From NCBI GenBank assembly GCA_007693595.1, contig REDI01000080.1, positions 1 to 64,000 of the forward strand: DNA of 64,000 nt, given 5' to 3'. Shown one piece after another: positions 1 through 64,000 of this stretch (within the stretch, counting starts at the first letter, position 1; each line of letters begins with the position of its first letter). A program made the position numbers and the translations under genes. The notes beneath the pieces are model-generated. The model was not told the origin of the DNA and did not search any database. It was given only the letters and a program-made list of their open reading frames with translations. Origin of the DNA: Deltaproteobacteria bacterium. Its GTDB lineage: Bacteria > Myxococcota_A > UBA796 > GCA-2862545.

Positions 1-554
1 CCGACACCGACACCGACTCCGACTCCGACTCCGACTCCGACTCCGACACCAATGGCCAGAGCGGCGTCCATACCGGATCCGACGCCGTCGACTGCGACGG
101 CGACTATACCGGCAACATGACCCCGGTCCCCGACGGCGAGTGCGTCGCGCAGTCCATCGAGTGCGGCGACACCATCTACGGCACCACCGAAGACGGCACC
201 GACGCCTACACCCTCGCGACCTACAGCAGCCTGATGTGCATGGGCCGGTGGACCGACACCGACTACAACGGGCCGGAGCGCTCCTTCTCGTACCACCTCC
301 CGCCCAACACCAACGCGCGCTTCACCTTCCAAGCGTGCACCGAGACCAAGGTCACCGTGCTCAACAACGCCTCAACCTCGTGCCCCGCCACCGGCGGCAC
401 CTGCAACTCCCGCCCCATGCTCGCCCAGGACTGGTGGGACTTTTCGTTCAACGACACGGCCTTCCAGAACCCGATCAACGGCACCCTGGTCATCGAGGCG
501 CGCAACGAGCTGCCGACCAACTTCAAGGTCACCATGGAGTGCTCGCCCAGGTAG
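1..554 (+). CDS. C-terminal part of a secreted protein with a DTDS-repeat linker
   Basis: The reading frame is open from the left edge (first full codon at base 3) to a TAG at 552-554, so only the C-terminal part of about 183 residues is visible. It opens with Asp-Thr/Asp-Ser dipeptide repeats, the flexible linker often found after the lipobox of myxobacterial lipoproteins. A Cys-rich globular region follows with about nine cysteines, suggesting disulfides and an extracytoplasmic location. The globular part resembles no enzyme I recognise. The signal peptide and start lie outside the window. The Met at 117 is internal because the DTDS repeat upstream is in frame. Confidence 0.7.
   Translation, partial: DTDTDSDSDSDSDSDTNGQSGVHTGSDAVDCDGDYTGNMTPVPDGECVAQSIECGDTIYGTTEDGTDAYTLATYSSLMCMGRWTDTDYNGPERSFSYHLPPNTNARFTFQACTETKVTVLNNASTSCPATGGTCNSRPMLAQDWWDFSFNDTAFQNPINGTLVIEARNELPTNFKVTMECSPR
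3..50 (+). repeat. GAC-ACC/GAC-TCC hexanucleotide tandem repeat (DTDS linker)
   Basis: Tandem 6-bp units (gacacc and gactcc) run from the window edge to about base 50 and encode an Asp-Thr/Asp-Ser linker. Near-identical units occur at 9539-9602 in another lipoprotein gene. Such arrays can change length by slippage without breaking the frame. Confidence 0.8.
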
Positions 555-572
555 CTCCTTGGTACGTCGCGC

Positions 573-2804
573 TCAGGTAATGAAGTACCGCGGCGGCACC
601 CAAGCCCACCCCGCCTTGCGGCGGACCTGAACCTCGACGAGCTCCTGCGCTGCCCCGACGATGTCGGCGTCGGTGAGGACGGTCGCGTCTTCGAGGATGA
701 GGCTCTGGCCGATACCCGGCACCTGCTTCTGCCCCACCGATCGGGTGGGGGTGCCGGGGAAAGCCTCGACGACCGCGCCTTGGATCTCGCGCACGAAGCC
801 TCCAAAGACCCGGTTCTCGGAGGCGACGAGGCAGCGTCCGGTCCGTCCCACGCTCTGCCGCACCAGCTCCATGTCCGGCGGGACTAGGGTGCGCAGGTCG
901 ATGACCTCGGCGGAGATCCCTTGCGCTTCGAGCTGATCGGCGGCGCGCAGGCTCGTCCACACCGCCCGGCCCCAGGCGACGATCGTCAGGTCGCCGCCCT
1001 CGCGGCGGATGATCCCCTTGCCGAAGGGCACCTTGACATCGGGCACATCGGGGATCTCGCCGCGCATGATCGCCTTCTTCATGGCGCGGACCTGCTCCTT
1101 GCCCGTGGGCTCTCCGGGGAAGGCCGGGCCGAGGGTCTGCCGATACATCCACTTGGGCTCAAGGCAGATCACGGGGCCGTCGTAGTCGCCGGCGGTGAGC
1201 ATGAGCCCGTGCGCGTCGAAGCTGGTCGAGGGCATGACGATCACCAAGCCGGGGATCGAGCCAAAGTAGCCATCGACACTCATGGAGTGGTACATGGCCC
1301 CCCCGCCGAAGGGGTCGACCGGCATGCGGAGCATGAGCTTGGTGCTCGCGTTCCCCAGGGTAGACCAGCGCAGGTTGCCCAGGTAGACCAGCCAGTGGAA
1401 GACGTTGAGGCTGTAGTCACCAAACTGGATCTCGGGCAGGGCCATGACCCCGTCATGCAGGGCAAAGCCGGTCGACGTACCGACGATCAGCGGCTCATTG
1501 AGCGGGCTGTCGACGATCTTTCCGGGATGGCGCGCCTGGAGGCCCGCAGAGGCCTGCATGACCCCGCCGAGCTTGGCGACGTCTTGGCCGGCCATCCAGC
1601 CGTTCTGACGCTCCATGAGCTTGCCCAGCGCCGACCGGATCGCGCCGGCATAGCTGATGTTGGTCTGACCCTCGCCGGGCGCCGTCTCGGGCTCGCTCGG
1701 GAAGGGCGCGTAGATGTGGTCAAAGATCGAAGCCGGGTCGGGATCGGGCTCGGCGCGGACCTGGGCGAGGATCGCCTTGACCTCTTCGTCTTGCTCGGCC
1801 ATGACCCGTCCGAGCTCGTGGTGGGTGAAGAAGTCGCGCCCCTCCGTGCCGGTCTTGCGCACGAGCACGTCATCGGGCTCGAGGTGACCTCGACGCACGA
1901 GCTCCTGGCCGAAGGCGATGAGGGGATCGTCTTGGGAGAGATCGAAGGTCACGTCAGCGGCAGAGCTGTGGCCGTTGAACCTGGGCAAGCTGTGCACATA
2001 GAGGACCGCCGGCTCTTGCTGCTCGCGCACGAAGGTCGCACACCGCCAGGTCGTCTCGAAGACCTCAAAGAAGTCGCGGCCATCGCAGGTGAAGCTCGCG
2101 ATCCCAAAGGCCTCGGCGTAGGTCTCGAAGCTCTTGATGCCCCGGCCCTCGTCGGGGGTGGTGCTGATCGCGATGTCGTTGTCGGTAACGAGGTAGATCA
2201 CCGGGAGCTGCCACACGCTGGCCGCGTTCATGGCGTCGTGCATGTCGCCTTCCGCGGTGGTGCCGTCGCCGACGACCGCCATCGCCACCCCATCGTCGAT
2301 GCCCTGATGGCGGAAGCCCATCGCGTAGCCCGCGGCCTTGCCGAGCTGCATGCCGACCGGCGACTGCACGGGCAAGATACCTGCCTCGGGAATGTGAAGG
2401 TGGTAGACCATCTGTCGGCCACCGCTCATGGTGTCGGTCGCCTTGCTGAACTGCTGACGGAGCATGCGCAGGGTGAAGTCGTGAACGCCGTTGCTCGCAC
2501 ACCACGCCGCGCACAGAGCGCCGGAGCGATAATGCGGCACGATGCCGAATCGCGAGGGATCGACCGCCTTCTTGAGGGCGAGCGCGGTCGCGACCCCGTG
2601 GATCTCCTCGCCGGGCCCGAAGATCGCGAACTTGACCTCGCCGCGGGACACCAGACGCACGATGTGCTCCTCGGCGGCGCGGGAGCGCACTCCGTGACGG
2701 TAGGCTTCGATCAGCTCCTCGGCCGAGAGGGTCGGCACCTCGGAGTGGGGAAGATCGAGGGCAGTCGTGGTCGATGTTGGGGCAGGCTCAACGGAGCGGC
2801 TCAT
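573..2804 (-). CDS. Fused alpha-beta E1 component of a 2-oxoacid dehydrogenase complex
   Basis: A 743-aa protein carrying both E1 subunits of a branched-chain 2-oxoacid or pyruvate-type dehydrogenase on one chain. The first half (about 25-370) is E1-alpha-like; its thiamine diphosphate motif starts GDG at 179-181 and ends in Asn 209. The second half (from about 395) is the transketolase-like E1-beta fold. The complex would oxidatively decarboxylate a 2-oxoacid and pass the acyl group to E2 lipoate. The start is set by AGGAGGT a few bases before the ATG at 2804. No E2 or E3 gene lies nearby, so the substrate (branched-chain 2-oxoacids versus pyruvate) cannot be fixed. It is divergent from the FAD oxidoreductase operon across about 210 bp. 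Confidence 0.88.
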   Translation of the reverse strand: MSRSVEPAPTSTTTALDLPHSEVPTLSAEELIEAYRHGVRSRAAEEHIVRLVSRGEVKFAIFGPGEEIHGVATALALKKAVDPSRFGIVPHYRSGALCAAWCASNGVHDFTLRMLRQQFSKATDTMSGGRQMVYHLHIPEAGILPVQSPVGMQLGKAAGYAMGFRHQGIDDGVAMAVVGDGTTAEGDMHDAMNAASVWQLPVIYLVTDNDIAISTTPDEGRGIKSFETYAEAFGIASFTCDGRDFFEVFETTWRCATFVREQQEPAVLYVHSLPRFNGHSSAADVTFDLSQDDPLIAFGQELVRRGHLEPDDVLVRKTGTEGRDFFTHHELGRVMAEQDEEVKAILAQVRAEPDPDPASIFDHIYAPFPSEPETAPGEGQTNISYAGAIRSALGKLMERQNGWMAGQDVAKLGGVMQASAGLQARHPGKIVDSPLNEPLIVGTSTGFALHDGVMALPEIQFGDYSLNVFHWLVYLGNLRWSTLGNASTKLMLRMPVDPFGGGAMYHSMSVDGYFGSIPGLVIVMPSTSFDAHGLMLTAGDYDGPVICLEPKWMYRQTLGPAFPGEPTGKEQVRAMKKAIMRGEIPDVPDVKVPFGKGIIRREGGDLTIVAWGRAVWTSLRAADQLEAQGISAEVIDLRTLVPPDMELVRQSVGRTGRCLVASENRVFGGFVREIQGAVVEAFPGTPTRSVGQKQVPGIGQSLILEDATVLTDADIVGAAQELVEVQVRRKAGWAWVPPRYFIT

Positions 2805-3013
2805 CGAGGCACCTCCTGGTCAGCGGCGAAGAGAAGGGGACGTAACCGATCAGCGCACGCGCCGAGACCCGCCCCAGCGCCCCGTGGGCTCGGGGACGGC
2901 GCGGGGCTCTGTCGGGCGCCGGGCGCCACGCCGCGCTACGCGATCGCGTATGCTCCGGTGCGAGGGGCGCCCCGTCCCCGTGCCCCCTTCCGTCCACGCG
3001 GCCCGGAGGCCCC

Positions 3014-4240
3014 ATGACGTGCGATCGCCGCGCCGTGATCATCGGCGCGGGCATCACTGGCACCCTCACCGCCCGCGCCATGAGCCGCGCGGGCTGGTCC
3101 GTCGTCCTCGTCGAGGCCGCACACGTCGGCGCAGGATCCAGCTCCCGCACCGCCGCGGGGATCCGACAGCAGTGGTCCACTCCAGAGGCGGTGCAGGGCA
3201 TGCGCTTCTCCACCCGCTTCTACGAACAGTTCAAGGAACGTACCGGCGCGACCGAGCTGCCGATCCGCCAGAACGGCTATCTCTTCCTTGCAGAAAACGA
3301 GCGAGCCTGGCAGGCCGCCCAGCGCCGCGTTCAGATGCAGCAAGAAGCGGGCCTCACCGAGGTCCTGGCGCTCCCGACCCCGGCCCTCGTCGAGCGCTTT
3401 CCGTGGATCGCGACCGACGCGGTCCTGGGCGGCACCTTCTGCCCCTCCGATGGTTTTCTCTATCCTTCGCTCGTCTACCAAGAGAGCCTGCGCGACGCTC
3501 GAGAGCACGGAGCCCGCCTGATCCAGGGTGCCCCGGTCGAGGGATGCGATGTGAGCGGGGACCGGATCGTTCAGGTCCACACCCCCAAGGGCAGCTTCGG
3601 GGCAGACGTCTTCCTCGATTGCACCAACGCCTGGTCTCGTAAGCTCTCTCGCACCCTCGGCGCCGAGGAGCTGCCCGTCGACGCGCTCAAACGCTACCTC
3701 TGGTTCCTCGGCCGCGACGGAGCGCTCACCGGCGAGCAGCTCTCTGCCATGCCCCTGGTGATCACGCCGCCAGGCGTCTATTGCCGTCCCGAGAACCTCG
3801 ACACCCTGCTCATGGGCCACGCCCACCCCGCCCGCCACGAAGAAGGCTTCTCTTACGAAGACCAGGACGTCATCGAGCCGAGCTTCGCCCACACCGGCGG
3901 GCTCGAGTCCGCCCCCTTTCACGCCTGGGAGCAGCTCGCGACCTATCTGCCCAGCGTCGCGGAGTTCTCGGGGATCCGCTACACCACCAGCGGTTACTAC
4001 GGCACCACCCCCGATCACAACCCCTTCTTCGGCTACGACCGACAGCGCCTCAACCTCGTACGCCTCATCGGATTCTCGGGTCACGGGGCCATGTTCGGCC
4101 CCTTCAGTGCCCAGGTCGGGCTCCAGCTCTGCGAGGCAGGTCACGATCTCGACGCGGTCGAGGTCGAGGGCGAGTCCATCTCGCTGCACCGCTTCAAGGT
4201 CGGCCGAGCCTACGACCACCACGAAGCGATGGTGATCTGA
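3014..4240 (+). CDS. FAD-dependent oxidoreductase, DAO/sarcosine oxidase-like
   Basis: A 408-aa protein of the D-amino-acid oxidase superfamily. The N-terminal dinucleotide-binding motif GAGITG (about residues 11-16) is followed by a VEA acidic strand end and a GSSSRTAAG loop typical of DAO-family FAD enzymes. The C-terminal region has the GFSGHG loop seen in sarcosine oxidase/glycine oxidase relatives. It probably oxidises an amine or imino/amino acid. It is first in an operon with a YtpQ-like protein (3 nt away) and an M55 D-aminopeptidase, which hints at a D-amino-acid or D-dipeptide substrate. That substrate idea is inference from context only. Confidence 0.85.
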   Translation: MTCDRRAVIIGAGITGTLTARAMSRAGWSVVLVEAAHVGAGSSSRTAAGIRQQWSTPEAVQGMRFSTRFYEQFKERTGATELPIRQNGYLFLAENERAWQAAQRRVQMQQEAGLTEVLALPTPALVERFPWIATDAVLGGTFCPSDGFLYPSLVYQESLRDAREHGARLIQGAPVEGCDVSGDRIVQVHTPKGSFGADVFLDCTNAWSRKLSRTLGAEELPVDALKRYLWFLGRDGALTGEQLSAMPLVITPPGVYCRPENLDTLLMGHAHPARHEEGFSYEDQDVIEPSFAHTGGLESAPFHAWEQLATYLPSVAEFSGIRYTTSGYYGTTPDHNPFFGYDRQRLNLVRLIGFSGHGAMFGPFSAQVGLQLCEAGHDLDAVEVEGESISLHRFKVGRAYDHHEAMVI

Positions 4241-4243
4241 GCC

Positions 4244-5251
4244 ATGGACCTCCCTGTCCCCAAGACCTGGTCGGAGGCCGCCGAGGCGGTCATCCCCCTC
4301 CTCCGCCCCCCGACCTCGCCAGCCAACGCCTGGCTCGTCGGCCTCGACAAGCGAGAGGCGCAGCTCCTGAGGCGCCCCCTCGCCCCCTTCCTCGACGTGG
4401 TGATCGCGCTCGACCTCCCTGAGCTTCGGCTCTTCGTCAATCGAGGGCACCTCGAGGCCTGGCGAGTGCCTGAGGCCGAGGTCTTCGCTGCCGCCCTCCA
4501 CAACCTCCCCCCCCCCAAGGACCTGAGCCCCTGGCCAGAGGCCGATGGGGTCTGGGCTCTCGAGGAGCCCGACGGTCAGGCGAGCGCTCGTCTGGCCCTG
4601 CCGGGCTGGCTCCGCGCCCTGTCCGACAAGATGCGAGGGCAGCCCGTCGCCGTAGCCCCCGACGCCCGTACTCTCTGGGTCAGCGGCACCGAGGCCGGCT
4701 TACCGCTCCAGCGCATGATCGAGCGCGCTTGGGAGCGGTACCACAGCGCCGGAACCCCCGTCTCGCCCACCCCGCTGACCCTCGGCCCACGCGGGGCGCT
4801 CGAGCCCTGGCGACCAGGCCCCGGCCAGCCCCTCGTGCACAAGATCGACGCCGCCGCCCGCTTCCAGGCCGGGGCCGAGTACCGCAACCAGCAGGCCCCC
4901 CTCGAGGCCTGGCTGCTCGACCACGACCAACCCACCTACCTCGCGAGCTACCACCTCCTCCGACACCAGGGCGGTCGCGTCGCCTCGTTCGCCTGCTGGC
5001 CCGACGGCCCCACCTTGCTCCCCGAGGTCGATCTGGTCTACCTCGGGCCCCCCGGCGAGGGACTGCTCGAGCGCGGGCCGACCTTACCCATGGCCGCCCT
5101 GCGGGCCGTCGGCGTGATCGGAGCGCCGGAGCCTCTGCTCGCCCCGCCGCGAACCCTCGTCGCGCACCACCCCGACCTGCGCCACCTACGCAACCTCGCG
5201 GTCGATCCGCGGCGCTGGTCTCCCCACGATCCTCACCCGGAGCCTGTATGA
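4244..5251 (+). CDS. DUF1444/YtpQ-like protein of unknown function
   Basis: A 335-aa soluble protein with no signal peptide or membrane segment. Several short patterns recall the DUF1444 (YtpQ) family: an N-terminal strand ending in a short stretch followed by an AALHNL-type segment (about 82-87), a central AVAPDAR strand, and a late segment with LLPEVDLVYL. The match is from memory of the family and is weak. The ATG is 3 nt after the stop of the FAD oxidoreductase, and the stop overlaps the start of the M55 aminopeptidase in an ATGA, so all three are probably one mRNA with coupled translation. Confidence 0.65.
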   Translation: MDLPVPKTWSEAAEAVIPLLRPPTSPANAWLVGLDKREAQLLRRPLAPFLDVVIALDLPELRLFVNRGHLEAWRVPEAEVFAAALHNLPPPKDLSPWPEADGVWALEEPDGQASARLALPGWLRALSDKMRGQPVAVAPDARTLWVSGTEAGLPLQRMIERAWERYHSAGTPVSPTPLTLGPRGALEPWRPGPGQPLVHKIDAAARFQAGAEYRNQQAPLEAWLLDHDQPTYLASYHLLRHQGGRVASFACWPDGPTLLPEVDLVYLGPPGEGLLERGPTLPMAALRAVGVIGAPEPLLAPPRTLVAHHPDLRHLRNLAVDPRRWSPHDPHPEPV

Positions 5252-6108
5252 AGGTCTTCATCTGCGCAGATATGGAAGGTATCACCGGCGTCGTCCACCG
5301 CGACCAGCTCCTCCCGGAGGGCCACGCCTGGCCCGAGGCGAGAACGTGGATGACCGGCGACATCAACGCCGCCATCGAGGGGGTGCTCCTCGAGGCCCCC
5401 GATGCCACCTTCGTGGTCAATGACGGCCACGCGATCATGCGCAACGTAATGCTCGAAACCCTGCACGAACGCGCGGAGCTCGTGATGGGCCCCGCCACCT
5501 TCGAGAACAAGCCGCTATGCCAGACCATGGGCATCGACGCGTCCTTCGATCTCTTCTTGCTCGTCGGGCATCACACCCGCGCAGGGACCCCTGGCGGCCT
5601 GCTCTCGCACACTTGGTCGGGCAAGGTGATCGCCAACCTCTTCCTCAACGGACGGGTCGTCGGCGAGATCGCGATGAACAGCGCGGTTGCGGGCAGCTTC
5701 GGCGTGCCCGTCGGTCTCGTCACCGGCACGGACCGACTGATGGACGAAGCCCGCCAGACGCTTCCGGGCGATCCCGCCCTGGTCGCGGTCAAGCGCACCC
5801 TGGGACCCACCGCCGCGATCTGCAAGCCCCCGGCCGTCACCCGCCGCCTCATCTCCGACGGCGCCGCCCTGGCGGTCCGCAGGCTCCGCTCCGGCTCCCT
5901 CGAAACGCTCGATCCGCGGCGCCCGGTCGAGGTCGTCATCGAGACCTACCGCCGCGAGATGACCGATCAGGCCCTCCGCTGCGAGCATGCCGAGCGCGTC
6001 AGCGATCGCTCCTTCCGCACCACCGGCGAAGACGCGGCCCAAGCTCTGGAGCGCGCCTGGGGAGCGGTGGTGCGCGCCCACGACGAAGCCCCTTTCTGGT
6101 TAGCCTAG
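5248..6108 (+). CDS. M55 family D-aminopeptidase (DppA-like)
   Basis: A 286-aa zinc peptidase of the DppA family, which cleaves N-terminal D-amino acids from short peptides. Candidate metal ligands match DppA: Asp8 and Glu10 in CADMEGITG, His61 in NDGHA, His108/His109 in VGHHTRAGT and Glu140 in VGEIAMN. Length fits the family (about 270-285 aa). The ATG at 5248 overlaps the preceding stop as ATGA, which fixes the start. With the DAO-type oxidase at the head of the operon this suggests processing of D-amino-acid-containing dipeptides, perhaps from peptidoglycan. The longer in-frame extension upstream is discarded because it overlaps the preceding gene. Confidence 0.88.
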   Translation: MKVFICADMEGITGVVHRDQLLPEGHAWPEARTWMTGDINAAIEGVLLEAPDATFVVNDGHAIMRNVMLETLHERAELVMGPATFENKPLCQTMGIDASFDLFLLVGHHTRAGTPGGLLSHTWSGKVIANLFLNGRVVGEIAMNSAVAGSFGVPVGLVTGTDRLMDEARQTLPGDPALVAVKRTLGPTAAICKPPAVTRRLISDGAALAVRRLRSGSLETLDPRRPVEVVIETYRREMTDQALRCEHAERVSDRSFRTTGEDAAQALERAWGAVVRAHDEAPFWLA

Positions 6109-6138
6109 CCCTCCGTCAGCGGGGTCCCTTCGCCCGGC

Positions 6139-6606
6139 TCAGGGCTGGAGCTGCAGGGTGTGCTGCGCCTGCCGGCACGTCGGCTCACACTCGGGCCCGT
6201 TCGGCTGAAACGTCTCGTAGGAGGGCTCGAAGGTCTGCTCCCCCAGGAGCTCGCCGTCCCGCTCGATGCGGAGGCTGACCTCCCGCGCTGCGTCGGCGAG
6301 GAAGTGGACGTGGCTCAGGCCGTGCTCGCGCTCGGGTAGATCGCAACCGGACTCCGAGATCCGGGCCACGCCGTCAGAGCAGGTGAAGGTATAGCCCTGA
6401 TCGCAGGGATTGAGCGGGATCGAGCCTTCGCACTGCACCGACTCCCCGTCGACCGACGCCCGAACCACATAGTCACCCGCAGGCCACGACTCGATCCCCT
6501 CGATCTCGACCGTCAGCCCACTCTCGCAGCCGATCTGGGTGCAGACCTGCCCCCCGGACAGTCCAGAACAGGCCACCGACCACAACGCCACCAGGGCTAA
6601 CCTCAT
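6139..6606 (-). CDS. Small Cys-rich lipoprotein
   Basis: A 155-aa predicted lipoprotein. The signal peptide starts at the ATG at 6606, preceded by GGGAGGT at good spacing, and ends in a lipobox-like SVAC. The mature part contains about nine further cysteines and no recognisable enzymatic motif. An upstream in-frame start (6654) is less likely because it would bury the signal peptide. It is convergent with the M55 aminopeptidase operon. Function unknown. Confidence 0.72.
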   Translation of the reverse strand: MRLALVALWSVACSGLSGGQVCTQIGCESGLTVEIEGIESWPAGDYVVRASVDGESVQCEGSIPLNPCDQGYTFTCSDGVARISESGCDLPEREHGLSHVHFLADAAREVSLRIERDGELLGEQTFEPSYETFQPNGPECEPTCRQAQHTLQLQP

Positions 6607-6747
6607 CGAACCTCCCTCGCGTGACAGTGTATCGGAGGGATGCCCGCGGCTCACCCTTCGGCCGGCACGGGCGGGAGCGGCGCGATGTTCGCCTTCGTCG
6701 TTCGTCGGCGCACGAGCCGCTTGGCCGCGCAGACGTGACCCAGCGCC

Positions 6748-7362
6748 TCAGCTCGGATCGGGCTCTCTCGCGAGGGGGGACCCCGAGGCGACATCCTTCG
6801 CGAGCCGGCCGAGGCGCTCCGCGAACTCCGGTGTGTCGAGGGCCTTGCGGAGCCGCGCGGGGATCAGGTGAGGGGCATCCGTCCAGTCGGGTCCCCCACC
6901 CTCATGGATCGCCTGGGCCGCTTGACGAAACCAGGCCCGTCCCTCGGCGGTGGCGGCGAAGTCTTCGTCGAGGAGGCGCCTGAGCTGTGCGGCCGGGGCC
7001 CCGAGGGCCTGAGCGAGCTGGTCGAGGATCGGGCCAGGATCGATGTCCGCCCGAGGGCGTGTCGCTTCGGCGCGGAGGGCCGCGGTCGTCATCGCGAGAT
7101 CGGCGGCCTGATCGACAGCCTGATGAGCCAGGTTGCGCAGGGTACGAAGACCCTGCTTGGCGTTGTCGCGCACCTGCGTCATCATGCGCTCCGCCTCGGC
7201 GCGGGCTTGATCTTCGGAGATCTCAAGCGGCTCTATCGCCTCGGGCTGGACGGCTCGGCGTTGGCCCATGAGGTCTTGGAGCTCGAGCGGCCCGCTCGGC
7301 AGCTCGATGGCGTCGTCGATCAGATAGAAAGCCCCGCTCTCGGCTCGCCACAAACGCTTCAC
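6748..7362 (-). CDS. Hypothetical helical cytoplasmic protein
   Basis: A 204-aa protein without signal peptide, cysteines or membrane segments. It is rich in Ala, Arg and Glu and reads as largely alpha-helical, with a probable coiled coil around residues 50-105. The GTG start at 7362 has a strong GAGGAGGGAG Shine-Dalgarno and overlaps the stop of a possible small gene in a GTGA. The family was not recognised. Confidence 0.6.
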   Translation of the reverse strand: MKRLWRAESGAFYLIDDAIELPSGPLELQDLMGQRRAVQPEAIEPLEISEDQARAEAERMMTQVRDNAKQGLRTLRNLAHQAVDQAADLAMTTAALRAEATRPRADIDPGPILDQLAQALGAPAAQLRRLLDEDFAATAEGRAWFRQAAQAIHEGGGPDWTDAPHLIPARLRKALDTPEFAERLGRLAKDVASGSPLAREPDPS

Positions 7363-7508
7363 GCTCCCTCCTCGCCCCGCTGTCCTCCGTGCGGTCGTCC
7401 TCCGATGAGCCTCCAGCGCATCGGCGACAACCCTGAGTCGACCAGTATACCGAAGGCGCGGAGCCCTGCGGGGGACAGGCCGCCCTGGGCCCTGAGAGGC
7501 AGGATCAT
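7359..7508 (-). CDS. Possible 49-aa small protein coupled to the downstream gene
   Basis: A short frame starting at ATG 7508 with GGAG about 8 nt upstream and ending at 7359, overlapping the GTG of the next gene in a GTGA. The coupling and ribosome site are the only support; the sequence (Gly/Arg/Leu-rich) resembles nothing known. It could instead be an untranslated leader. The remaining non-coding bases up to 7739 show no other gene that I can support. Confidence 0.28.
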   Translation of the reverse strand: MILPLRAQGGLSPAGLRAFGILVDSGLSPMRWRLIGGRPHGGQRGEEGA

Positions 7509-7739
7509 GGCGACTTCTCCGGTCACGACGCAGAGGGCGGTCCCGCCCGTGGAGGGAGAGCCGCCCGCGCGCTTACCCTCTCCTGTCGCTGGGCCGCGGA
7601 GGGCGCGAGCCCGCTCCTCGCGGCGAAGGCAGCAGTAGGCCGCGAGGTTCAAGTCGTCCGAAGGCGTCAGCTACAACACGCCCTGAGACAGCGGCCAGAG
7701 CAGCGGCTACACTCCATCCGCCAACTGCTTGAGGTCTAG

Positions 7740-9425
7740 ATGTTTCGTGCCACCGCACCCCTCCTCAGTGCCCTCGCGCTCCTATCCGCGTCGAGCTGCT
7801 CTGGCGCTCCAGAGCCGTGCACCGTCACCGAGAACGCAGACGGCAGCGCCACCATCTCATGCCCTGACGGCACGAGCCACACCCTCACGAACGGCCGCGA
7901 TGGCGAAGACGGCCGCGATGGCGAAGACGGCCGCGACGGCGAAGACGGCCGCGACGGCGAAGACGGCCGCGACGGTGAAGACGGGGCCTCGGCCCTCGTC
8001 GAGGTCGAAGAGCTCGAGGTCGGAGACGAGGACTGCCCCGAGGGCGGGGTGGCGGTCACCTTCGGCTACGAGGGCGACGACGCCGACGACCTCACGAGGG
8101 TCATCCTCTGCAATGGCGAGGAAGGTGGGGGCAACGGAGGAGCCGACGGTCGCTCCGCCTTCGTCGACGTCGAGGAGCTCGCCGAGGGCGACGAGGAGTG
8201 TCCCTCAGGCGGCCTGGCGATCACCTACGGCTACGCCGACGAAGGCCCCGAAGATCACACCACGGTCTACCTCTGCAACCCCTTCACTGGGGAGTTGGGT
8301 CCGACCCTGCCCCTCCTCGATGGCACAACCCTCGACGATCTCGATCAGGCCCCGCTGGGCTACGCCTTCAAGGAGCTGGACCTCGCCCTCGATGTCTCGC
8401 TCCACCCCTCTCACATCGACGAGTCCTACGGCGCCCGGCTCCAGTGTCGGTGGGGCAAGGTCCAAGAGGACGGGACCCTCGACTCCTCGGCCCGCTGGGT
8501 CGACTGTCCTGAGGCCCCCCTAACCCCCGAGCACGACCGCGGCCTCGGTTGGAGCGATGGGCTCTACGCCACAGAGTATCGGGTCAGAGCTGGGCTATCG
8601 GTCAGCACGGACCCCGTGCGCGTCCCATACTACCTGCACAACAACCTCGATTCCGCGCCCTCCTGCGATCGGAGGGCTCCCGAATCCGAGTTCTTCGAGG
8701 TCGCCCGAGACCTCATGGGCCCCTCCACCTCTGGGGCCTTCCGCGTCGACGGCGATCCTGAGGAGCCAGGCTACGTGCAGCTGAGCAACCCCTTCGTGTC
8801 GATCCACTTCGATCTACCTGTCCGGCGCTCGCTCGGCTTTCTCCTTCCCTCTCCGACCTTCTCTTCCTCTGATCCATCCATGGTGAGCGGACAGGTGCAG
8901 GTCAACTCCCTGCGTCGCCGCTTCGTCCTCTCCGACGATCGCCAGCAGCTCCTGATCTACCGCACCTACGCCTCACGCCGAGGCAACAGCACCTGCAAGG
9001 CCCTCTCCGTGGCCCGGCAGGATGAGCGACGCTTTGCGATGTACCGACGGGGCTGCGATGCGGTCGTCTTGGATCGCGATGGGGTCGGAGTCTGCCTGGA
9101 CGTCGATGACGACGGGCTAGTCCACGCGGTCGACGGCTGGCGCGCGGGCGACTGGCAGGTCGGCGCCTGGTTCCACGGCTTCGTCACGGCCGCCATGCCC
9201 CCCGATCAACCGCTTCGGGCCGGGGTCGACAACGCGATGTGGCGCGATCTGATCAGCCAGTACCGCGACAACACACCCAACGGGAGCCGGAACTTCAGCT
9301 CGAAGTGCTGGACCGATCCGCGCTGCGCGGAGGGCCAGACCAACAGAGCCACCTCCGGGCTGGTCTCCTGGCTCTACCTTCCCGATGTCGACTTCTACCC
9401 CAACATGCTGCCCCCGGCCCCCTGA
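7740..9425 (+). CDS. Lipoprotein with collagen-like GRDGED repeats and a conserved C-terminal domain
   Basis: A 561-aa predicted lipoprotein. The signal peptide ends near a SASSC lipobox. A short Cys-containing segment (about 25-50) is followed by five exact GRDGED hexapeptides (about 52-81), a collagen-like flexible spacer. Two related modules follow (VEVEELEVGDEDCPEGG and VDVEELAEGDEECPSGG), each with a TYGY/TFGY strand and a Cys, of the type seen after collagen-like repeats in myxobacterial surface proteins. Residues from about 215 onward form a large domain shared with the next gene (LQCRWGKV, YVQLSNPFV, VRRSLGF, DNAMWRDL, WLYLPD). The ATG has GAGG just upstream. The next gene begins 20 nt later. 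Function unknown; probably exported. Confidence 0.8.
   Translation: MFRATAPLLSALALLSASSCSGAPEPCTVTENADGSATISCPDGTSHTLTNGRDGEDGRDGEDGRDGEDGRDGEDGRDGEDGASALVEVEELEVGDEDCPEGGVAVTFGYEGDDADDLTRVILCNGEEGGGNGGADGRSAFVDVEELAEGDEECPSGGLAITYGYADEGPEDHTTVYLCNPFTGELGPTLPLLDGTTLDDLDQAPLGYAFKELDLALDVSLHPSHIDESYGARLQCRWGKVQEDGTLDSSARWVDCPEAPLTPEHDRGLGWSDGLYATEYRVRAGLSVSTDPVRVPYYLHNNLDSAPSCDRRAPESEFFEVARDLMGPSTSGAFRVDGDPEEPGYVQLSNPFVSIHFDLPVRRSLGFLLPSPTFSSSDPSMVSGQVQVNSLRRRFVLSDDRQQLLIYRTYASRRGNSTCKALSVARQDERRFAMYRRGCDAVVLDRDGVGVCLDVDDDGLVHAVDGWRAGDWQVGAWFHGFVTAAMPPDQPLRAGVDNAMWRDLISQYRDNTPNGSRNFSSKCWTDPRCAEGQTNRATSGLVSWLYLPDVDFYPNMLPPAP
7893..7982 (+). repeat. Five 18-bp tandem repeats encoding GRDGED
   Basis: Five consecutive 18-bp units of the form ggccgcgaYggYgaagac, differing only at third codon positions, encode GRDGED x5. 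Near-identity at the DNA level implies recent expansion or active homogenisation. Confidence 0.92.
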
Positions 9426-9445
9426 CCGCCGCTCCCAGGACCCCC

Positions 9446-10717
9446 ATGCGACTCCACGCTCAGTTTGGCTTCCTGCTGCTCTCCGCCTGCGGAGCGGACC
9501 CGATCGCGGGCGAGCCCACGCGACCCCCCGCACGGGTCGACACCGACTCCGGTATCGATACCGACTCCGACACCGACTCCGACACCGACACCGACTCGGA
9601 ATCCCACTTGCCCACCGTCGAGCTTGGGCCCACCTCCGACTACGTCTTCGGCGGCATCCGCGAGCAGCCGGTCGGCGCGAGCCGTGGCTATGCGTGGGAT
9701 CCCGCCGATGTGTCGATCGAGACCGTGCTGCTCGCGCCCGACCTCGCCGACGTCGATCCCCACCTTCAGTGCCGATGGGGCAAGGTCGACGAAGAGGGAC
9801 GCCTCGCCGACGATCTGGCGTGGTTTCCCTGCCCCGAGTCCCCCTTCACCCCGGAACACGATCTCACCGTGACCGGCGATGGGGCCTACCAGACACAGGT
9901 CCGCGTGGCGGCGGGCGGCTCCGTCAGCCCCGAGCCCATCGCCTACCCTTACTATTTGCACCAGAGCTTGAGCGGCGCGCAGGACTGCACCCTTCGCGCC
10001 GAGCCCGAGGCCTACTTCGACCGCGCGAGGATCCTGCTGGGAACCTCGGTCACCGGAGCCTTCGTCACCGACGGGGAGGCTGAAGATCCAGGGTATGTGC
10101 AGCTCAGCAACCCCTTCGTTCGGGTCAACTTCTCGCTTCCGGTCCGGCGGAGTCTAGGCTTCCGCATCGACGGTGGAACCTTCGCGCCCTCGCGACCCGA
10201 CATGATCTCAGGGGAGGTCGAGGTGCTCTCGCTCCGCCGGCGCTTTCTGCTCTCGGAGGATGGACGCCACCTGCTGATCTACCGTCGCTACGCCTCCCGC
10301 CGCGCCAACGGCGATTGCACAGGGATGAGCGTCGCCCGTCGCATGGGGACCCGCTCGATCATGCGCGCCTGCGAGGCCGTGGTGATAGATCGGGACGGGG
10401 TCGGTGTCTGCCTGACCACCGACGACGTGGGGGACGTACGCGCCGTCGCGGGGTGGCAGCCCGGAGACTGGACGGTGGGCGCGTGGTTCCACGGCTTCAG
10501 CACCGCCGCGCTCCCCCCCGATGAGCCGCTGAGGGTCAACCGCGACAACGCCATGTGGCGCGACCTGCTGTCCCGCCACGGAACGACGCAGGGCGGCCGG
10601 AACTTTAGCCCCAAGTGCTATCAGAGCGACACCTGCGCGGACGGGCGGGTCGCCCACGGAGCCACCGGCCCCATCCCTTGGCTCTATCTTCCTGATGCCG
10701 ATCTCTACCGCTTCTAG
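9446..10717 (+). CDS. Lipoprotein with DTDS linker, paralogue of the preceding gene
   Basis: A 423-aa predicted lipoprotein. The ATG at 9446 gives a short signal peptide with lipobox LLSAC; earlier in-frame starts overlap the preceding gene and are rejected. An Asp-Thr/Asp-Ser linker (about 30-55) leads into a domain clearly homologous to the C-terminal domain of the preceding gene, with conserved LQCRWGKV, TPEHD, YYLH, PGYVQLSNPFV, SLRRRF, DRDGVGVCL, GAWFHGF, DNAMWRDL, RNFS.KC and WLYLPD. The collagen-like region and the two modules behind it are absent, so the pair shares a head but not a stalk. The reverse transcriptase leader begins 45 nt downstream. Function unknown; likely envelope-anchored. 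Confidence 0.78.
   Translation: MRLHAQFGFLLLSACGADPIAGEPTRPPARVDTDSGIDTDSDTDSDTDTDSESHLPTVELGPTSDYVFGGIREQPVGASRGYAWDPADVSIETVLLAPDLADVDPHLQCRWGKVDEEGRLADDLAWFPCPESPFTPEHDLTVTGDGAYQTQVRVAAGGSVSPEPIAYPYYLHQSLSGAQDCTLRAEPEAYFDRARILLGTSVTGAFVTDGEAEDPGYVQLSNPFVRVNFSLPVRRSLGFRIDGGTFAPSRPDMISGEVEVLSLRRRFLLSEDGRHLLIYRRYASRRANGDCTGMSVARRMGTRSIMRACEAVVIDRDGVGVCLTTDDVGDVRAVAGWQPGDWTVGAWFHGFSTAALPPDEPLRVNRDNAMWRDLLSRHGTTQGGRNFSPKCYQSDTCADGRVAHGATGPIPWLYLPDADLYRF
9539..9602 (+). repeat. DTDS-encoding tandem hexanucleotides
   Basis: Repeated gacacc/gactcc units encode the Asp-Thr/Asp-Ser linker after the lipobox. They are the same units as at the left edge of the window, so the linker type recurs in unrelated lipoproteins. 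Confidence 0.75.
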
Positions 10718-10762
10718 CAGTCCAGAGGTTGCGTGCGGGCGCCGCCCCGGACACACTGGGTC

Positions 10763-10891
10763 GTCGTCGGGCGGTGCGCTCCCGGGCTCGCCCGGTCCCT
10801 CCCGGCCGGCGCTGGGGGCTGCGGCTCCCGCCGGCGATATTTGGCAGCTGCCCTTTGCGGTTTCTGCTGCAATGTTCCACCGCCCGACGAC
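10763..10891 (+). ncRNA. Candidate structured RNA upstream of the reverse transcriptase
   Basis: A 14-nt segment at 10763-10776 (gtcgtcgggcggtg) is the exact reverse complement of 10878-10891 (caccgcccgacgac), enclosing 101 nt. Inside are further hairpins: ccgggc/gcccgg (10782-10795), gccggc/gccggc (10805-10810 with 10830-10835) and gcagc/gctgc (10844-10848 with 10866-10870). The outer arm ends 15 nt before the RT start codon. A long-range stem closing a structured insert just before an RT is the layout of retron msr-msd RNAs and of template RNAs of some defence RTs. No retron priming AGC motif is evident, so the RNA assignment is inference. The same bases can be read as an in-frame extension of the RT, but codons there look non-coding. 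Confidence 0.42.
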
Positions 10892-10906
10892 CCTCGGGGG
10901 TCCGCG

Positions 10907-12199
10907 ATGCGACATCCCGACCTCAGCGATGCACGTTTCGAAGAGCAGCTCTTGGCGCTCTGCGACGGGGACCGTACCTTTCCCGGTCCCTTCGACCCGA
11001 TCGACGCGCGCCGTCGGCGGCGGGCCATCGCTCGTGACCTGGGCCGATCGGTACGGGCAGGGCGCTACACCCCCAGCCCCGGCCACCTCCGCCCCACCCT
11101 CATCGACGGAAAGCTACGCCCCCTCGTCCGGTCCAACCTCCTCGACGCCACGGTGGACCGGGTGCTGGGGCGCTGGCTCGCGCAGGCGATCGAGCCGACC
11201 CTCCCGCCGAGCCTGATCAGCTACCGACGCGGTCTGGGGCCCCTCGACGGCTGGCGGCGCGTCACAGACTGGATCACGCGCCAAGCGGCGGCCTCCCCCG
11301 ACCCCAGAGCGCGCCATCTCTGGGTCCTTCGGCGAGACGTGCGCCGCTATGGAGAGCACATCCCCGTGGGCCCTCAGAGCCCCTTATGGCGGATCCTCGA
11401 CCAAGCGATCGAGGATCGGCCGCTGGCTCCGAAGGTACGCACGCTGCTCCGATCTCTGATCCAGCGGGAGATCCTCGATGAAGACGGCCAAACACGCACC
11501 CTCACCCGAGGCAGCCCCACGGGATCGAGCCTTCAGCCCTCTGTCAACAACCTCTACCTGACCGAGCTGGACCGCACCATCGCCGCGCTCGACGGCATCT
11601 ACCTCCGCTTCGGGGATGACCTGATCTTCGCGTCCATCCATCGTGCCGAGGCCGAACAGGCCGAGGTGCTGCTCGACGAGGGGCTCACCCGCTTGGACCT
11701 GGAGTGGAAAGCCAGCAAGTCCCAGCGCCTATACCTCACGACCGCAGGGCGAGCAGGCCCCCCCGGCTGGCGCGGTGCGGCGCGGGTGGGGCTGTTGGGC
11801 ATGGACCTCACCGCGGCAGGAAGGATCGCCCTGAGCCAAGATAAGTGGCGTCACACGGTGCGCTCTCTGCGACGACGCCTTGGGCGCATCGCCCACAGCC
11901 CTCCCTTCGCCGCCGCCACCGTGGAAGAGCGCGCCCAGATGCTCTGCGAGGCCCTCCGAACCGCGCTGCAGCCCGGGGACCTCCGCGCCATCCATCACGC
12001 CTCCGCCCTAGCCTGCATCGTCGATGATCCCGGACAGCTCCGCGACTTCGACGCGACCATGCTCCGTCGAATCGCCTCGCTCGCCACACAGATTCCCAGC
12101 GCGCGTGCTTTTCGCGTCCTCTCCCCCAGAGCGCTCCACGCTCTGGGCTTCCCCTCGATCGTGCACCGGCGCAACCTCTCCTGGCGATCCCAAGCATGA
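10907..12199 (+). CDS. Reverse transcriptase of an unassigned (retron/UG-like) group
   Basis: A 430-aa protein with the palm signature of reverse transcriptases. Visible in order: the fingers segment KLRPLVRSNLLD (69-80), YRRGLG (106-111), catalytic Asp144 in LRRDVRRYGEHIPV, the G-x-P-x-G turn RGSPTGSSLQP (201-211) followed by NNLYLTELD, and FGDD (235-238) in place of the usual Y-A-D-D. All three catalytic Asp residues are present. A thumb-like GLLGMDLTAAG segment (296-305) and an alpha-helical C-terminus of about 110 aa follow. No endonuclease, maturase X or HNH domain is seen. The ATG 10907 is preceded by a weak GGGGG; the longer GTG frame from 10733 is rejected because it runs through the structured leader. 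The stop overlaps the next gene in an ATGA. It differs from group II intron RTs, and I do not see the NAxxH and VTG marks of classical retron RTs. Confidence 0.85.
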   Translation: MRHPDLSDARFEEQLLALCDGDRTFPGPFDPIDARRRRRAIARDLGRSVRAGRYTPSPGHLRPTLIDGKLRPLVRSNLLDATVDRVLGRWLAQAIEPTLPPSLISYRRGLGPLDGWRRVTDWITRQAAASPDPRARHLWVLRRDVRRYGEHIPVGPQSPLWRILDQAIEDRPLAPKVRTLLRSLIQREILDEDGQTRTLTRGSPTGSSLQPSVNNLYLTELDRTIAALDGIYLRFGDDLIFASIHRAEAEQAEVLLDEGLTRLDLEWKASKSQRLYLTTAGRAGPPGWRGAARVGLLGMDLTAAGRIALSQDKWRHTVRSLRRRLGRIAHSPPFAAATVEERAQMLCEALRTALQPGDLRAIHHASALACIVDDPGQLRDFDATMLRRIASLATQIPSARAFRVLSPRALHALGFPSIVHRRNLSWRSQA

Positions 12200-14148
12200 A
12201 GGACTGGTCTCGCCGACTCCGCCGCGACGCCCGCCGCAGGCTTAGACCCGGGATTGGGGATGTGATCTTGGGGTGTCGGCCCCTATCGTATCTCAGGCGC
12301 AGGCTGAGCCTTCCCCTGGGACGCTCGATCCTTCTCGGCTTCGCCCAGCTCACCGAAGCCTTCGTCCTCATGCTCTTCTTGGAGCCCGACTTCTTCCTTC
12401 CGATCCTGAGCATTCGGATCCTGGCCGGGATCTTCAGTTCGATGAGTTGGGGGGTCACCGAAGGTCTACGGGTCGAGCTTCGCGCCCTGCGCGCCGCACA
12501 GGACCTCACGGGCGCCCAGCAGCGGCTCGAGGTGGCCCTGGGCCGGGCGGTCGGGATCGCGGGCGCGATCCTGCTCGGCACCCTCGCCCTCATCGGTCCG
12601 GGGCTGGTCGTCGGGGAAGGGACCGTCGTCGACGCCTTCGCGCTCGCCCTCGCCTGCAAGACGGGGGTTGGGCTCGTCGGGCGCACCGTCCAGTCGGGTC
12701 CTGGCGCGACGCGGCGAGTCTTTCGCCCGCCGTGGTCGCTGCTCGGACCCGACGTGCTCGACTCGGTGGCGCTCATCGCGTTTTGGTGGTGGCTCGGGCC
12801 GTGGGCGGTCGCCGTGGCCCTCCTCACCGCCGCGATCGTACAGGGCAGTGTGGCCATCGCCTTCGCCTGGCGCGCCATGGCCGACGATCCGATCCGGCCT
12901 CAGCGGCTCCGGTTTCATCTCCCCTCTCCCCAGCTCGTGGGCCGAGTCTGCGCCTACGGTACCGCGGGCCTCAGCTTGGCCTTACCGAGCGGCATGGTGC
13001 TCAGCATCATCTTGGAGCAAGGCGACATCCCCCTGATGCTCCTGCTCTACGCCCTACGCCCCATGGCCGACGTCGTGCAGTCCGTGCCACGGCTCTACCT
13101 GATCGACACCCTGCGGATCCTGCCCCTGGGCCCTGGGCCCCGCCGCGTCCTGAACGTACACATCGCGCTGGCCATCGGCGTGGCCATCGGCTCGCTGGCC
13201 TTCTGGACGACCCTCGCCTGGCTGACCGGGCCATCCGACTTGCCCCTGACCTCATTCCTCCTCTTCCTCCTCTTCACCTTCTTCTCTTCCATCTTCGCCA
13301 TGACGGTCGTGCCCCCCCTCCTCGCCGGCCGGATCGGCGCCGTCTTGATCGGCGCGGTCCTGGCGGCCCTCCCCATCGCCCTCATTCGACCCTTCGACCT
13401 CGATCCCCTCCCAGCCCTCGCCCTCGCCTCCCTCGGCTCAACCCTGGGCGCGAGCTTTCTCTGGCGCCTACGCGGCGTCTGCCCGGAGCGGCCCTGGCGA
13501 GCCAGACCCATCCCCTTGCTCGACCTCCTTTCGCTGGCCCTGGATCGGTCCGGTGAGCTCTTACTCCTCCAGACCCGCGCCCCCTTCCCTGCACGGCGCG
13601 CCGGCCACCTGGCCAAGGCCCTCGCCGAGGATCCCACGGTTCGGATCGCGCGCGTCGGTCGTCGGCACAACGTCATCTGGTGCGAGGAGCCCTTCGACCG
13701 AGCTGCTCTCGAGCCCCGTATGGCCGGCCTGGGAGAGGTGGTAGCCTCCGCGAGGGGGCCCCAGATCGCTGCCCAGATCCTCCGATGGGCGGACGAGCCC
13801 GACGTGCCCGAGAGCCTCCGGGCCGCCCTCAGAACCGCGCCGGTCGATCGGGCCACGCTCCACAGCCAGCTCTCTCACCTGGTCTCGCGGGTGATCTGGA
13901 AGCCTGGGAGCGGTCGGCTACCGGGGCGGATCGGGACCGCCTTCGCACCCCTCGCGCGCTCGATCCGTAAGGGTCGGAGCGGCCGTCCCTCCCGCGCCCT
14001 GGAGGCGCAGGGGATCGACATGGCCGCCTTGCACGGCAGCGCCGGCGTCGAGGCGATCGCCCTCTTCCCGTCCAGCGACCCAGCGGCCGCGCGAACGGAG
14101 GCCCGGACCTTGATCTGGCGCGCCTCCATCGCCCGCATACTGGGCTGA
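12196..14148 (+). CDS. Polytopic membrane protein coupled to the reverse transcriptase
   Basis: A 650-aa protein with roughly ten to twelve hydrophobic segments over residues 40-430, preceded by a strongly basic N-terminus and followed by a soluble C-terminal region of about 210 aa. The membrane part loosely resembles flippases of the MATE/MurJ/Wzx type in length and segment spacing. The C-terminal region has no motif I recognise, though one stretch (RRAGHLAKALAEDPTVRIAR) recalls degenerate signalling domains. Its ATG overlaps the RT stop as ATGA, so the two are made together and probably act together. In known RT-based defence loci a membrane partner often serves as effector; that role here is inference. 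Confidence 0.75.
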   Translation: MKDWSRRLRRDARRRLRPGIGDVILGCRPLSYLRRRLSLPLGRSILLGFAQLTEAFVLMLFLEPDFFLPILSIRILAGIFSSMSWGVTEGLRVELRALRAAQDLTGAQQRLEVALGRAVGIAGAILLGTLALIGPGLVVGEGTVVDAFALALACKTGVGLVGRTVQSGPGATRRVFRPPWSLLGPDVLDSVALIAFWWWLGPWAVAVALLTAAIVQGSVAIAFAWRAMADDPIRPQRLRFHLPSPQLVGRVCAYGTAGLSLALPSGMVLSIILEQGDIPLMLLLYALRPMADVVQSVPRLYLIDTLRILPLGPGPRRVLNVHIALAIGVAIGSLAFWTTLAWLTGPSDLPLTSFLLFLLFTFFSSIFAMTVVPPLLAGRIGAVLIGAVLAALPIALIRPFDLDPLPALALASLGSTLGASFLWRLRGVCPERPWRARPIPLLDLLSLALDRSGELLLLQTRAPFPARRAGHLAKALAEDPTVRIARVGRRHNVIWCEEPFDRAALEPRMAGLGEVVASARGPQIAAQILRWADEPDVPESLRAALRTAPVDRATLHSQLSHLVSRVIWKPGSGRLPGRIGTAFAPLARSIRKGRSGRPSRALEAQGIDMAALHGSAGVEAIALFPSSDPAAARTEARTLIWRASIARILG

Positions 14149-14161
14149 GCGCAGCCGGGAA

Positions 14162-14177
14162 TGTTCCACGTGAAACG
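14162..14177. promoter_or_regulatory. parS-like ParB binding site
   Basis: TGTTCCACGTGAAACG matches the widely conserved bacterial parS (TGTTNCACGTGAAACA) at every specified position except the last. It lies in the short gap between the convergent RT-partner and TIG lipoprotein genes. parS sites nucleate ParB loading and usually cluster near the replication origin; parA and parB are not in this window, and no second site was found here. CTP-dependent ParB spreading would cover the neighbouring genes. Confidence 0.75.
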
Positions 14178-14193
14178 TAGTTTGGGCCTGAGC

Positions 14194-14838
14194 CTACTCG
14201 GTGTCAGCCACCGGCTCGGTGAGGGTCGTGATGGGTCGGCCGATCTCCTGCGCGAGTTTGTGGGCCCGATCATGGAGATCGACCTTGGGATCATCTGCGA
14301 AGCGCAGCCGATCTCCGTCGCTCCGTACCAGGGTGATCACGCTGCACCGCCCCCCCTTGGGGCCTGGTACATTGGCGAGCTCTACCCCGACGATCTCGTC
14401 GAGGCGGACCTTGACCGTCTCGCGCTCGCCGTCGCGAAAGAACTTGTCGATGGTGACCTCGCCTGCCACGCTGCTGACCCGCGTGTTGGCCCGATAAAGC
14501 TCGCCGCAGGGCACATCGCTGAGCGGCTGGAGCACCCGGAAGGCCGCCGGGGCGCGCAGGGCATACCGCCCGGTCGTGACGACCACATCGTAGGTGCCTG
14601 GCTCGATCTGCTCGGGGAGCTTCACTTGAATCGCGTCGGGGGCGACCCCTTCAACCGGCAGCTCGATGGCCTGGGCCTCGCCGGGAGAGGGTCGCTCGAC
14701 GCGAACGAGAACCGGCGCAGCGAGGCGCTCCCCGAAGATCTGCAGCTCGGCCCCCGGTAAGGCCTGGTCGGGCTCGACCGCGGTCAGGGTCGGCGAACCT
14801 GAGCAGGCGATGAGCAGACTGAGGAGGGCGGGGCGCAT
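14194..14838 (-). CDS. Lipoprotein with an IPT/TIG-like domain
   Basis: A 214-aa predicted lipoprotein with a short signal peptide and lipobox LIAC. Residues about 15-100 resemble an immunoglobulin-like IPT/TIG fold (LTAVEPDQALPGAELQIFG, then PGTYDVVVT). The C-terminal half is unrecognised. GGAG precedes the ATG at 14838. It is divergent from gpmI, with about 130 bp between them. Function unknown; probably envelope-associated. Confidence 0.72.
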   Translation of the reverse strand: MRPALLSLLIACSGSPTLTAVEPDQALPGAELQIFGERLAAPVLVRVERPSPGEAQAIELPVEGVAPDAIQVKLPEQIEPGTYDVVVTTGRYALRAPAAFRVLQPLSDVPCGELYRANTRVSSVAGEVTIDKFFRDGERETVKVRLDEIVGVELANVPGPKGGRCSVITLVRSDGDRLRFADDPKVDLHDRAHKLAQEIGRPITTLTEPVADTE

Positions 14839-14969
14839 TCGAAGATCTCCAAGAACACCAGGAGACTAGCAGACCCGAGGGAGGGGCGCCATCCACGCTT
14901 CTCGACCCACGCTCACCCGCTGATGCGCTGGGTTAGGCATCGGACCTGCCCTACGCTGCTGGAGTTCCG

Positions 14970-16586
14970 ATGCCCCCACCCCCCCCTCCCCGCCCCGAAG
15001 GCCCGGTCGTCCTCTGTATCCTCGATGGGGTCGGGATCGGTCGCGGCGGCGAAGACGACGCGGTCGCCACCGCCCTCACGCCCAACCTGGACCGCTGGAG
15101 AGCGCGAGTCCCCTTCGCGAGCCTCGCTGCGAGCGGCCGGGCGGTGGGGCTCCCCACCGATGATGACATGGGAAACTCCGAGGTCGGGCACAACGCGCTC
15201 GGCGCGGGCCGTATCTTCGACCAAGGAGCCAAGCTGGTGGACCACGCGCTCCAGAGCGGGGCCGCCTTTCGGACCGAGCTCTGGCGCGAGCTCGCCTCGG
15301 CCCCAACGCTGCACCTGCTGGGTCTGCTCAGCGACGGCAATGTTCACAGCCACCAGAAGCACCTCTACGCCTTGATCGCGCAGGCCGCCGCCGATGGGGT
15401 GTCGCGCCTGAGGGTCCACCTCCTCACCGATGGGCGCGACGTCGAGGCCCGCTCGGCGCTCACCTTCGTCGAGCCCCTGGAGCGGCATCTCGCCGAGCAC
15501 CGAGAGGCCGGGCGAGACTACCGGATCGCCTCGGGAGGGGGTCGCATGCACATCACCATGGACCGCTACGAGGCCGACTGGGACATGGTCGCGCGCGGGT
15601 GGCGCTGTCATGTACACGGCGAGGGGAGGCCCTTCGGCTCCGCAAGCCAGGCGATTCGCGAGCTCTACGAGCAAGATCCCGACGTCGATGATCAGTACCT
15701 CCCCGCCTTCGTCGTCACCGATGAGCAGGGCGTCCCCAATGGCCGGATCGATGATGGCGACGCGGTGCTCTTGTTCAACTTCCGCGGCGACCGCGCGATC
15801 GAGATCAGCCGAGCCTTCGAGGAGCCCGAGCTCACGACCTTCGATCGAGGCCCCCTCCCCGATGTTCACTTCGCGGGCATGATGCAGTACGACGGCGATC
15901 TACACGTCCCCAAGCGCTACTTGGTCTCGCCACCCGTGATCGATCAGACCGTCAGCGAGCACCTGGCACGGGCCGGGCGACGATCGTGGGCCTGCTCCGA
16001 GACCCAGAAGTACGGTCATGTCACCTACTTCTTCAACGGGAACCGCTCGGGCCGCTTCGATGAAGCCCTGGAGCACTGGCTCGAGATCCCCTCCGATCAG
16101 GTGCCCTTCGATCAGCGCCCCTGGATGAAGGCCGGCGAGATCACCGACGCCACCATCCAGGCCCTCCGCAGCGGTGGGTACGACCACCTCCGAATCAACT
16201 ACGCCAACGGCGACATGGTGGGCCATACCGGCTCTCTCGAGGCGACGCGGGTTGCGGTCTCGGCGGTCGACCACTGCCTCGGGCGGCTGTGGCGCGAGGT
16301 GAAGCGCGCGAAGGGGGTCCTGCTCATCACCGCCGACCACGGTAACGCCGACGAGATGTACCAGCACAAGGGCGGAAGGGTCGTGACCGACGCACGCGGC
16401 GTGCCGCTCGCCCGCACCAGCCACTCCCTGAACCCCGTGCCCCTCCTGGTGCTCGATCCACGGCAGACCCTCATGACCCGCCCCGACGCGACCGGGGGAA
16501 GCATCGCGCGGATCGGCAGCACAGTGCTCGAGCTCTGCGGCGTCACCCCGCCCGACGACTACCTGCCCGGGCTCCTCTGCGGGTAG
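14970..16586 (+). CDS. gpmI: 2,3-bisphosphoglycerate-independent phosphoglycerate mutase
   Basis: A 538-aa enzyme interconverting 3- and 2-phosphoglycerate in glycolysis and gluconeogenesis with two Mn ions. The alkaline-phosphatase-like core starts LCILDGVGIG (metal ligand Asp19), and the phosphorylated serine is Ser70 in DMGNSEVGHN. C-terminal metal ligands are in HTGS, TADHGNAD and RTSHSLNPVP. Length fits the family (about 510-550). The first residues are a Pro-rich tail. GGAG precedes the ATG. The 3' end overlaps the convergent glycosyltransferase gene by 28 bp. Confidence 0.95.
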   Translation: MPPPPPPRPEGPVVLCILDGVGIGRGGEDDAVATALTPNLDRWRARVPFASLAASGRAVGLPTDDDMGNSEVGHNALGAGRIFDQGAKLVDHALQSGAAFRTELWRELASAPTLHLLGLLSDGNVHSHQKHLYALIAQAAADGVSRLRVHLLTDGRDVEARSALTFVEPLERHLAEHREAGRDYRIASGGGRMHITMDRYEADWDMVARGWRCHVHGEGRPFGSASQAIRELYEQDPDVDDQYLPAFVVTDEQGVPNGRIDDGDAVLLFNFRGDRAIEISRAFEEPELTTFDRGPLPDVHFAGMMQYDGDLHVPKRYLVSPPVIDQTVSEHLARAGRRSWACSETQKYGHVTYFFNGNRSGRFDEALEHWLEIPSDQVPFDQRPWMKAGEITDATIQALRSGGYDHLRINYANGDMVGHTGSLEATRVAVSAVDHCLGRLWREVKRAKGVLLITADHGNADEMYQHKGGRVVTDARGVPLARTSHSLNPVPLLVLDPRQTLMTRPDATGGSIARIGSTVLELCGVTPPDDYLPGLLCG

Positions 16587-19057
16587 GCCGGGGCGGGGGT
16601 CGAGGGCGCCTGGGCGACTGCACAGCTTCGAGACCACGGGATCGGCCCCCCTGGGGTCGGCGACAGACCGAGCCGGCAGTCCCGCGCCTGCTCGGCGAAG
16701 CGGCGGGCCCACGCGCGGTGAGGATCGATCTGGAGGACCCGGCGGAAGCGATCGTAGGCCACCGATCCGTCTCCATCCGCCAGCGCGCGCCGCCCCTCGG
16801 CCATCAGGGCCTCGACCCGAGGTCGACCCGGGACGCGAGCGCTCCCCGGTCGCCATCGCTCCGCCAGCACCAACGCCTCTTCTTCGGCCTCCCCCCCCTC
16901 GCTGGCGCGGGACAGCCAACAGTCCGCCATTCGCTGCGCCACGGGCTGCCGCACCTCCGCCCTCCACGCCTTGTGCCCGGCCCGTCGCCAAGTGGTTCGG
17001 ATCACCTCTTCAGCACGCTCGCACCGACCCGATCGGACGGCGCGCTCCCAGCGCTCCCGCAGGGCGTCGAGCTGGTGATCGAAGAGCTCTGGGGAGAGGA
17101 TCTCGATCTCGAAGGGGGCACGCAGCTCCGACTTGGAGGTGACCGCCAACGTCTCGGCCCCAGGGACCTCCAGCCCGCCACGCCAGCGGACCGGCCGCCG
17201 AGGCCCTTCATCGTCTAGGACGACGAGCCCGAGCCGGTAGCGACCCGGCGGGAGATCCTCGGCTAGAGGCAGCTCATGGCGGGCGAACACCACCTCGTGC
17301 TCGCGCCAGTCTGTCGCCGCGAGCCAGCCGTGAGCCGGAAGGACCTCGTGCGACCAGGGAGCCCGTTCGGGTCCATCCAGCCAGATCGAGACCCGGAAAC
17401 CTTCGGAGGTAGGGCCACTGCGCCACGCCAGCTCCAGCGGCAGCGACCGTCCCGCCGCCACCTGGCGCCAAGGGACCTCGAAGCGCACCAGGCTCAAATC
17501 ACCCTCGAAGTCTGCCAAGCTCGGTGCACTCGGATCCTCGCGCGCCAGCAGGTCCCGGCGAAGAAAGGTCCCCGGGTGCCAAGCCTTGCTCAGCGTGAGG
17601 TAGGGAGGAAGTTCTACGTAGTGGTCCTTCCAGACCGGCTGCTCCGAGAGCCCAAAGACCCGCCCCCAGGGACCGTGCACATGAGCCAGGTGGGGACGCC
17701 GCTCGTGCAGCACGACCTCGTGAACAAAGAGTTCCTCGAACCAGCGTATGCCGAAGGCCACATCGACGAGCCCCGCCACGTCCACAAGCTCCGCTTGTCC
17801 GAAGAGCATGTTGCCCCCCATGTCGACGTCGAGCACGACCGGACGCTCCTCGAGCCCTAGCCGGTCAGCCACCCGCTCGTAATAGGCCACTCGCTGCCGG
17901 ATCTCGAAGGGGGTCGTCTCGGGGTCCCGCGCGAACCCACCCAGATCGAGGATCGAGGCGAGAGCGACCGCACCCACCCCCATGGCGCCGACGACCCACT
18001 CCGTCGCGGGCGCCCAACGACGGATCCCGCGCGCGATCCACGCGAGCCCCGACCCGGCGAGGACGGCCTGCGGCACCGCGAAGTTCGCCATAAAGCGGTG
18101 GCCTCGCATCCAGTCTCCCCCGGAGACCACCGAGAAAGACACCCCGACCAGGATCAAGCCGAAACAGAGCAGGAGCCCCCTAGTGCGTCGCCCCAAGCCG
18201 ATGGCGAGCAGGGGCGCCTGGATCACGCTCGCCGGCTCCGAGAGGTAGGCGCCCAGATAGCGCCAGCCGCGGCCGTTGAAGGGCTGAGCCCCCGCGAACT
18301 TCGCGGGGTTGGTCGCCTTGGCGTAGAAAGTGTTGGGAAGCTCAAAGGCAAAGTACCACCAACGAAGGACCTGATAGCTCGCGAAGGGCCCGCCGAAGAG
18401 TCCGGCCCACCACAGCGCGCGCCGCCCGCCACCCCGAACCCCCACGACCGAGGCCAAGGCAGCGGGGACGACATACGCGAGCCCCTCGGGTCGGGTCAGC
18501 GCCAGTCCGAGCCAGATCAGCGCGGAGTAAGGGCGGCCTCCAAGGCGCGCCTCGCGCAGAGTCAAGGCCGCCCCCACCGCGAGAAGCAAGCTGAAGAGAC
18601 CGCTCTCCATGCCCGAGGCGCTCCAGATCGTGTGGGGCGCGGACACCGCGAGGAGCGCGGCGGCGAACAAGGCGCTCTGGTCGCGCTCCTGCGAGCCCAC
18701 CTCCCGCACGAGCCACCAGGTCGCGGGAATCGCGGCTGCCCCGCAGGCCATCCCGAGCACCTTGGCCGCCGCGAGCCCGTCGAGCCCGAGCCACGCCGAG
18801 GCGGAGAGCACGCCGACCCAGAGCGGGTTGCTGTAGCCCTCGACCCGCTCTCCGCCGAGGTAGGGAACGAGCCCCTCCCCCATCGCGAGGTGACGCGCAT
18901 AGGCTACGCTGATCGCCGCATCTTCGACGACCCAATGCACCAGGAGAAGCTGCAGGGCCGCCCCGAGGAACGTCAGGACCGCCAGCCCGACCAACCGCGC
19001 GAGGCCGAAGCGTTCGACCCAACGCCCCAGGGCGACCAAGTGGGACTGAGCGCGCAT
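16559..19057 (-). CDS. GT-C type membrane glycosyltransferase-like protein
   Basis: An 832-aa protein with about ten hydrophobic segments in residues 15-400 and a long soluble C-terminal part. The first periplasmic loop has EDAAISVAYARHLAMGEG followed by ERVEGYSNPL, the acidic motif and G-E-G/V-E-G-Y pattern of GT-C lipid-linked sugar transferases related to GT39 and AftB-type enzymes. The C-terminal region includes a beta-rich segment and a TPR-like helix pair near the end. The start at 19057 is chosen because GGGAG lies upstream; a longer in-frame extension overlaps the neighbouring gene and has a shadow-like composition. Acceptor and sugar unknown. The last 28 bp overlap gpmI on the other strand. 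Confidence 0.75.
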   Translation of the reverse strand: MRAQSHLVALGRWVERFGLARLVGLAVLTFLGAALQLLLVHWVVEDAAISVAYARHLAMGEGLVPYLGGERVEGYSNPLWVGVLSASAWLGLDGLAAAKVLGMACGAAAIPATWWLVREVGSQERDQSALFAAALLAVSAPHTIWSASGMESGLFSLLLAVGAALTLREARLGGRPYSALIWLGLALTRPEGLAYVVPAALASVVGVRGGGRRALWWAGLFGGPFASYQVLRWWYFAFELPNTFYAKATNPAKFAGAQPFNGRGWRYLGAYLSEPASVIQAPLLAIGLGRRTRGLLLCFGLILVGVSFSVVSGGDWMRGHRFMANFAVPQAVLAGSGLAWIARGIRRWAPATEWVVGAMGVGAVALASILDLGGFARDPETTPFEIRQRVAYYERVADRLGLEERPVVLDVDMGGNMLFGQAELVDVAGLVDVAFGIRWFEELFVHEVVLHERRPHLAHVHGPWGRVFGLSEQPVWKDHYVELPPYLTLSKAWHPGTFLRRDLLAREDPSAPSLADFEGDLSLVRFEVPWRQVAAGRSLPLELAWRSGPTSEGFRVSIWLDGPERAPWSHEVLPAHGWLAATDWREHEVVFARHELPLAEDLPPGRYRLGLVVLDDEGPRRPVRWRGGLEVPGAETLAVTSKSELRAPFEIEILSPELFDHQLDALRERWERAVRSGRCERAEEVIRTTWRRAGHKAWRAEVRQPVAQRMADCWLSRASEGGEAEEEALVLAERWRPGSARVPGRPRVEALMAEGRRALADGDGSVAYDRFRRVLQIDPHRAWARRFAEQARDCRLGLSPTPGGPIPWSRSCAVAQAPSTPAPAYPQRSPGR

Positions 19058-19079
19058 GGCAGAGCTCCCGACGAGTCCC

Positions 19080-19472
19080 CTATCGACGGCGGCGGCGCCC
19101 CACCCGAGGGTGCGTATACTGCCGATTCGTGCCGACGAGGCGCTGGCGGTTGAGCATGCGGCGCATGCGGTTGCGGCGAACCTCGCGCCAGGCGACATCG
19201 AGGGACTCGAAGGCCTCGGCGTCGTCGCTCTTGAGGACGAGCAGGCGCGACGCGCGCTCCGCCCGCTCCAGGGCCGAACCCGGCTCGATCTCGACGTGAT
19301 CGGGGAGCAGCTGGACCAGCCGTGCCGCCAAGCGGGGTCTGCGGGCACCCATGGCGAGGCTGACGAGCTCGGCCAACTGCTCGAGGTCGGGCTCGGGTCC
19401 GTCACGAAGCGCTGCGACGAAGGCGTCTTCGTCGCGGGCGGTGTTTCGGGGCAGGGCGGAACCGTCGCTCAT
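19080..19472 (-). CDS. Hypothetical basic-tailed protein
   Basis: A protein of about 130 aa with an acidic helical middle (residues 15-90) and an Arg-rich C-terminus ending in RRRRR. No signal peptide or motif was recognised. The ATG at 19472 has no clear ribosome site; a GTG at 19508 with GGGGGTG upstream would add 12 residues and is a fair alternative. It precedes the GT-C gene by 22 nt on the same strand. Confidence 0.55.
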   Translation of the reverse strand: MSDGSALPRNTARDEDAFVAALRDGPEPDLEQLAELVSLAMGARRPRLAARLVQLLPDHVEIEPGSALERAERASRLLVLKSDDAEAFESLDVAWREVRRNRMRRMLNRQRLVGTNRQYTHPRVGRRRRR

Positions 19473-19568
19473 GAGGTCAAGGTAAGGCGATCCCCACGGG
19501 CAGTCCACTACACCCCCCCGTGGCCCACCCGTGGCCCACCCGTGTGGACGTGGCGTGTGGACGCGGGA

Positions 19569-20291
19569 TCAGATCGACTTCTTAGCGGCTTCGGAGGCGG
19601 CAGCAGCCTGGGAGCGCTTGGCGGCCGTCTGCTTCTTCATGGCCTCGAGCTGCGCTCGCGCCGAACTGTTGGCGGCCTTCTCCCGAATCCGGGAGAGCTT
19701 CGCATCGAGGGAGCCCTCTTTGAGCTCTGTGCCGATGTCCGCTTCGGCCTGGAGCTTGTTGACGTGCGTGCGCACGTTGTCGAGGGCCTTGATGTCGCTC
19801 TCGGTCGAGAGCCCGTCGAGGGTCTCGTTAATCTGGATACGCGCCTCGGCGTTGGCCTTCTTCGCCATCATCTGATCGCGCTCACGCCGGAGCTTCTCGA
19901 TCTCGGACTGGAAGGCGAGCAGGCTGTTCTTGGCGTCTTCGGCTTGGTCGTGGATCTTCTTCAGCTCGTCGGAGAGGCTCTCGATCTCGCCCGTGAGCTC
20001 GTCTTTGCGCTGGATAAGCAGGAGCGCCACCTCGTCTTCGCCCTCTTCGACGGCGACCGGCAGCTGCATCATGACCTCCTTGAGGGCGGCTTCCTTCTCT
20101 TCGAGCTCGGCCGAGGTCTTGTTGCGCAGGTAGACGATGCCCGAGACGGCCTTCTTGAGATCCTTATGGCGCTGAACCCGCTCGTTGATCGCCGCCTCGT
20201 AGACCGCCTCGGGGTTACGGGTCTCGAGGTCAGAGACCCACAGGCTCAGGAAACCCTTCCAGATATTACCGATTCGCGCGAAGAAACCCAT
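19569..20291 (-). CDS. PspA/IM30-like coiled-coil protein
   Basis: A 240-aa protein starting MGFFARIGNIWKGF, the amphipathic membrane-binding helix of PspA/Vipp1 proteins, followed by almost continuous heptad-like helix to the end (Glu, Lys, Leu and Ala rich). Length fits the family (about 220-260). PspA-type proteins coat stressed inner membranes and form ESCRT-III-like assemblies. The ATG at 20291 is preferred over a GTG at 20357 because it places the amphipathic helix at the very N-terminus. No pspF, pspB or pspC is nearby. Confidence 0.72.
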   Translation of the reverse strand: MGFFARIGNIWKGFLSLWVSDLETRNPEAVYEAAINERVQRHKDLKKAVSGIVYLRNKTSAELEEKEAALKEVMMQLPVAVEEGEDEVALLLIQRKDELTGEIESLSDELKKIHDQAEDAKNSLLAFQSEIEKLRRERDQMMAKKANAEARIQINETLDGLSTESDIKALDNVRTHVNKLQAEADIGTELKEGSLDAKLSRIREKAANSSARAQLEAMKKQTAAKRSQAAAASEAAKKSI

Positions 20292-20459
20292 GATGCCGGC
20301 TCCAGTCTTGATTCGATGCTGCGCGCGAGGCTCTGGCTGAGAGTCCGCGACCGCCACGAAGTTTACGATAGGCCCCTAGCAGGCTTCAACCCGGTTGGCG
20401 AACAAGGACCGGCACTCAAGTCGGTTGCGCCTCGTCGCAGCGAACCCGCGCGAAGGCCC

Positions 20460-20813
20460 TCAGCGCGGGATCTGGCCCCCGACCCACAGCCCGAGCGCTC
20501 CCGCGCCGAAGCAGACCACCGCGGTCGTGGTGAACTGAAGGGCGAGCTCCCCCCAGGCCCCCCGGTTGGCGGCCTCAAGCAGGTTGAGGTTGAAGGTTGA
20601 GTATGTGGTAAAGCCCCCCATCATGCCTGCACCCAGAAAGGCCATGGCAGGCGCCTGATCCCGCAGCGGCGAGTTGGCTAGGGCGCCCAGGATGAAGCTG
20701 CCGACGATGTTCGCCACCACGACCCCGACCCAGCCAGGCAGGATGAGCCCGAGCGACCAACGCAAGAGCGCACCCGCGCCACCTCCGGCAAAGACCAAGA
20801 GCGGTACCCACAC
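20460..20813 (-). CDS. crcB: Fluoride channel CrcB/Fluc
   Basis: A 117-aa membrane protein with four hydrophobic segments, which forms dual-topology dimers exporting fluoride. Signature patterns are GGGAGALLRW near the N-terminus, VVVANIVGSFILG in the second segment and GMMGGFTTYSTFN in the third. The GTG at 20813 has GGAGGT at ideal spacing and gives the normal family length; the longer frame upstream is rejected. No fluoride riboswitch was seen upstream. It stands alone, so the dual-topology single-gene form is expected. Confidence 0.92.
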   Translation of the reverse strand: MWVPLLVFAGGGAGALLRWSLGLILPGWVGVVVANIVGSFILGALANSPLRDQAPAMAFLGAGMMGGFTTYSTFNLNLLEAANRGAWGELALQFTTTAVVCFGAGALGLWVGGQIPR

Positions 20814-21025
20814 ACTACACCTCCGAAGTATCCCAGCTCCCCGCTTACCGGCATGTTCACGGGACCCGACGAGGTTCGCCGAGGGGCAGGCCGAGGCGCA
20901 AACCGGGGCCGAGCGCCAAGGCCGAGCTGAGGTCACCTATGACCCGGAAGGTAGCCGACGTCCAACCACAAGCTGTTGGCGACCGGGCAGGTGGGGGAGT
21001 ATGAGTCTTCGCCTCGGAGGCCCCC

Positions 21026-21472
21026 ATGCGCGTCGTCGCCCCTTTGGCTCTGCTGCTCTTCGCCTCGCCAGCCCTCGCCCAAGATGAGGGCCCCTACCGA
21101 GCGGTGAGCGGGAGCCCCTTCCTCGCCTACGTCGGCGACAGCGTACAGCTCTCGGCGGAGTGGTCCACCGGGCCTGAGCCGCGGACCTACGCTTGGACGC
21201 AGATCGAAGGCCCGCCGGTCGAGCTCGACGACCCGAGCGCCGAGCGGCCTCGCTTCACTGTCTCGTCCGAGGGCACGCACGCCTTCCACGTCACGGTGGG
21301 GACGGATGAGGTCCGATCTCAGCCTGCCTTGGCCTTGGTGCACGTCGTCGGAACCGACCTGCATCGTGGCCGAGGCGAGCGCGAAGGGGGATGCATGGCC
21401 CTTCCCCTCACCCACCCCCTGCCTTGGGGCCTGGGGATCCTGGGCATCCTCCTCCTGCGTCGCAGGCCGTAA
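21026..21472 (+). CDS. Secreted Ig/PKD-like protein with MYXO-CTERM-like tail
   Basis: A 148-aa protein. A signal peptide (about 1-18, cleavage after ALA) is followed by one Ig/PKD-like domain (about 20-110; YVGDSVQLSAEWSTG, YAWTQIEGPPVELDD, THAFHVTV). It ends with GGCMALP, a hydrophobic stretch and LLLRRRP, the Cys-hydrophobic-Arg pattern of MYXO-CTERM sorting signals, which are processed and lipidated to place proteins on the cell surface. Function of the domain unknown. It is divergent from crcB. Confidence 0.75.
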   Translation: MRVVAPLALLLFASPALAQDEGPYRAVSGSPFLAYVGDSVQLSAEWSTGPEPRTYAWTQIEGPPVELDDPSAERPRFTVSSEGTHAFHVTVGTDEVRSQPALALVHVVGTDLHRGRGEREGGCMALPLTHPLPWGLGILGILLLRRRP

Positions 21473-21505
21473 GCTCACGCACCCACGAGCGGGATCCGCG
21501 GGGTT

Positions 21506-22534
21506 ATGACCTCGCAGGAGGTAGCCCTGCGCAAACTCTCGCGGCATCCCACCGCCACCGAGGCCGAGGCGCTCGCCGAGGTGCTCTTGGGCGAGGCGAT
21601 CGACACCACCATCCAGCCCGAAGACGACGCCTTCGCGGTGTGGATCGTAGACGATCCCGACCTCGACGACGCCCGTGAGATCGCGCGAGCTTGGGCGGAA
21701 CAGCCCGACGCGCCCCGCTTCGCGGAAGCCCGCGAGCGCGCCAAAGCGGCCCGCGAGCGCGAAGCGGCCGACGCGCGGCGACGAACCCGGACCGCGGAGC
21801 GACAAGATCGGGCTCAGCGCCCGATACGGGTCGGCCCGGTCACCATCCTGACCCTGTTGATCGCGACCGGCCTCACCCTGATCGGGATCCCGAGTCTGGA
21901 TCAGCTCGGCGACGCGATCGTCGGTCTGCCCGGCGCCGACAAGATGGACTGGGCCTTCGTCGACGACCTGCGCTTGGAGCGCGGGCCCGACGGCCTGTAC
22001 GTCCCCTTCTTGGGCGCCGTGCGGAGCGGCGAGATCTGGCGCTTGTTCACCCCTATGTTCGTGCACGTCGGCGGCCTGCTGCACCTGGGCTTCAACGGCT
22101 ACTGGGTCTGGATCTTCGGCAGCCAGATCGAGACGCGAAAAGGAAGCCTCGCCCTGCTCCTGATGATTCTGGTCTTCGGGTCATTGAGCACCGTCGCCCA
22201 GTACGCGGTCGGCTGGTCCATGCTCGACGTTGCCCAGGCTATTCGAGGGATCGGCGGGGACTTCACTTGGGGCCCCATCTACCTTGGAGGACCCCTGGGC
22301 GGCGGCCTAAGCGGAGCGCTCTACGGCATGTTCGGCTACGTCTGGGCCAAGTCCGCCACCGACAAGTTCTCGGGGATCGGGATCGACTCGTCGACGGTCG
22401 GACTGCTCGTGATCTGGTTCCTCGTCTGCCTGACGGGCACGGTCGGGCCCATCGCGAACATCGCCCATGGGGCCGGCCTGGCGCTCGGCATGCTATGGGG
22501 GGCTCTCGGACACCGACTCAACAAACGCTGGTGA
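21506..22534 (+). CDS. Rhomboid family intramembrane serine protease
   Basis: A 342-aa membrane protease. After a charged cytoplasmic N-terminal region (1-108) come about six to seven membrane segments. Catalytic residues are visible: Ser269 in GGGLSGALYG and His321 in NIAHGAG, with His193 and Asn197 of the HxxxN motif in LLHLGFN. The conserved loop EIWRLFTPMFVH is present. All active-site residues are intact. The N-terminal region of about 100 aa is charged (REREAADARRR) and unusually long. Substrate unknown. Confidence 0.9.
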   Translation: MTSQEVALRKLSRHPTATEAEALAEVLLGEAIDTTIQPEDDAFAVWIVDDPDLDDAREIARAWAEQPDAPRFAEARERAKAAREREAADARRRTRTAERQDRAQRPIRVGPVTILTLLIATGLTLIGIPSLDQLGDAIVGLPGADKMDWAFVDDLRLERGPDGLYVPFLGAVRSGEIWRLFTPMFVHVGGLLHLGFNGYWVWIFGSQIETRKGSLALLLMILVFGSLSTVAQYAVGWSMLDVAQAIRGIGGDFTWGPIYLGGPLGGGLSGALYGMFGYVWAKSATDKFSGIGIDSSTVGLLVIWFLVCLTGTVGPIANIAHGAGLALGMLWGALGHRLNKRW

Positions 22535-22559
22535 CCCCCCTCACGGCCCCGGAGCCCTC

Positions 22560-23129
22560 GTGCGCGCACTCCTCCTCATCCCGTTCCTTTGCCTCGCCGC
22601 CGCGCCCCCCTCCTATACCCTCACCGAGAGCGAGGAGGCCCAGCTTGCCAAGGGAAAGGTCGCCGTGCGCCACCAGCCGGCCGACACCGGCGGCGGGGTC
22701 GTCGCCTTCGCACACGTCAAGGCGGCACCGCGCAAGGTGCTGGACGAGGTCATGAACCTGCACGCCCGCGTCGACGAGAACGGGGCGATCACCTCCCTCG
22801 AGGTCTACCTCGAAGAGAAGGAGCCCGAGCGGCTCGGCGCCACCTGGACCCTGTCGGTGCTCGGCAGCAAGGTCGTGTTTCACCTGCTCTACGAATGCCA
22901 GCGCGACGACGGCTTCTGCGTCTATCAGCTCGACCCCGACAAAGAGAGCGATCTGGTGTCGAGCGAAGGGCACTACATCGTCACGCCGCGCGCCGAGGGC
23001 ACCCTGCTCATCTACATGAGCAATACCGACACCGGGCGCAGCATGCCCGGCTTCTTGCGCCGGTGGATCGCGGGCAGCTCGCTCAACACCCAAGTCGAGG
23101 GCATCCGCGAGCGCGCCGAGAAGCCATGA
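22560..23129 (+). CDS. Exported START/SRPBCC-like protein
   Basis: A 189-aa protein with a signal peptide (VRALLLIPFLCLAAAPP) and a START/polyketide-cyclase-like fold inferred from the pattern of strands ending in an RRWIAGSSLNTQVEGIRERAE helix, typical of the long C-terminal helix of this family. The GTG at 22560 has GGAG about 6 nt upstream; the longer frame overlaps the rhomboid gene. It probably binds a hydrophobic ligand in the periplasm. Lies 25 nt after the rhomboid gene and 43 nt before the kinase. Confidence 0.68.
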   Translation: MRALLLIPFLCLAAAPPSYTLTESEEAQLAKGKVAVRHQPADTGGGVVAFAHVKAAPRKVLDEVMNLHARVDENGAITSLEVYLEEKEPERLGATWTLSVLGSKVVFHLLYECQRDDGFCVYQLDPDKESDLVSSEGHYIVTPRAEGTLLIYMSNTDTGRSMPGFLRRWIAGSSLNTQVEGIRERAEKP

Positions 23130-23172
23130 GCCCACACCCCGGTCTGCTATCATGACCGCCTAAGGGGTCGGC

Positions 23173-24813
23173 TTGCTCAACCGCTCGAACGAACAATTCG
23201 AGATCGTCGAGATCCTCGGCGAGGGATCTTTCGGCACGGTGTGCGTTGCGCGCTATGTGCGCGACGGCCGTCGCCAGAAGGTCGCGCTGAAGATCCTCAA
23301 GGGAGCCTACACCCGCAACGAGAAGATCCTCAAGCGCACCTACGACGAGGCCGCGCTGCTCTCGTTCATCAGCCACCCCAACGTCGTGCGCGTGCACGAG
23401 CTCACCGTCATGCGCGGCCGCCCCGTCGTGGTGATGGAGCTCGTCGAGGGGGTCTCGCTCGATCAGCTCTTGCTGCGGTTCAAGACCGGACTGCCCGCCT
23501 CGGTGGCCATCGAGGTCACCCGACAGACCCTGGTGGCGCTACACGTCGCCTTCAACGAAGCCCGCGGCCCCGAGAACAAGCCACTCCGGGTCATTCACCG
23601 CGACATCAAGCCGTCCAATATGCTGCTCTCGACCCGCGGCGAGCTCAAGGTCGCCGACTTCGGGATCGCCAAGGGAGAGTTCGATGGGCGCGAGGCCCGC
23701 ACCGAGTCCGTCGTGCTAGGAAGTCGGCCTTATATGGCGCCCGAACGGCTCGACGGCGTCGACGATCACCCCACGGTCGATGTCTACTCCTGCGGCATGT
23801 CCCTCTACGAGCTGCTCACCGGCCGAACCATGGGGCTGTCGATCAACCCGGTCACGCACGAGCAAGCCATGAACCGGCAGCTCAGCTACCTCCAGGTCCC
23901 CGGAATGTCCGAGACCGGCGTCGAAGACATCCGGGGCATTATTCGACGTATGTGCGCTTATGATCGCGACTACCGACCCTCTTCTCTCGAGGCGGCGCGA
24001 GAGTTGGAACAGTGCTTCTACAGCATCGACGCCAAAGTGCGGGTCAACCTCGAGGAGTTCGCGAGCACCACCGTCTTGCCCATCTATGAGTCTCGACCAA
24101 GGATCAAGCCCGAAGACGCCGTGCAAGACGAGTCCGAGTCCGACTTTATCCGCGAGGTCACAGGCCAGATCAAGTCGAACACCATCACCATGAACAAACC
24201 GGCGACCTGGATCCCACAGGTGATCGTCGGTGTTTTGTTGTTGGTGATCCTGATCCTCGGACCCATGGCGCTGTACAAGTTCCTCTCCGGCCCGAGCGCG
24301 CCGCCAGCCAGCCGGACCACCGCCCAAGAGCCCGCGGCTTCGAGCGTCGAGACCGAGGTCGCGCGGGCTGAAGGACCTGCTCGGGCCACACCCCCAGTTC
24401 AAGCCGCTCCGCTCCCGACCCCCGCAAGCCCCCCTCCGGCCCCCATCCCCGCGGAGCCCTCGCCCGCGCCCCCGACCCAGCCCTCCGAGCCGGCCACCGT
24501 GGCGGCTCGCGCGGGCCAGGCAGCCCGGGAGCCCATCCCCGGCCCCGAAGAGGGCGGAAAAGTTCATATCGAATTTCATCCCCCCCCTCGCGGGCGCGCC
24601 TTCATCGGCGAGACCGAGCTGCGCAGCCCCGCCGCGATCCAACTGAACGCAGGATCCCACGACGCCGTCATCATGCTCCGGCGAAAGGCTCCGGTAAGGT
24701 GTACTTTTCAAGCAGGCCCCGATAGCATCGTGCGCTACGTCGAGAGCAGCGACGGACCCAGCCTCTACGTCTCGGGCGAGCCCGGGCCTCTGTGCGAGCC
24801 GGTCGAGCCCTGA
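23173..24813 (+). CDS. Hanks-type serine/threonine protein kinase with membrane anchor
   Basis: A 546-aa receptor-like kinase. Kinase domain about 8-285: Gly loop GEGSFGTV (16-23), Lys40 in VALK, HRDIKPSN (142-149), DFG (162-164) and APE (189-191), all intact. One membrane segment at about 348-369. The outer part is a Pro/Ala-rich linker (about 375-455) and a small C-terminal domain of about 85 aa similar to PEGA-like modules, with two cysteines. The start is a TTG at 23173 preceded by AAGGGG. Such kinases are abundant in Myxococcota. Confidence 0.93.
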   Translation: MLNRSNEQFEIVEILGEGSFGTVCVARYVRDGRRQKVALKILKGAYTRNEKILKRTYDEAALLSFISHPNVVRVHELTVMRGRPVVVMELVEGVSLDQLLLRFKTGLPASVAIEVTRQTLVALHVAFNEARGPENKPLRVIHRDIKPSNMLLSTRGELKVADFGIAKGEFDGREARTESVVLGSRPYMAPERLDGVDDHPTVDVYSCGMSLYELLTGRTMGLSINPVTHEQAMNRQLSYLQVPGMSETGVEDIRGIIRRMCAYDRDYRPSSLEAARELEQCFYSIDAKVRVNLEEFASTTVLPIYESRPRIKPEDAVQDESESDFIREVTGQIKSNTITMNKPATWIPQVIVGVLLLVILILGPMALYKFLSGPSAPPASRTTAQEPAASSVETEVARAEGPARATPPVQAAPLPTPASPPPAPIPAEPSPAPPTQPSEPATVAARAGQAAREPIPGPEEGGKVHIEFHPPPRGRAFIGETELRSPAAIQLNAGSHDAVIMLRRKAPVRCTFQAGPDSIVRYVESSDGPSLYVSGEPGPLCEPVEP

Positions 24814-24896
24814 GCCCCGCCGATCCATGCGGTTGCGCGTCGCGCTGGGTCGGCTAACTCCCTGGGCGGATCCCTCAGACGTCCGGAGCGGACACC

Positions 24897-25811
24897 ATGG
24901 CGATGATCGAGGTCGAGTCCCTCAGTAAGGCCTACGGCGCGACGCTGGCGATCGACGGGCTCTCCTTCGTGATCGAACCCGGCGAGCTCGTCGGCTTCCT
25001 GGGCAAGAACGGCGCTGGCAAGACCACGACCATGCGTATCCTCACCGGGGCCCTCGGCGCCTCCCAGGGCACGGCCAAGATCGGGGGTCTCGACGTCGAG
25101 CAGCACCCGCGGCAGGTCAAGGCCATGGTCGGCTATCTTCCCGAGGTCCCTCCCCTCTACGTCGACATGACGGTGCGGGCTTACCTGCGTTACGCCGCGC
25201 GTCTCAAGGGGGTCGACAACCCCAAGCCCGCCGTCGAAACCGTGATCCAGCGGGTAGGCCTCGCCGAGGTCGCGCACCGCCTGATCGGCCACCTATCCAA
25301 GGGGTTCAAGCAACGGGTGGGTATCGCTCAGGCCATCGTGCACAGCCCCAAGGTTCTGATTCTCGACGAGCCGCTCTCCGGCCTCGATCCCGCCCAGCGT
25401 CGCGAGATCCGCGACGTGGTCGCCGAGCTGGCCCGCGGCGAGACCACCGTGCTGCTCTCGACCCACGTCCTCCCCGAGATCGAGGCGATCTGCGATCGGG
25501 TCATCGTGCTCGATCAAGGCCGCGTGGTCGCCCAGGAGCGCATCGCGGATCTCGCCGCCCGAGGGGGCCGGGTCGGGCTGGTGCTCGGTCGCCCGCAGTC
25601 CGCAGCGCTCGACGTCTTGCGCAACATCGATGGCGTCGTCGAGCTCGTCGATCAAGGGCAGGGCAAACTCGACCTCACCCTCAGCCACGACGTCCGCGCC
25701 GAGATCGCTCGGGTGGCCGTCGCCTTCGACCTGCTGGAGCTGCGCTCCCTCGACAACCTCGAAGACGCCTTCCTTCGACTCACCTCGACCCCTGACTCGG
25801 AGCGCCCATGA
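24897..25811 (+). CDS. ABC transporter ATP-binding protein (GldA-like)
   Basis: A 304-aa ATPase of the ABC-2 exporter type. Walker A is GKNGAGKTT (36-44), the signature LSKGFKQR, Walker B VLILDEPLSGLD and the switch His in STH. A C-terminal domain of about 80 aa is typical of CcmA/GldA-type subunits. The next gene overlaps by 4 bp (ATGA) and encodes the permease, and the third encodes a GldG-like subunit, matching the gldA-F-G order known from gliding and related transport systems. Cargo unknown. Confidence 0.92.
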   Translation: MAMIEVESLSKAYGATLAIDGLSFVIEPGELVGFLGKNGAGKTTTMRILTGALGASQGTAKIGGLDVEQHPRQVKAMVGYLPEVPPLYVDMTVRAYLRYAARLKGVDNPKPAVETVIQRVGLAEVAHRLIGHLSKGFKQRVGIAQAIVHSPKVLILDEPLSGLDPAQRREIRDVVAELARGETTVLLSTHVLPEIEAICDRVIVLDQGRVVAQERIADLAARGGRVGLVLGRPQSAALDVLRNIDGVVELVDQGQGKLDLTLSHDVRAEIARVAVAFDLLELRSLDNLEDAFLRLTSTPDSERP

Positions 25812-26563
25812 AGGCTCTGTACGTCGCCGGCCGCGAAGTCACCGCCTTGCTCGGAAGCGCGATCGGCTGGATCGTCATCACCGCCTTCAGCCTGGTCAGC
25901 GGGCTGGTCTTTTTCTTGGCGGTCTACAACTACGCGGATCTCAGCGAGCACCTGGTGGCGCGGCCGTACGCCGAGGGCTCCCTGAACTTCTCCGACAACC
26001 TCCTCTGGCCCTTCTTCAGCTTCCAGTCTCTTTTTTTGCTCTTTCTTCTGCCCGGCATCACCATGCGCCTCTTCAGCGAGGAGCTCCGGCAGCGCACGTT
26101 GGAGCTCCTTGAGACCTCTCCGATCTCGACACTCGAGATCGTGATCGGCAAGTTCCTCGGTGCCATGAGCTTCGTAACCATCCTGCTGGCGCTCAACGGC
26201 TGGGGCCCGCTCTACCTCTGGCTCACCTCCGAGGTCGAGCCGATCCTGTTGCTTTGCGGCATGGCGGGGGTCTGGCTCGCGAGCGCCTGCATCGTCTCCT
26301 TGGGTATGGCCGCCTCCGCCGCCACCTCCCACCAGGTGCTCGCCCTCGTGATCGCCGAGGCCTTCGCCTTCTTCCTCTTGGTGCTCACCGGCTTGGAGCA
26401 GCTCGACTCCACCGGCATTCTAAGCAAGCTCGCGATCACCCCCCACCTCGAAGATCTCACCCGAGGCCTGCTGCGGGCCAGCGACATGAGCTACTTCCTG
26501 CTGTTCATCGTCTTCTTCCTCTTGGCCACCCAGCAGCGTCTGGCGATCCGGAGGTGGACGTGA
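25808..26563 (+). CDS. ABC-2 type permease (GldF-like)
   Basis: A 251-aa integral membrane protein with six predicted hydrophobic segments. The first loop (NYADLSEHL...) and the segment LRQRTLELLETSPIS match the permease pattern of ABC-2 transporters next to GldA-like ATPases. Overlaps the ATPase gene by ATGA and the next gene by GTGA, so all three should be made stoichiometrically. Confidence 0.88.
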   Translation: MKALYVAGREVTALLGSAIGWIVITAFSLVSGLVFFLAVYNYADLSEHLVARPYAEGSLNFSDNLLWPFFSFQSLFLLFLLPGITMRLFSEELRQRTLELLETSPISTLEIVIGKFLGAMSFVTILLALNGWGPLYLWLTSEVEPILLLCGMAGVWLASACIVSLGMAASAATSHQVLALVIAEAFAFFLLVLTGLEQLDSTGILSKLAITPHLEDLTRGLLRASDMSYFLLFIVFFLLATQQRLAIRRWT

Positions 26564-28242
26564 GCGCCCTTCGCCACAGCTGGGTGCTCGCGGTGGTGGG
26601 CGCCCTGGGGGTCGTAATCGCCGGGTCGATCTTCTTGGTCCAAGGCGAGCTCGGCGGTGCGGGACAGGTCTTCGGCGTGCTGGGGGTGCTCGGGCTCCTT
26701 GGCTACGGCGTGATCGACCGCGAGCGGATCGCCGCCGGCGCCAGCACCCGCGAGGTCTTCGCCAGCGCGAGCGCGGGCGCCATCCTCGCCATGGCCCTCC
26801 TCGTCGGCGTGCTCGGCTACACGCTGGTCGATCGCTGGGACCAGACCTACGATCTCACCCGAGACGGCCGCTATAGCCTCTCCTCGCGCAGCCGTGCGCT
26901 GGTGGGCTCCTTCGAAGAACCCGTGCAGATCTATGGCTTCTTCGTGGCGAGCACCGCGCAGGCCAAGCGCTTCGAACGCCTCGGCGAGCTCTACGCGAGC
27001 GCCAGCGATCAGGTGACCTACCACGCGGTCGATCCCCTCCGGCAGCCCGCACAGGTCCGCGCCCTGCTCCGCGAGACGGGCAACGAAGATCTCGACCGGC
27101 TCGCGGCGAGCGGCGCGGTCTTCCTGGTCCAAGGAGACCGTACCCGCCGCATCGAGAGCGGCTTCGATCAGACCCGGATCACCAACGCGCTCGCCAAGCT
27201 CCAGAGCGGCGACGACCACCGCGTCTGCTGGTCGGTCGGCCACGGGGAGCGCGTCGCCGACGATGACCAGAGCCGCCACGGCTACGGCGTCCTGGTGCTC
27301 CGGCTCGAAGATCGCAACGCCGTCGTGGTCGAGCAGAACCTCTTTACATCGGGCATCGATCGGAGCTGCCAGGTCCTCGTGATCGCTGGTCCCCGCAAGG
27401 ACTTCCACCCGCGCAGCCTCGAGGCCCTCGCCGCCTACCTCGCCGAGGGCGGCCAGGTGCTCTTGCTCCTCGACAGCCCCCTGCTCAAGGGCGTCGAGAC
27501 CCCCAACCTCGATCAGGAGCTCGAGCGCTACGGCCTCAGGGTAGGGCACGACGCGATCATCGAGACCCGGCGCGAGCACCTCGCCAACCTCGAGAACCAA
27601 CTTCCTCTCTACTACTACGACCAGCGGCAGTTCAAGTCGCACCCGGTCCTCGACGACCTGGGCGCGGGCATCGTGGTGCGATGGCCTCGCAGCGTGATCG
27701 CCGTCGACGAAGTCCCTACCGGGATCTCGGTGCGTGAGCTCGCGGCGAGCAGCGATCGCTCTTGGGCCGAGACGACCTTCGATCCCACCCAAGAGCCCAC
27801 CCCCGACGAGGGGGAGCTGCAGGGCCCGGTGCCCTTCATGAGCCTCGCCGAGGTCCTCCTCCCCGACGCGATCGAGGTCCTCCCACCCCCGAGCGATCCC
27901 GATGGCGACCCGGCGGCCGAGGATCCGATCCTGGCCACGTCCACCTCGCTCGTACCCGACGATCTCTCTCCGAAAGAAGGGGGGCGGCTCTTGGTCATCG
28001 GCGATGCCGACCTCGGCGGGAACGACCTGTCGACCTTACTGAACAACGGCGATCTGCTGCTCAGCGCCATCAGCTACCTCATCGGCGACGATGGACAGAT
28101 CGGAACCGATGAGGTCGAGGACGAGTTCCTGCTGCTCTCGACCACCCAGTTCGCCCTGATCTTCTTGATCGGGATCCTGCTGGTCCCTGGAAGCGCCGTG
28201 GCGATCGGTGGCTTCTTGGTGGTGCGCCGACGCTTCCTCTGA
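26560..28242 (+). CDS. GldG-like ABC transporter auxiliary protein
   Basis: A 560-aa protein with several N-terminal membrane segments (about 5-90), a large extracytoplasmic region resembling the GldG/DUF4350 ABC-auxiliary domain (DQTYDLTRDGRYSLS at about 94-108, IYGFF, LLLLDSPL), and a last membrane segment near residues 535-555. The GTG at 26560 overlaps the permease stop and has GGAGGTG upstream. Typical GldG proteins have this topology. The gliding role is known only in Bacteroidetes; here only the transporter architecture is supported. Confidence 0.85.
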   Translation: MSALRHSWVLAVVGALGVVIAGSIFLVQGELGGAGQVFGVLGVLGLLGYGVIDRERIAAGASTREVFASASAGAILAMALLVGVLGYTLVDRWDQTYDLTRDGRYSLSSRSRALVGSFEEPVQIYGFFVASTAQAKRFERLGELYASASDQVTYHAVDPLRQPAQVRALLRETGNEDLDRLAASGAVFLVQGDRTRRIESGFDQTRITNALAKLQSGDDHRVCWSVGHGERVADDDQSRHGYGVLVLRLEDRNAVVVEQNLFTSGIDRSCQVLVIAGPRKDFHPRSLEALAAYLAEGGQVLLLLDSPLLKGVETPNLDQELERYGLRVGHDAIIETRREHLANLENQLPLYYYDQRQFKSHPVLDDLGAGIVVRWPRSVIAVDEVPTGISVRELAASSDRSWAETTFDPTQEPTPDEGELQGPVPFMSLAEVLLPDAIEVLPPPSDPDGDPAAEDPILATSTSLVPDDLSPKEGGRLLVIGDADLGGNDLSTLLNNGDLLLSAISYLIGDDGQIGTDEVEDEFLLLSTTQFALIFLIGILLVPGSAVAIGGFLVVRRRFL

Positions 28243-28255
28243 GTCGAGGCGTGCG

Positions 28256-29461
28256 CTACCTGGGCCCCTCGGGGTGCACGTCGGACTCGGTAGGAACTCG
28301 CGGAGGCAGCGGACCTGCCGTGGGATCGGGCGCGTCGGCCGAGGTGCGCACCCCCCGGAAAGGCAACCGGAGCTGACCCCAGATCCGGATCGTGTCGTTG
28401 GGGATGGGTCGGCCGCCCAGCTCCGCACGGTGAATGTATCCGAGCCCGATGTCGATCCCTTCGACGGCGTTGCGCATGGTGGCGCCAGCATGCACGATCC
28501 CGACGTGCCCATTGTCAGATAGAGCTCGATTATCGTCGAACATCGCGCCCTGAACAGCAAAGTCGACCGCGCGCCTCATGGCGGGCATGACGTCTTGCTT
28601 GCCGATGGGCTGCCAGTACGAGAGCTGACCTGTGAGGCCGAGTCGCTCGGTGGGGTTGTAGATGTCGGGGAGCAGGGCCGAGGTGTCCGCAGGCCAGATG
28701 GTGTTGGTCAAGACCTCGCCCAGGAAGGTGACCCGCCAGACCCGCACCAGCACGTCGACCTCGGCGCCGAAGGTGCGGGTCGCCATGGCGTCTCGGTAGA
28801 AGGCCGAGGTGCCGATCCCGATGTCGACGTCCTCGGACTCGCCGTAGGTCCGGTAGGTGTCGCCACGGGAGTACTCGAGTCTGCCCACGCCCATCATGCC
28901 GTCGAAGGCGTCGCCCGTCAGATCGCCCCCGCTGTTGTAGATGCCCGCCTGGGCCCTCAGGCCATTGTTGAACTCGTAGTCGAAGAGCACGCCGAGGTTC
29001 TGTGGGGGCGCCATCCACGTGGTGCTCACCGCGCGGTCCTGAAAGGTCAGCTCGCGCGACGCCATGATGCGCTCGCGGCTGAAGGGCACCCGCACCAGGC
29101 CGAACGAGACACGACCGACCCCCGGCCCCGCGCCCCACGAGCCTCGGGCGAAGGCGTTGACCAGCCCAAACCGATTCGAAGAATCGGCAGCCGCGATCCG
29201 GTCATAGGGAGAAGAGAAGCCGAGGTCCACCTGAAAATCGAGGTTACCCTTGTGACCTTCGAGGCCGACCCGGGCTCGACGAAAGGAGAAGCCCCGCTGA
29301 TGTTCGGGGTCACCATATCCGGCGGGATCGGCCTGATCCCGCTCGTCCTGGTCGTGGACGGTGCCCCAGAGCTGGAGCTGGACGATAGGCGTGATCTCGA
29401 CGGGCTCTCCGGCGAGGGCGACCGTGGGGAGAAAGACGGCGAAGAGGAACGGACGGCGCAT
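28256..29461 (-). CDS. Phosphate-selective porin O/P-like outer membrane protein
   Basis: A 401-aa beta-barrel candidate. A signal peptide (MRRPFLFAVFLPTVALAG) is followed by a pattern of alternating strands typical of the porin O/P family: FSFRRARVGLEGHKGNLDFQVD near the N-terminus, then RVPFSRERIMASREL and Gly/aromatic-rich strands (WQPIGKQDVM, RIWGQLRLPF). AAGGAG precedes the ATG at 29461; the upstream in-frame extension overlaps the divergent promoter region. The last residues are a charged tail rather than the usual aromatic end, which is unusual for a barrel. Confidence 0.75.
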   Translation of the reverse strand: MRRPFLFAVFLPTVALAGEPVEITPIVQLQLWGTVHDQDERDQADPAGYGDPEHQRGFSFRRARVGLEGHKGNLDFQVDLGFSSPYDRIAAADSSNRFGLVNAFARGSWGAGPGVGRVSFGLVRVPFSRERIMASRELTFQDRAVSTTWMAPPQNLGVLFDYEFNNGLRAQAGIYNSGGDLTGDAFDGMMGVGRLEYSRGDTYRTYGESEDVDIGIGTSAFYRDAMATRTFGAEVDVLVRVWRVTFLGEVLTNTIWPADTSALLPDIYNPTERLGLTGQLSYWQPIGKQDVMPAMRRAVDFAVQGAMFDDNRALSDNGHVGIVHAGATMRNAVEGIDIGLGYIHRAELGGRPIPNDTIRIWGQLRLPFRGVRTSADAPDPTAGPLPPRVPTESDVHPEGPR

Positions 29462-29567
29462 GACGGCTCCTTCGTACATCCGCAGTCCATCACGTTTGGA
29501 GCGATCGTGCCACCCTCGCCGAACAGGGGTCCGGTGAGCTACCCTAGGTGCGCCGACCGGAGCCCCG

Positions 29568-32500
29568 ATGCGACTGACCCTGATCCCGCTCGTCACGCTA
29601 CTGTCAAGCTGCGCACCTGAGCCGCAGACCTTCGCCCGCGCCCTGGTGATCGAGCGCCTCGATCAGGCCATCGGCGGCCCGAAGGCCGGCGCGCGCCCAG
29701 GCGACATCCTGCTCGAGAACGATCACCTGCGGATCGCCATCTACTCCAGCGCCACGCCCGATGGTGACGTGCGGTACAGCATGGGTCCCGGCCTGTACGC
29801 TGGCAGCCTCATCGACGCCGATCTCCAGCGCGCCGATCCCCGCTACCGCTCAGGCAACGGCCTCGATCAGTTCGCCGAGCTCTTCCCCACCGTCAGCATG
29901 AACGTCCCCGCCCCGACCGAGCCCCACGAGGTGCGGATCGTCGCCGACGGCTCCGACGGCGGACCTGCGGTCGTGCGGGTCGAGGCCCCCGCCGAGCCCT
30001 TCCTCTCGCTGCTCTCCGCCCTGTGGGCCATCACCCGCGTGCCCACCATGCGGATGGTGACCGACTACATCGTGGAGCCAGGCGTTCCCTGGGTGACGAT
30101 CCGCACCGCGGTACGGGTCGGCCCCTCCGCCAACGCCAGTGACTTCGAAGGCGTCTTCCCCGAAGGCGAGCCCGCCGACGGCCACGACGAGCCCTTCCCC
30201 CTCATGCAGCGCGCCCTCGAGACCGGACTGGTCATGGGCGACTTCTACCTCTCGGGGGGCAGCACCTCGGTCTTCGCGCCCGGTATGGGATTCGACGAAG
30301 ACGGCCTCGTCTTCCGCGCGGGCCTCGAGGGGCGCAACAGCTTCGCCGAGCCCTTCCAGTTCAGCTGGATCGCCGGCACCGCCGACGGGGTGAGCTATGG
30401 CCTGCTCCCGTCGAACGGCGATGCCTTCGTTCCGCTCTTCACCGCCTCCCAGACCGCGATCATCGGCGGGAGTGTTATCGGTACGGGCAGCGGCTCCAAC
30501 CGCTTTATCGACGGCTCGATCTTCACTTATGAGCGGCGCTTCTTCGTCGGCGAAGGCGATGTCGGCAGCGTGTACGACCATATGCTGACGGCCCAGGGCG
30601 CCACCACCGGCACGGTACGAGGCAACGTCTTCGACGCCACCACGATGCGCCCGCTGAGCAAGGTCCACGTCTTCGTCTACCCCCCAGGCGCCGAAGAGCC
30701 CCACAGCCAGTGGCGTACCGACGTGAGCGTCGACGACTACCTCCCCGACGGCTCCTTCGGCGGGAAGCTGCCGGTCGGGCGCTGGGAGTTAGTGGTTCAC
30801 GAGGAGGGACGCCCCAGCTCGGAGCGCGTCGAGATCGAGGTCCGAGAGGACGAGGAGACGAGCGTCCAACTCCTAGCCCCGACGCCCGGCATCGTCACCT
30901 TCAACCTGCGCGACGAGACGGGCCAGCCCATTCCAGGCAAGGTCACCTTCATGAGCCATCAAGGCGATGTTCGTCGCCCGGAGCTCGGGGACGGCTTCAT
31001 CGCCGGCGAGCCGGCCGCCGTCGCCTTCGCCATGTACGGGGGCGGCCATGTGCAGCTTCCCGACGGGGAGTATACCGCGGTCGCCAGCCGCGGCCTCGAG
31101 TACGAGATCGACGTCCATGGCCCCTTCCGCATCGACGCCAACCGCTCTCACCACCTCGAGCTCGTCGTCGAGCGAAGCGTCGACACCGAAGGCTGGATCA
31201 GCGCCGATCTCCACGTGCACGCCAACGCCTCTCACGACAGCGGCACGGGCCCCGAAGATCGGGTCATGACCATGATCTGCGAGGGGGTCGAGTTCTTCGC
31301 GGCGACCGACCACGACGTGATCACCGACTTCGCCCCCGTCATCGAGAACCTCGCGGTCGAGCAGTGGGTGCAGTCCGCCGTCGGCGTCGAGACCACCACC
31401 ATCGAGCTCGGGCACTTCCTGGCCTTCCCCCTCGAGAGCGACTTTCTCGCCGAAGCCGGCGGCGCCCGAGACTGGACGGGCGAGACCCCCCAAGAGATGG
31501 TGACGGGTCTCCGGCAACAAGGGCGCGCCGCAGGCTACGAGCCCGTGGTCTTCGTCGCGCACCCCCGCGCAGGGATCCTGGGCTACTTCGACCAGTATGG
31601 GCTCAACCCCTACGGTGGGATCGCTGGACAGCCGGGAGAGGTCGGCGTACCGCTGATCCAGACCCCGACGCTCGGCCTGACCAACCCCCTCCTCAACCGC
31701 GAAAACTTCATGCTCGAGATCGACGCCATGGAGGTCATCGGGCTCAAGGAGGCCTTCCGCATCCGCACCCCGACCCAGCTTGAGCTCGACACCTACGCCC
31801 ACTTCATCGAGTCCGGCGACCCCGACAGCGAGGTCCCCCTCGCCGAGATGCTCAAGCGCACCCCCGAGGAGCAGCAAGATCTCAGCGACGGGACCTATAC
31901 GCTCGGCTACGGCCGGAACGGGCAGCTCGATGACTGGTTTACGCTGCTAAATCTCGGCTATCGGCTCACCGCCCTCGCCAACTCCGACACCCACGACATG
32001 ACCACCACCGAGGCGGGCTGCCCGCGCAACTACATCATGTCGAGCACCGACGATCCCGGCTTCATCGACGATCAAGAGATCGCGGACGCGGTCCGCGAAC
32101 ACCGCGTGGTGGCCTCCTACGGGCCCTTCGTCCAGCTCCAGATCGAAGACGCTATCATCGGCGACGAGCTGGTGAGTGACGCCGAGACGCTCACGGCCCG
32201 GGTCGAGGTCCGGGCGCCCTCATGGATGGACATCGACGGGGTCGAGCTCTATGAGAACGGCACCCTCATCCACTACTGGGAAGTCGACGGGCGCGCGCCC
32301 TACCGCTTCGACGGCACGGTCGAGCTACGACCCACCCGCGACGCCTGGTACGTGGCCATCGCGACCGGGAGCGAGAGCCTGGAGCCAGTCTTTACCCCGG
32401 TGGAGCGCCCGATCATCGACCTTCAGGAGGTGGTGGTCGAGGCGCTGAGCGGGGTGCCCGCCGTGGCCAACTTCCTCGAGACGGTGCCACCGATGCCGGA

Positions 32501-32621
32501 GGTCTTTCCGATCACGCCCTTCGCGGTGACGAACCCGATCTGGCTCGACCGTGCAGGGGACGGATTCAGCGCCCCAGGGCTGCCGGACTGGCTCACCGAG
32601 CCCCGCCCCCCCGAGGACTGA
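29568..32621 (+). CDS. Large PHP-domain lipoprotein (putative metal-dependent phosphoesterase)
   Basis: A 1017-aa predicted lipoprotein (lipobox LSSC near residue 15). Residues about 25-340 form an unrecognised beta-rich region. About 345-430 read as a carboxypeptidase-regulatory-like strand domain (GTVRGNVFDATTMRPLSKV). The PHP domain occupies about 540-830: DLHVHANAS (HxH metal site), ATDHD, VAHPRAG and ANSDTHD are all present, so metal binding should be intact. PHP domains usually hydrolyse phosphoester bonds in the cytoplasm; an exported version points to an extracellular or periplasmic substrate. It is divergent from the porin gene, with about 106 bp between them. Confidence 0.85.
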   Translation: MRLTLIPLVTLLSSCAPEPQTFARALVIERLDQAIGGPKAGARPGDILLENDHLRIAIYSSATPDGDVRYSMGPGLYAGSLIDADLQRADPRYRSGNGLDQFAELFPTVSMNVPAPTEPHEVRIVADGSDGGPAVVRVEAPAEPFLSLLSALWAITRVPTMRMVTDYIVEPGVPWVTIRTAVRVGPSANASDFEGVFPEGEPADGHDEPFPLMQRALETGLVMGDFYLSGGSTSVFAPGMGFDEDGLVFRAGLEGRNSFAEPFQFSWIAGTADGVSYGLLPSNGDAFVPLFTASQTAIIGGSVIGTGSGSNRFIDGSIFTYERRFFVGEGDVGSVYDHMLTAQGATTGTVRGNVFDATTMRPLSKVHVFVYPPGAEEPHSQWRTDVSVDDYLPDGSFGGKLPVGRWELVVHEEGRPSSERVEIEVREDEETSVQLLAPTPGIVTFNLRDETGQPIPGKVTFMSHQGDVRRPELGDGFIAGEPAAVAFAMYGGGHVQLPDGEYTAVASRGLEYEIDVHGPFRIDANRSHHLELVVERSVDTEGWISADLHVHANASHDSGTGPEDRVMTMICEGVEFFAATDHDVITDFAPVIENLAVEQWVQSAVGVETTTIELGHFLAFPLESDFLAEAGGARDWTGETPQEMVTGLRQQGRAAGYEPVVFVAHPRAGILGYFDQYGLNPYGGIAGQPGEVGVPLIQTPTLGLTNPLLNRENFMLEIDAMEVIGLKEAFRIRTPTQLELDTYAHFIESGDPDSEVPLAEMLKRTPEEQQDLSDGTYTLGYGRNGQLDDWFTLLNLGYRLTALANSDTHDMTTTEAGCPRNYIMSSTDDPGFIDDQEIADAVREHRVVASYGPFVQLQIEDAIIGDELVSDAETLTARVEVRAPSWMDIDGVELYENGTLIHYWEVDGRAPYRFDGTVELRPTRDAWYVAIATGSESLEPVFTPVERPIIDLQEVVVEALSGVPAVANFLETVPPMPEVFPITPFAVTNPIWLDRAGDGFSAPGLPDWLTEPRPPED

Positions 32622-32622
32622 G

Positions 32623-32671
32623 CGGCTGCATCCGCGCGGCGCTAGCGATTCGGAGCCCGCGGAATCAGCCG
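32623..32671. terminator. Convergent-gene hairpin, possible bidirectional terminator
   Basis: cggctg plus ccgcg pair with cgcgg plus cagccg across a 21-nt loop, with small internal bulges. It sits between two convergent genes and covers the stop of the SCP2 gene. There is no T tract on either strand, so intrinsic termination is doubtful. Confidence 0.3.
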
Positions 32672-32979
32672 ATGATCTTCTGCAGCGAGAGGGCGAGGCC
32701 CACATCGCTGACCTTGAGCTTACCCATGGTAAACAGCATCATGCCGTTCGCCGGGTTCTCCAGGAGAGACGCAAAGTCTTCGGCCTCGCACGAGACGACG
32801 CAGCCGGGATCGTCGTGTTCACCTTCGGTGACGACGCCGGGGGTCTGCGTGAGGTCGATGGTCCAGATGCCCGCGCCCTCGATGTCGAACTGGTAGACCG
32901 CCCCAATCTCCGAGAGATCGGGGTTCTCGGCGAGCTTGGTGGGCATGGTATCGTTGAAGAAGCTCTGGACGTCGGACAT
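32665..32979 (-). CDS. SCP2 sterol-carrier domain protein
   Basis: A 104-aa single-domain protein of the SCP-2 sterol/lipid transfer family: an N-terminal helix (VQSFFNDTMPTKLAENP), then a beta sheet (AVYQFDIEGAGIWTIDL), GCVVSCEAEDFASLLENP and a helix-strand with NGMMLFTMGKLKVSDVG, the family's typical C-terminal pattern. It probably binds acyl or sterol-like lipids in the cytoplasm. GGAGGT precedes the ATG. Confidence 0.9.
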   Translation of the reverse strand: MSDVQSFFNDTMPTKLAENPDLSEIGAVYQFDIEGAGIWTIDLTQTPGVVTEGEHDDPGCVVSCEAEDFASLLENPANGMMLFTMGKLKVSDVGLALSLQKIIG

Positions 32980-33064
32980 GAGACAACCTCCGGGTTCGCC
33001 CGTCAGGGCGGGCGTGGCGTGGCACTGTGGATCAGCGGAGAACTTCTACCGGCTCAGACCCCCA

Positions 33065-33919
33065 TCAGTCAACCACGCTGGGGCATCCGGCGGACAAGCG
33101 GTCCAGGAAAGGCGCAAGATCCTCTCCCCGGATCCGAAACAAGCCCAGGTTGCTCCCAGAAGACCAACCGTGCCAATCCGAACCTCCCGTGAGCACCAGG
33201 CCAAAGCGACGGGCCACGCGCTTGACGAAGGTGCGGTCTTGCCTACGCATGCCGGGTCGAAGCCCCTCGAGGGCGTGAAGCCCGGCGCGCGCGAAGGTCT
33301 GAGCATGATCGAGGAGGGCCTGCCGCGGTGGATGGGCCCACGAGGTGACGCCGCCCAGCGCACGGCAACGTCGGATAGCCTCGACAAAGGGCAGATCGAT
33401 CAAGGGCACCACCTCGCGCGTTGCGAAGCGCTGGATACCCTCGGTGACGCTCTGGGCGTGACCCGCCTGAACCAAGGCGCGACCCAGATGATGTCGCGTG
33501 AGCGCTCGCCGGCCGGCGGCCGCGTCGGCAGAGGCGGGCTCCAGCCCGAGATCGAGCCGGCTGACTGCCGCATTATAGCGCTCGGCCCGCGCTTGGCTCT
33601 GTGAGCGACACAGGTCGAGGAAAGCGGTGGGAGGCTCGCCCGGGAAGTAGACGAGCAGGTGATATTCTCGGCCGAGGTGTCGCCCCGTGAGCTCCGCGCC
33701 GGCGATCACCCGAATGTCTCGCCCCTCCACACGGTGCTCTCCGGGCGAGAGGGCTCCGGCGAGATCGTGGTCGGTGAGGGCGATCACATCGAGCCCACCG
33801 AGTGCTGCGCGTCGCAGGACCTCGGCGGGTGGATACCGGCCATCGGAGGCGCTCGAGTGCATGTGCAGATCGAACCAGCCCCGTCGGACCCCCTTCCAGC
33901 CAGCGAGCGCGCCCGTCAT
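33065..33919 (-). CDS. PHP-domain phosphoesterase, RNase AM/YciV-like
   Basis: A 284-aa cytoplasmic PHP protein. Metal-binding motifs are DLHMHSSASDG (HxH), ALTDHD, AELTG, SWAHPP and GGSDWHG. Length and the ordered motifs fit the YciV group (5'-3' exonuclease on short RNAs and 5' ends, also reported as 3',5'-nucleotide phosphatase). The ATG at 33919 overlaps the stop of the upstream membrane protein (TGATG), fixing the start and indicating coupling. Confidence 0.87.
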   Translation of the reverse strand: MTGALAGWKGVRRGWFDLHMHSSASDGRYPPAEVLRRAALGGLDVIALTDHDLAGALSPGEHRVEGRDIRVIAGAELTGRHLGREYHLLVYFPGEPPTAFLDLCRSQSQARAERYNAAVSRLDLGLEPASADAAAGRRALTRHHLGRALVQAGHAQSVTEGIQRFATREVVPLIDLPFVEAIRRCRALGGVTSWAHPPRQALLDHAQTFARAGLHALEGLRPGMRRQDRTFVKRVARRFGLVLTGGSDWHGWSSGSNLGLFRIRGEDLAPFLDRLSAGCPSVVD

Positions 33920-35427
33920 CACTCGCTGATCCTCGCGAAGACGCCGGTCGACCAGGAGCGCTGAACCACCGCCTCGGGACGCTGGACCTTCAGCCGCGCG
34001 GCGAGGTCCCCCATCGGGTCGCTCGCGCGACTCGCCGCCTCGACGAGCGCCCCGAGGCCCTCGAAGGGCTCGGCCGACGCCGCCAGCAAGAGACGGCCGC
34101 CCTCGGAGTGGCCGAGGTAGGTCCCATCGGCCCGAGCGAGCGACGCCTTGTCGGCTGGCGATCGCGTCTGGAAGACGATCCGCGGCTCCCCGTCGAGCTC
34201 CTGAATCACGAGAAGCTGCGCTGTGTCGCTGATCGTAAAGTGATACCAGACCCCACCGCGCGCCGAGGTGAAGTCGGCGGAAAGCTCGACCTCGCCGCCC
34301 GGAACGGGCGCCGTGAGGAGCAGCGTGATCGCGAGGGCGAAGACCGCCGCGAGCCCGGCGACCCCGGCCCACGCCCACCGGGCGGAAGGCGGCTCGGGGA
34401 GGGGCTCAGGGAGCTCCCCCTCGCCATCGATCACGCCCCAGGGCTGTCGCCGGAGCTGGTCGAGCGCCCGATCGGGGAGCGGGCCTATCAGACCCACCCG
34501 AGTCCACCGTCCAGGGCCTCGGAGGAGGGCGGTTCGCAGATGATCTCGACGGGGCGCGCCCACCTCGGCGGCCAGCCGAAGGGCGGCAAAGACCCGCTCC
34601 CGATTGGTCACTTCGACCAGGAGCACATCTTCACCGAGGACCTGCTTTCGTGCAGAAAACTCCTTCGCCAGCATCGAACGATGGACCAAAGATTCCGGTG
34701 CAAACTGGAGCACGAGCACACTGAGGTGGCCCGAGGGCCGCACCGTGCCGACCGGGACCTCGAGATCGTCGGGGGTCAGGCAGCGGCTACGGATCAAGTT
34801 GATGGTGCGCTCACACCGTGGACACCGATCGATCCAGTCGGCGTGACAACCCTCGGCCACCTCGAACAGCGGCGGGCTGTCGTGCGGAGAGAAGTTGGCC
34901 AGGCGCTCCAACTGCCGATCGAGGCGCACCGGAGACCACCGCTGGATCGGCAGGCCATCCGCGAGAGCCTGGCGGCGGATCGTAGCCCGCAGGCCGGCGC
35001 GGCCGCCCTCGACCGCCAAGAGATCCAAGCCATAGTGCTGCGCGAGCTGTTCGAGCGAGATGCCCGCGCCATAGTGATAGCGAAAGACGATGGTCGCTAC
35101 CGGATCGGAGGAGCCCTCGATGAGGCTCCTCCAGCGCTCCGAAACCGGCATGGCGAAGTCTTGCTTGAAGGTCGGGTCGAGGGGCTCGCCCCGGACGCGG
35201 GCGACAAAGCCACGAGTGAGGTGATCCGCCAGATCTTCTGCGGCGGCGAGTCGCATTCCTGGGGGAAGATGAAAGAGCACATGATCGCGCGCGATCCGCA
35301 AGACCCCGCGCGGGTTGATCTGGAGCTTCTTGAGCGTCCAGGCCACCTGCACGGTGATCGCCGCCCAGCCGCTCACTGCGACGTCGGGGGGCAGGCCGGA
35401 GCCTGAGCCGGAGACCGGGAGTGCCAT
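33919..35427 (-). CDS. Membrane protein with sigma region-4-like N-terminal part and a zinc-ribbon-like Cys pair
   Basis: A 502-aa protein not matching a family I can name. Residues about 95-150 (VSERWRSLIEG...VATIVFRYHYGAGISLEQLAQHYGL) resemble a sigma-70 region 4 helix-turn-helix. A CPRC pair at about 205-208, with Cys and His nearby, may bind zinc. A single membrane segment (WAWAGVAGLAAVFALAITLLL) lies near 350-372, with an outer domain of about 130 aa. The architecture recalls transmembrane regulators with a cytoplasmic DNA-binding part. Coupled to the downstream PHP gene by a TGATG overlap. No clear ribosome site precedes the ATG at 35427. Confidence 0.6.
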   Translation of the reverse strand: MALPVSGSGSGLPPDVAVSGWAAITVQVAWTLKKLQINPRGVLRIARDHVLFHLPPGMRLAAAEDLADHLTRGFVARVRGEPLDPTFKQDFAMPVSERWRSLIEGSSDPVATIVFRYHYGAGISLEQLAQHYGLDLLAVEGGRAGLRATIRRQALADGLPIQRWSPVRLDRQLERLANFSPHDSPPLFEVAEGCHADWIDRCPRCERTINLIRSRCLTPDDLEVPVGTVRPSGHLSVLVLQFAPESLVHRSMLAKEFSARKQVLGEDVLLVEVTNRERVFAALRLAAEVGAPRRDHLRTALLRGPGRWTRVGLIGPLPDRALDQLRRQPWGVIDGEGELPEPLPEPPSARWAWAGVAGLAAVFALAITLLLTAPVPGGEVELSADFTSARGGVWYHFTISDTAQLLVIQELDGEPRIVFQTRSPADKASLARADGTYLGHSEGGRLLLAASAEPFEGLGALVEAASRASDPMGDLAARLKVQRPEAVVQRSWSTGVFARISE

Positions 35428-35535
35428 GAAGGGCTCGGGGGAGGGAGAAAGGCGGGGCCCCAGTCTAACCCAACACGGCCGAGCGTGGGCACTTCAAGGG
35501 AGAAGCACCCACGCGGGCTGACGATTCAGGCGCTC

Positions 35536-35724
35536 TCAGGCCACGCCTTCGGCCTCTCGGGACGAGGGACCTGCTCGGCTCTGAGCGACCATATCGGCGA
35601 TCATGTCGTTGATGGTCGCCGCAGCGGCGACCGAGGCAAGATCTTCGTCTCCGTACAGCTCGAAGAACTCTTCGTAGAGCACCGAGATGAGATCGCCGAG
35701 GGAGGTCTGGATGGTCTGGGTCAT
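35536..35724 (-). CDS. Small acidic protein of unknown function
   Basis: A 62-aa acidic protein (MTQTIQTSLGDLISVLYEEF...). The middle is a strongly amphipathic helix (LYEEFFELYGDEDLASVAAAA) followed by TINDMIADMV. GGAG lies 6 nt upstream of the ATG at 35724; an ATG 12 nt earlier overlaps this ribosome site and is less likely. No family recognised. A 227-bp non-coding gap upstream is long enough for its own promoter. Confidence 0.55.
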   Translation of the reverse strand: MTQTIQTSLGDLISVLYEEFFELYGDEDLASVAAAATINDMIADMVAQSRAGPSSREAEGVA

Positions 35725-35951
35725 AATGGACTCCATAAGGTTGGGTGATGGAGCACCGATGGGCCGGTGCCGCTTGGAGGAGGTGCAAGCGTCGTGCCGG
35801 GCCCGAGCCAGGTCACCGCCCTGCCTCCTCTCTCATTATGTACGCATGACAGGCCCGATCGTTGGTCCCGCATTGTCACGATCTGATCAAGACGCCTGAA
35901 GCGCTGCGGCACACCGCCCCAGGACCTCCCTCCTAAACCAGTGGATGTTGA

Positions 35952-36596
35952 CTACCTATACGCCGCGGCCTCGCTCCCCGTGCCCTTTGACCTGCCAGGT
36001 AAGGGGGCGTGGGCGGCCGTCAGCACCCAGACCTTCTCCGCTCCCGCCTCGCGCAATACCTGAGCGCAGGCCTCGGCGGTGGCGCCGGTGGTCAGCACAT
36101 CATCGATCAGGACAACCTCACCGAAAGCAGGCCTCGTCGCTTGGATCCGACCCTGTAGCGCCGCGCGTCTCTCGTGGGCGCTGCGGCCGGCCTGACGCGG
36201 TCCTGGCCCGATGCGTAGAAGCGGGGCCGGACGCGCTTGCACGCTGAGCTCCCCAGCGATCAACGCGCCCATCGCGAAGCCACGACGCCACCGTCGGGTC
36301 CAGGGAGAAGGTGCCCAGGTGAGGACCGAGGCGCGGCAGAGCAAGGCGGAGACGAAGGGGTCGCTCAAACAGCGCCGCCGGAGCGCTCGCGCCACCGCGA
36401 CACCGATGTCGCGATCGGGCAGCCCCTTGGCCCGGAGCACGGCTGCGCCCCAAGGACCGTGGTAGGAACCTGCCGTAAAGGCCCCATTCACCCCCGCCAG
36501 CGCCAAGGGAACGCGGCTCAGCTCACCTTGGCCCCCACAGCGGCGGCAAAAGAGGGGGCCCGGAACACCGCAGATCCGACAGTCCTTCCTCCACAT
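35952..36596 (-). CDS. ComF family phosphoribosyltransferase-like protein
   Basis: A 214-aa ComF/GntX-type protein. A double Cys zinc ribbon (CRICG and CRRCGG) at the N-terminus is followed by a phosphoribosyltransferase fold whose PRPP-loop reads VVLIDDVLTTGAT. ComF proteins support DNA uptake or carbohydrate use in other bacteria. The ATG at 36596 has GGAGG 6 nt upstream; the longer frame overlaps nothing useful and lacks support. No other competence gene is adjacent. Confidence 0.9.
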   Translation of the reverse strand: MWRKDCRICGVPGPLFCRRCGGQGELSRVPLALAGVNGAFTAGSYHGPWGAAVLRAKGLPDRDIGVAVARALRRRCLSDPFVSALLCRASVLTWAPSPWTRRWRRGFAMGALIAGELSVQARPAPLLRIGPGPRQAGRSAHERRAALQGRIQATRPAFGEVVLIDDVLTTGATAEACAQVLREAGAEKVWVLTAAHAPLPGRSKGTGSEAAAYR

Positions 36597-36702
36597 CGAG
36601 CCTCCGCGCTCCGAGTACCCTCCCGGGTGCCCCAAACACTCGAACTCTAGTGTCCATCCCGCGGCCCGGCAGGGAAATCCAACCCCGCCAGTGGTGCTAC
36701 GA

Positions 36703-37848
36703 TCAGTAGACGAAGGCCTCGTGGCGATAGACCTTTCGCTTCGCCGACCGATCTTGGACCTTGGCGAAGTCGGCCTCGCGCTTCTGCACCCAGGCGGCTT
36801 GCGCGTCGCTGGACTCGAAAGGCTCCTCGACCATCTCCACCGCAAACTCCGCCGAGCCCTTGCACCGCGACGCGCCGTCAAGCTTCCACTCATAAGTCAG
36901 CTTCTCTTGCAGGTCGTCGGCGAGCTGCTCCGGCCAGGCGATGCCCCCTTCCGCGAACTTCCCGAGGTGAAGGTTCGTCAGCTTCTTTCCGTTCTTGCAG
37001 GTGATCTGCTCGGTGATCGCCACCGCGTAGCGGTAGTTGCCCTCGCCGTCCTTGCGCTCGCGCCAGCGGTGGACCGCGAGCTGGTCCGCTTCATCGGTCG
37101 CGCCGAGGGCGGTCAGGGTCGTGCGGGCTTGCTCGATCGCACGGGGCGGAAGGGATCCAGCCAGGTCTACGATGGCCTCAGCCGCCTTGGAGGCCACGGC
37201 GGCGTCGAGCCCTTCTACACTTCCGACACCTGCGGTGTCGGCGAAGGCGTTGACGAGGTACGTCAGCTCCTCGGGATCGTCGCTCTTCGAGGCGAGATCG
37301 ATCAGCGCCGGGATGGCGTCGCCTCGAAGGTTGCGCGCGTAGACCTCGAGCACGCTAAAGAGCTTGGGCCGGTCGCGCGAGATCTCTTTGGAGGTGAGCG
37401 CATCCCCTAGAAGCTCCTGAATGGGCGCGACCCGGCACTCCGTGAGGCCCCGATGCCAGCGCTGCGTGAAGAAGGCGTCGCCCCGATCCTTGTAGGTCGC
37501 CAGGAAGAAGGCCTGAACGGCCTCGCTCTCGGCGCATTGATCGCCCAAGGCGGCGATGGCTCGGCTGCGCTGATCGGGCTCGAGGCCCTCGATCCAGCCA
37601 TGAACCACCGTGTCGAGGCGAAGCTCGACGGCGCGCGTGGCTGCCGCATACCCCTCGGCCCCGGCGAGCATGCGCTGAAAGGCCTTCGGCGCCGCAGCCT
37701 TGGCCTGCCGTTCATCGCACTCGGCGAGCTTCTGGAACCTACTGCCGACCGCGACCGGGGTGGCCTCGTCGAGCTCCTTGCGGAGCGATCGGGCATCGCA
37801 GGGACTCGCGGCGGCGAGCTGGGGCACGAGAAGGAAGAGGGGCAGCAT
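36703..37848 (-). CDS. Secreted protein of unknown function, HEAT-like helices
   Basis: A 381-aa protein with a signal peptide (MLPLFLLVPQLAAAS) and a long alpha-helical region (about 20-250) that reads like irregular HEAT/ARM repeats (PALIDLASKSDDPEELTYLVNAF and similar). The C-terminal 120 aa have a Cys pair and mixed strands. No enzymatic motif seen. GGAGG precedes the ATG. Confidence 0.65.
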   Translation of the reverse strand: MLPLFLLVPQLAAASPCDARSLRKELDEATPVAVGSRFQKLAECDERQAKAAAPKAFQRMLAGAEGYAAATRAVELRLDTVVHGWIEGLEPDQRSRAIAALGDQCAESEAVQAFFLATYKDRGDAFFTQRWHRGLTECRVAPIQELLGDALTSKEISRDRPKLFSVLEVYARNLRGDAIPALIDLASKSDDPEELTYLVNAFADTAGVGSVEGLDAAVASKAAEAIVDLAGSLPPRAIEQARTTLTALGATDEADQLAVHRWRERKDGEGNYRYAVAITEQITCKNGKKLTNLHLGKFAEGGIAWPEQLADDLQEKLTYEWKLDGASRCKGSAEFAVEMVEEPFESSDAQAAWVQKREADFAKVQDRSAKRKVYRHEAFVY

Positions 37849-38174
37849 CAGGGCCTCCTAGAGGTGAACATGGCATCCCCGGGGCTAGCCCGGTTCGGCA
37901 CCGAGGGCGAGGTGGCCGAGCCCCGAACCCGACCTAGGCCGACCGACCGCAGCCCAACCGCGCAGCGACGCCACCCGACCATCCACCAAGCACCCCAGGC
38001 GACCGCGCCCTTCCCCGCCAGCTCGAGCTTGAGCCACCCTGCTCCCGTCGCGGTGGTAGGCCCAGGAGGCGAGCGTTACCTGAGGCGCGCAAGTGGGTTG
38101 ATCCCGGGCCGGGAGGTCCCATCAACCCCCCGAGCGCCCCTTTCGCTTCGACCCTCCCTCACCCAGGAGTCCCC
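37849..38174. other. Non-coding divergent region with an 8-bp inverted repeat
   Basis: This gap separates the HEAT-like gene and mdh and should hold both promoters. The only structure seen is gggttgat (38095-38102) pairing with atcaaccc (38121-38128) over an 18-nt loop, about 50 nt before the mdh start. It might be a leader hairpin or an operator. No gene supported. Confidence 0.4.
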
Positions 38175-39152
38175 ATGCCCGCACCCCTTCGTGTCGCCGT
38201 AACCGGAGCCGCCGGAAACATCGGCTATGCCCTCCTCTGGCGCCTCGCCTCCGGCGACTGCTTCGGCCCGGATCAGCCCATCGAGCTTCAACTCCTCGAG
38301 ATCCCGCCTGGCATGGAGCGGCTCCTAGGGGTGGTCATGGAGCTCCAGGACTCCGCCTTTCCCCTGGTCCACCGCATCACTGCGACCAGCGATCCCGCCG
38401 AGGCCTTCCAAGACGCGGATGCGGTCTTCCTCGTCGGGTCCCGCCCCCGAAGCAAAGACATGGACCGCGCCGATCTCGTGGCTGCCAACGGACCCATCTT
38501 CACGGGCCAAGGTCGCGCGATCAACGACCACGCCAAGCGCACCGTCAAGGTCATCACCGTCGGCAACCCCTGCAACACCAACTGCCTGATCGCCAACGCC
38601 AACAGCCCCGATCTCGGTGATGAATGCTTCTCGGCCATGACTCGCCTCGACGAGAACCGCGCGGTGGGGCAGCTCGCGGTCAAGGCCGGCGTGCCTCCCG
38701 CCCAGATCGCCGACGTCTTCATCTGGGGCAACCACGCCGACACCATGTACCCCGACCTTCAGCGCGCCACCGTCAACCACAAACCCGCGGCCGAGATCTT
38801 CGACAGCGACTGGCTGCGCGGCGAGTTCCACAAGACCGTCGCGACCCGGGGCAAGGCGATCATCGTCGCCCGTGGTGCTTCCTCCGCCGCCTCCGCCGCC
38901 TCCGCCGCCGTGGATCACATGCGCGACTGGTGGCACGGAACCCAGGGAAGGATCGTGTCGATGGCGATCCCCTCCAAGGGCTGGTACGGCGTGCCCGAGG
39001 GGCTCATCTTCAGCTTCCCCGTTCGCGTCTCGGCCCAAGGCCAGATCGAGGTCGTCGAAGACCTGGTCCTCGACGATTACGCTCGCACCCAGATCCAGAA
39101 GAACGTCGACGCCCTCCTCGAGGAGCGAGCCGCGGTCGCCGATCTCCTCTAG
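38175..39152 (+). CDS. mdh: Malate dehydrogenase
   Basis: A 325-aa NAD-dependent malate dehydrogenase interconverting malate and oxaloacetate. It is of the cytosolic/MDH1-like branch: TGAAGNIGYAL nucleotide motif (10-20), VGNPCNTN, substrate Arg in TRLDENRA and the catalytic His in IWGNHADTMYPD. The run GASSAASAASAA is the mobile active-site region with an unusual Ala/Ser-rich insert-like stretch. CAGGAG precedes the ATG at 38175. A 493-bp gap with a cobalamin riboswitch follows. Confidence 0.95.
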   Translation: MPAPLRVAVTGAAGNIGYALLWRLASGDCFGPDQPIELQLLEIPPGMERLLGVVMELQDSAFPLVHRITATSDPAEAFQDADAVFLVGSRPRSKDMDRADLVAANGPIFTGQGRAINDHAKRTVKVITVGNPCNTNCLIANANSPDLGDECFSAMTRLDENRAVGQLAVKAGVPPAQIADVFIWGNHADTMYPDLQRATVNHKPAAEIFDSDWLRGEFHKTVATRGKAIIVARGASSAASAASAAVDHMRDWWHGTQGRIVSMAIPSKGWYGVPEGLIFSFPVRVSAQGQIEVVEDLVLDDYARTQIQKNVDALLEERAAVADLL

Positions 39153-39239
39153 TCGCAGCACTCGACGCAGCCCCCCTCGGGCCCTGTGATCCTAAGCGGG
39201 GGGCTTGCGGCGCAGCGCGGCCCCGCATAGTCCCCCGGT

Positions 39240-39258
39240 GCGCCCCGATACGGGGTGC
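39240..39258 (+). terminator. Hairpin after mdh, possible terminator
   Basis: gcgcccc pairs with ggggtgc (one G-U) over a 5-nt loop, 88 nt after the mdh stop. No T tract follows, so a factor-dependent or non-terminating role is equally possible. Confidence 0.25.
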
Positions 39259-39382
39259 GTGGATCGATGCCCGAGATAGGCCCGATCCCCGTCGATTCCC
39301 GCTCCTGTGCCTCCGGACGAGCCCCCGTGCCGATCCAAAGCGCAGGGTGGAGCACTTCGGGGCCAGGGCACGCTCGGGCCGG

Positions 39383-39532
39383 CGAGGTGGGTCCCCCACC
39401 GCGTCGAAGGGAAGCCGGTGAGAATCCGGCGCGGTGCCGCCACCGTGATCGGTCAGGCCCCTTCACTACGCCACTGGACAAAGGTCCGGGAAGGCGAAGG
39501 GGATAACGGCCGTCAGTCGGGAGACCGATCGA
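39383..39532 (+). promoter_or_regulatory. Cobalamin riboswitch
   Basis: The conserved core is visible. GGGAA at 39409-39413 is followed by GCCGGTGAGAATCCGGC (39414-39430) and GCCGCCACCGTGA (39436-39448). The B12-box-like segment CAGTCGGGAGACC lies at 39514-39526. The paired segments and order match class I adenosylcobalamin riboswitches. A catcct/aggatg hairpin (39551-39569) lies just downstream and could be the expression switch or hide the start region. The next gene (lipoprotein at 39646) is the only downstream target on this strand. Bases 39153-39382 show only the mdh terminator candidate. Confidence 0.9.
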
Positions 39533-39645
39533 TCCGCTTCGTACGAACCCCATCCTCGGTACAAGGATGCTCGTGCGGGCGAGACCGTCGTCCGCGGCCG
39601 CCCATCGCGCAAAACCGACCGAGGTCCCAACATCTCGAGGGACCC

Positions 39646-40497
39646 ATGAAGAAGTCTACCCTACTGCTCCTCTCCATCACACTCACCGCCTGCTCTCAAG
39701 GCGGCGACATCGACAGCGCCTCCTCGAGCCCCTCCTCCCAGGTGAGCTCCTCTACGGATTCGGCGGTGCACGACACCGATAGCTCGGGCCAGTCCAGCTC
39801 CTCTGACTCCGAGCTCCCGTTCGACACCATCCCGCTCCTCGGGACCTGGGCAGACAACTGGAACGGGGAGCACCTCATCGACGCAGACCGATGGACGATG
39901 GGAGACAGCGTCTTTCATCTGACCTCTGTCGACGCGCAAGAGGGCTGGGCCGTCGCCGAGAACGACGACGCAAACGCCTTCAACCCAAGCAAGTGGTCCC
40001 GCTTCGACTGGGTCGAGGCAGAGCACAACGGCTGGTGGTTCTGCCAGACCGCCTTCGACGCAGAGTCCGAGGAGGATGCCTTGACGGTGGAGCCGGCCAA
40101 CGCCGACGACCCCGCGAGCACCGGCTGCGGGGACTTCGCCTGGAGTCGACTCTACGTTCCACTCCCCATTCGAGGTGAATGGGAGGATGGCTTCGGAGGG
40201 GATCACACGGTCTACGAGTGGTCCTGGACCATGGGTGACAGCGTCTTTCACATCACGAACTACGACGCCGAGGAGCGCTGGATCGTCGCACATAATGACG
40301 CAGAGAATGACTGGAGCCCCGAGAAGTGGTCCCGCTTCGAGTGGGTCGAGGCCGACGGGAGCCTTTGGTTCTGCCAAGTCCGATTCGACGCCGACACCGA
40401 GGACGAGGCCCTCGAGGCGGAGTCAGCCGACACCACGGATCCCTCGAGCTCGGGGTGCGGAGGATTCGCCTGGAGCGAGCTTGTCGTTGCGGACTAG
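39646..40497 (+). CDS. Cobalamin-riboswitch-controlled lipoprotein with a duplicated domain
   Basis: A 283-aa predicted lipoprotein (lipobox LTAC) with a Ser/Asp-rich linker (about 20-58). Two tandem copies of an 85-95-aa domain follow. The repeated features are G-x-W-x-D near the start, WTMGDSVFH, a KWSRF(D/E)W motif, (W/L)WFCQ and GCG-(D/G)-FAWS at the end; each copy has two Cys. The downstream position of a B12 riboswitch suggests a role in corrinoid capture, transport or sparing, but the domain's function is unknown to me and no TonB receptor is adjacent. The ATG at 39646 lies 114 nt past the riboswitch core. Confidence 0.82.
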   Translation: MKKSTLLLLSITLTACSQGGDIDSASSSPSSQVSSSTDSAVHDTDSSGQSSSSDSELPFDTIPLLGTWADNWNGEHLIDADRWTMGDSVFHLTSVDAQEGWAVAENDDANAFNPSKWSRFDWVEAEHNGWWFCQTAFDAESEEDALTVEPANADDPASTGCGDFAWSRLYVPLPIRGEWEDGFGGDHTVYEWSWTMGDSVFHITNYDAEERWIVAHNDAENDWSPEKWSRFEWVEADGSLWFCQVRFDADTEDEALEAESADTTDPSSSGCGGFAWSELVVAD

Positions 40498-40550
40498 CCG
40501 GCTGTTTCAGTAGATCGTGCGCTGAGGGCTCGCCGCACCGGCGTGGGTCC

Positions 40551-40754
40551 TCAGCCCAACCACCATCGCGTTCCCCGCGTGCGGCCGGTGCGGTAGGTGA
40601 TACCACGCTGCTCGAGTTCGATGAGGTGGGCGCGCACGACGTCGTAATCGACCCCGATCGCTTCTGCGATCTCTCGGGACTTCTGCTCGTTGGATTGCGC
40701 GAGCGCCGAGACGATCTGCTCGACAACCTCGGGATCCAGCTCTGTGTTCTTCAT
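40551..40754 (-). CDS. Small winged-helix DNA-binding protein
   Basis: A 67-aa protein: MKNTELDPEVVEQIVSAL, then a helix-turn-helix (SREIAEAIGVDYDVVRAHL) and a wing (RGITYRTGRTRGTRWWL). Probably a free-standing winged HTH. GGGAG is well placed before the ATG at 40754; the longer frame is rejected. Target unknown. It is convergent with the B12-controlled lipoprotein. Confidence 0.75.
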   Translation of the reverse strand: MKNTELDPEVVEQIVSALAQSNEQKSREIAEAIGVDYDVVRAHLIELEQRGITYRTGRTRGTRWWLG

Positions 40755-40869
40755 CGATGCTCCCGAGTCAGACGGCCCGCCCTGACGGCCACAAGCCACT
40801 TAGCCGATTCCCATCGAGATGTCATCACACCTCAGATTCACCGCTTTCCATCAAACAACCGAGCCCGAC

Positions 40870-42744
40870 TCAAAGGTCTGAGACGATCTCGGGCCCGTCG
40901 TCACTCGCCTGAACCCAGAGATATCGATACCCCGCAGGCAGGGTCGCGCTCTCGGTGCTCCCCGAGCGATTGGGCCAGGTGACCGTCACCTCGGCCTCAC
41001 AGGAGGCCCCAAGACCAACGTGCACACGATGTGGGTTTTGGGCCCCATAGTGGCCATAGCCTCCGCCCACCTCGAACGTCTGGACCATGTCATCGGTCGC
41101 GACCTGAACGCGCGCTCCGACCGCGTCTCGGTTGCTACCGAGGGTCCCTTCGAGGTCGATCTGAAGGAAGTTTCCACCCATGACATTTCGGAACATCCGT
41201 ACTTGGGGGCGCTCGTAGCAGTCCGTGGCCCCACTACACCTTGAACGGCTATTTCCGACGATGATGTCAAGAGTGCCGTCCCCGTCAAAATCTGCCACCG
41301 CGACCCCGTGACTCCGGTTGTGTTCGAAGAAATCCGAGGTTTCTACCCTTGTGAACTCTCGTGGAGCGTGCTGATGCCAGAGCAGGGCGCGGGTGCCGGG
41401 GTAGTCGGAGCTGCCGATGAAGATGTCTTTCCAACCATCATTGTCGAAGTCGAACACCGTATTCGTCATATCCCCCTTATCCCAGCTTCCTTGCGGAAGC
41501 TCACGTGTCAGACCCGTGGCTTCATTCCCCGGACGTTCAAAGACCACGTCGGGATCGCCTGTGTTGAACAGGATCTCGGACTCATCCGAGCCCTCCCCGG
41601 CCCACCAATGCTGAATCTCACTGGTAAGAAGGTCTATATGACCATCGTTGTCGATGTCGGCGCAGGTGGTTGCTCCGCTATTGCCGCCATTTCGGAACGG
41701 CTCCCGATCTCGGTCGTCTCGCCAGTTGATGGTTCCACAGGAAATCATTGGACGCGCGGCATTGGCACAGCCCGCCGCGCTGGGATTCGCCTGACAGAAA
41801 CAGAGAAAGAACTGATTGTCGGTGTAGTCTTGGTTGTCGTCGAAGGCGTAGCCCGAAGCGACGGAACGATTGGTGAACTCACCCGAGCCATCGTTGAGCC
41901 AGAGGTGGTTCGGAGCGCGGCCATAGCTCGCGGCGAGCAGCTCCGGCGCGCCATCCCCGTTGAGATCACAGGCGTTGGACGACCAAGCATTGCTGTGGGC
42001 TCGGGCGTTGTTCAGGTCATCGAGGCTGCTCCAGGGGTTCGTCCTGAGCCCTACCTGATCGGTGACCTCGACGAAGCCGCCTGTGCCGTTGCCCCGGTAG
42101 AGGTGATCCTGAGCGGGCGCCCCAGAGACGGAGTTCCGCACGATCCACAAGTCCAGCACCCCGTCACGGTCGTAGTCTACGAAGGTGACCCCGGCGGGGG
42201 CGTCGGTCGAGAGCCGGAAGGGAAGGTCCTCGGAGGCCAGCGAGAAGGTGCCGTCCCCGTTGTTGAGGAGCAGCTCGGTCACGTGGTCGGTCCGATCGCC
42301 GTTCGGGTCGCTCACGGCGGTGATGGCGTCGAGGTCTCCGTCGTTGTCGATGTCACCGAAGGCCACCACGGAGCCGGCGCGGCCCTCACCAGAGGCCCCG
42401 CTTCGGGTGGCCCGGAAGCCGCTCTGCTCGGTCACGTCGATGAAGCCGCGACCCTCGTCGTTCCGGAGCAGCCAAGACCGCCGCCCGCCCTCTTCATCAA
42501 AGCTCTCGGGCGCCCCGTGGGGACCTCGATGGATATGAAGGTCAATCCACCCATCTCCATCGAAGTCTACCGCGACCACCCGAGTCCCCTCGACCCCGAT
42601 CAACCCCCAATCCTCGGTGACCTCCTCGAAGGCCGAGGTGCCGGGGGACCAGCTCGACGTCGCAGAATCGCAGATCGGATCGGGGTAGGTGTTCGAGGAC
42701 CCACAGCCCCACAGAAAGAGGGCGACGGCGAGCGAGCGTGACAT
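40870..42744 (-). CDS. FG-GAP/ASPIC-UnbV lipoprotein (CRTAC1-like)
   Basis: A 624-aa predicted lipoprotein (lipobox LWGC). Several FG-GAP/VCBS-type calcium loops are visible, such as DFDGDGWIDL, DIDNDGDLD, DYDRDGVLD, DIDNDGHIDL, DFDNDGWKD and DFDGDGTLDII, forming a beta-propeller. The C-terminus has an ASPIC/UnbV-like segment (GSNRDAVGARVQV ... VHVGLG). Such proteins are usually extracellular; function unknown. GGAGG precedes the ATG. Confidence 0.85.
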   Translation of the reverse strand: MSRSLAVALFLWGCGSSNTYPDPICDSATSSWSPGTSAFEEVTEDWGLIGVEGTRVVAVDFDGDGWIDLHIHRGPHGAPESFDEEGGRRSWLLRNDEGRGFIDVTEQSGFRATRSGASGEGRAGSVVAFGDIDNDGDLDAITAVSDPNGDRTDHVTELLLNNGDGTFSLASEDLPFRLSTDAPAGVTFVDYDRDGVLDLWIVRNSVSGAPAQDHLYRGNGTGGFVEVTDQVGLRTNPWSSLDDLNNARAHSNAWSSNACDLNGDGAPELLAASYGRAPNHLWLNDGSGEFTNRSVASGYAFDDNQDYTDNQFFLCFCQANPSAAGCANAARPMISCGTINWRDDRDREPFRNGGNSGATTCADIDNDGHIDLLTSEIQHWWAGEGSDESEILFNTGDPDVVFERPGNEATGLTRELPQGSWDKGDMTNTVFDFDNDGWKDIFIGSSDYPGTRALLWHQHAPREFTRVETSDFFEHNRSHGVAVADFDGDGTLDIIVGNSRSRCSGATDCYERPQVRMFRNVMGGNFLQIDLEGTLGSNRDAVGARVQVATDDMVQTFEVGGGYGHYGAQNPHRVHVGLGASCEAEVTVTWPNRSGSTESATLPAGYRYLWVQASDDGPEIVSDL

Positions 42745-42795
42745 GAGGCCTCCAGGCGGTCAGAGACCTGTTGTAGCCTAAGCGGGCGACCGCTG

Positions 42796-44070
42796 TCAGC
42801 GCGCCGCAGCGATCTCGGTAGCTGCCGCCGCGACCGGCGTCTGCGTAGACCAAGCCTGGCGGTACGAGATCACGAGCGCGAGCCCGAGCCCCGACACGAG
42901 CGCGGCCGCCAGCACCGCAGGGACCTGGAAGGCACTCTCGACCATCAGCGCGCCCACCACCACCGGGACGGTGAGGTGGCGAAGCCCCTCGCTCACCACC
43001 CCCACCCGGCGACGATGAAAGAGCTGGGCCCAGGACCACGTGGCCCAGAGCACGGAGCCTCCAAGCAACGCGAGCCAGAGGTAGCTCGCGTGGTCCTCCA
43101 TCAACAACAGCCAGACCACCCCGCCCGTTCCGACCAGGGCAAACTGACCGAGCACGTACCAGACCACGCCCGCAGCGAGGGGAACGTCCCACTTCTGGAA
43201 GGTCGAGGCGTCGACCTCGGGGATCTCTTTCGTGCCTTCGGGGCTCCACTCGGGGGGTGCGAAGAGCACCCAGACTCGATCCTGCCACCGCTCGGCGCGA
43301 CGAGCCATCTGCCACATGCGGGACCAGTAGTGAAAGTTGGCCCAGACGGGATCGAAGCTCTCGAGCACATCGACCGTGCCGTAGACCGGCTCTTCGGTCT
43401 CTTCGACGAAGGTGCCAAACAGCCGATCCCAGATGATCAATATGCCAGCGTGGTTCTTATCGATGTAGGCTGGGTTGATACCGTGGTGGACGCGGTGATG
43501 CGAGGGCGTATTGAGGACCCACTCCAGCGGTCCCAGCTTCCCGACCGTGCGGGTGTGGATCCAGAACTGGTACAGGGTGTTGAGTGCACCTGAGATCAAG
43601 AAGACGACAGGGTGGATGCCCAGGACGGCCAGCGGAAGGTAATAGGGCAGCGACGTGAGGTTCGTGAACAAGGCCTGACGGAGCGCGACCGCGAGGTTGT
43701 ACTCTTGACTCTGATGATGCACGACGTGTGCCGCCCACAGAAAGTTGACCCGGTGAGAGTGTCGATGCCACCAATAATATTGGTGATCGACCAAGAGCAT
43801 CGCGATCAGCCAAGACCACGGCGACATAGGCTCGAAGGGGTAGACGACAGACCAGATCGGCTCGCTGAGATGATAGAGCCCCGTATAGAGCACCAGGCCG
43901 ACGATCCCGGTGAAGACCTTGGCGACCTGGCTGCCGACCCCACACGAGATCGCCGAGATCGCATCGTTGAACCGTAAGTAGTCGGGGCGACCCTGCCAGC
44001 GAGCCACCAGGACCTCCAGCCCGATGAGCGCGAAGAACACAGGAATGGCCAACGCGATGAGGTTGATCAT
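42796..44070 (-). CDS. Fatty acid hydroxylase-superfamily membrane protein (alkylglycerol monooxygenase-like)
   Basis: A 424-aa integral membrane di-iron enzyme candidate. Histidine boxes HRHSH, HVVHH and HRVHH are all present and spaced as in the sterol desaturase/fatty acid hydroxylase superfamily. The long C-terminal membrane region (several segments from about 290) and overall length are like alkylglycerol monooxygenase (TMEM195) rather than short C4-sterol oxidases. Expected to oxidise an ether lipid or fatty-acyl chain. Start: ATG 44070 after GGAGGG; divergent from the alpha/beta hydrolase across 52 bp. Confidence 0.85.
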   Translation of the reverse strand: MINLIALAIPVFFALIGLEVLVARWQGRPDYLRFNDAISAISCGVGSQVAKVFTGIVGLVLYTGLYHLSEPIWSVVYPFEPMSPWSWLIAMLLVDHQYYWWHRHSHRVNFLWAAHVVHHQSQEYNLAVALRQALFTNLTSLPYYLPLAVLGIHPVVFLISGALNTLYQFWIHTRTVGKLGPLEWVLNTPSHHRVHHGINPAYIDKNHAGILIIWDRLFGTFVEETEEPVYGTVDVLESFDPVWANFHYWSRMWQMARRAERWQDRVWVLFAPPEWSPEGTKEIPEVDASTFQKWDVPLAAGVVWYVLGQFALVGTGGVVWLLLMEDHASYLWLALLGGSVLWATWSWAQLFHRRRVGVVSEGLRHLTVPVVVGALMVESAFQVPAVLAAALVSGLGLALVISYRQAWSTQTPVAAAATEIAAAR

Positions 44071-44122
44071 CAATCCCTCCAGTCGACATCATGCCCGAGG
44101 GCGCGAGCAGGTCGCCAGTATA

Positions 44123-45175
44123 ATGACATTCTTGTCAGTTTTCCAGCGCGTCCGCTGGGCGATAAGCCTGCTGCTCTTGTCGCTCGGTCTGCTCAGCACG
44201 GCGTGCGGCCACAAGAGACTCCCCTCCAATATGGATCCCGCACAGACGCTCGACGTGCAGACCAGCGATGGCTGGACCCTCCAGCTCTTCCACCACGGCG
44301 GCGAAGGGCCGCCGGTGCTGCTCGTCCACGGCATGTCGGCGAACCACTACAACTGGGACTACCGCGCCGAGGTCTCGCCGATCCCTGCCCTGCGCGAGGC
44401 CGGCTACAGCGTGTGGGTGGGCAGCCTCCGGGGCGATAGCGGCACAGAGCCCCCCGACGAGGGCTCGCCGACCGGCATCACCTTCGATCACCACGCCAAG
44501 TATGACGCTCCCGCACTCATCGACGAGGTCCTTGAACGGACGGGTGCGACCGATCTGCTCTGGATTGGGCACAGCATGGGGGGGATGCTTCTCTACACCT
44601 CTGCTCTCGACCATGGCTCCAAGATCCGCGCGGGGATCGCGGTCGCCTCTCCGGCCACCTTCCAGGCGCACCGCAAGAACTACGGCTCTCTTCGGAGCTT
44701 CGGCTTCCTGGTCGCCGCGCGCCGAGGCCGAGTGCCCATGCGCGCCTTCGTCCGCCTCGGGCTGGTCCGAACGCGTCCGGTCATCCGTCAGCTCGGCAAT
44801 CCCGACAACCTCGACCGCGAGGTGATGGCGGGCATGTCCACACAGGCCCTCGAGAACCTCCCGCGCGCGACGGTCCGACAGGCGCGTCAGTGGATGCGCG
44901 CCCGCGACTTGGTCCGCCTCGACGGCACGCCCTGGCTCGACCGTGCCACCCAGTCCGAGGTGCCGCTCCTCGTCATGGGAGCGGTCGACGATCACATCGC
45001 CGCCGAGCAGGACGTCGCGCACGCCTGCCGAATCTTCGCCAACTGCCGATACCTGCGCCTAGGGACCTCGACCGGGTTCGCCGTGGACTACGGTCACATC
45101 GATCCCGTGCTCGGGATCTCGGCCCCCGACGAGATCTATCCGATCATTCTCCGCTTTCTCGAGGAGCACCGCTGA
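44123..45175 (+). CDS. Alpha/beta hydrolase lipoprotein
   Basis: A 350-aa predicted lipoprotein (lipobox LSTAC). The hydrolase fold shows an oxyanion loop LLVHGMSANHYNWD, the nucleophile elbow GHSMGG and a C-terminal DDHIA/VDYGHID region with candidate Asp and His. The pattern is like bacterial lipases of the abhydrolase family. The ATG at 44123 overlaps a TATAAT (44119-44124), so an alternative TTG at 44132 cannot be excluded. The 3' end overlaps the convergent ammonia-lyase paralogue by 32 bp. Confidence 0.82.
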   Translation: MTFLSVFQRVRWAISLLLLSLGLLSTACGHKRLPSNMDPAQTLDVQTSDGWTLQLFHHGGEGPPVLLVHGMSANHYNWDYRAEVSPIPALREAGYSVWVGSLRGDSGTEPPDEGSPTGITFDHHAKYDAPALIDEVLERTGATDLLWIGHSMGGMLLYTSALDHGSKIRAGIAVASPATFQAHRKNYGSLRSFGFLVAARRGRVPMRAFVRLGLVRTRPVIRQLGNPDNLDREVMAGMSTQALENLPRATVRQARQWMRARDLVRLDGTPWLDRATQSEVPLLVMGAVDDHIAAEQDVAHACRIFANCRYLRLGTSTGFAVDYGHIDPVLGISAPDEIYPIILRFLEEHR

Positions 45176-46691
45176 AGGCCTGCCGGCCCGCAAACACGCC
45201 CGCAGACACCGCCTCGCCCAAGGCCACCAGATCGGGGTGGAGCACCCGATCATCTTCCCATCGCGAGACCCGCTCCCGCACCGCCCGCCAGGCGCACAGG
45301 GTGCCTCGACCGGGGATGCTCGGGGTCACCTCGATCATCTCACCCGCGCCATCGACCGCCTCACCCGCGAGGTGGAAGTCGAGGCCCTGGGCCGCGCACA
45401 AGAGCTCGATCGCCAGAACATCGGCGAGACACCGCGCCACCCGCGCCGCCGCGTCCGCCGCGATCGGCCCCATACTCACATGATCCTCTCGATGCTGGAC
45501 GGTCGGGAGCGAGTCGACCGAGGCTGGATGGGAGAGCCCCTTGCACTCGCTGACCAGGGAGGCCGCCGTATACTGAGCCAGCATCAGGCCGCTGTTGATG
45601 CCTGTGCTTCGAAGGAGGAAGGACGGAAGCCCCGAGAGCTGGCCGTAGGTCATGCGGAAGGTGCGCCGCTCCGAGATCGAGGCCACCTGGGTCAGCGCGA
45701 CCTTGAGGTAGTCGAGCGCCAAGGCGACGGGTGCACCATGGAAGTTACCGGCTTCAACCAGCCCCTCCTCGGGCAGCACGAGCGGGTTGTCACACGCCCC
45801 GTTGAGCTCCCGACAGACGACGGCCCAGGCATGATCCATGGCCTCGCGCGCCGCCCCGAGCACCGCGGGTGTGCAGCGGATCGAGAAGGGATCTGGGCGG
45901 CGTCCGCTCACGCACAAGCTCGACCCGCCCAGGAGCGCGCGCATGCGGCGCGCGACCGCCACCGGGCCAGGGTGCCGGCGAGCCGAGAGGGCAGCCTCGG
46001 ACAAGCAGCCGAGGTCTGCCCGGACGACCTCGAACGACATCGCGGCCGCGACCTCGGCCGTGTCGAGCAAGCGCTCTGCCAGCGCCAGGGTCAGCGCCGC
46101 GCTCGCCGTGGTCAGGGTGGCGCCGTTGATGAGCGAGAGCGCCTCCTTGGGGTTGAGGTGCGCGACCGGAAGGCCCTGGAGGGCCCGATCTGCGTCGAGG
46201 AGCTGCCCATCACGCCACGCGCGACCTCCGAAGCCGCAGCAGACCCACATCAGGTGCGCGAGCTGCGGGCACCCCGCCGCCCCGACGCTCCCTTGGCGAG
46301 GCACATAGGGCACCAGACCGCCCTCCAGCTGCGCGAGGAGGGTGTCGACGATGTGGGGGCGTACCCCAGAATAGCCAGTGGCGAGCACGTTGATCCGACA
46401 TGCGAGTAAGGCCCGAACCTCAGAGGGCTCCAGCGGATCGCCGACACCAGCACAGTGGCCTCGGAGAAAGGCGCGCACCTGATCCTCGGGGGCCGAGGGC
46501 GCCTCGTGATCCGACAGCCAAGCCCACTTCGAGGCGAGCACGTCGGCGACCGGCCGCGCCTGAAGCTGTTCGGCGCTCCGAGCCATGCGAGCTCGCGCCT
46601 CGGGAGCGAGCGTCACCGGAGCCCCGGCCGCGATGGTCGCGACCTCTCGTGGACCGAGACGCTGTCCGTCGAGCACGATCGGGGTCTGCAT
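45144..46691 (-). CDS. Ammonia-lyase paralogue lacking MIO-forming and catalytic residues (pseudoenzyme)
   Basis: A 515-aa protein of the histidine/phenylalanine ammonia-lyase fold. The MIO triad, Ala/Ser-Ser-Gly in active enzymes, is Ala138-Ala139-Gly140 (GSVGAAGCPQLAHL), so no serine can cyclise into the electrophilic prosthetic group. The catalytic Y-G-V-N-T-G loop is absent from the N-terminus, and the second tyrosine is Phe (PDPFSIRC, against QDAYSIRC in the neighbour). Structural residues including NFHGAP and the REDHVSM loop are kept. It overlaps the stop of the active copy as TGATG, so the two are co-translated. A role as a regulatory or scaffold subunit in mixed tetramers is inference. 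Confidence 0.85.
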   Translation of the reverse strand: MQTPIVLDGQRLGPREVATIAAGAPVTLAPEARARMARSAEQLQARPVADVLASKWAWLSDHEAPSAPEDQVRAFLRGHCAGVGDPLEPSEVRALLACRINVLATGYSGVRPHIVDTLLAQLEGGLVPYVPRQGSVGAAGCPQLAHLMWVCCGFGGRAWRDGQLLDADRALQGLPVAHLNPKEALSLINGATLTTASAALTLALAERLLDTAEVAAAMSFEVVRADLGCLSEAALSARRHPGPVAVARRMRALLGGSSLCVSGRRPDPFSIRCTPAVLGAAREAMDHAWAVVCRELNGACDNPLVLPEEGLVEAGNFHGAPVALALDYLKVALTQVASISERRTFRMTYGQLSGLPSFLLRSTGINSGLMLAQYTAASLVSECKGLSHPASVDSLPTVQHREDHVSMGPIAADAAARVARCLADVLAIELLCAAQGLDFHLAGEAVDGAGEMIEVTPSIPGRGTLCAWRAVRERVSRWEDDRVLHPDLVALGEAVSAGVFAGRQAFSGAPRESGE

Positions 46692-48292
46692 CAGAGCACC
46701 TCCGGCAGCGGCCCGAGCTCAGACTCGACCGCGTCGACGATGCGTCCCTCCGCCACCGCCTGAGCCAAGGCGGCGATCTCATCGCCAGGTAGCTCCCCAG
46801 CCTCGCTGAGCACGAGGGAGATCTCGCGAAGCGCTGTTTGGGTGCCCTGCCCGAAGGTGAGGCTGGGGTCCTCGGCCCGACGATGGGCCAGCGCGCTCGC
46901 GGCGGTGAGCAGCTCGATGGCGACGACCTGCTGGGAATGGGTCACGATGCGGCGCGCGCGCCGTGCCGCAGTGGTGGACATGGCGACCACGTCCTCCTGG
47001 TCCTCGCAGGTGGGGATACTGTCGGCGCTGGCAGGCCAGCAGAGCGCCCGGTTCGCCGCGACCAGGGAGGCGGCTGTGGTCTGCGGGACCATCAAGCCGA
47101 GGCCCGGTCGATCCCGGTGGACGAGCAGCGGAGGCAGGCGAGAGGAGAGCGATCCGGTCGTCAAGCGGTAGATCCGACGCTCGCTGAGCGCGGCGAGCTC
47201 CGAGACCGCCAGCTTGAGATGATCGGCGGCCATCCCGACAGGTTCACCATGGAACATCCCCGCAGAAAAAGCCTTGTTGTCGCCCTCCCCGTCGAGGAGG
47301 ATCAAGGGGTTGTCGGTGGCGGCATTGAGCTCGACCGCAATCTGCTCGGCGGCGAAGCGCACCCCGTCACGCACGGCCCCCAAAATCTGAGGCGTACAGC
47401 GAATGCTGTAGGCGTCCTGGACCTTCTCGGCCATCGAGTCGATCAGTGTGCTACCCGACAGCAAGGCCCGGAGCGCTCCGGCGCTCGCGATCGCTCCAGG
47501 ATAAGGACGCATCGCGTGGACCGAGGGGTGGAGCGCGCGGGTGACGCCACGCACCGCCTCCCAGGACATCGCCGCCGCGACCTCGGCCGCGTGGACCAAC
47601 CGAGCCGCGTCGACGCAGGCGAGCCCGGCGAGTGCGGTGGTTAGCTGCGCCCCATTGGTGATGGCGAGCCCTTCCTTGGGGCCAGGCACCAGCCGCGCGA
47701 TGCCCGCCCGCCGCATCGCCTCGGCCCCAGCGAGGAGCGTGCCCTGAAACCAGGCCTGACCCGAGGGCTCATCTTGGCCATCGGGTCCGCGGAAGAGCAC
47801 CAGCCCCAGGTGGGAGAGCGGCGCCAGATCCCCCGAGGAGCCACAAGAACCCTGAGACGGAACGACCGGCACAACCCCCCGCCGCAACATGGCGAGCAAG
47901 GTGTGGACGAGCGCGGGCCGGCACCCCGAGACACCCTTGGCCAGCGCGTTCGCCCGAAGGACCATCATGGCCCGCACGACCTCGGGCGCGCAGGGAGGGC
48001 CCACCCCCGCGGCGTGAGAGCGGACCAGGTTCCAGGAGAGCGCCCGGATCTGATCGCCGTCGATCCGCATCCGGGCAAGGGAGCCGTAGCCCGTATTGAC
48101 TCCATAAACGGCGAGAGGGTCGCCCGCTGCGTCGCGCAGAGTGCCCGCTGCCGCGTCGCGAACCCACCGCAGGCTGGCCGCCATGCGCCGCTCGGCCTCG
48201 GGGCAGAGCGTGGCCTCGACCCCGTCACGCGCGACGGCGATGAGGCCAGCAAAGCCCAAGCTCCCGCCGTCGATCACGACCGCATCGGTCAT
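46691..48292 (-). CDS. hutH: Histidine ammonia-lyase-like enzyme
   Basis: A 533-aa enzyme of the MIO family with an intact active site: Tyr63 in VYGVNTGYG, MIO triad Ser152-Ser153-Gly154 (GSCGSSGDLAPLSHL), YSIRC and the QED loop. The SH pair at 92-93 (LVRSHAAGVG) is the histidine-type selectivity motif, whereas tyrosine or phenylalanine lyases carry HL or FL there. It should convert L-histidine to urocanate and ammonia. No hutU or hutI is adjacent. Start: the ATG at 48292 overlaps the upstream stop in an ATGA. The following gene is a catalytically dead paralogue. Confidence 0.87.
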   Translation of the reverse strand: MTDAVVIDGGSLGFAGLIAVARDGVEATLCPEAERRMAASLRWVRDAAAGTLRDAAGDPLAVYGVNTGYGSLARMRIDGDQIRALSWNLVRSHAAGVGPPCAPEVVRAMMVLRANALAKGVSGCRPALVHTLLAMLRRGVVPVVPSQGSCGSSGDLAPLSHLGLVLFRGPDGQDEPSGQAWFQGTLLAGAEAMRRAGIARLVPGPKEGLAITNGAQLTTALAGLACVDAARLVHAAEVAAAMSWEAVRGVTRALHPSVHAMRPYPGAIASAGALRALLSGSTLIDSMAEKVQDAYSIRCTPQILGAVRDGVRFAAEQIAVELNAATDNPLILLDGEGDNKAFSAGMFHGEPVGMAADHLKLAVSELAALSERRIYRLTTGSLSSRLPPLLVHRDRPGLGLMVPQTTAASLVAANRALCWPASADSIPTCEDQEDVVAMSTTAARRARRIVTHSQQVVAIELLTAASALAHRRAEDPSLTFGQGTQTALREISLVLSEAGELPGDEIAALAQAVAEGRIVDAVESELGPLPEVL

Positions 48293-49050
48293 GGGCCGCC
48301 ACACGATAGCGAAGGCTGCTCCTCGAAACTCCGCAGGACGGCCTCGCCCTCGAGACCCACCACCGACACCACAGCTCGAAAGGAAGCTCCACCGCCATCG
48401 CCCGCGATCACGAGATCCGGGTGACCGTCCCCGTCGAGATCGGCCCGGGCGATGACCGTGATCTCGACAGGAGCCGAAGAGCCACGTCGGAGAACCAGCC
48501 CCGACGCGAGGTTCGAGGCGTCACTGCTCGCGATGGCGACCCCGACCTGGTCTCCTCGCTCCCCCACGATCGCCTGCCAAGGCGGCCCGTTCCAGCGCAG
48601 CTTGGTGACGGCGCGCACCCGGATCCCCTGGTGGAGAGTCGGATCCTTCTGCGCACCGCCAGGCACGACCCCCTCGGGAGGACCAAGGATCTCGGCCAGC
48701 CGCCAGCCGGCACGCTCAACGACCGAGGCCGCAACCATGGGGGGCGGCGCGTAGGCCTCGGGCTCGGCCCCTGGGACAAAGAGCACTCCCGGCCCCTCAA
48801 AGGCCACGGCGCCACCGCAAGGCTCCGCGGGCTGGGCGGCCACCATGCCCTCGCGCCGCATCAACCCACCCTCGCCTTCGACCCCAGGCACCACGGCGCG
48901 ACCGTCCACGTTCCACGCCGCGGACCACGCCAGCGGCGCGAGATCCTCAGCAGACATGGGAGCAAAGTGATCTTCCGGCAGCTCTGCTGGCGTCTCCGCC
49001 GTGCCCCCCAGGGTGCACCCGATCAGAATCATTGGCGATAGTGCACGCAT
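48289..49050 (-). CDS. Lipoprotein with a single FG-GAP-like calcium loop
   Basis: A 253-aa predicted lipoprotein (signal ending LIGC). The C-terminal region has one FG-GAP-like loop (RADLDGDGHPDLVIAGD). The rest was not recognised. GAGAG precedes the ATG at 49050. The stop overlaps hutH by ATGA, so it is the first gene of a three-gene operon with the two ammonia-lyase homologues. The link between an exported protein and cytoplasmic lyases is unclear. Confidence 0.68.
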   Translation of the reverse strand: MRALSPMILIGCTLGGTAETPAELPEDHFAPMSAEDLAPLAWSAAWNVDGRAVVPGVEGEGGLMRREGMVAAQPAEPCGGAVAFEGPGVLFVPGAEPEAYAPPPMVAASVVERAGWRLAEILGPPEGVVPGGAQKDPTLHQGIRVRAVTKLRWNGPPWQAIVGERGDQVGVAIASSDASNLASGLVLRRGSSAPVEITVIARADLDGDGHPDLVIAGDGGGASFRAVVSVVGLEGEAVLRSFEEQPSLSCGGP

Positions 49051-49111
49051 AGCTCTCTCTCGATACGAACCCACAAGACAGATCCAGACCAGGGGGGTAG
49101 CCAGGATCACG

Positions 49112-49873
49112 ATGTCGGGCGACGAACTCTACCGCGATCCCCTCTTGTATGATCTGGAGTACGACGACCAGGTCGAAGACGCGGTCTATTATGCCCGCAT
49201 CGCCTCTCAGGCGCGAGGCCCCGTTCTGGAGCTCGGCTGTGGCACCGGGCGCATCACCCTGCCGATGGCCCGTGCCGGGGCGAGGGTCACAGCAGTCGAC
49301 CAGGCCGCTGCGATGCTCGAGCGACTCTCCGACCGCCTCGTCTCAGAGACCCAGGACGTGCGCAACCGGGTGGAGATCGTGCGTGCGAACTTCCTGGACC
49401 TTGGGTTCGAGCAACGCTTCCCGCTCGTCGTGCTCCCTTTCAACACCCTGCACCACTGCCACACCCACCACGACGTGCTGGCCCTGCTGCGAGGGGTCCG
49501 CCGCGCGCTGGTCCCCGAAGGGCGGTTCGTGCTCGACTGCTACCTGCCCGATCCTAGCCTCTACGCCCGCGATCCCAACGCGCGCTACGAGGAGCGCGTC
49601 TTCGTCCACCCACACTCCGGCGCGCGGCTCCAGAGCTGGGAGGCCGGCTCCTACGATGCCCTCACGCAGATCCACGAGGTCCGCTACATCTACCGGCACC
49701 CTGAGGGCCAAGAACGCACGGTCACGCTGCGCCTGCGCATGTTCTATCCGCAGGAGCTGCGAGCGCTCCTAGACTGGGGCGGCTTCCGGATCGTCCACGA
49801 GGCCGAAGACTTCGAGGGAAGACCCCTCCAAGCCCACAGCCTGAAGTGGGTCTTGGTGCTCGAGCCACGCTGA
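49112..49873 (+). CDS. Class I SAM-dependent methyltransferase
   Basis: A 253-aa protein with the Rossmann methyltransferase motifs VLELGCGTGRITLPMA (SAM-binding loop), VTAVDQ, and NFLDL followed by NTLHHC at motif IV and LVPEGRFVLDCYLPDP at motif V-VI. Substrate not predictable. The ATG at 49112 is preferred because the SAM loop sits at the usual distance; a longer frame begins in the opposite gene's region. It is divergent from the lipoprotein that leads the lyase operon (61 bp gap). Confidence 0.85.
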   Translation: MSGDELYRDPLLYDLEYDDQVEDAVYYARIASQARGPVLELGCGTGRITLPMARAGARVTAVDQAAAMLERLSDRLVSETQDVRNRVEIVRANFLDLGFEQRFPLVVLPFNTLHHCHTHHDVLALLRGVRRALVPEGRFVLDCYLPDPSLYARDPNARYEERVFVHPHSGARLQSWEAGSYDALTQIHEVRYIYRHPEGQERTVTLRLRMFYPQELRALLDWGGFRIVHEAEDFEGRPLQAHSLKWVLVLEPR

Positions 49874-49934
49874 AGCCGAGGCTCCGATCGCGAGGCGGGC
49901 GACGAGACGCCCCGGCCGCCCCCACGCAGGCCGC

Positions 49935-51215
49935 TCAGAACTGCCGACCGCAGACGTTGGTCTGGTTCTCTTCGAGACGGTCCTGGTGCACGTCACGGGT
50001 CACCCAGCGGTCGCGCTTGATGCGGTCGATCACGAACTCGCCCTGCACGAAGACGTGCGACTGGCTGTTCGCCCCGTAGTAGCGGAGACCGAAGTTACCC
50101 GTAAGGTTGTTCCCCACATCGATCTCGGAGCGATCCTGATCGAAGCGGACCCAGTTGTAGTGCATCTCACCCCAACCAGCGAAGCCCGCGGGGCGACCAT
50201 CGGTCTCGCGCCAGGCATTGCTGGGCACGATGGGGCGATGCTCGTCGGCGCCGTTGGGGTACAGGGCCTCGAGCTCCATCTGGGTCTGCGCTTGGGTGCG
50301 CTCCACGGTCCGCATCATGTTGATGAAGGGGGTCGCGCTACGCACGGAGTCCTCGAAGCCTTCGCCACCGTAGATCGCTGGATCGAGCGGGGTATAGAAG
50401 ATCGAGTTGAGCGGTGGACCACGCTCGTTCTCGTCGAAGTTGGTATAGGCCGAGGGCTGACCATAGCGGCTGGCGGTCATGAAGAGCTCTTCGGGGCCCC
50501 AGCGCGCCCGCGTATATCCGGCGCGCATCTTGGGAGGAAGGCTCCAGATTCGGGTAGGGTCGTCGGGGTTGAACTGATAGGACATCGAGTTCAGGAAGAA
50601 GAGCGTCCCGTCACCGCCCTCATACCCGTCGGGCCACACGACATCGCCGCCTTCGTAGTTGGGCTCGTTGATCGCCCGGCTCCAGTTGGTGACCCAATCG
50701 CCATCGATAGGCTCAAAGGCGACATCGCCGCCCCGATCGACGCAGCGCTCCGGCGCAAAGTCCGGCCGAATGGAGAAGGCAAAGCGGAAGTTACCGCCGG
50801 GGAGGCGATGGTGGAAGGTGACGTTGAGGTCGCCCTCGCTCGTCATGACCGCCTCGCCCCGCCAGGGCTCCAGCTCCTCGCGAACGACGATGAAGGCATC
50901 GCGATCCGCCCAAGTCTCGTGAACGACGCCGCGGGCGCCCATCTCGTCGAGGACCTGCACCCCGTTCGCCGGGCGGCAGTTATCGATACGACCGTCTTCG
51001 AAGCGGGAGTCTTCATTGGCGAGATCACGACAGTCGAAGCTCCACCACTCCTGGGTATCTTCGTAGCGGATGGATCCGTCGACGAAGACCGGGGAGGTGT
51101 TGAGCGACAAGAAGGCGGTGTAGGACCCACCAGTGAGCTCCGCGTTCTGCGGGGCGCAGCCTGATGCGGCTATAAGCGCGCCAATCAAGATACCAGCTTT
51201 CGAGAGTCGGGACAT
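49935..51215 (-). CDS. Lipoprotein of unknown function
   Basis: A 426-aa predicted lipoprotein (MSRLSKAGILIGALIAASGCAPQ). The mature part is rich in aromatic residues and Asn/Gly/Asp with a beta-strand-like pattern (e.g. GDLNVTFHHRLPGGNFRFAFSI), and has three Cys pairs. No family recognised; a carbohydrate-binding or jelly-roll fold is possible but unsupported. The ATG at 51215 has GGAG 8 nt upstream. Confidence 0.68.
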   Translation of the reverse strand: MSRLSKAGILIGALIAASGCAPQNAELTGGSYTAFLSLNTSPVFVDGSIRYEDTQEWWSFDCRDLANEDSRFEDGRIDNCRPANGVQVLDEMGARGVVHETWADRDAFIVVREELEPWRGEAVMTSEGDLNVTFHHRLPGGNFRFAFSIRPDFAPERCVDRGGDVAFEPIDGDWVTNWSRAINEPNYEGGDVVWPDGYEGGDGTLFFLNSMSYQFNPDDPTRIWSLPPKMRAGYTRARWGPEELFMTASRYGQPSAYTNFDENERGPPLNSIFYTPLDPAIYGGEGFEDSVRSATPFINMMRTVERTQAQTQMELEALYPNGADEHRPIVPSNAWRETDGRPAGFAGWGEMHYNWVRFDQDRSEIDVGNNLTGNFGLRYYGANSQSHVFVQGEFVIDRIKRDRWVTRDVHQDRLEENQTNVCGRQF

Positions 51216-51436
51216 TTTTTGCGCTCCACAGAGGGCGACCAGGCGATCGGGCCCTCCCTTATAGGCGGTCGACGGGGGGGTGGTCAACCCCAGACCCGAG
51301 GGTCCGCAGTCAGGGAAGGGTGAACGGTAGCTTCAGACACCTCAAGCCGCAGAGAGGCCGAGCCGCTGCCCCTGGGAAGTGGACCCCGTCAGGCCCGTGT
51401 TCACCCCGAGAGCCTCTGGGACTCTTCGGGGCGGCC

Positions 51437-53563
51437 TCAGTCCGCGAGGGGGGGGCCGCGGAGCGCACCGTGATCCCGGAACCACAGCTCGCCCCCGATC
51501 GCCACGGGGGGACCGCTCACGCTCGCCGGGACGTGCACCGATCCGATCACGCCGACCTGGCCATCGACCAGGCGGGCCGCGCCCACGAAGCCGCGCCCCC
51601 ATCTCCAGAGCAGATCCACCTCGCCATCGCCCGCGACGGCTCCAAGAGAGAGATCGGCGCCGCCACCAGGCAAGGCGAGCAAGGCCTCGCCGTCGAGGTC
51701 GCGAACCAACACCTCATCGCCTAGCGCCTCGGCGACCACGACCGCTCCACCGGAAGACCACAGTCGACACCGCCCTTGGCAGCGCTCCACCTCGTCGTCG
51801 TACAAGGCGATGCCCAGCGCCCCCGCGGCCTCCTCGGTCGTCAAGACGTCGAGCGCGTCGTCGAGCACCGAGATCCCGGCGTCGTCCAGCACCGCGCCGC
51901 GTTCCGCTCGGCAGGCCACCGCCAAGGGTGAGTGCACCTCGCGCCGACCGAGCACGTCATCGCCCAAACGGGCCAGGACCAGCTCGTCCTCGAAGAGCAC
52001 CCAGACCCGATCCCCGCAGACCGCTGCATCGAGGATCTCTTGCTCCACGGTTCCCACCGAGACCAACTCCGAGACCACCGGACCGAGCGCGTCGACCTCG
52101 ATCCAGCCTGCGCGCAGCGCGGTACCGGCCTCGACAAAGGTGAGGCCTCGGCCATCATCCGCGGTATACATCGCGCCTGCGATCGAGAGAGGGAAGGCCT
52201 CGCCCTCGGGCAGCGGCAGGGTCCAGCCGCCCTCATCGCCGTCGACCCAGGCTCCGGGGTACCAAGCCCACGCCTCTTCCCCGACCAGCAGATCCATCGA
52301 GGCTTCCTCGCCGCCCGCCCCGGCGCCGAAGGGGCCAAAGCCGAAGGTCTCGCCCGCCTCAGCGTTTCGGTAGACTCCATCGTCAAAGCGAAGGTATCGA
52401 AGAAAGTTTCGCTCCTCGTCGAGGGTCATGATCGAGCGCAGCCCGTCATGGAAGAGATCGGCGAAGGCGAGGTGAGCCCCCGGCGCGCCCGTCCGAAGGA
52501 AGGAGGGGTTGTCGCCATCGAGGGACCAGATCTGGATGTCACGCTCCTCGACAGGGACTCGAGGCTGCGCAAAGAGAAGGTTGTCGGCGCCACTCTCGTT
52601 ATAGTCCCCCACCGAGCGGATGCTCGAGCCCGGCTGCGCGTCGAGAGGAATGGGAGGACCCGTGAGGATCCAGCCCCCTCGGCTGTCGCGGGTCAGCCGC
52701 ATCCAGGTGCCCTCGTCGGTGAGTGCCGTGATGACCGGCGGCCCCTCTCCTCGGTCGGAGGCGATGGTGAGATCGTAGGCCACGCCGGGCATCCTTCGCT
52801 CGTAGAGCGGCTCGAACCCCCAGGCGCCATCGCCGGCCCAGATCTGGACCCTCGGCCCGGCGGGGGTGGACCACGCGACGACGAGATCACGCAGGCCATC
52901 GTCGTCGACATCGGCCAGGTCCGCGCCACGCACGGTCCAGCCAGGCTCCTCGAGGCCGAAGCCGAAGCTCGCACCTCCCTCGGTCCGACCGCGGAGCAAC
53001 ACGACCCGCCCACCAGACCAAGCCAAGGCGTCGACCACGCCATCGTCATCGATCGTCACGGCGCGGAGGCCCTCGACCTCGTCCTCGAAGCGAGCGACGG
53101 GGTGCGCGGGGAGCTCGTGACCCGTCCACCAGACCTCGAAGCCGGCGCCGACCAGGACCCCACCGCTGGCAGACTCGACGAAGCGAGCCTCAGGTACACC
53201 CAGGTGCGCCGGGGGCCAAGCGGACGTCCAAGGAGAAGACCCAAGGACCGCGGCCGGCTGGCCGATCCCTCCGAGCGTCACGGCGGCGGGTCCGTCGAAG
53301 TCGAGGAGCGCGTAGCCCCGGCCATCGACCTCAACCTCGACCGGGGCGCCGTCGAGGGTCGCGTTCACGGTCGCCGGACCCGAGGAGAGGCCGTCGATGT
53401 CGACCGACCGAAGGAGGAGCTGGTCAGGCACCGCCGCGGTCGGCCCATAAATCGCCACGGTAGTAGGCTCTACGGTGATCGGAGAGGCTCCCGAGACCCC
53501 CCCGACGATCGCGTCGGGTTGACAGGCGAGAGCGACGAGACAGACGATGGGCCAGGCGCGCAT
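51437..53563 (-). CDS. Large FG-GAP/beta-propeller lipoprotein
   Basis: A 708-aa predicted lipoprotein (lipobox LVALAC). FG-GAP-like loops include TIDDDGVVDALAW, DVDDDGLRDLVVAW, DLFHDGLRSIMTL and VAGDGEVDLLWRW, indicating a propeller. An N-terminal Ig-like stretch (PTTVAIYGPTAAVPDQ) precedes it. Function unknown; similar to surface propeller proteins elsewhere in this window. GGAGG precedes the ATG at 53563; divergent from the Fur-family gene. Confidence 0.78.
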   Translation of the reverse strand: MRAWPIVCLVALACQPDAIVGGVSGASPITVEPTTVAIYGPTAAVPDQLLLRSVDIDGLSSGPATVNATLDGAPVEVEVDGRGYALLDFDGPAAVTLGGIGQPAAVLGSSPWTSAWPPAHLGVPEARFVESASGGVLVGAGFEVWWTGHELPAHPVARFEDEVEGLRAVTIDDDGVVDALAWSGGRVVLLRGRTEGGASFGFGLEEPGWTVRGADLADVDDDGLRDLVVAWSTPAGPRVQIWAGDGAWGFEPLYERRMPGVAYDLTIASDRGEGPPVITALTDEGTWMRLTRDSRGGWILTGPPIPLDAQPGSSIRSVGDYNESGADNLLFAQPRVPVEERDIQIWSLDGDNPSFLRTGAPGAHLAFADLFHDGLRSIMTLDEERNFLRYLRFDDGVYRNAEAGETFGFGPFGAGAGGEEASMDLLVGEEAWAWYPGAWVDGDEGGWTLPLPEGEAFPLSIAGAMYTADDGRGLTFVEAGTALRAGWIEVDALGPVVSELVSVGTVEQEILDAAVCGDRVWVLFEDELVLARLGDDVLGRREVHSPLAVACRAERGAVLDDAGISVLDDALDVLTTEEAAGALGIALYDDEVERCQGRCRLWSSGGAVVVAEALGDEVLVRDLDGEALLALPGGGADLSLGAVAGDGEVDLLWRWGRGFVGAARLVDGQVGVIGSVHVPASVSGPPVAIGGELWFRDHGALRGPPLAD

Positions 53564-53647
53564 GGATCCTCCACGAGGAGTATACGCGAGGACCACGTCA
53601 TCCGAGGAGGTCGTGCACAGAACCCGAGACTCCGATATCTTCTCGTC

Positions 53648-54073
53648 ATGGCACCGTCCGACTCCAGCCCCAAGCGATGGAAGCAGCAGCTCCGCGAAGC
53701 GGGCTTGCGGGTCACCAAGCCTCGCTTGGCTGTGCTGGGACTACTGACCAAGGCCCAAGGCCCCCTCTCGCACTCCGAGGTGGTCGACGACCTCTCGACC
53801 GAAGGCTGGGATCGGGCCACCTTGTTCCGCAACCTCAACGATCTGGCCGCCGCAGGGCTCCTGCGCCGCTTCGACGTGGGGGACCATGTCTGGCGGTTCG
53901 AGGTCATCCACCCCACCGACAGCGAGCTGAACCACGCCCACTTCGTCTGCGTGGACTGCGGCGATGTACGATGTATCGACGGTGTCGAGCTGCGCGCCCC
54001 CGCCGGGGAGCGAGGGATCCTCCGCGGTCCGGTCGAGATCCAGGTCCGAGGCACCTGCGAGGCCTGCACCTGA
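53648..54073 (+). CDS. Fur-family transcriptional regulator
   Basis: A 141-aa metalloregulator. N-terminal winged helix: GLRVTKPRLAVLGLL and RATLFRNLNDLAAAGLLRRF. Metal sites: the HAHF motif followed by CVDC and CEAC near the C-terminus, i.e. two Cys pairs for the structural zinc. Whether it senses iron, zinc or peroxide cannot be read from the sequence; the lack of the second HxH cluster typical of Fur makes PerR or Zur type plausible. Confidence 0.87.
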   Translation: MAPSDSSPKRWKQQLREAGLRVTKPRLAVLGLLTKAQGPLSHSEVVDDLSTEGWDRATLFRNLNDLAAAGLLRRFDVGDHVWRFEVIHPTDSELNHAHFVCVDCGDVRCIDGVELRAPAGERGILRGPVEIQVRGTCEACT

Positions 54074-54114
54074 GACCGACCGGGGCGGGGGGCGGGCGTC
54101 CGCGCCCCGACCGT

Positions 54115-54915
54115 TCAGACCGCCAGCGCGAAGGAGCGAAGCACCTCGTTCAGGCTGGTCTTGCGATCGGTGCTCTCGCTTCGGCGGCCGATGATCAAGG
54201 CACAGGGGAGCTGATACTCGCCCGCGGGGAAGCGCTTGGTACGCACGCCCGGCACCACCACCGCCCGCGGAGGGACGATCCCTCTGTGGACGACTTCGTC
54301 GGGGCCGGTGACGTCGAGGATCGGCGTCGAGGCGGTCAGGGTCGTGCCCGCCCCGATCACGGCCTCGCGGCCGACGCGCACGCCTTCGACGACGATGGAG
54401 CGGCTCCCGATGAAGGCCCCGTCTTCGATGATGACGGGCTGGGCCGCAGGAGGCTCGAGCACGCCGCCGATCCCCACGCCGCCCGAGAGGTGGACCCCGC
54501 GACCGATCTGGGCACAAGAGCCGACCGTAGCCCAGGTATCGACCATGCTCCCCGCGCCGACCCAAGCCCCGATGTTCACATAGCCAGGCATCACGACACA
54601 CCCCCGCTCGAGAAAGGCTCCGTAGCGGACCGTTCCAGGAGGCACGACCCGCACGCCCTGGGCCTCCAGCCCCGTCTTGAGCGGGATCTTGTCGAAGTAC
54701 TCGTAGTCGCCATAGTGCCCCGTCTTCATGGCTGCTCCACGAAAATAAAGCAATATCGCCTGCTTGATCCAAGCGTGCACCACCCAGTCCCCGTCGACGG
54801 GCTCCGCGACCCGAAGCTCCCCTCGATCCAAGGACGCGAGGACCTGCTCCACCGCCTCGTGATCGGGTTCACCACGGATCCACGCCGCTTCGATCCTGCT
54901 CTTTAACTCCGTCAT
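54115..54915 (-). CDS. dapD: 2,3,4,5-tetrahydropyridine-2,6-dicarboxylate N-succinyltransferase
   Basis: A 266-aa lysine/DAP biosynthesis enzyme with a left-handed beta-helix (hexapeptide repeats from about residue 100: GYVNIGAWVG, TWATVGSCAQIG, AFIGSRSIVVEG, VIGAGTTL). It transfers succinyl from succinyl-CoA to the tetrahydrodipicolinate intermediate. Length fits DapD (about 270 aa). AGGAGG precedes the ATG. Confidence 0.95.
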   Translation of the reverse strand: MTELKSRIEAAWIRGEPDHEAVEQVLASLDRGELRVAEPVDGDWVVHAWIKQAILLYFRGAAMKTGHYGDYEYFDKIPLKTGLEAQGVRVVPPGTVRYGAFLERGCVVMPGYVNIGAWVGAGSMVDTWATVGSCAQIGRGVHLSGGVGIGGVLEPPAAQPVIIEDGAFIGSRSIVVEGVRVGREAVIGAGTTLTASTPILDVTGPDEVVHRGIVPPRAVVVPGVRTKRFPAGEYQLPCALIIGRRSESTDRKTSLNEVLRSFALAV

Positions 54916-55011
54916 GGCGCCTCCTGTGTCCCAGACGTCCTATCTGTATGAGACCTCCGCGCCACATCACGGACGCAAGCCTTGGCTGCGATGGGTTAAT
55001 CGCATCAAGTC

Positions 55012-56007
55012 ATGAACCCTGGAGCCCCCTTGCGCAACGCCTGCCTCGCCCTCATCGCCCTCGCCCCGGCATGCGCCAACCCCGACGCCGTGGCGAACGC
55101 CACCGATCCGACCCCCGTGATCTTCGAGGTGCCCCAAGGCGCCTCCGGGCAGCGCGTCGGCGCCGCCCTGGTCGAGCAAGGCCTGGTCGACAGCGAGTTC
55201 AACTGGAAGCTCTCGCTCCGACAGCTCGACGGATCGTGCATCAAGGCCGGGAAGCACGAGCTGCGGCGCAACATGAGCCTGCGCGAGATCCTGGCTCAGC
55301 TCTGCGCAGCCCCCCTCCCGGACGATGTGCCCTTCACCGTGCTCGAGGGGTGGAGGATCTCCGACATTGACCGCGCGCTGGCCGACCGGGGCTGGATCGA
55401 GCCCGGAGCCTTTCAGAAGATCGCCACCGAGAAGTCGGTCCCAGCCCCCTTCGAGACCACTAGCCCCACCTACGAAGGATACCTCTACCCCGAGACCTAC
55501 CGGGTCTCCCCAGGCCCTGAGCGCTTCTCCCCGGAGCGGCTGGTCGCTCGCCAGCTTCAGACCTTTAAGGAACGCTTCCTCGATCCACACGGCGACGACC
55601 TCGGCGGCCGGACCCTACACGAGGTGGTGGTGGTCGCCTCGATGGTCGAGCGCGAGGAGCCCACGCCCAAGTACCGACCGATCGTCGCCGGGATCATATA
55701 CAAACGGCTCGACCGCGGGATCGCCCTGGGGATCGACGCCACCAGCCGATACCAGCTCGAGCGCTGGGAAGATGAGCGCGCCTTTCGCGCCGTGCTGAAA
55801 GATCCCAACGACCTCTACGGCACCCGCGTGCGCACGGGGCTCCCGCCCACGGCCATCGGCAATCCGACCCAGTCCGCCCTGCTCGCCGCGCTCCGGCCCG
55901 AAGCGTCGGAGTACCTCTACTACCTGCACGACCGAACCGGCACCTTTCACGGCGGAAGGAACGCCGCCGAGCACGAGGCGAACCGGCGAAAGTACAATGT
56001 CTACTAG
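55012..56007 (+). CDS. mltG: Endolytic murein transglycosylase MltG
   Basis: A 331-aa YceG/MltG-type enzyme that cuts nascent glycan strands. LysM-like N-terminal region, then the catalytic segment VVVASMVEREEP with the conserved Glu and PKYRPIVAGIIYKRL, and the C-terminal GLPPTAIGNP motif. It appears exported: a lipobox-like LAPAC follows a hydrophobic stretch. The start could instead be TTG 55030, which has GGAG 6 nt upstream; the ATG at 55012 lacks a clear ribosome site. About 96 bp from dapD on the opposite strand. Confidence 0.9.
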   Translation: MNPGAPLRNACLALIALAPACANPDAVANATDPTPVIFEVPQGASGQRVGAALVEQGLVDSEFNWKLSLRQLDGSCIKAGKHELRRNMSLREILAQLCAAPLPDDVPFTVLEGWRISDIDRALADRGWIEPGAFQKIATEKSVPAPFETTSPTYEGYLYPETYRVSPGPERFSPERLVARQLQTFKERFLDPHGDDLGGRTLHEVVVVASMVEREEPTPKYRPIVAGIIYKRLDRGIALGIDATSRYQLERWEDERAFRAVLKDPNDLYGTRVRTGLPPTAIGNPTQSALLAALRPEASEYLYYLHDRTGTFHGGRNAAEHEANRRKYNVY

Positions 56008-56152
56008 CGACCTGTCGGCCAGCGGGACCGATCCCGGCGCTGGACCGCGGCCCGAAAGTGGGCGGGGAGAAGATCACGGGACCGGCGACCGGACGCGAAA
56101 GCATCTCCGCGCCGGCAGACCCCCCTGCGCACCGCGTATCGTCTGACGGGAC

Positions 56153-57394
56153 TCAGTCCTTGGCGAAGGAGCGCTCGAAGAGCCGCTCGATCGCCGCGCG
56201 ACCGTTGCCCTTGAGGTACCGCGTACCCGTGCCGGTAAAGTGCACCGCGTCGATGGTTGGCTGGCCTGGGACCCAGTCTTCGCCATCCCAGCGGAACCAG
56301 CCATCTTGGTCTTGATCGAAGACCCACAGCGTCTTGTTCCACATCCGCGCCAGCTCGACCGACCACCCCGTGCCCCCGACCACGGTGCCGTCGTCTTGGA
56401 TCTGACCGATGACGAAGACCTGCTGGCTGCGGCTCACCATATGCCAGAGCGCCTGGAGCACCTTTCGGATGAGGGTTCCCTCGGAGTAGGTCCGGCTCAG
56501 CCGACGGCTCACGTAAACCAGGCTGACGTCGCCCGCCGCGAGCTCCCGCGGAGACAAGGAATACCGACCCTTGCTCCGAGCCTGCTTATGACCATCGAAC
56601 GTAAAGTTCACCTCTTGAACGCCCCAGCGCTCCCCGATCTCGCCGAAGGCCTGCTCCGAGCCATTGGCGCCGCCGCTATAGAGGGTGCAGTCCGCCGCGC
56701 GAAGGGTCACGGCCGACGGGCCTGCGTCGTCTGCGGCGGTGGTCGCGACCAGCATGGTCGCCGGGTCGAGGGTGAGCGGCAGGTCGCGGCCCCCTTCATC
56801 CTTTCGCAGCAGGGTGAGCCGAACCGTGCGCGCCTCGGGGGAGAGCCGCAGTCCGACCTGAAGGTGCCCCCACAAGGTGGAGTCTTTACCGATGGGCAGA
56901 TCCCGACCCCCGAGCCAGATCGACAGCTCGCGCTCCCGTGCGATCCGGGCGACGCCGGGCACCACCCGGTCGAGCTCCTCGCCGGGCACATCGTCAACCA
57001 CTACAAGGACCGGCCGAAAGCCAGCCATGTCCGAGAGCATGTCGAGGCTTCGCTCGAGCGCTTCGGCGGTGAAGCTCCGATCGACCCAGGTGTGGATCAT
57101 CCGGTGACGCTCGGCTGAGACGAGCGCCGCGGAGCGATCTGCGGGTCGTGACCGACTGGTCGACGCGCGAAAGACCTGATCGTAGTGGGTGCGAACGTGC
57201 TCGACCGACTCCCCGAGCGAGACGTGCAAGACGTCCTTGCCTCGCACGAGCTGATCGAGGGCGATGTGCACGAGCATCGCCGACTTACCGACCCCGGCAC
57301 GCGCCGTGATGAAGCCCAGCTCCCCGGCCCCCAGCGGTCCCCCGAGGTGCGACGCGAGCGCCCTCACCGGGTTCCGTTCGTTGAGCTCGTGCAT
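56153..57394 (-). CDS. P-loop ATPase fused to a SLOG-like domain
   Basis: A 413-aa protein of two parts. N-terminal RecA/KaiC-like ATPase: Walker A ARAGVGKS (31-38), Walker B VLVVVDDV (129-136). C-terminal Rossmann-like domain (about 236-413) with YSGGANGSEQAFGEIGE, a segment FTFDGHK, VVGGTGWSVELA and FTGTGTRYL, features of SLOG-type nucleotide-sensing domains. GGGAGG precedes the ATG. An ATPase with a nucleotide-ligand domain suggests regulated energy-dependent action, possibly a signalling-dependent motor. Its partner and role are unknown; the SLOG call is moderate. Confidence 0.72.
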   Translation of the reverse strand: MHELNERNPVRALASHLGGPLGAGELGFITARAGVGKSAMLVHIALDQLVRGKDVLHVSLGESVEHVRTHYDQVFRASTSRSRPADRSAALVSAERHRMIHTWVDRSFTAEALERSLDMLSDMAGFRPVLVVVDDVPGEELDRVVPGVARIARERELSIWLGGRDLPIGKDSTLWGHLQVGLRLSPEARTVRLTLLRKDEGGRDLPLTLDPATMLVATTAADDAGPSAVTLRAADCTLYSGGANGSEQAFGEIGERWGVQEVNFTFDGHKQARSKGRYSLSPRELAAGDVSLVYVSRRLSRTYSEGTLIRKVLQALWHMVSRSQQVFVIGQIQDDGTVVGGTGWSVELARMWNKTLWVFDQDQDGWFRWDGEDWVPGQPTIDAVHFTGTGTRYLKGNGRAAIERLFERSFAKD

Positions 57395-57427
57395 AGGGGC
57401 CTCCCAGGGCTGCGCGTGGGCTCTCGG

Positions 57428-59560
57428 TTACTTGCGGGCCGCCGCCTTTTCTTCTTCGAACTGCTTGATGAGGTCGTCGGAGACGTTGCGCGGCACCTGG
57501 TCATAGCGCGAGAACTCCATGGTGAACTCGGCCTTGCCCTGAGTGTTGGAGCGCAGGACGGTGGAGTACCCGAACATCTCGGAGAGCGGGACCTCCGCCT
57601 CGACCTTACAGAAGCCGTCTTCTTCGGTCGAACCGAGGATCAGGCCGCGGCGCTGGTTGATCGTGCCGATGATCGAGCCTTGGAACTCGACCGGGCCCTC
57701 GATCTCGACCTTCATCAAGGGCTCGAGGATCACCGGCGCGGCCTTGCCGTACACGTCGCGCCAGGCGCCACGGGCGGCCTCTTGGAAGGCGATGTCCGAG
57801 GAGTCGACCGCGTGGTACTGGCCGTCTTCGATCTGGACGCGAACACCGACCACCGGCACCCCGATCAGGCGTCCCTTGTCGAGCTGACTGCGGAAGCCCT
57901 TATCGCAGGAGGGGATGAACTCGCGGGGAATGACCCCACCCGAGATCTTGTCGATGAACTCGTACTCGGAGCCGTCCTCGGTCTCGCCGAGCGGCTCGAT
58001 AAAGCCAGCGACACGACCAAACTGACCGGAGCCACCCGTCTGCTTCTTGTGGGTGTAGTTGAACTCGGCGCGCTGGGTGATGGTCTCGCGGTACGCGACG
58101 CGCGGAGGACTGGTCTCGACGTCGACCTTGTACTCCCGACGCATGCGCTCCACGTAGACCTCGAGGTGCAGCTCGCCCATGCCCGAGATGATGGTCTCGT
58201 TGGTCTCGGGGTCCGTGTGCACGCGGAAGGTGGGGTCTTCTTTGGTGAAGCGTTGGAGGGCCTTCGACAGGTTCTGGGTCGACTTGCTGTCTTTGGCGTT
58301 GATCGTGAGGTGGATGACCGGCTCAGGGATGAACATGGAGGTCATCGACAGGCGGACCTGATCGTCGGTGAAGGTATCGCCAGAGCGGCAGTCGATGCCG
58401 AAGAGCGCGACGATGTCGCCGGGGTTGGACTCGTCGATGTCTTCCATCTCGTTGGAGTGCATGCGCACGAGCCGGCCGACCTTGACCTTCTTGCGGTCGA
58501 ACATGTTGTGGATGAAGTCGCCCTTGCGGATCGAGCCCTGGTAGACGCGCAGATAGGTGAGCTGACCGTACTGGCCGTCCTCGAGCTTGAAGGCCAGTCC
58601 GACGAAGGGCTTGTCGGGATCGGGCACGAGCTTGACCTCGGCCTCCTCGTTCTCAAGGTCGAGGGCGACGTTGTCGATCTCGGTGGGGTTGGGCAGGTAG
58701 TAGACCACTCCGTCGAGGAGCTCTTGCACGCCGCGGTTCTTGTAGGCCGAACCGCAGAAGACCGGAGTGATCTGCCGCTCGATCGTCGCCTTACGAACCG
58801 CCTGGCGGATGAGCTGCGGCGTGACCTCTTCTTCGAGCATGGCTTCCATCAGCTCATCAGAGAACATGGAGGCCGCGTCGAGGAGCGTCTCGCGGTATTC
58901 TTCGGCCTGCTCCTGCAGCTCGGCGGGGATCTCGGCGTAGCGGACCTTCTCGCCGTTTTCACCCTCGAAATAGACGGCTCGCATCTCGACGAGGTCCACG
59001 ACGCCGGCATGCTCGGCTTCGAGTCCGATGGGCACCTGCATCATCACTGCGTTGTGGCCCAGTTTCTCGATGAGCTGATCCTTAACGCGGAAGGGGTTGG
59101 CACCCTGGCGGTCGAGCTTGTTGACGAAGGCGACACGTGGCACGTTGTACCGGCGCATCTGCCGGTCCACCGTGAGGGACTGGGACTGGACGCCCGCGAC
59201 GCCACAGAGGACCAGGACCGCCCCGTCGAGCACCCGCAGGGCGCGCTCGACCTCGATGGTGAAGTCGACGTGGCCCGGGGTGTCGATGATGTTGATGTGG
59301 TGGGGCACATCGTGAAGCTCGGAGTCGGGGCTCTTGACGCGCCAGTCGCAGAAGGTGGCGGCCGACTGGATGGTGATCCCGCGCTCGCGCTCGAGCTCCA
59401 TGTGGTCCATCTTGGCGCCGACACCGTCTTTGCCACGCACGTCGTGGATGGCGTGGATCCGGGCGGTGTAGAAGAGGATCCGCTCGGTGAGCGTGGTCTT
59501 GCCCGAGTCGATGTGGGCGCTAATCCCGATGTTACGAAGCTTGGTGACGTCGGCGGACAT
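57428..59560 (-). CDS. fusA: Elongation factor G, spirochaete/delta/mitochondrial type
   Basis: A 710-aa GTPase that drives ribosome translocation. G1 is AHIDSGKTT, where most bacterial EF-G has AHIDAGKTT; the Ser form with [22 protein letters not shown] is typical of spdEFG1 and mitochondrial EF-G1. G3 DTPGHVD and G4 NKLD are present, as are domains II to V. GGGAGG precedes the ATG at 59560. It stands outside an rpsL/rpsG operon here, which suggests a separately regulated second EF-G or a scattered str operon. Confidence 0.93.
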
Positions 59561-59919
59561 GGGTCCTCCCTAGAGGGCCGAGTAGTTAACGAGGCGGCCG
59601 TCTAGCCCCCCCGATACGACCGGGCAAGGACTTCCCGCGACGTGACGAGCCATCGCCTGGCGCCAAGCCCGCGCTAGGGCGACGCAGAGGGAGAGCAGGG
59701 CCCCCGACCCGAAGGGCGAGCGCCTAAACCCGGACCGGCGAAGGGGACGGCGTGAGGGCCGAGGCCGCCTACCCAGACGGCTCGAAGCATGGACGGCGAA
59801 CCCCGCACGAGTGAGACCTACCCGAGAGTTGAAGGATGTGGTATGCCTGTCTCAGCTCGTCAGGCCACGGATCGCCACGCGTCACGTCGGCGCGGGATCC
59901 CCTGACCACGGAGGCCCCC
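59561..59919. other. Non-coding divergent region between fusA and a lipoprotein gene
   Basis: 359 bp upstream of both genes. I see GC-rich sequence and no convincing sigma-70 promoter, riboswitch or repeat. It must hold the fusA promoter on the minus strand. No gene supported. Confidence 0.5.
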
Positions 59920-60351
59920 ATGGTTCGTACGTCCCTTACCGTTTTTCCTCTTCTCTTGGTCCTGGGCGGCTGCGACCTGCTTACCGGCGGATCAGAGCCC
60001 CCCTCGGTCGTGATCGACGTCGCCCCCGAGGCGGAGCCCGAACCGGAGCCCGAACCCGAAGCTGCGCCCGCGGGCGACGAAGAGGGCGACTCCGACGAGG
60101 CGGACGCCCCCGAGGGCGAGGGCGACGATAGCGAATCCGAAGACAAGGAGAAGTCCGAGACCAAGACCAAGAGCGAGGGCGAGACCAAGGCCGAGCCCGA
60201 GGAAGCAGCGCCGCCTCCCGCCGCACCTGCGCGCCCTCGGACCGATGGCACCACCCGCACCACCACCCGAGGCTCTCGTGACGCCGACCGGGGGGGCTCT
60301 CGCACCACCACCCGCTCCGGCCGCACCACCACCCGAGGCGGCAGCCGCTAG
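59920..60351 (+). CDS. Small lipoprotein with acidic and Arg/Thr-rich low-complexity regions
   Basis: A 143-aa predicted lipoprotein (lipobox LGGC). The mature part is acidic (EPEPEPEPEA, many Asp/Glu/Ser) up to about residue 105 and then becomes Arg/Thr/Gly-rich (TTTRGSR, TTTRSGRTTTRGGSR). GGAGG is well placed before the ATG at 59920; the longer frame is rejected. No known family; likely disordered. Confidence 0.65.
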   Translation: MVRTSLTVFPLLLVLGGCDLLTGGSEPPSVVIDVAPEAEPEPEPEPEAAPAGDEEGDSDEADAPEGEGDDSESEDKEKSETKTKSEGETKAEPEEAAPPPAAPARPRTDGTTRTTTRGSRDADRGGSRTTTRSGRTTTRGGSR

Positions 60352-60447
60352 CCGTCGGTCGGGGAGCCTCCCGTCGCCCTTCCCAACAGCCGATCGCTGG
60401 CTGTGGGAAGCCGAGGACGCGGAGCGTGTCCGCCGTGAGGAGGCCAG

Positions 60448-61482
60448 GTGAACATCGAGATCCGCACGCCTCCCTCCCTCTCGACGCAGCCCATCGCCGG
60501 GCTCTCTCTCCAAGCGGTCTGGACCGCACGGCTCGCAGAGGTCGGGGCCACCCCCTCCCGCCGAGCGGACGCTCGAGTGTGGCTCGACGCGCGCTACGTC
60601 AACCTCTCATCCGCTGACCTTCAGGCCGTGGCCGAGAGGGGTGCGACCCTCATCCATCGGGGTGTGCCGATCTCGGGTCACCTCCGCGGCGCCTCCTCGT
60701 CGCCTCCTCGTGCGATCGAAGAACAGAGCGCCCTGGCCCTTCCCCACCCGCGTGCTGTGCGGGTCGCGGCACAGCGTCTCCGCGACAACCACCTCCGCAC
60801 GCTCGAAGACCACGGGGTCCTAGTCGTCGATCCCTCACGAACCCTGGTCGACCCCTCGGTGCAGGTCGGCCAGGGCACGATCCTGTGGCCCGATATCGTG
60901 CTGCGGGGCCACACCGTGCTCCACGAGCAGGTCGAGGTCCGCTCTGGGTGCTGGGTCGAAGACTGCGAGATCGGTCCTCGTTCCATCCTCCTCCCTCACT
61001 GCGTCTGCACCGGAGCCAGCATCGGGCCCGACTGCTCCGTCGGCCCCATGGCCCACCTGCGGCCCGGTGCGGAGCTTGTCGCCGACAACAAGGTCGGCAA
61101 CTTCGTCGAGGTCAAGCAGGCGACCCTCGACCGAGGCGCCAAGGCGAGTCACCTCAGCTATCTCGGCGATGCCCACGTCGGCGAGCGCGCCAACATCGGG
61201 GCAGGAACGATCACCTGCAACTACGACGGACACCGCAAGCAGCGGACCGAGATCGGGGCTCGAGCCTTCATCGGCTCCAACACCGCCTTGGTGGCGCCCG
61301 TCCGCGTTGGCGAGGGCGCGATCGTCGGTGCCGGAACCGTGTTGACCAAAGATGCCCCGGCCGACGCGCTGGCGGTGGAGCGCGGCGACCTACGGATCTT
61401 GGAGCGCATGGGCAAGAAGCTCGACGAGCGCAACGCGCGGCGTGCCGCCGCCGCCCGCGAGGCCGCGGAAGGCGCCGAGTGA
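60448..61482 (+). CDS. GlmU-like acetyltransferase-only protein
   Basis: A 344-aa protein whose residues about 130-310 match the left-handed beta-helix acetyltransferase half of Glm[25 protein letters not shown] (catalytic-type His235), [13 protein letters not shown] and [11 protein letters not shown]. The N-terminal about 120 aa is not a sugar-nucleotidyltransferase: the G-x-G-T-R motif is absent. It could acetylate glucosamine-1-phosphate without uridylylation, or act on another amino sugar. Starts with GTG after GAGGAGG. Its stop overlaps the helicase start. Confidence 0.8.
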
Positions 61483-63761
61483 AGCCCGACGAACCCCGTC
61501 ACCTCGCCAGGCTGAACCCCGAGCAGCGCACCGCCGTCACGACTCTCGACGGCCCCGTGCTCGTGCTCGCCGGCGCGGGATCGGGAAAGACCCGTGTGCT
61601 GACTCGTCGGATCGCTCACCTCCTGCATACCGGGGTCGATCCCGAACACATCTTGGCAGTGACCTTCACCAACAAGGCTGCCAACGAGATGAAGGAGCGG
61701 GTCGTCGAGCTGGTAGGAGAGATCGGAAGCAAGGTCTGGGTCAGCACCTTCCATGCCTCCTGCGGCCGGATCTTGCGCAAGGACATCGAAGCCCTCGGCT
61801 GGACCCGAAAGTTTAGTATCTACGATGACGATGATCAGATCCGCGTCATGCGCCAGCTCATCGCAGACCGCGGCTGGGATCTGAAAGATCGTCCCCCAGG
61901 GCCCTTCCTCCGACGGATCGACCAGTTCAAGAACATGCTGCTCTCGCCCGAGGCCGTGCTCGCGCAGCGGCGGACCCATCGCGGCGATCCGCTCATGGAC
62001 CTCTGGGAGGACTACGAGCAGAGCCTCCGCGCCTCCGACGCCGTCGACTTCAACGATCTCATCGGCCTGGTGGTCCGCCTCTTCGAGGAACATCCTGATG
62101 TCTTGGAGACCTGGCGCGAGAAGTTCCACTACCTCCTCGTCGATGAGTATCAAGACACGAACCGGGCGCAGTACCGCGTGCTTCGCCTCCTGGCCGAGGG
62201 GCACCGCAACCTGTGCTGCGTGGGGGACGACGACCAGTCCATCTACGGGTTTCGCGGCGCGGACATCACCAACATCCTCGACTTTCAGAAGGACTACCAC
62301 GACGCCCTGGTCATTCGCATGGAGCAAAACTACCGATGTTCCAAGAACATCCTCACCCTCGCCAACGCGGTCGTGGCGCGAAACACCGGACGGATCGATA
62401 AGAAGTTGTGGACCCAGGCCTCCGAAGGGCCCATGATCAACGTGTTGGTGGCGCCGAGCCCCGACGCCGAGGCAGCGCTGGTTTGCCGCGCCATTCGTCA
62501 GCTCCAGACACGCGGAACTCCCCTCGACGACATCGTGATCCTCTATCGCTCCAACAGCACCGCCCGACCCTTCGAGCGAGCGCTCGGCCGCGCCGGCATC
62601 GCCTACGAGGTGGTCGGGGGGCGGTCCTTCTGGGAGCGACGCGAGATCCGGGACCTCGTCGCCTACCTGCGCCTGGTGGTCAACCCTGCCGACGACGCCT
62701 CCTTTCTGCGGATCTGCAACGTACCCACGCGAGGCCTCGGTCCCGTCGCCCTGAGCGCCCTCCGAGACGCCGCCAACACGCGCGGTGAGCCCCTGCTAGC
62801 CACCGCACGGGCCAACGCCCAAGGCTCCGATCGTCGGGCCAAGGCCCTTTCCACCTTTGTTCAACTCATGGATCAGCTCACGATCACCGCCAAAGAGGTG
62901 TCGGCACCCGCGCTGATCCGGGAGCTCCTCGATCGCTCCGGCTACCTCGACATGCTCACCGACGAAGACACCTCGGAGTCCCGACAGCGGCTTCGCAGCC
63001 TCGAGGAGCTCGTCCAGCGGGCCGCGACGGTCGAAGCCCAAGAGGGCGCCGGAGGGATCGAGCGCTTGCAGTCCTGGCTCGATCTCGCGACCCTCGACCG
63101 GCGCGACGACGAGGACGCAGATGCCGAGGACGCCCAAGCGCGTGTCACACTGATGACAGTCCACACGAGCAAGGGGCTCGAGTTTCCGGTCGTCTTCGTG
63201 GTCCAGATGATGGAGGGGACCTTCCCCCACCAACGGAGCCTCGAGACGGAGGCGGGCATCGAGGAGGAGCGCCGTCTGGCCTACGTCGCCTTCACCCGAG
63301 CCAAAGAGCGCCTGATCATCACGAGGAGCCTCGAGCTTCCCCGCCACGGAGCCCGGCGAACCCTCGCGAAGCAAGCGCCCGCCTCCCGCTTCCTCTACGG
63401 TATGCCCGAGGCGGTCGTGGTCGGGGAGGTGCCTAGCGGCGCTCCGCCCGACCTCATCGATGGCGAGCCACTCGACCAGAGCAACGCTCGGCTCCGGCGC
63501 TTCCTCCGACATCGAAAGCCTGGCCAGGGCACTCCCCCCTCCTCGATCACCACCGCCGATCTGGAGCGGATCGACCAGCTCTCGCCTGGAGCGCGCGTCT
63601 TTCATCCCCGGCTGGGTCTGGGGCGGGTTCGCGCCCTGCGAGGGCCCACGGGGGCAACCCAGGTCCACATCACCTTCGACGACAAGCGCTCAATGTGGGT
63701 TCCGCTCGCCATGGCTGGGCTGCAGCTCGTGGTGCACGAAGACACAACTCCGACGCCCTGA
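61479..63761 (+). CDS. pcrA: UvrD/PcrA family superfamily I DNA helicase
   Basis: A 760-aa 3'-5' helicase. Motifs: Walker A AGAGSGKT (31-38), [10 protein letters not shown], motif [10 protein letters not shown], motif [15 protein letters not shown], motif IV QNYRCS, motif [14 protein letters not shown] and motif [13 protein letters not shown]-terminal Tudor-like segment ([14 protein letters not shown]). Length fits PcrA/UvrD. The GTG at 61479 overlaps the GlmU-like stop by 4 bp, tying expression of a DNA repair helicase to a cell-wall-type acetyltransferase. Confidence 0.93.
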
Positions 63762-63844
63762 CGGTGGGTCGTCTGCGCAGGTGTGCGCGCGCGCACGCCT
63801 CCCTTATGCTAGCCTTCCCTCCTTCCCCGAGTGGACCCCAGCCC

Positions 63845-64000
63845 ATGATCGTCTCCTGCCCAGCCTGCAGCGCCAGATATCGTATTGATCCCGGCAAAAT
63901 CAAAGGTCGCGGAGCCAAGATCACCTGCCCTCGCTGCAGCCATAAGTTCGTGGTCTACAAAGACGGCGCGCCACCGACCACTCCTTCGGCCGGCAAGGCA
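63845..64000 (+). CDS. N-terminal zinc ribbon of an MJ0042-type protein (partial)
   Basis: The first 52 residues only. CPAC...CPRC forms an MJ0042-type zinc ribbon (MIVSCPACSARYRI ... KITCPRCSHKFVV), followed by a Pro/Ala/Thr linker running off the window. Myxobacterial proteins with this start include gliding-motility and signalling proteins (GltJ-like), but nothing downstream is visible, so only the ribbon is supported. The ATG at 63845 lacks a strong ribosome site. Confidence 0.72.
   Translation, partial: MIVSCPACSARYRIDPGKIKGRGAKITCPRCSHKFVVYKDGAPPTTPSAGKA

Follow-up and report, generated by a model that had tools for sequence, protein, structure and literature searches.

Two overlapping genes of the window, that is, of the whole 64,000-nucleotide stretch of Deltaproteobacteria DNA that was analysed, encode paralogous lyases, A and P, which we consider fairly likely to make up a single histidine ammonia-lyase (HAL) as its two subunits. 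The enzyme would be a mixed tetramer in which P is non-catalytic and probably completes the active sites of A. The strict retention of A together with P in about 48 genomes suggests that the working enzyme is such a mixed complex, and a complex between the two proteins is likely to exist.

Gene pair, protein family and fold

The positions of both genes and of their diagnostic residues are given in Table 1. The earlier note on this DNA had described A and P as start-stop coupled, and this agrees with the single-nucleotide TGATG overlap and with the open reading frames at the tabulated positions; the motif would couple the translation of P to that of A. In the complete adjacent pairs examined across relatives, A comes first and the overlap amounts to 1–10 nt. 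For the sole listed pair with a gap (L063), an alternative ATGA start is available at the overlap.

Table 1. Features of the A/P gene pair in the window. Residue numbers in brackets are those of Pseudomonas putida HAL.
Feature	Position	Strand	Basis
Gene A, HAL-like MIO ammonia-lyase, 533 aa	46691..48292	minus	ORF, PF00221, residue alignment
Gene P, pseudo-ammonia-lyase, 515 aa	45144..46691	minus	ORF, PF00221, residue alignment
TGATG, stop of A and start of P, 1 nt overlap	46689..46693	minus	sequence
Inner-loop catalytic Tyr63 of A (Tyr53)	48104..48106	minus	alignment
MIO-forming tripeptide of A, Ser152-Ser153-Gly154 (142–144)	47831..47839	minus	alignment
Tyr295 of A (Tyr280)	47408..47410	minus	alignment
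Met346-Phe347 of A (Asn328-Phe329)	47252..47257	minus	alignment
Tripeptide of P at the MIO site, Ala138-Ala139-Gly140	46272..46280	minus	alignment
Phe269 of P (Tyr280), the same residue in all P proteins	45885..45887	minus	alignment
Asn316-Phe317 of P (Asn328-Phe329), canonical pair retained	45741..45746	minus	alignment

Both proteins belong to PF00221 (Lyase_aromatic), with scores of 525 bits for A and 417.8 bits for P at a cut-off of 27.3, and neither reaches the 539 bits of the HutH equivalog TIGR01225 (A 492, P 408). The domain search revealed no domain in P beyond PF00221. The single-chain AlphaFold models, which speak to the fold and not to assembly, have a pTM of 0.91 for each protein; the structures nearest to the model of P are HALs (TM 0.83–0.87), and the model of A likewise matches HAL crystal structures. 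P thus keeps the lyase fold, as had been proposed for it.

Directly upstream of A, on the minus strand, there are genes for putative secreted proteins (48289-49110, 49935-51287 and 51437-53596), two of them with weak FG-GAP matches. The nearest one overlaps A by 4 nt (ATGA), and related genes stand ahead of A in 13–18 relatives. As conserved neighbours that might hint at the function of A and P, some families have secreted FG-GAP lipoproteins upstream; there were no others.

Catalytic residues of P and A

Residues are numbered hereafter according to P. putida HAL. In the alignment, P carries Ala142-Ala143-Gly144, has its Tyr53 inner loop deleted and shows Pro277 and Phe280, so that all the losses described in the earlier note (the MIO serine, replaced in an AAG tripeptide, the tyrosine loop and the second tyrosine, replaced by Phe) are visible there. 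The P protein of the window retains His83, Asn195, Arg283, Phe329 and Glu414. Across 76 P rows, 46 after the removal of near-duplicates, Ala143, Gly144, His83, Asn195, Phe280, Arg283 and Glu414 are invariant; the question of whether relatives share the AAG form is therefore answered in the affirmative, Ala143 being present in all 46 non-redundant sequences. An apparent ASG motif in one P (L144/L240) was rejected, as the alignment reads AAG. In one genome (G054, locus L067) the sequences of A and P diverge unusually far, and even Phe329 of P is replaced there, by His. Lyase_aromatic proteins with a natural Ala-Cys-Gly replacing the Ala-Ser-Gly MIO motif were observed in other genomes of the order (L075, L078 and L080).

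It is established that no MIO is formed without the serine (Langer and Retey). MIO enzymes with a mutated inner-loop tyrosine are reported to be inactive (PMC9002059), and the same is true of the Y52F, H82L, N194D and E411D mutants of the Geobacillus HAL (PMC11432326). Since P lacks both the MIO serine and the inner-loop tyrosine, and the loss of either inactivates the enzymes studied, P is almost certainly dead as a lyase. Its residue losses and its common origin with A make it a catalytically dead paralogue, the deadness being deduced from the published mutants.

Protein A has Tyr53, His83, Ser142-Ser143-Gly144, Asn195, Gln277, Tyr280, Arg283, Phe329 and Glu414 in the alignment, i.e., all known catalytic residues. 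The Ser-Ser-Gly tripeptide, with Cys140 ahead of it, occurs in every one of the 62 A rows that can be read at the MIO site. A also retains Ser82-His83, the Ser-His dyad of HALs, which has been described as their substrate switch (PMC11432326).

The positions invariant in HALs were set by 44 canonical HALs and the P. putida enzyme, and 92 such positions were compared. Asn328, Phe370, Gly376, Ser379, Ala384, Ser418, Gln447 and Arg469 are replaced in A and retained in P: Asn328 by Leu or Met in all A proteins, Gly376 mostly by Arg, Ser379 by Leu, Ala384 by Pro and Ser418 by Ala. A further replacement in A is that of Ala142 by Ser. Conversely, Tyr53, Thr57, Gly58, Gly60, Ser82, Ser143, Gly190, Gln277 and Tyr280 are lost by P and retained by A. 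At positions 410–412 each protein shows novel residues specific to its clade: Cys-Glu-Asp in A, and in P mostly Val followed by an invariant Gln-His. The loss sets of A and P showed no mutual avoidance (three shared among the 92 invariant positions, Fisher p 0.69). The losses unique to A lie mostly after position 300 and those unique to P mostly before position 290, with p 0.001 by residue and p 0.03–0.04 by event, when neighbouring positions are pooled, in a test devised post hoc.

Owing to the replaced HAL-invariant residues, A does not qualify as a complete HAL of the ordinary kind. Its description as the intact copy in the earlier note holds for the known catalytic residues but not for the C-terminal half, where HAL-invariant residues have changed. 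As A differs from HALs at residues that P retains, the picture of an intact copy plus a tuner may understate the interdependence of the two proteins.

Distribution, selection and origin

P was found in 48 of the 63 genomes of the order that were searched (one P is cut by a contig end) and A in 49; 14 genomes have neither. Wherever P occurs in the 63, A occurs too, and in the only genome in which A lacks P (G293) the gene stops at a contig edge. In a phylum-wide search, relatives of P with 45–60% identity were confined to the same order. The contig scan placed the P clade in records of uncultured Deltaproteobacteria or Myxococcota and in metagenome-assembled genomes labelled otherwise; it showed no P outside this clade, all other matches being canonical HALs with the MIO serine and no tandem partner. 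Four of the metagenome-assembled records (L129, L132, L134 and L138), titled Klebsiella pneumoniae or Bifidobacterium breve, group with uncultured Myxococcota, and their titles look wrong.

The two genes are not always adjacent. One genus, represented by five genomes, has the two genes on separate contigs yet retains both, and in G290, which belongs to the window's own genus, a kinase gene separates A from P, yet P is kept. The separating gene (L233:2392-4824), on the opposite strand, encodes 810 aa and reads as a PAS/histidine kinase/response regulator. The retention of P after unlinking argues for a function of P, either alone or with A in trans.

Purifying selection acts on P: among close relatives, the Nei-Gojobori dN/dS is 0.07–0.28 for P and 0.06–0.24 for A, and it is 0.08–0.13 in the genus with unlinked genes. 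In the phylogenetic tree with outgroups, A and P each form one clade, and the two are sisters (support 97), which points to one duplication of a HAL. The pairwise distances of A and P remained correlated once those of EF-G had been partialled out (partial r 0.76; 0 of 5000 Mantel permutations), and gene linkage could partly explain this rate correlation as well as the co-occurrence of the two genes.

Histidine degradation

A and P are the only Lyase_aromatic (PF00221) genes of the genome. Urocanase (hutU; 929.8 bits to TIGR01228) is located on contig C1 and imidazolonepropionase (hutI) on contig C82, the window being on C89; the pathway of histidine degradation is thus present but scattered. 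The earlier note was right that no other hut gene lies nearby, but its doubt about a degradation role on that ground is not supported, because the genome has hutU and hutI elsewhere, as do all 13 others in which the two genes were sought. A wider search detected urocanase in 23 of 26 genomes. In G049, a genome of the same family without A and P, an ordinary hutH with the ASG motif adjoins hutU and hutI. Two further genomes of this family (G039 and G044) have urocanase (L098 in G039), and no Lyase_aromatic gene was found in them.

Given the presence of hutU and hutI and the lack of any further Lyase_aromatic gene, the A/P pair is most likely the HAL of the pathway, and there is a good probability that it serves histidine degradation. 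The Ser82-His83 motif and the pathway context suggest that histidine would be the substrate of A.

Proposed two-subunit enzyme

In the P. putida HAL structure, the MIO, Tyr280/Arg283 and Phe329 probably come from three different chains; the open-access literature searched describes sites built from three chains, and no statement of which chain supplies which HAL residue was found in it. MIO enzymes are homotetramers, each of whose four sites is built from three interlocking chains (PMC9002059). We propose that an ordinary HAL was duplicated once, giving A, which would have retained the MIO and the catalytic residues and would do the chemistry, and P, which would make no MIO. The presumably co-translated proteins would assemble as a mixed tetramer, probably A2P2; the earlier note had already thought of mixed tetramers, and we regard this reading as the best one. 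Because each MIO site is built from three chains, P most likely supplies elements of the C-terminal half that are changed in A, around Asn328-Phe329 and perhaps 370–386, and A would supply the MIO core, the Tyr53 loop and Tyr280/Arg283. Composite active sites with exactly these contributions are a tentative proposal. The pocket of P itself (His83, Asn195, Arg283 and Glu414) may still bind a ligand, histidine or urocanate, and determine the activity. Somewhat doubtful is the stricter form of the model, in which the paralogues have lost different parts of the site, neither works alone, and histidine is degraded only by the heterotetramer, an obligate two-component MIO enzyme with two functional and two non-functional sites; A, having every known catalytic residue, might work by itself.

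If A were a complete HAL, P could be a regulatory subunit, or prozyme, that binds A and raises or lowers its activity or makes it ligand-dependent, through an unreactive pocket with a remaining affinity for histidine or urocanate. The full set of known catalytic residues in A speaks for this explanation, and the complete (100%) conservation of His83, Asn195, Arg283 and Glu414 in P, despite the lack of MIO, leaves room for ligand binding. There is also a precedent in the deoxyhypusine synthase of trypanosomes, a heterotetramer whose activity is raised 3000-fold by its dead paralogue (PMC3663545). However, the eight HAL-invariant residues between Asn328 and Arg469 that are replaced in A do not fit an ordinary complete HAL, and we consider a purely regulatory P rather unlikely. 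It is improbable that P acts as an independent homotetramer, sensing or buffering histidine or urocanate or catalysing a non-MIO reaction, with the overlap serving shared expression only. P does retain the fold and much of the substrate pocket and persists where it is unlinked from A, but it never occurs without A in the 63 genomes, the rates of the two proteins are correlated, and P has gained no domain.

A similarly low probability is given to the view that the substrate of A and P is not histidine. The 370–386 segment, in which A departs from HALs, presumably lines the substrate pocket, to judge by alignment with work on phenylalanine ammonia-lyase (PAL), and its alteration could mark a new specificity; the score of A below the hutH equivalog cut-off and the distance of the pair from hutU and hutI are in line with this. 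Nevertheless, A keeps the Ser-His substrate-switch dyad, the genomes with the pair have hutU and hutI and no other Lyase_aromatic gene, and a genome of the same family lacking the pair has an ordinary hutH beside these two genes. As for a decaying, functionless duplicate, which the missing catalytic residues of P might suggest, there is practically no chance of it: a P confined to this genome and in decay, which the earlier note named as refuting its reading, is excluded by the occurrence of P in about 48 genomes spread across several families, its single origin and purifying selection. A pseudogene or sequencing artefact was rejected on the grounds of conservation and selection.

Comparison with known systems and significance

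A resembles HutH (P. putida 1b8f/1gkm, Trypanosoma cruzi 6v6h; TIGR01225) in its family, fold, catalytic residues and Ser-His dyad, and P in its fold and part of the substrate pocket, the other hut genes being present in the genome. Known HALs, however, are homotetramers of one MIO-bearing chain, whereas here there are two paralogous genes, P being without the MIO serine, the inner-loop tyrosine and Tyr280, and A being changed at Asn328, 370–386 and 410–418. Plant PAL heterotetramers mix active isoforms and so are mixed MIO-lyase tetramers, as proposed for A and P, but in the present case the P chain cannot form MIO. With the trypanosomatid prozymes (deoxyhypusine synthase and AdoMetDC) the pair shares a changed or impaired catalytic paralogue that is kept together with a dead one. 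Those enzymes are of an unrelated family, while A and P are bacterial, their genes overlap as an operon, their complex is a proposed one, and the dead partner P retains HAL-invariant residues that the catalytic A has lost. The open-access literature searched contained no MIO pseudo-lyase partner, so that one has probably, though not certainly, never been published.

Genes resembling P may encode inactive proteins even where they carry the annotation histidine ammonia-lyase. As a bacterial parallel to the prozymes, the A/P pair lets the share of each chain in a MIO site be tested, and it represents a natural experiment on the splitting of a multi-chain active site between paralogues, preserved across a bacterial order.
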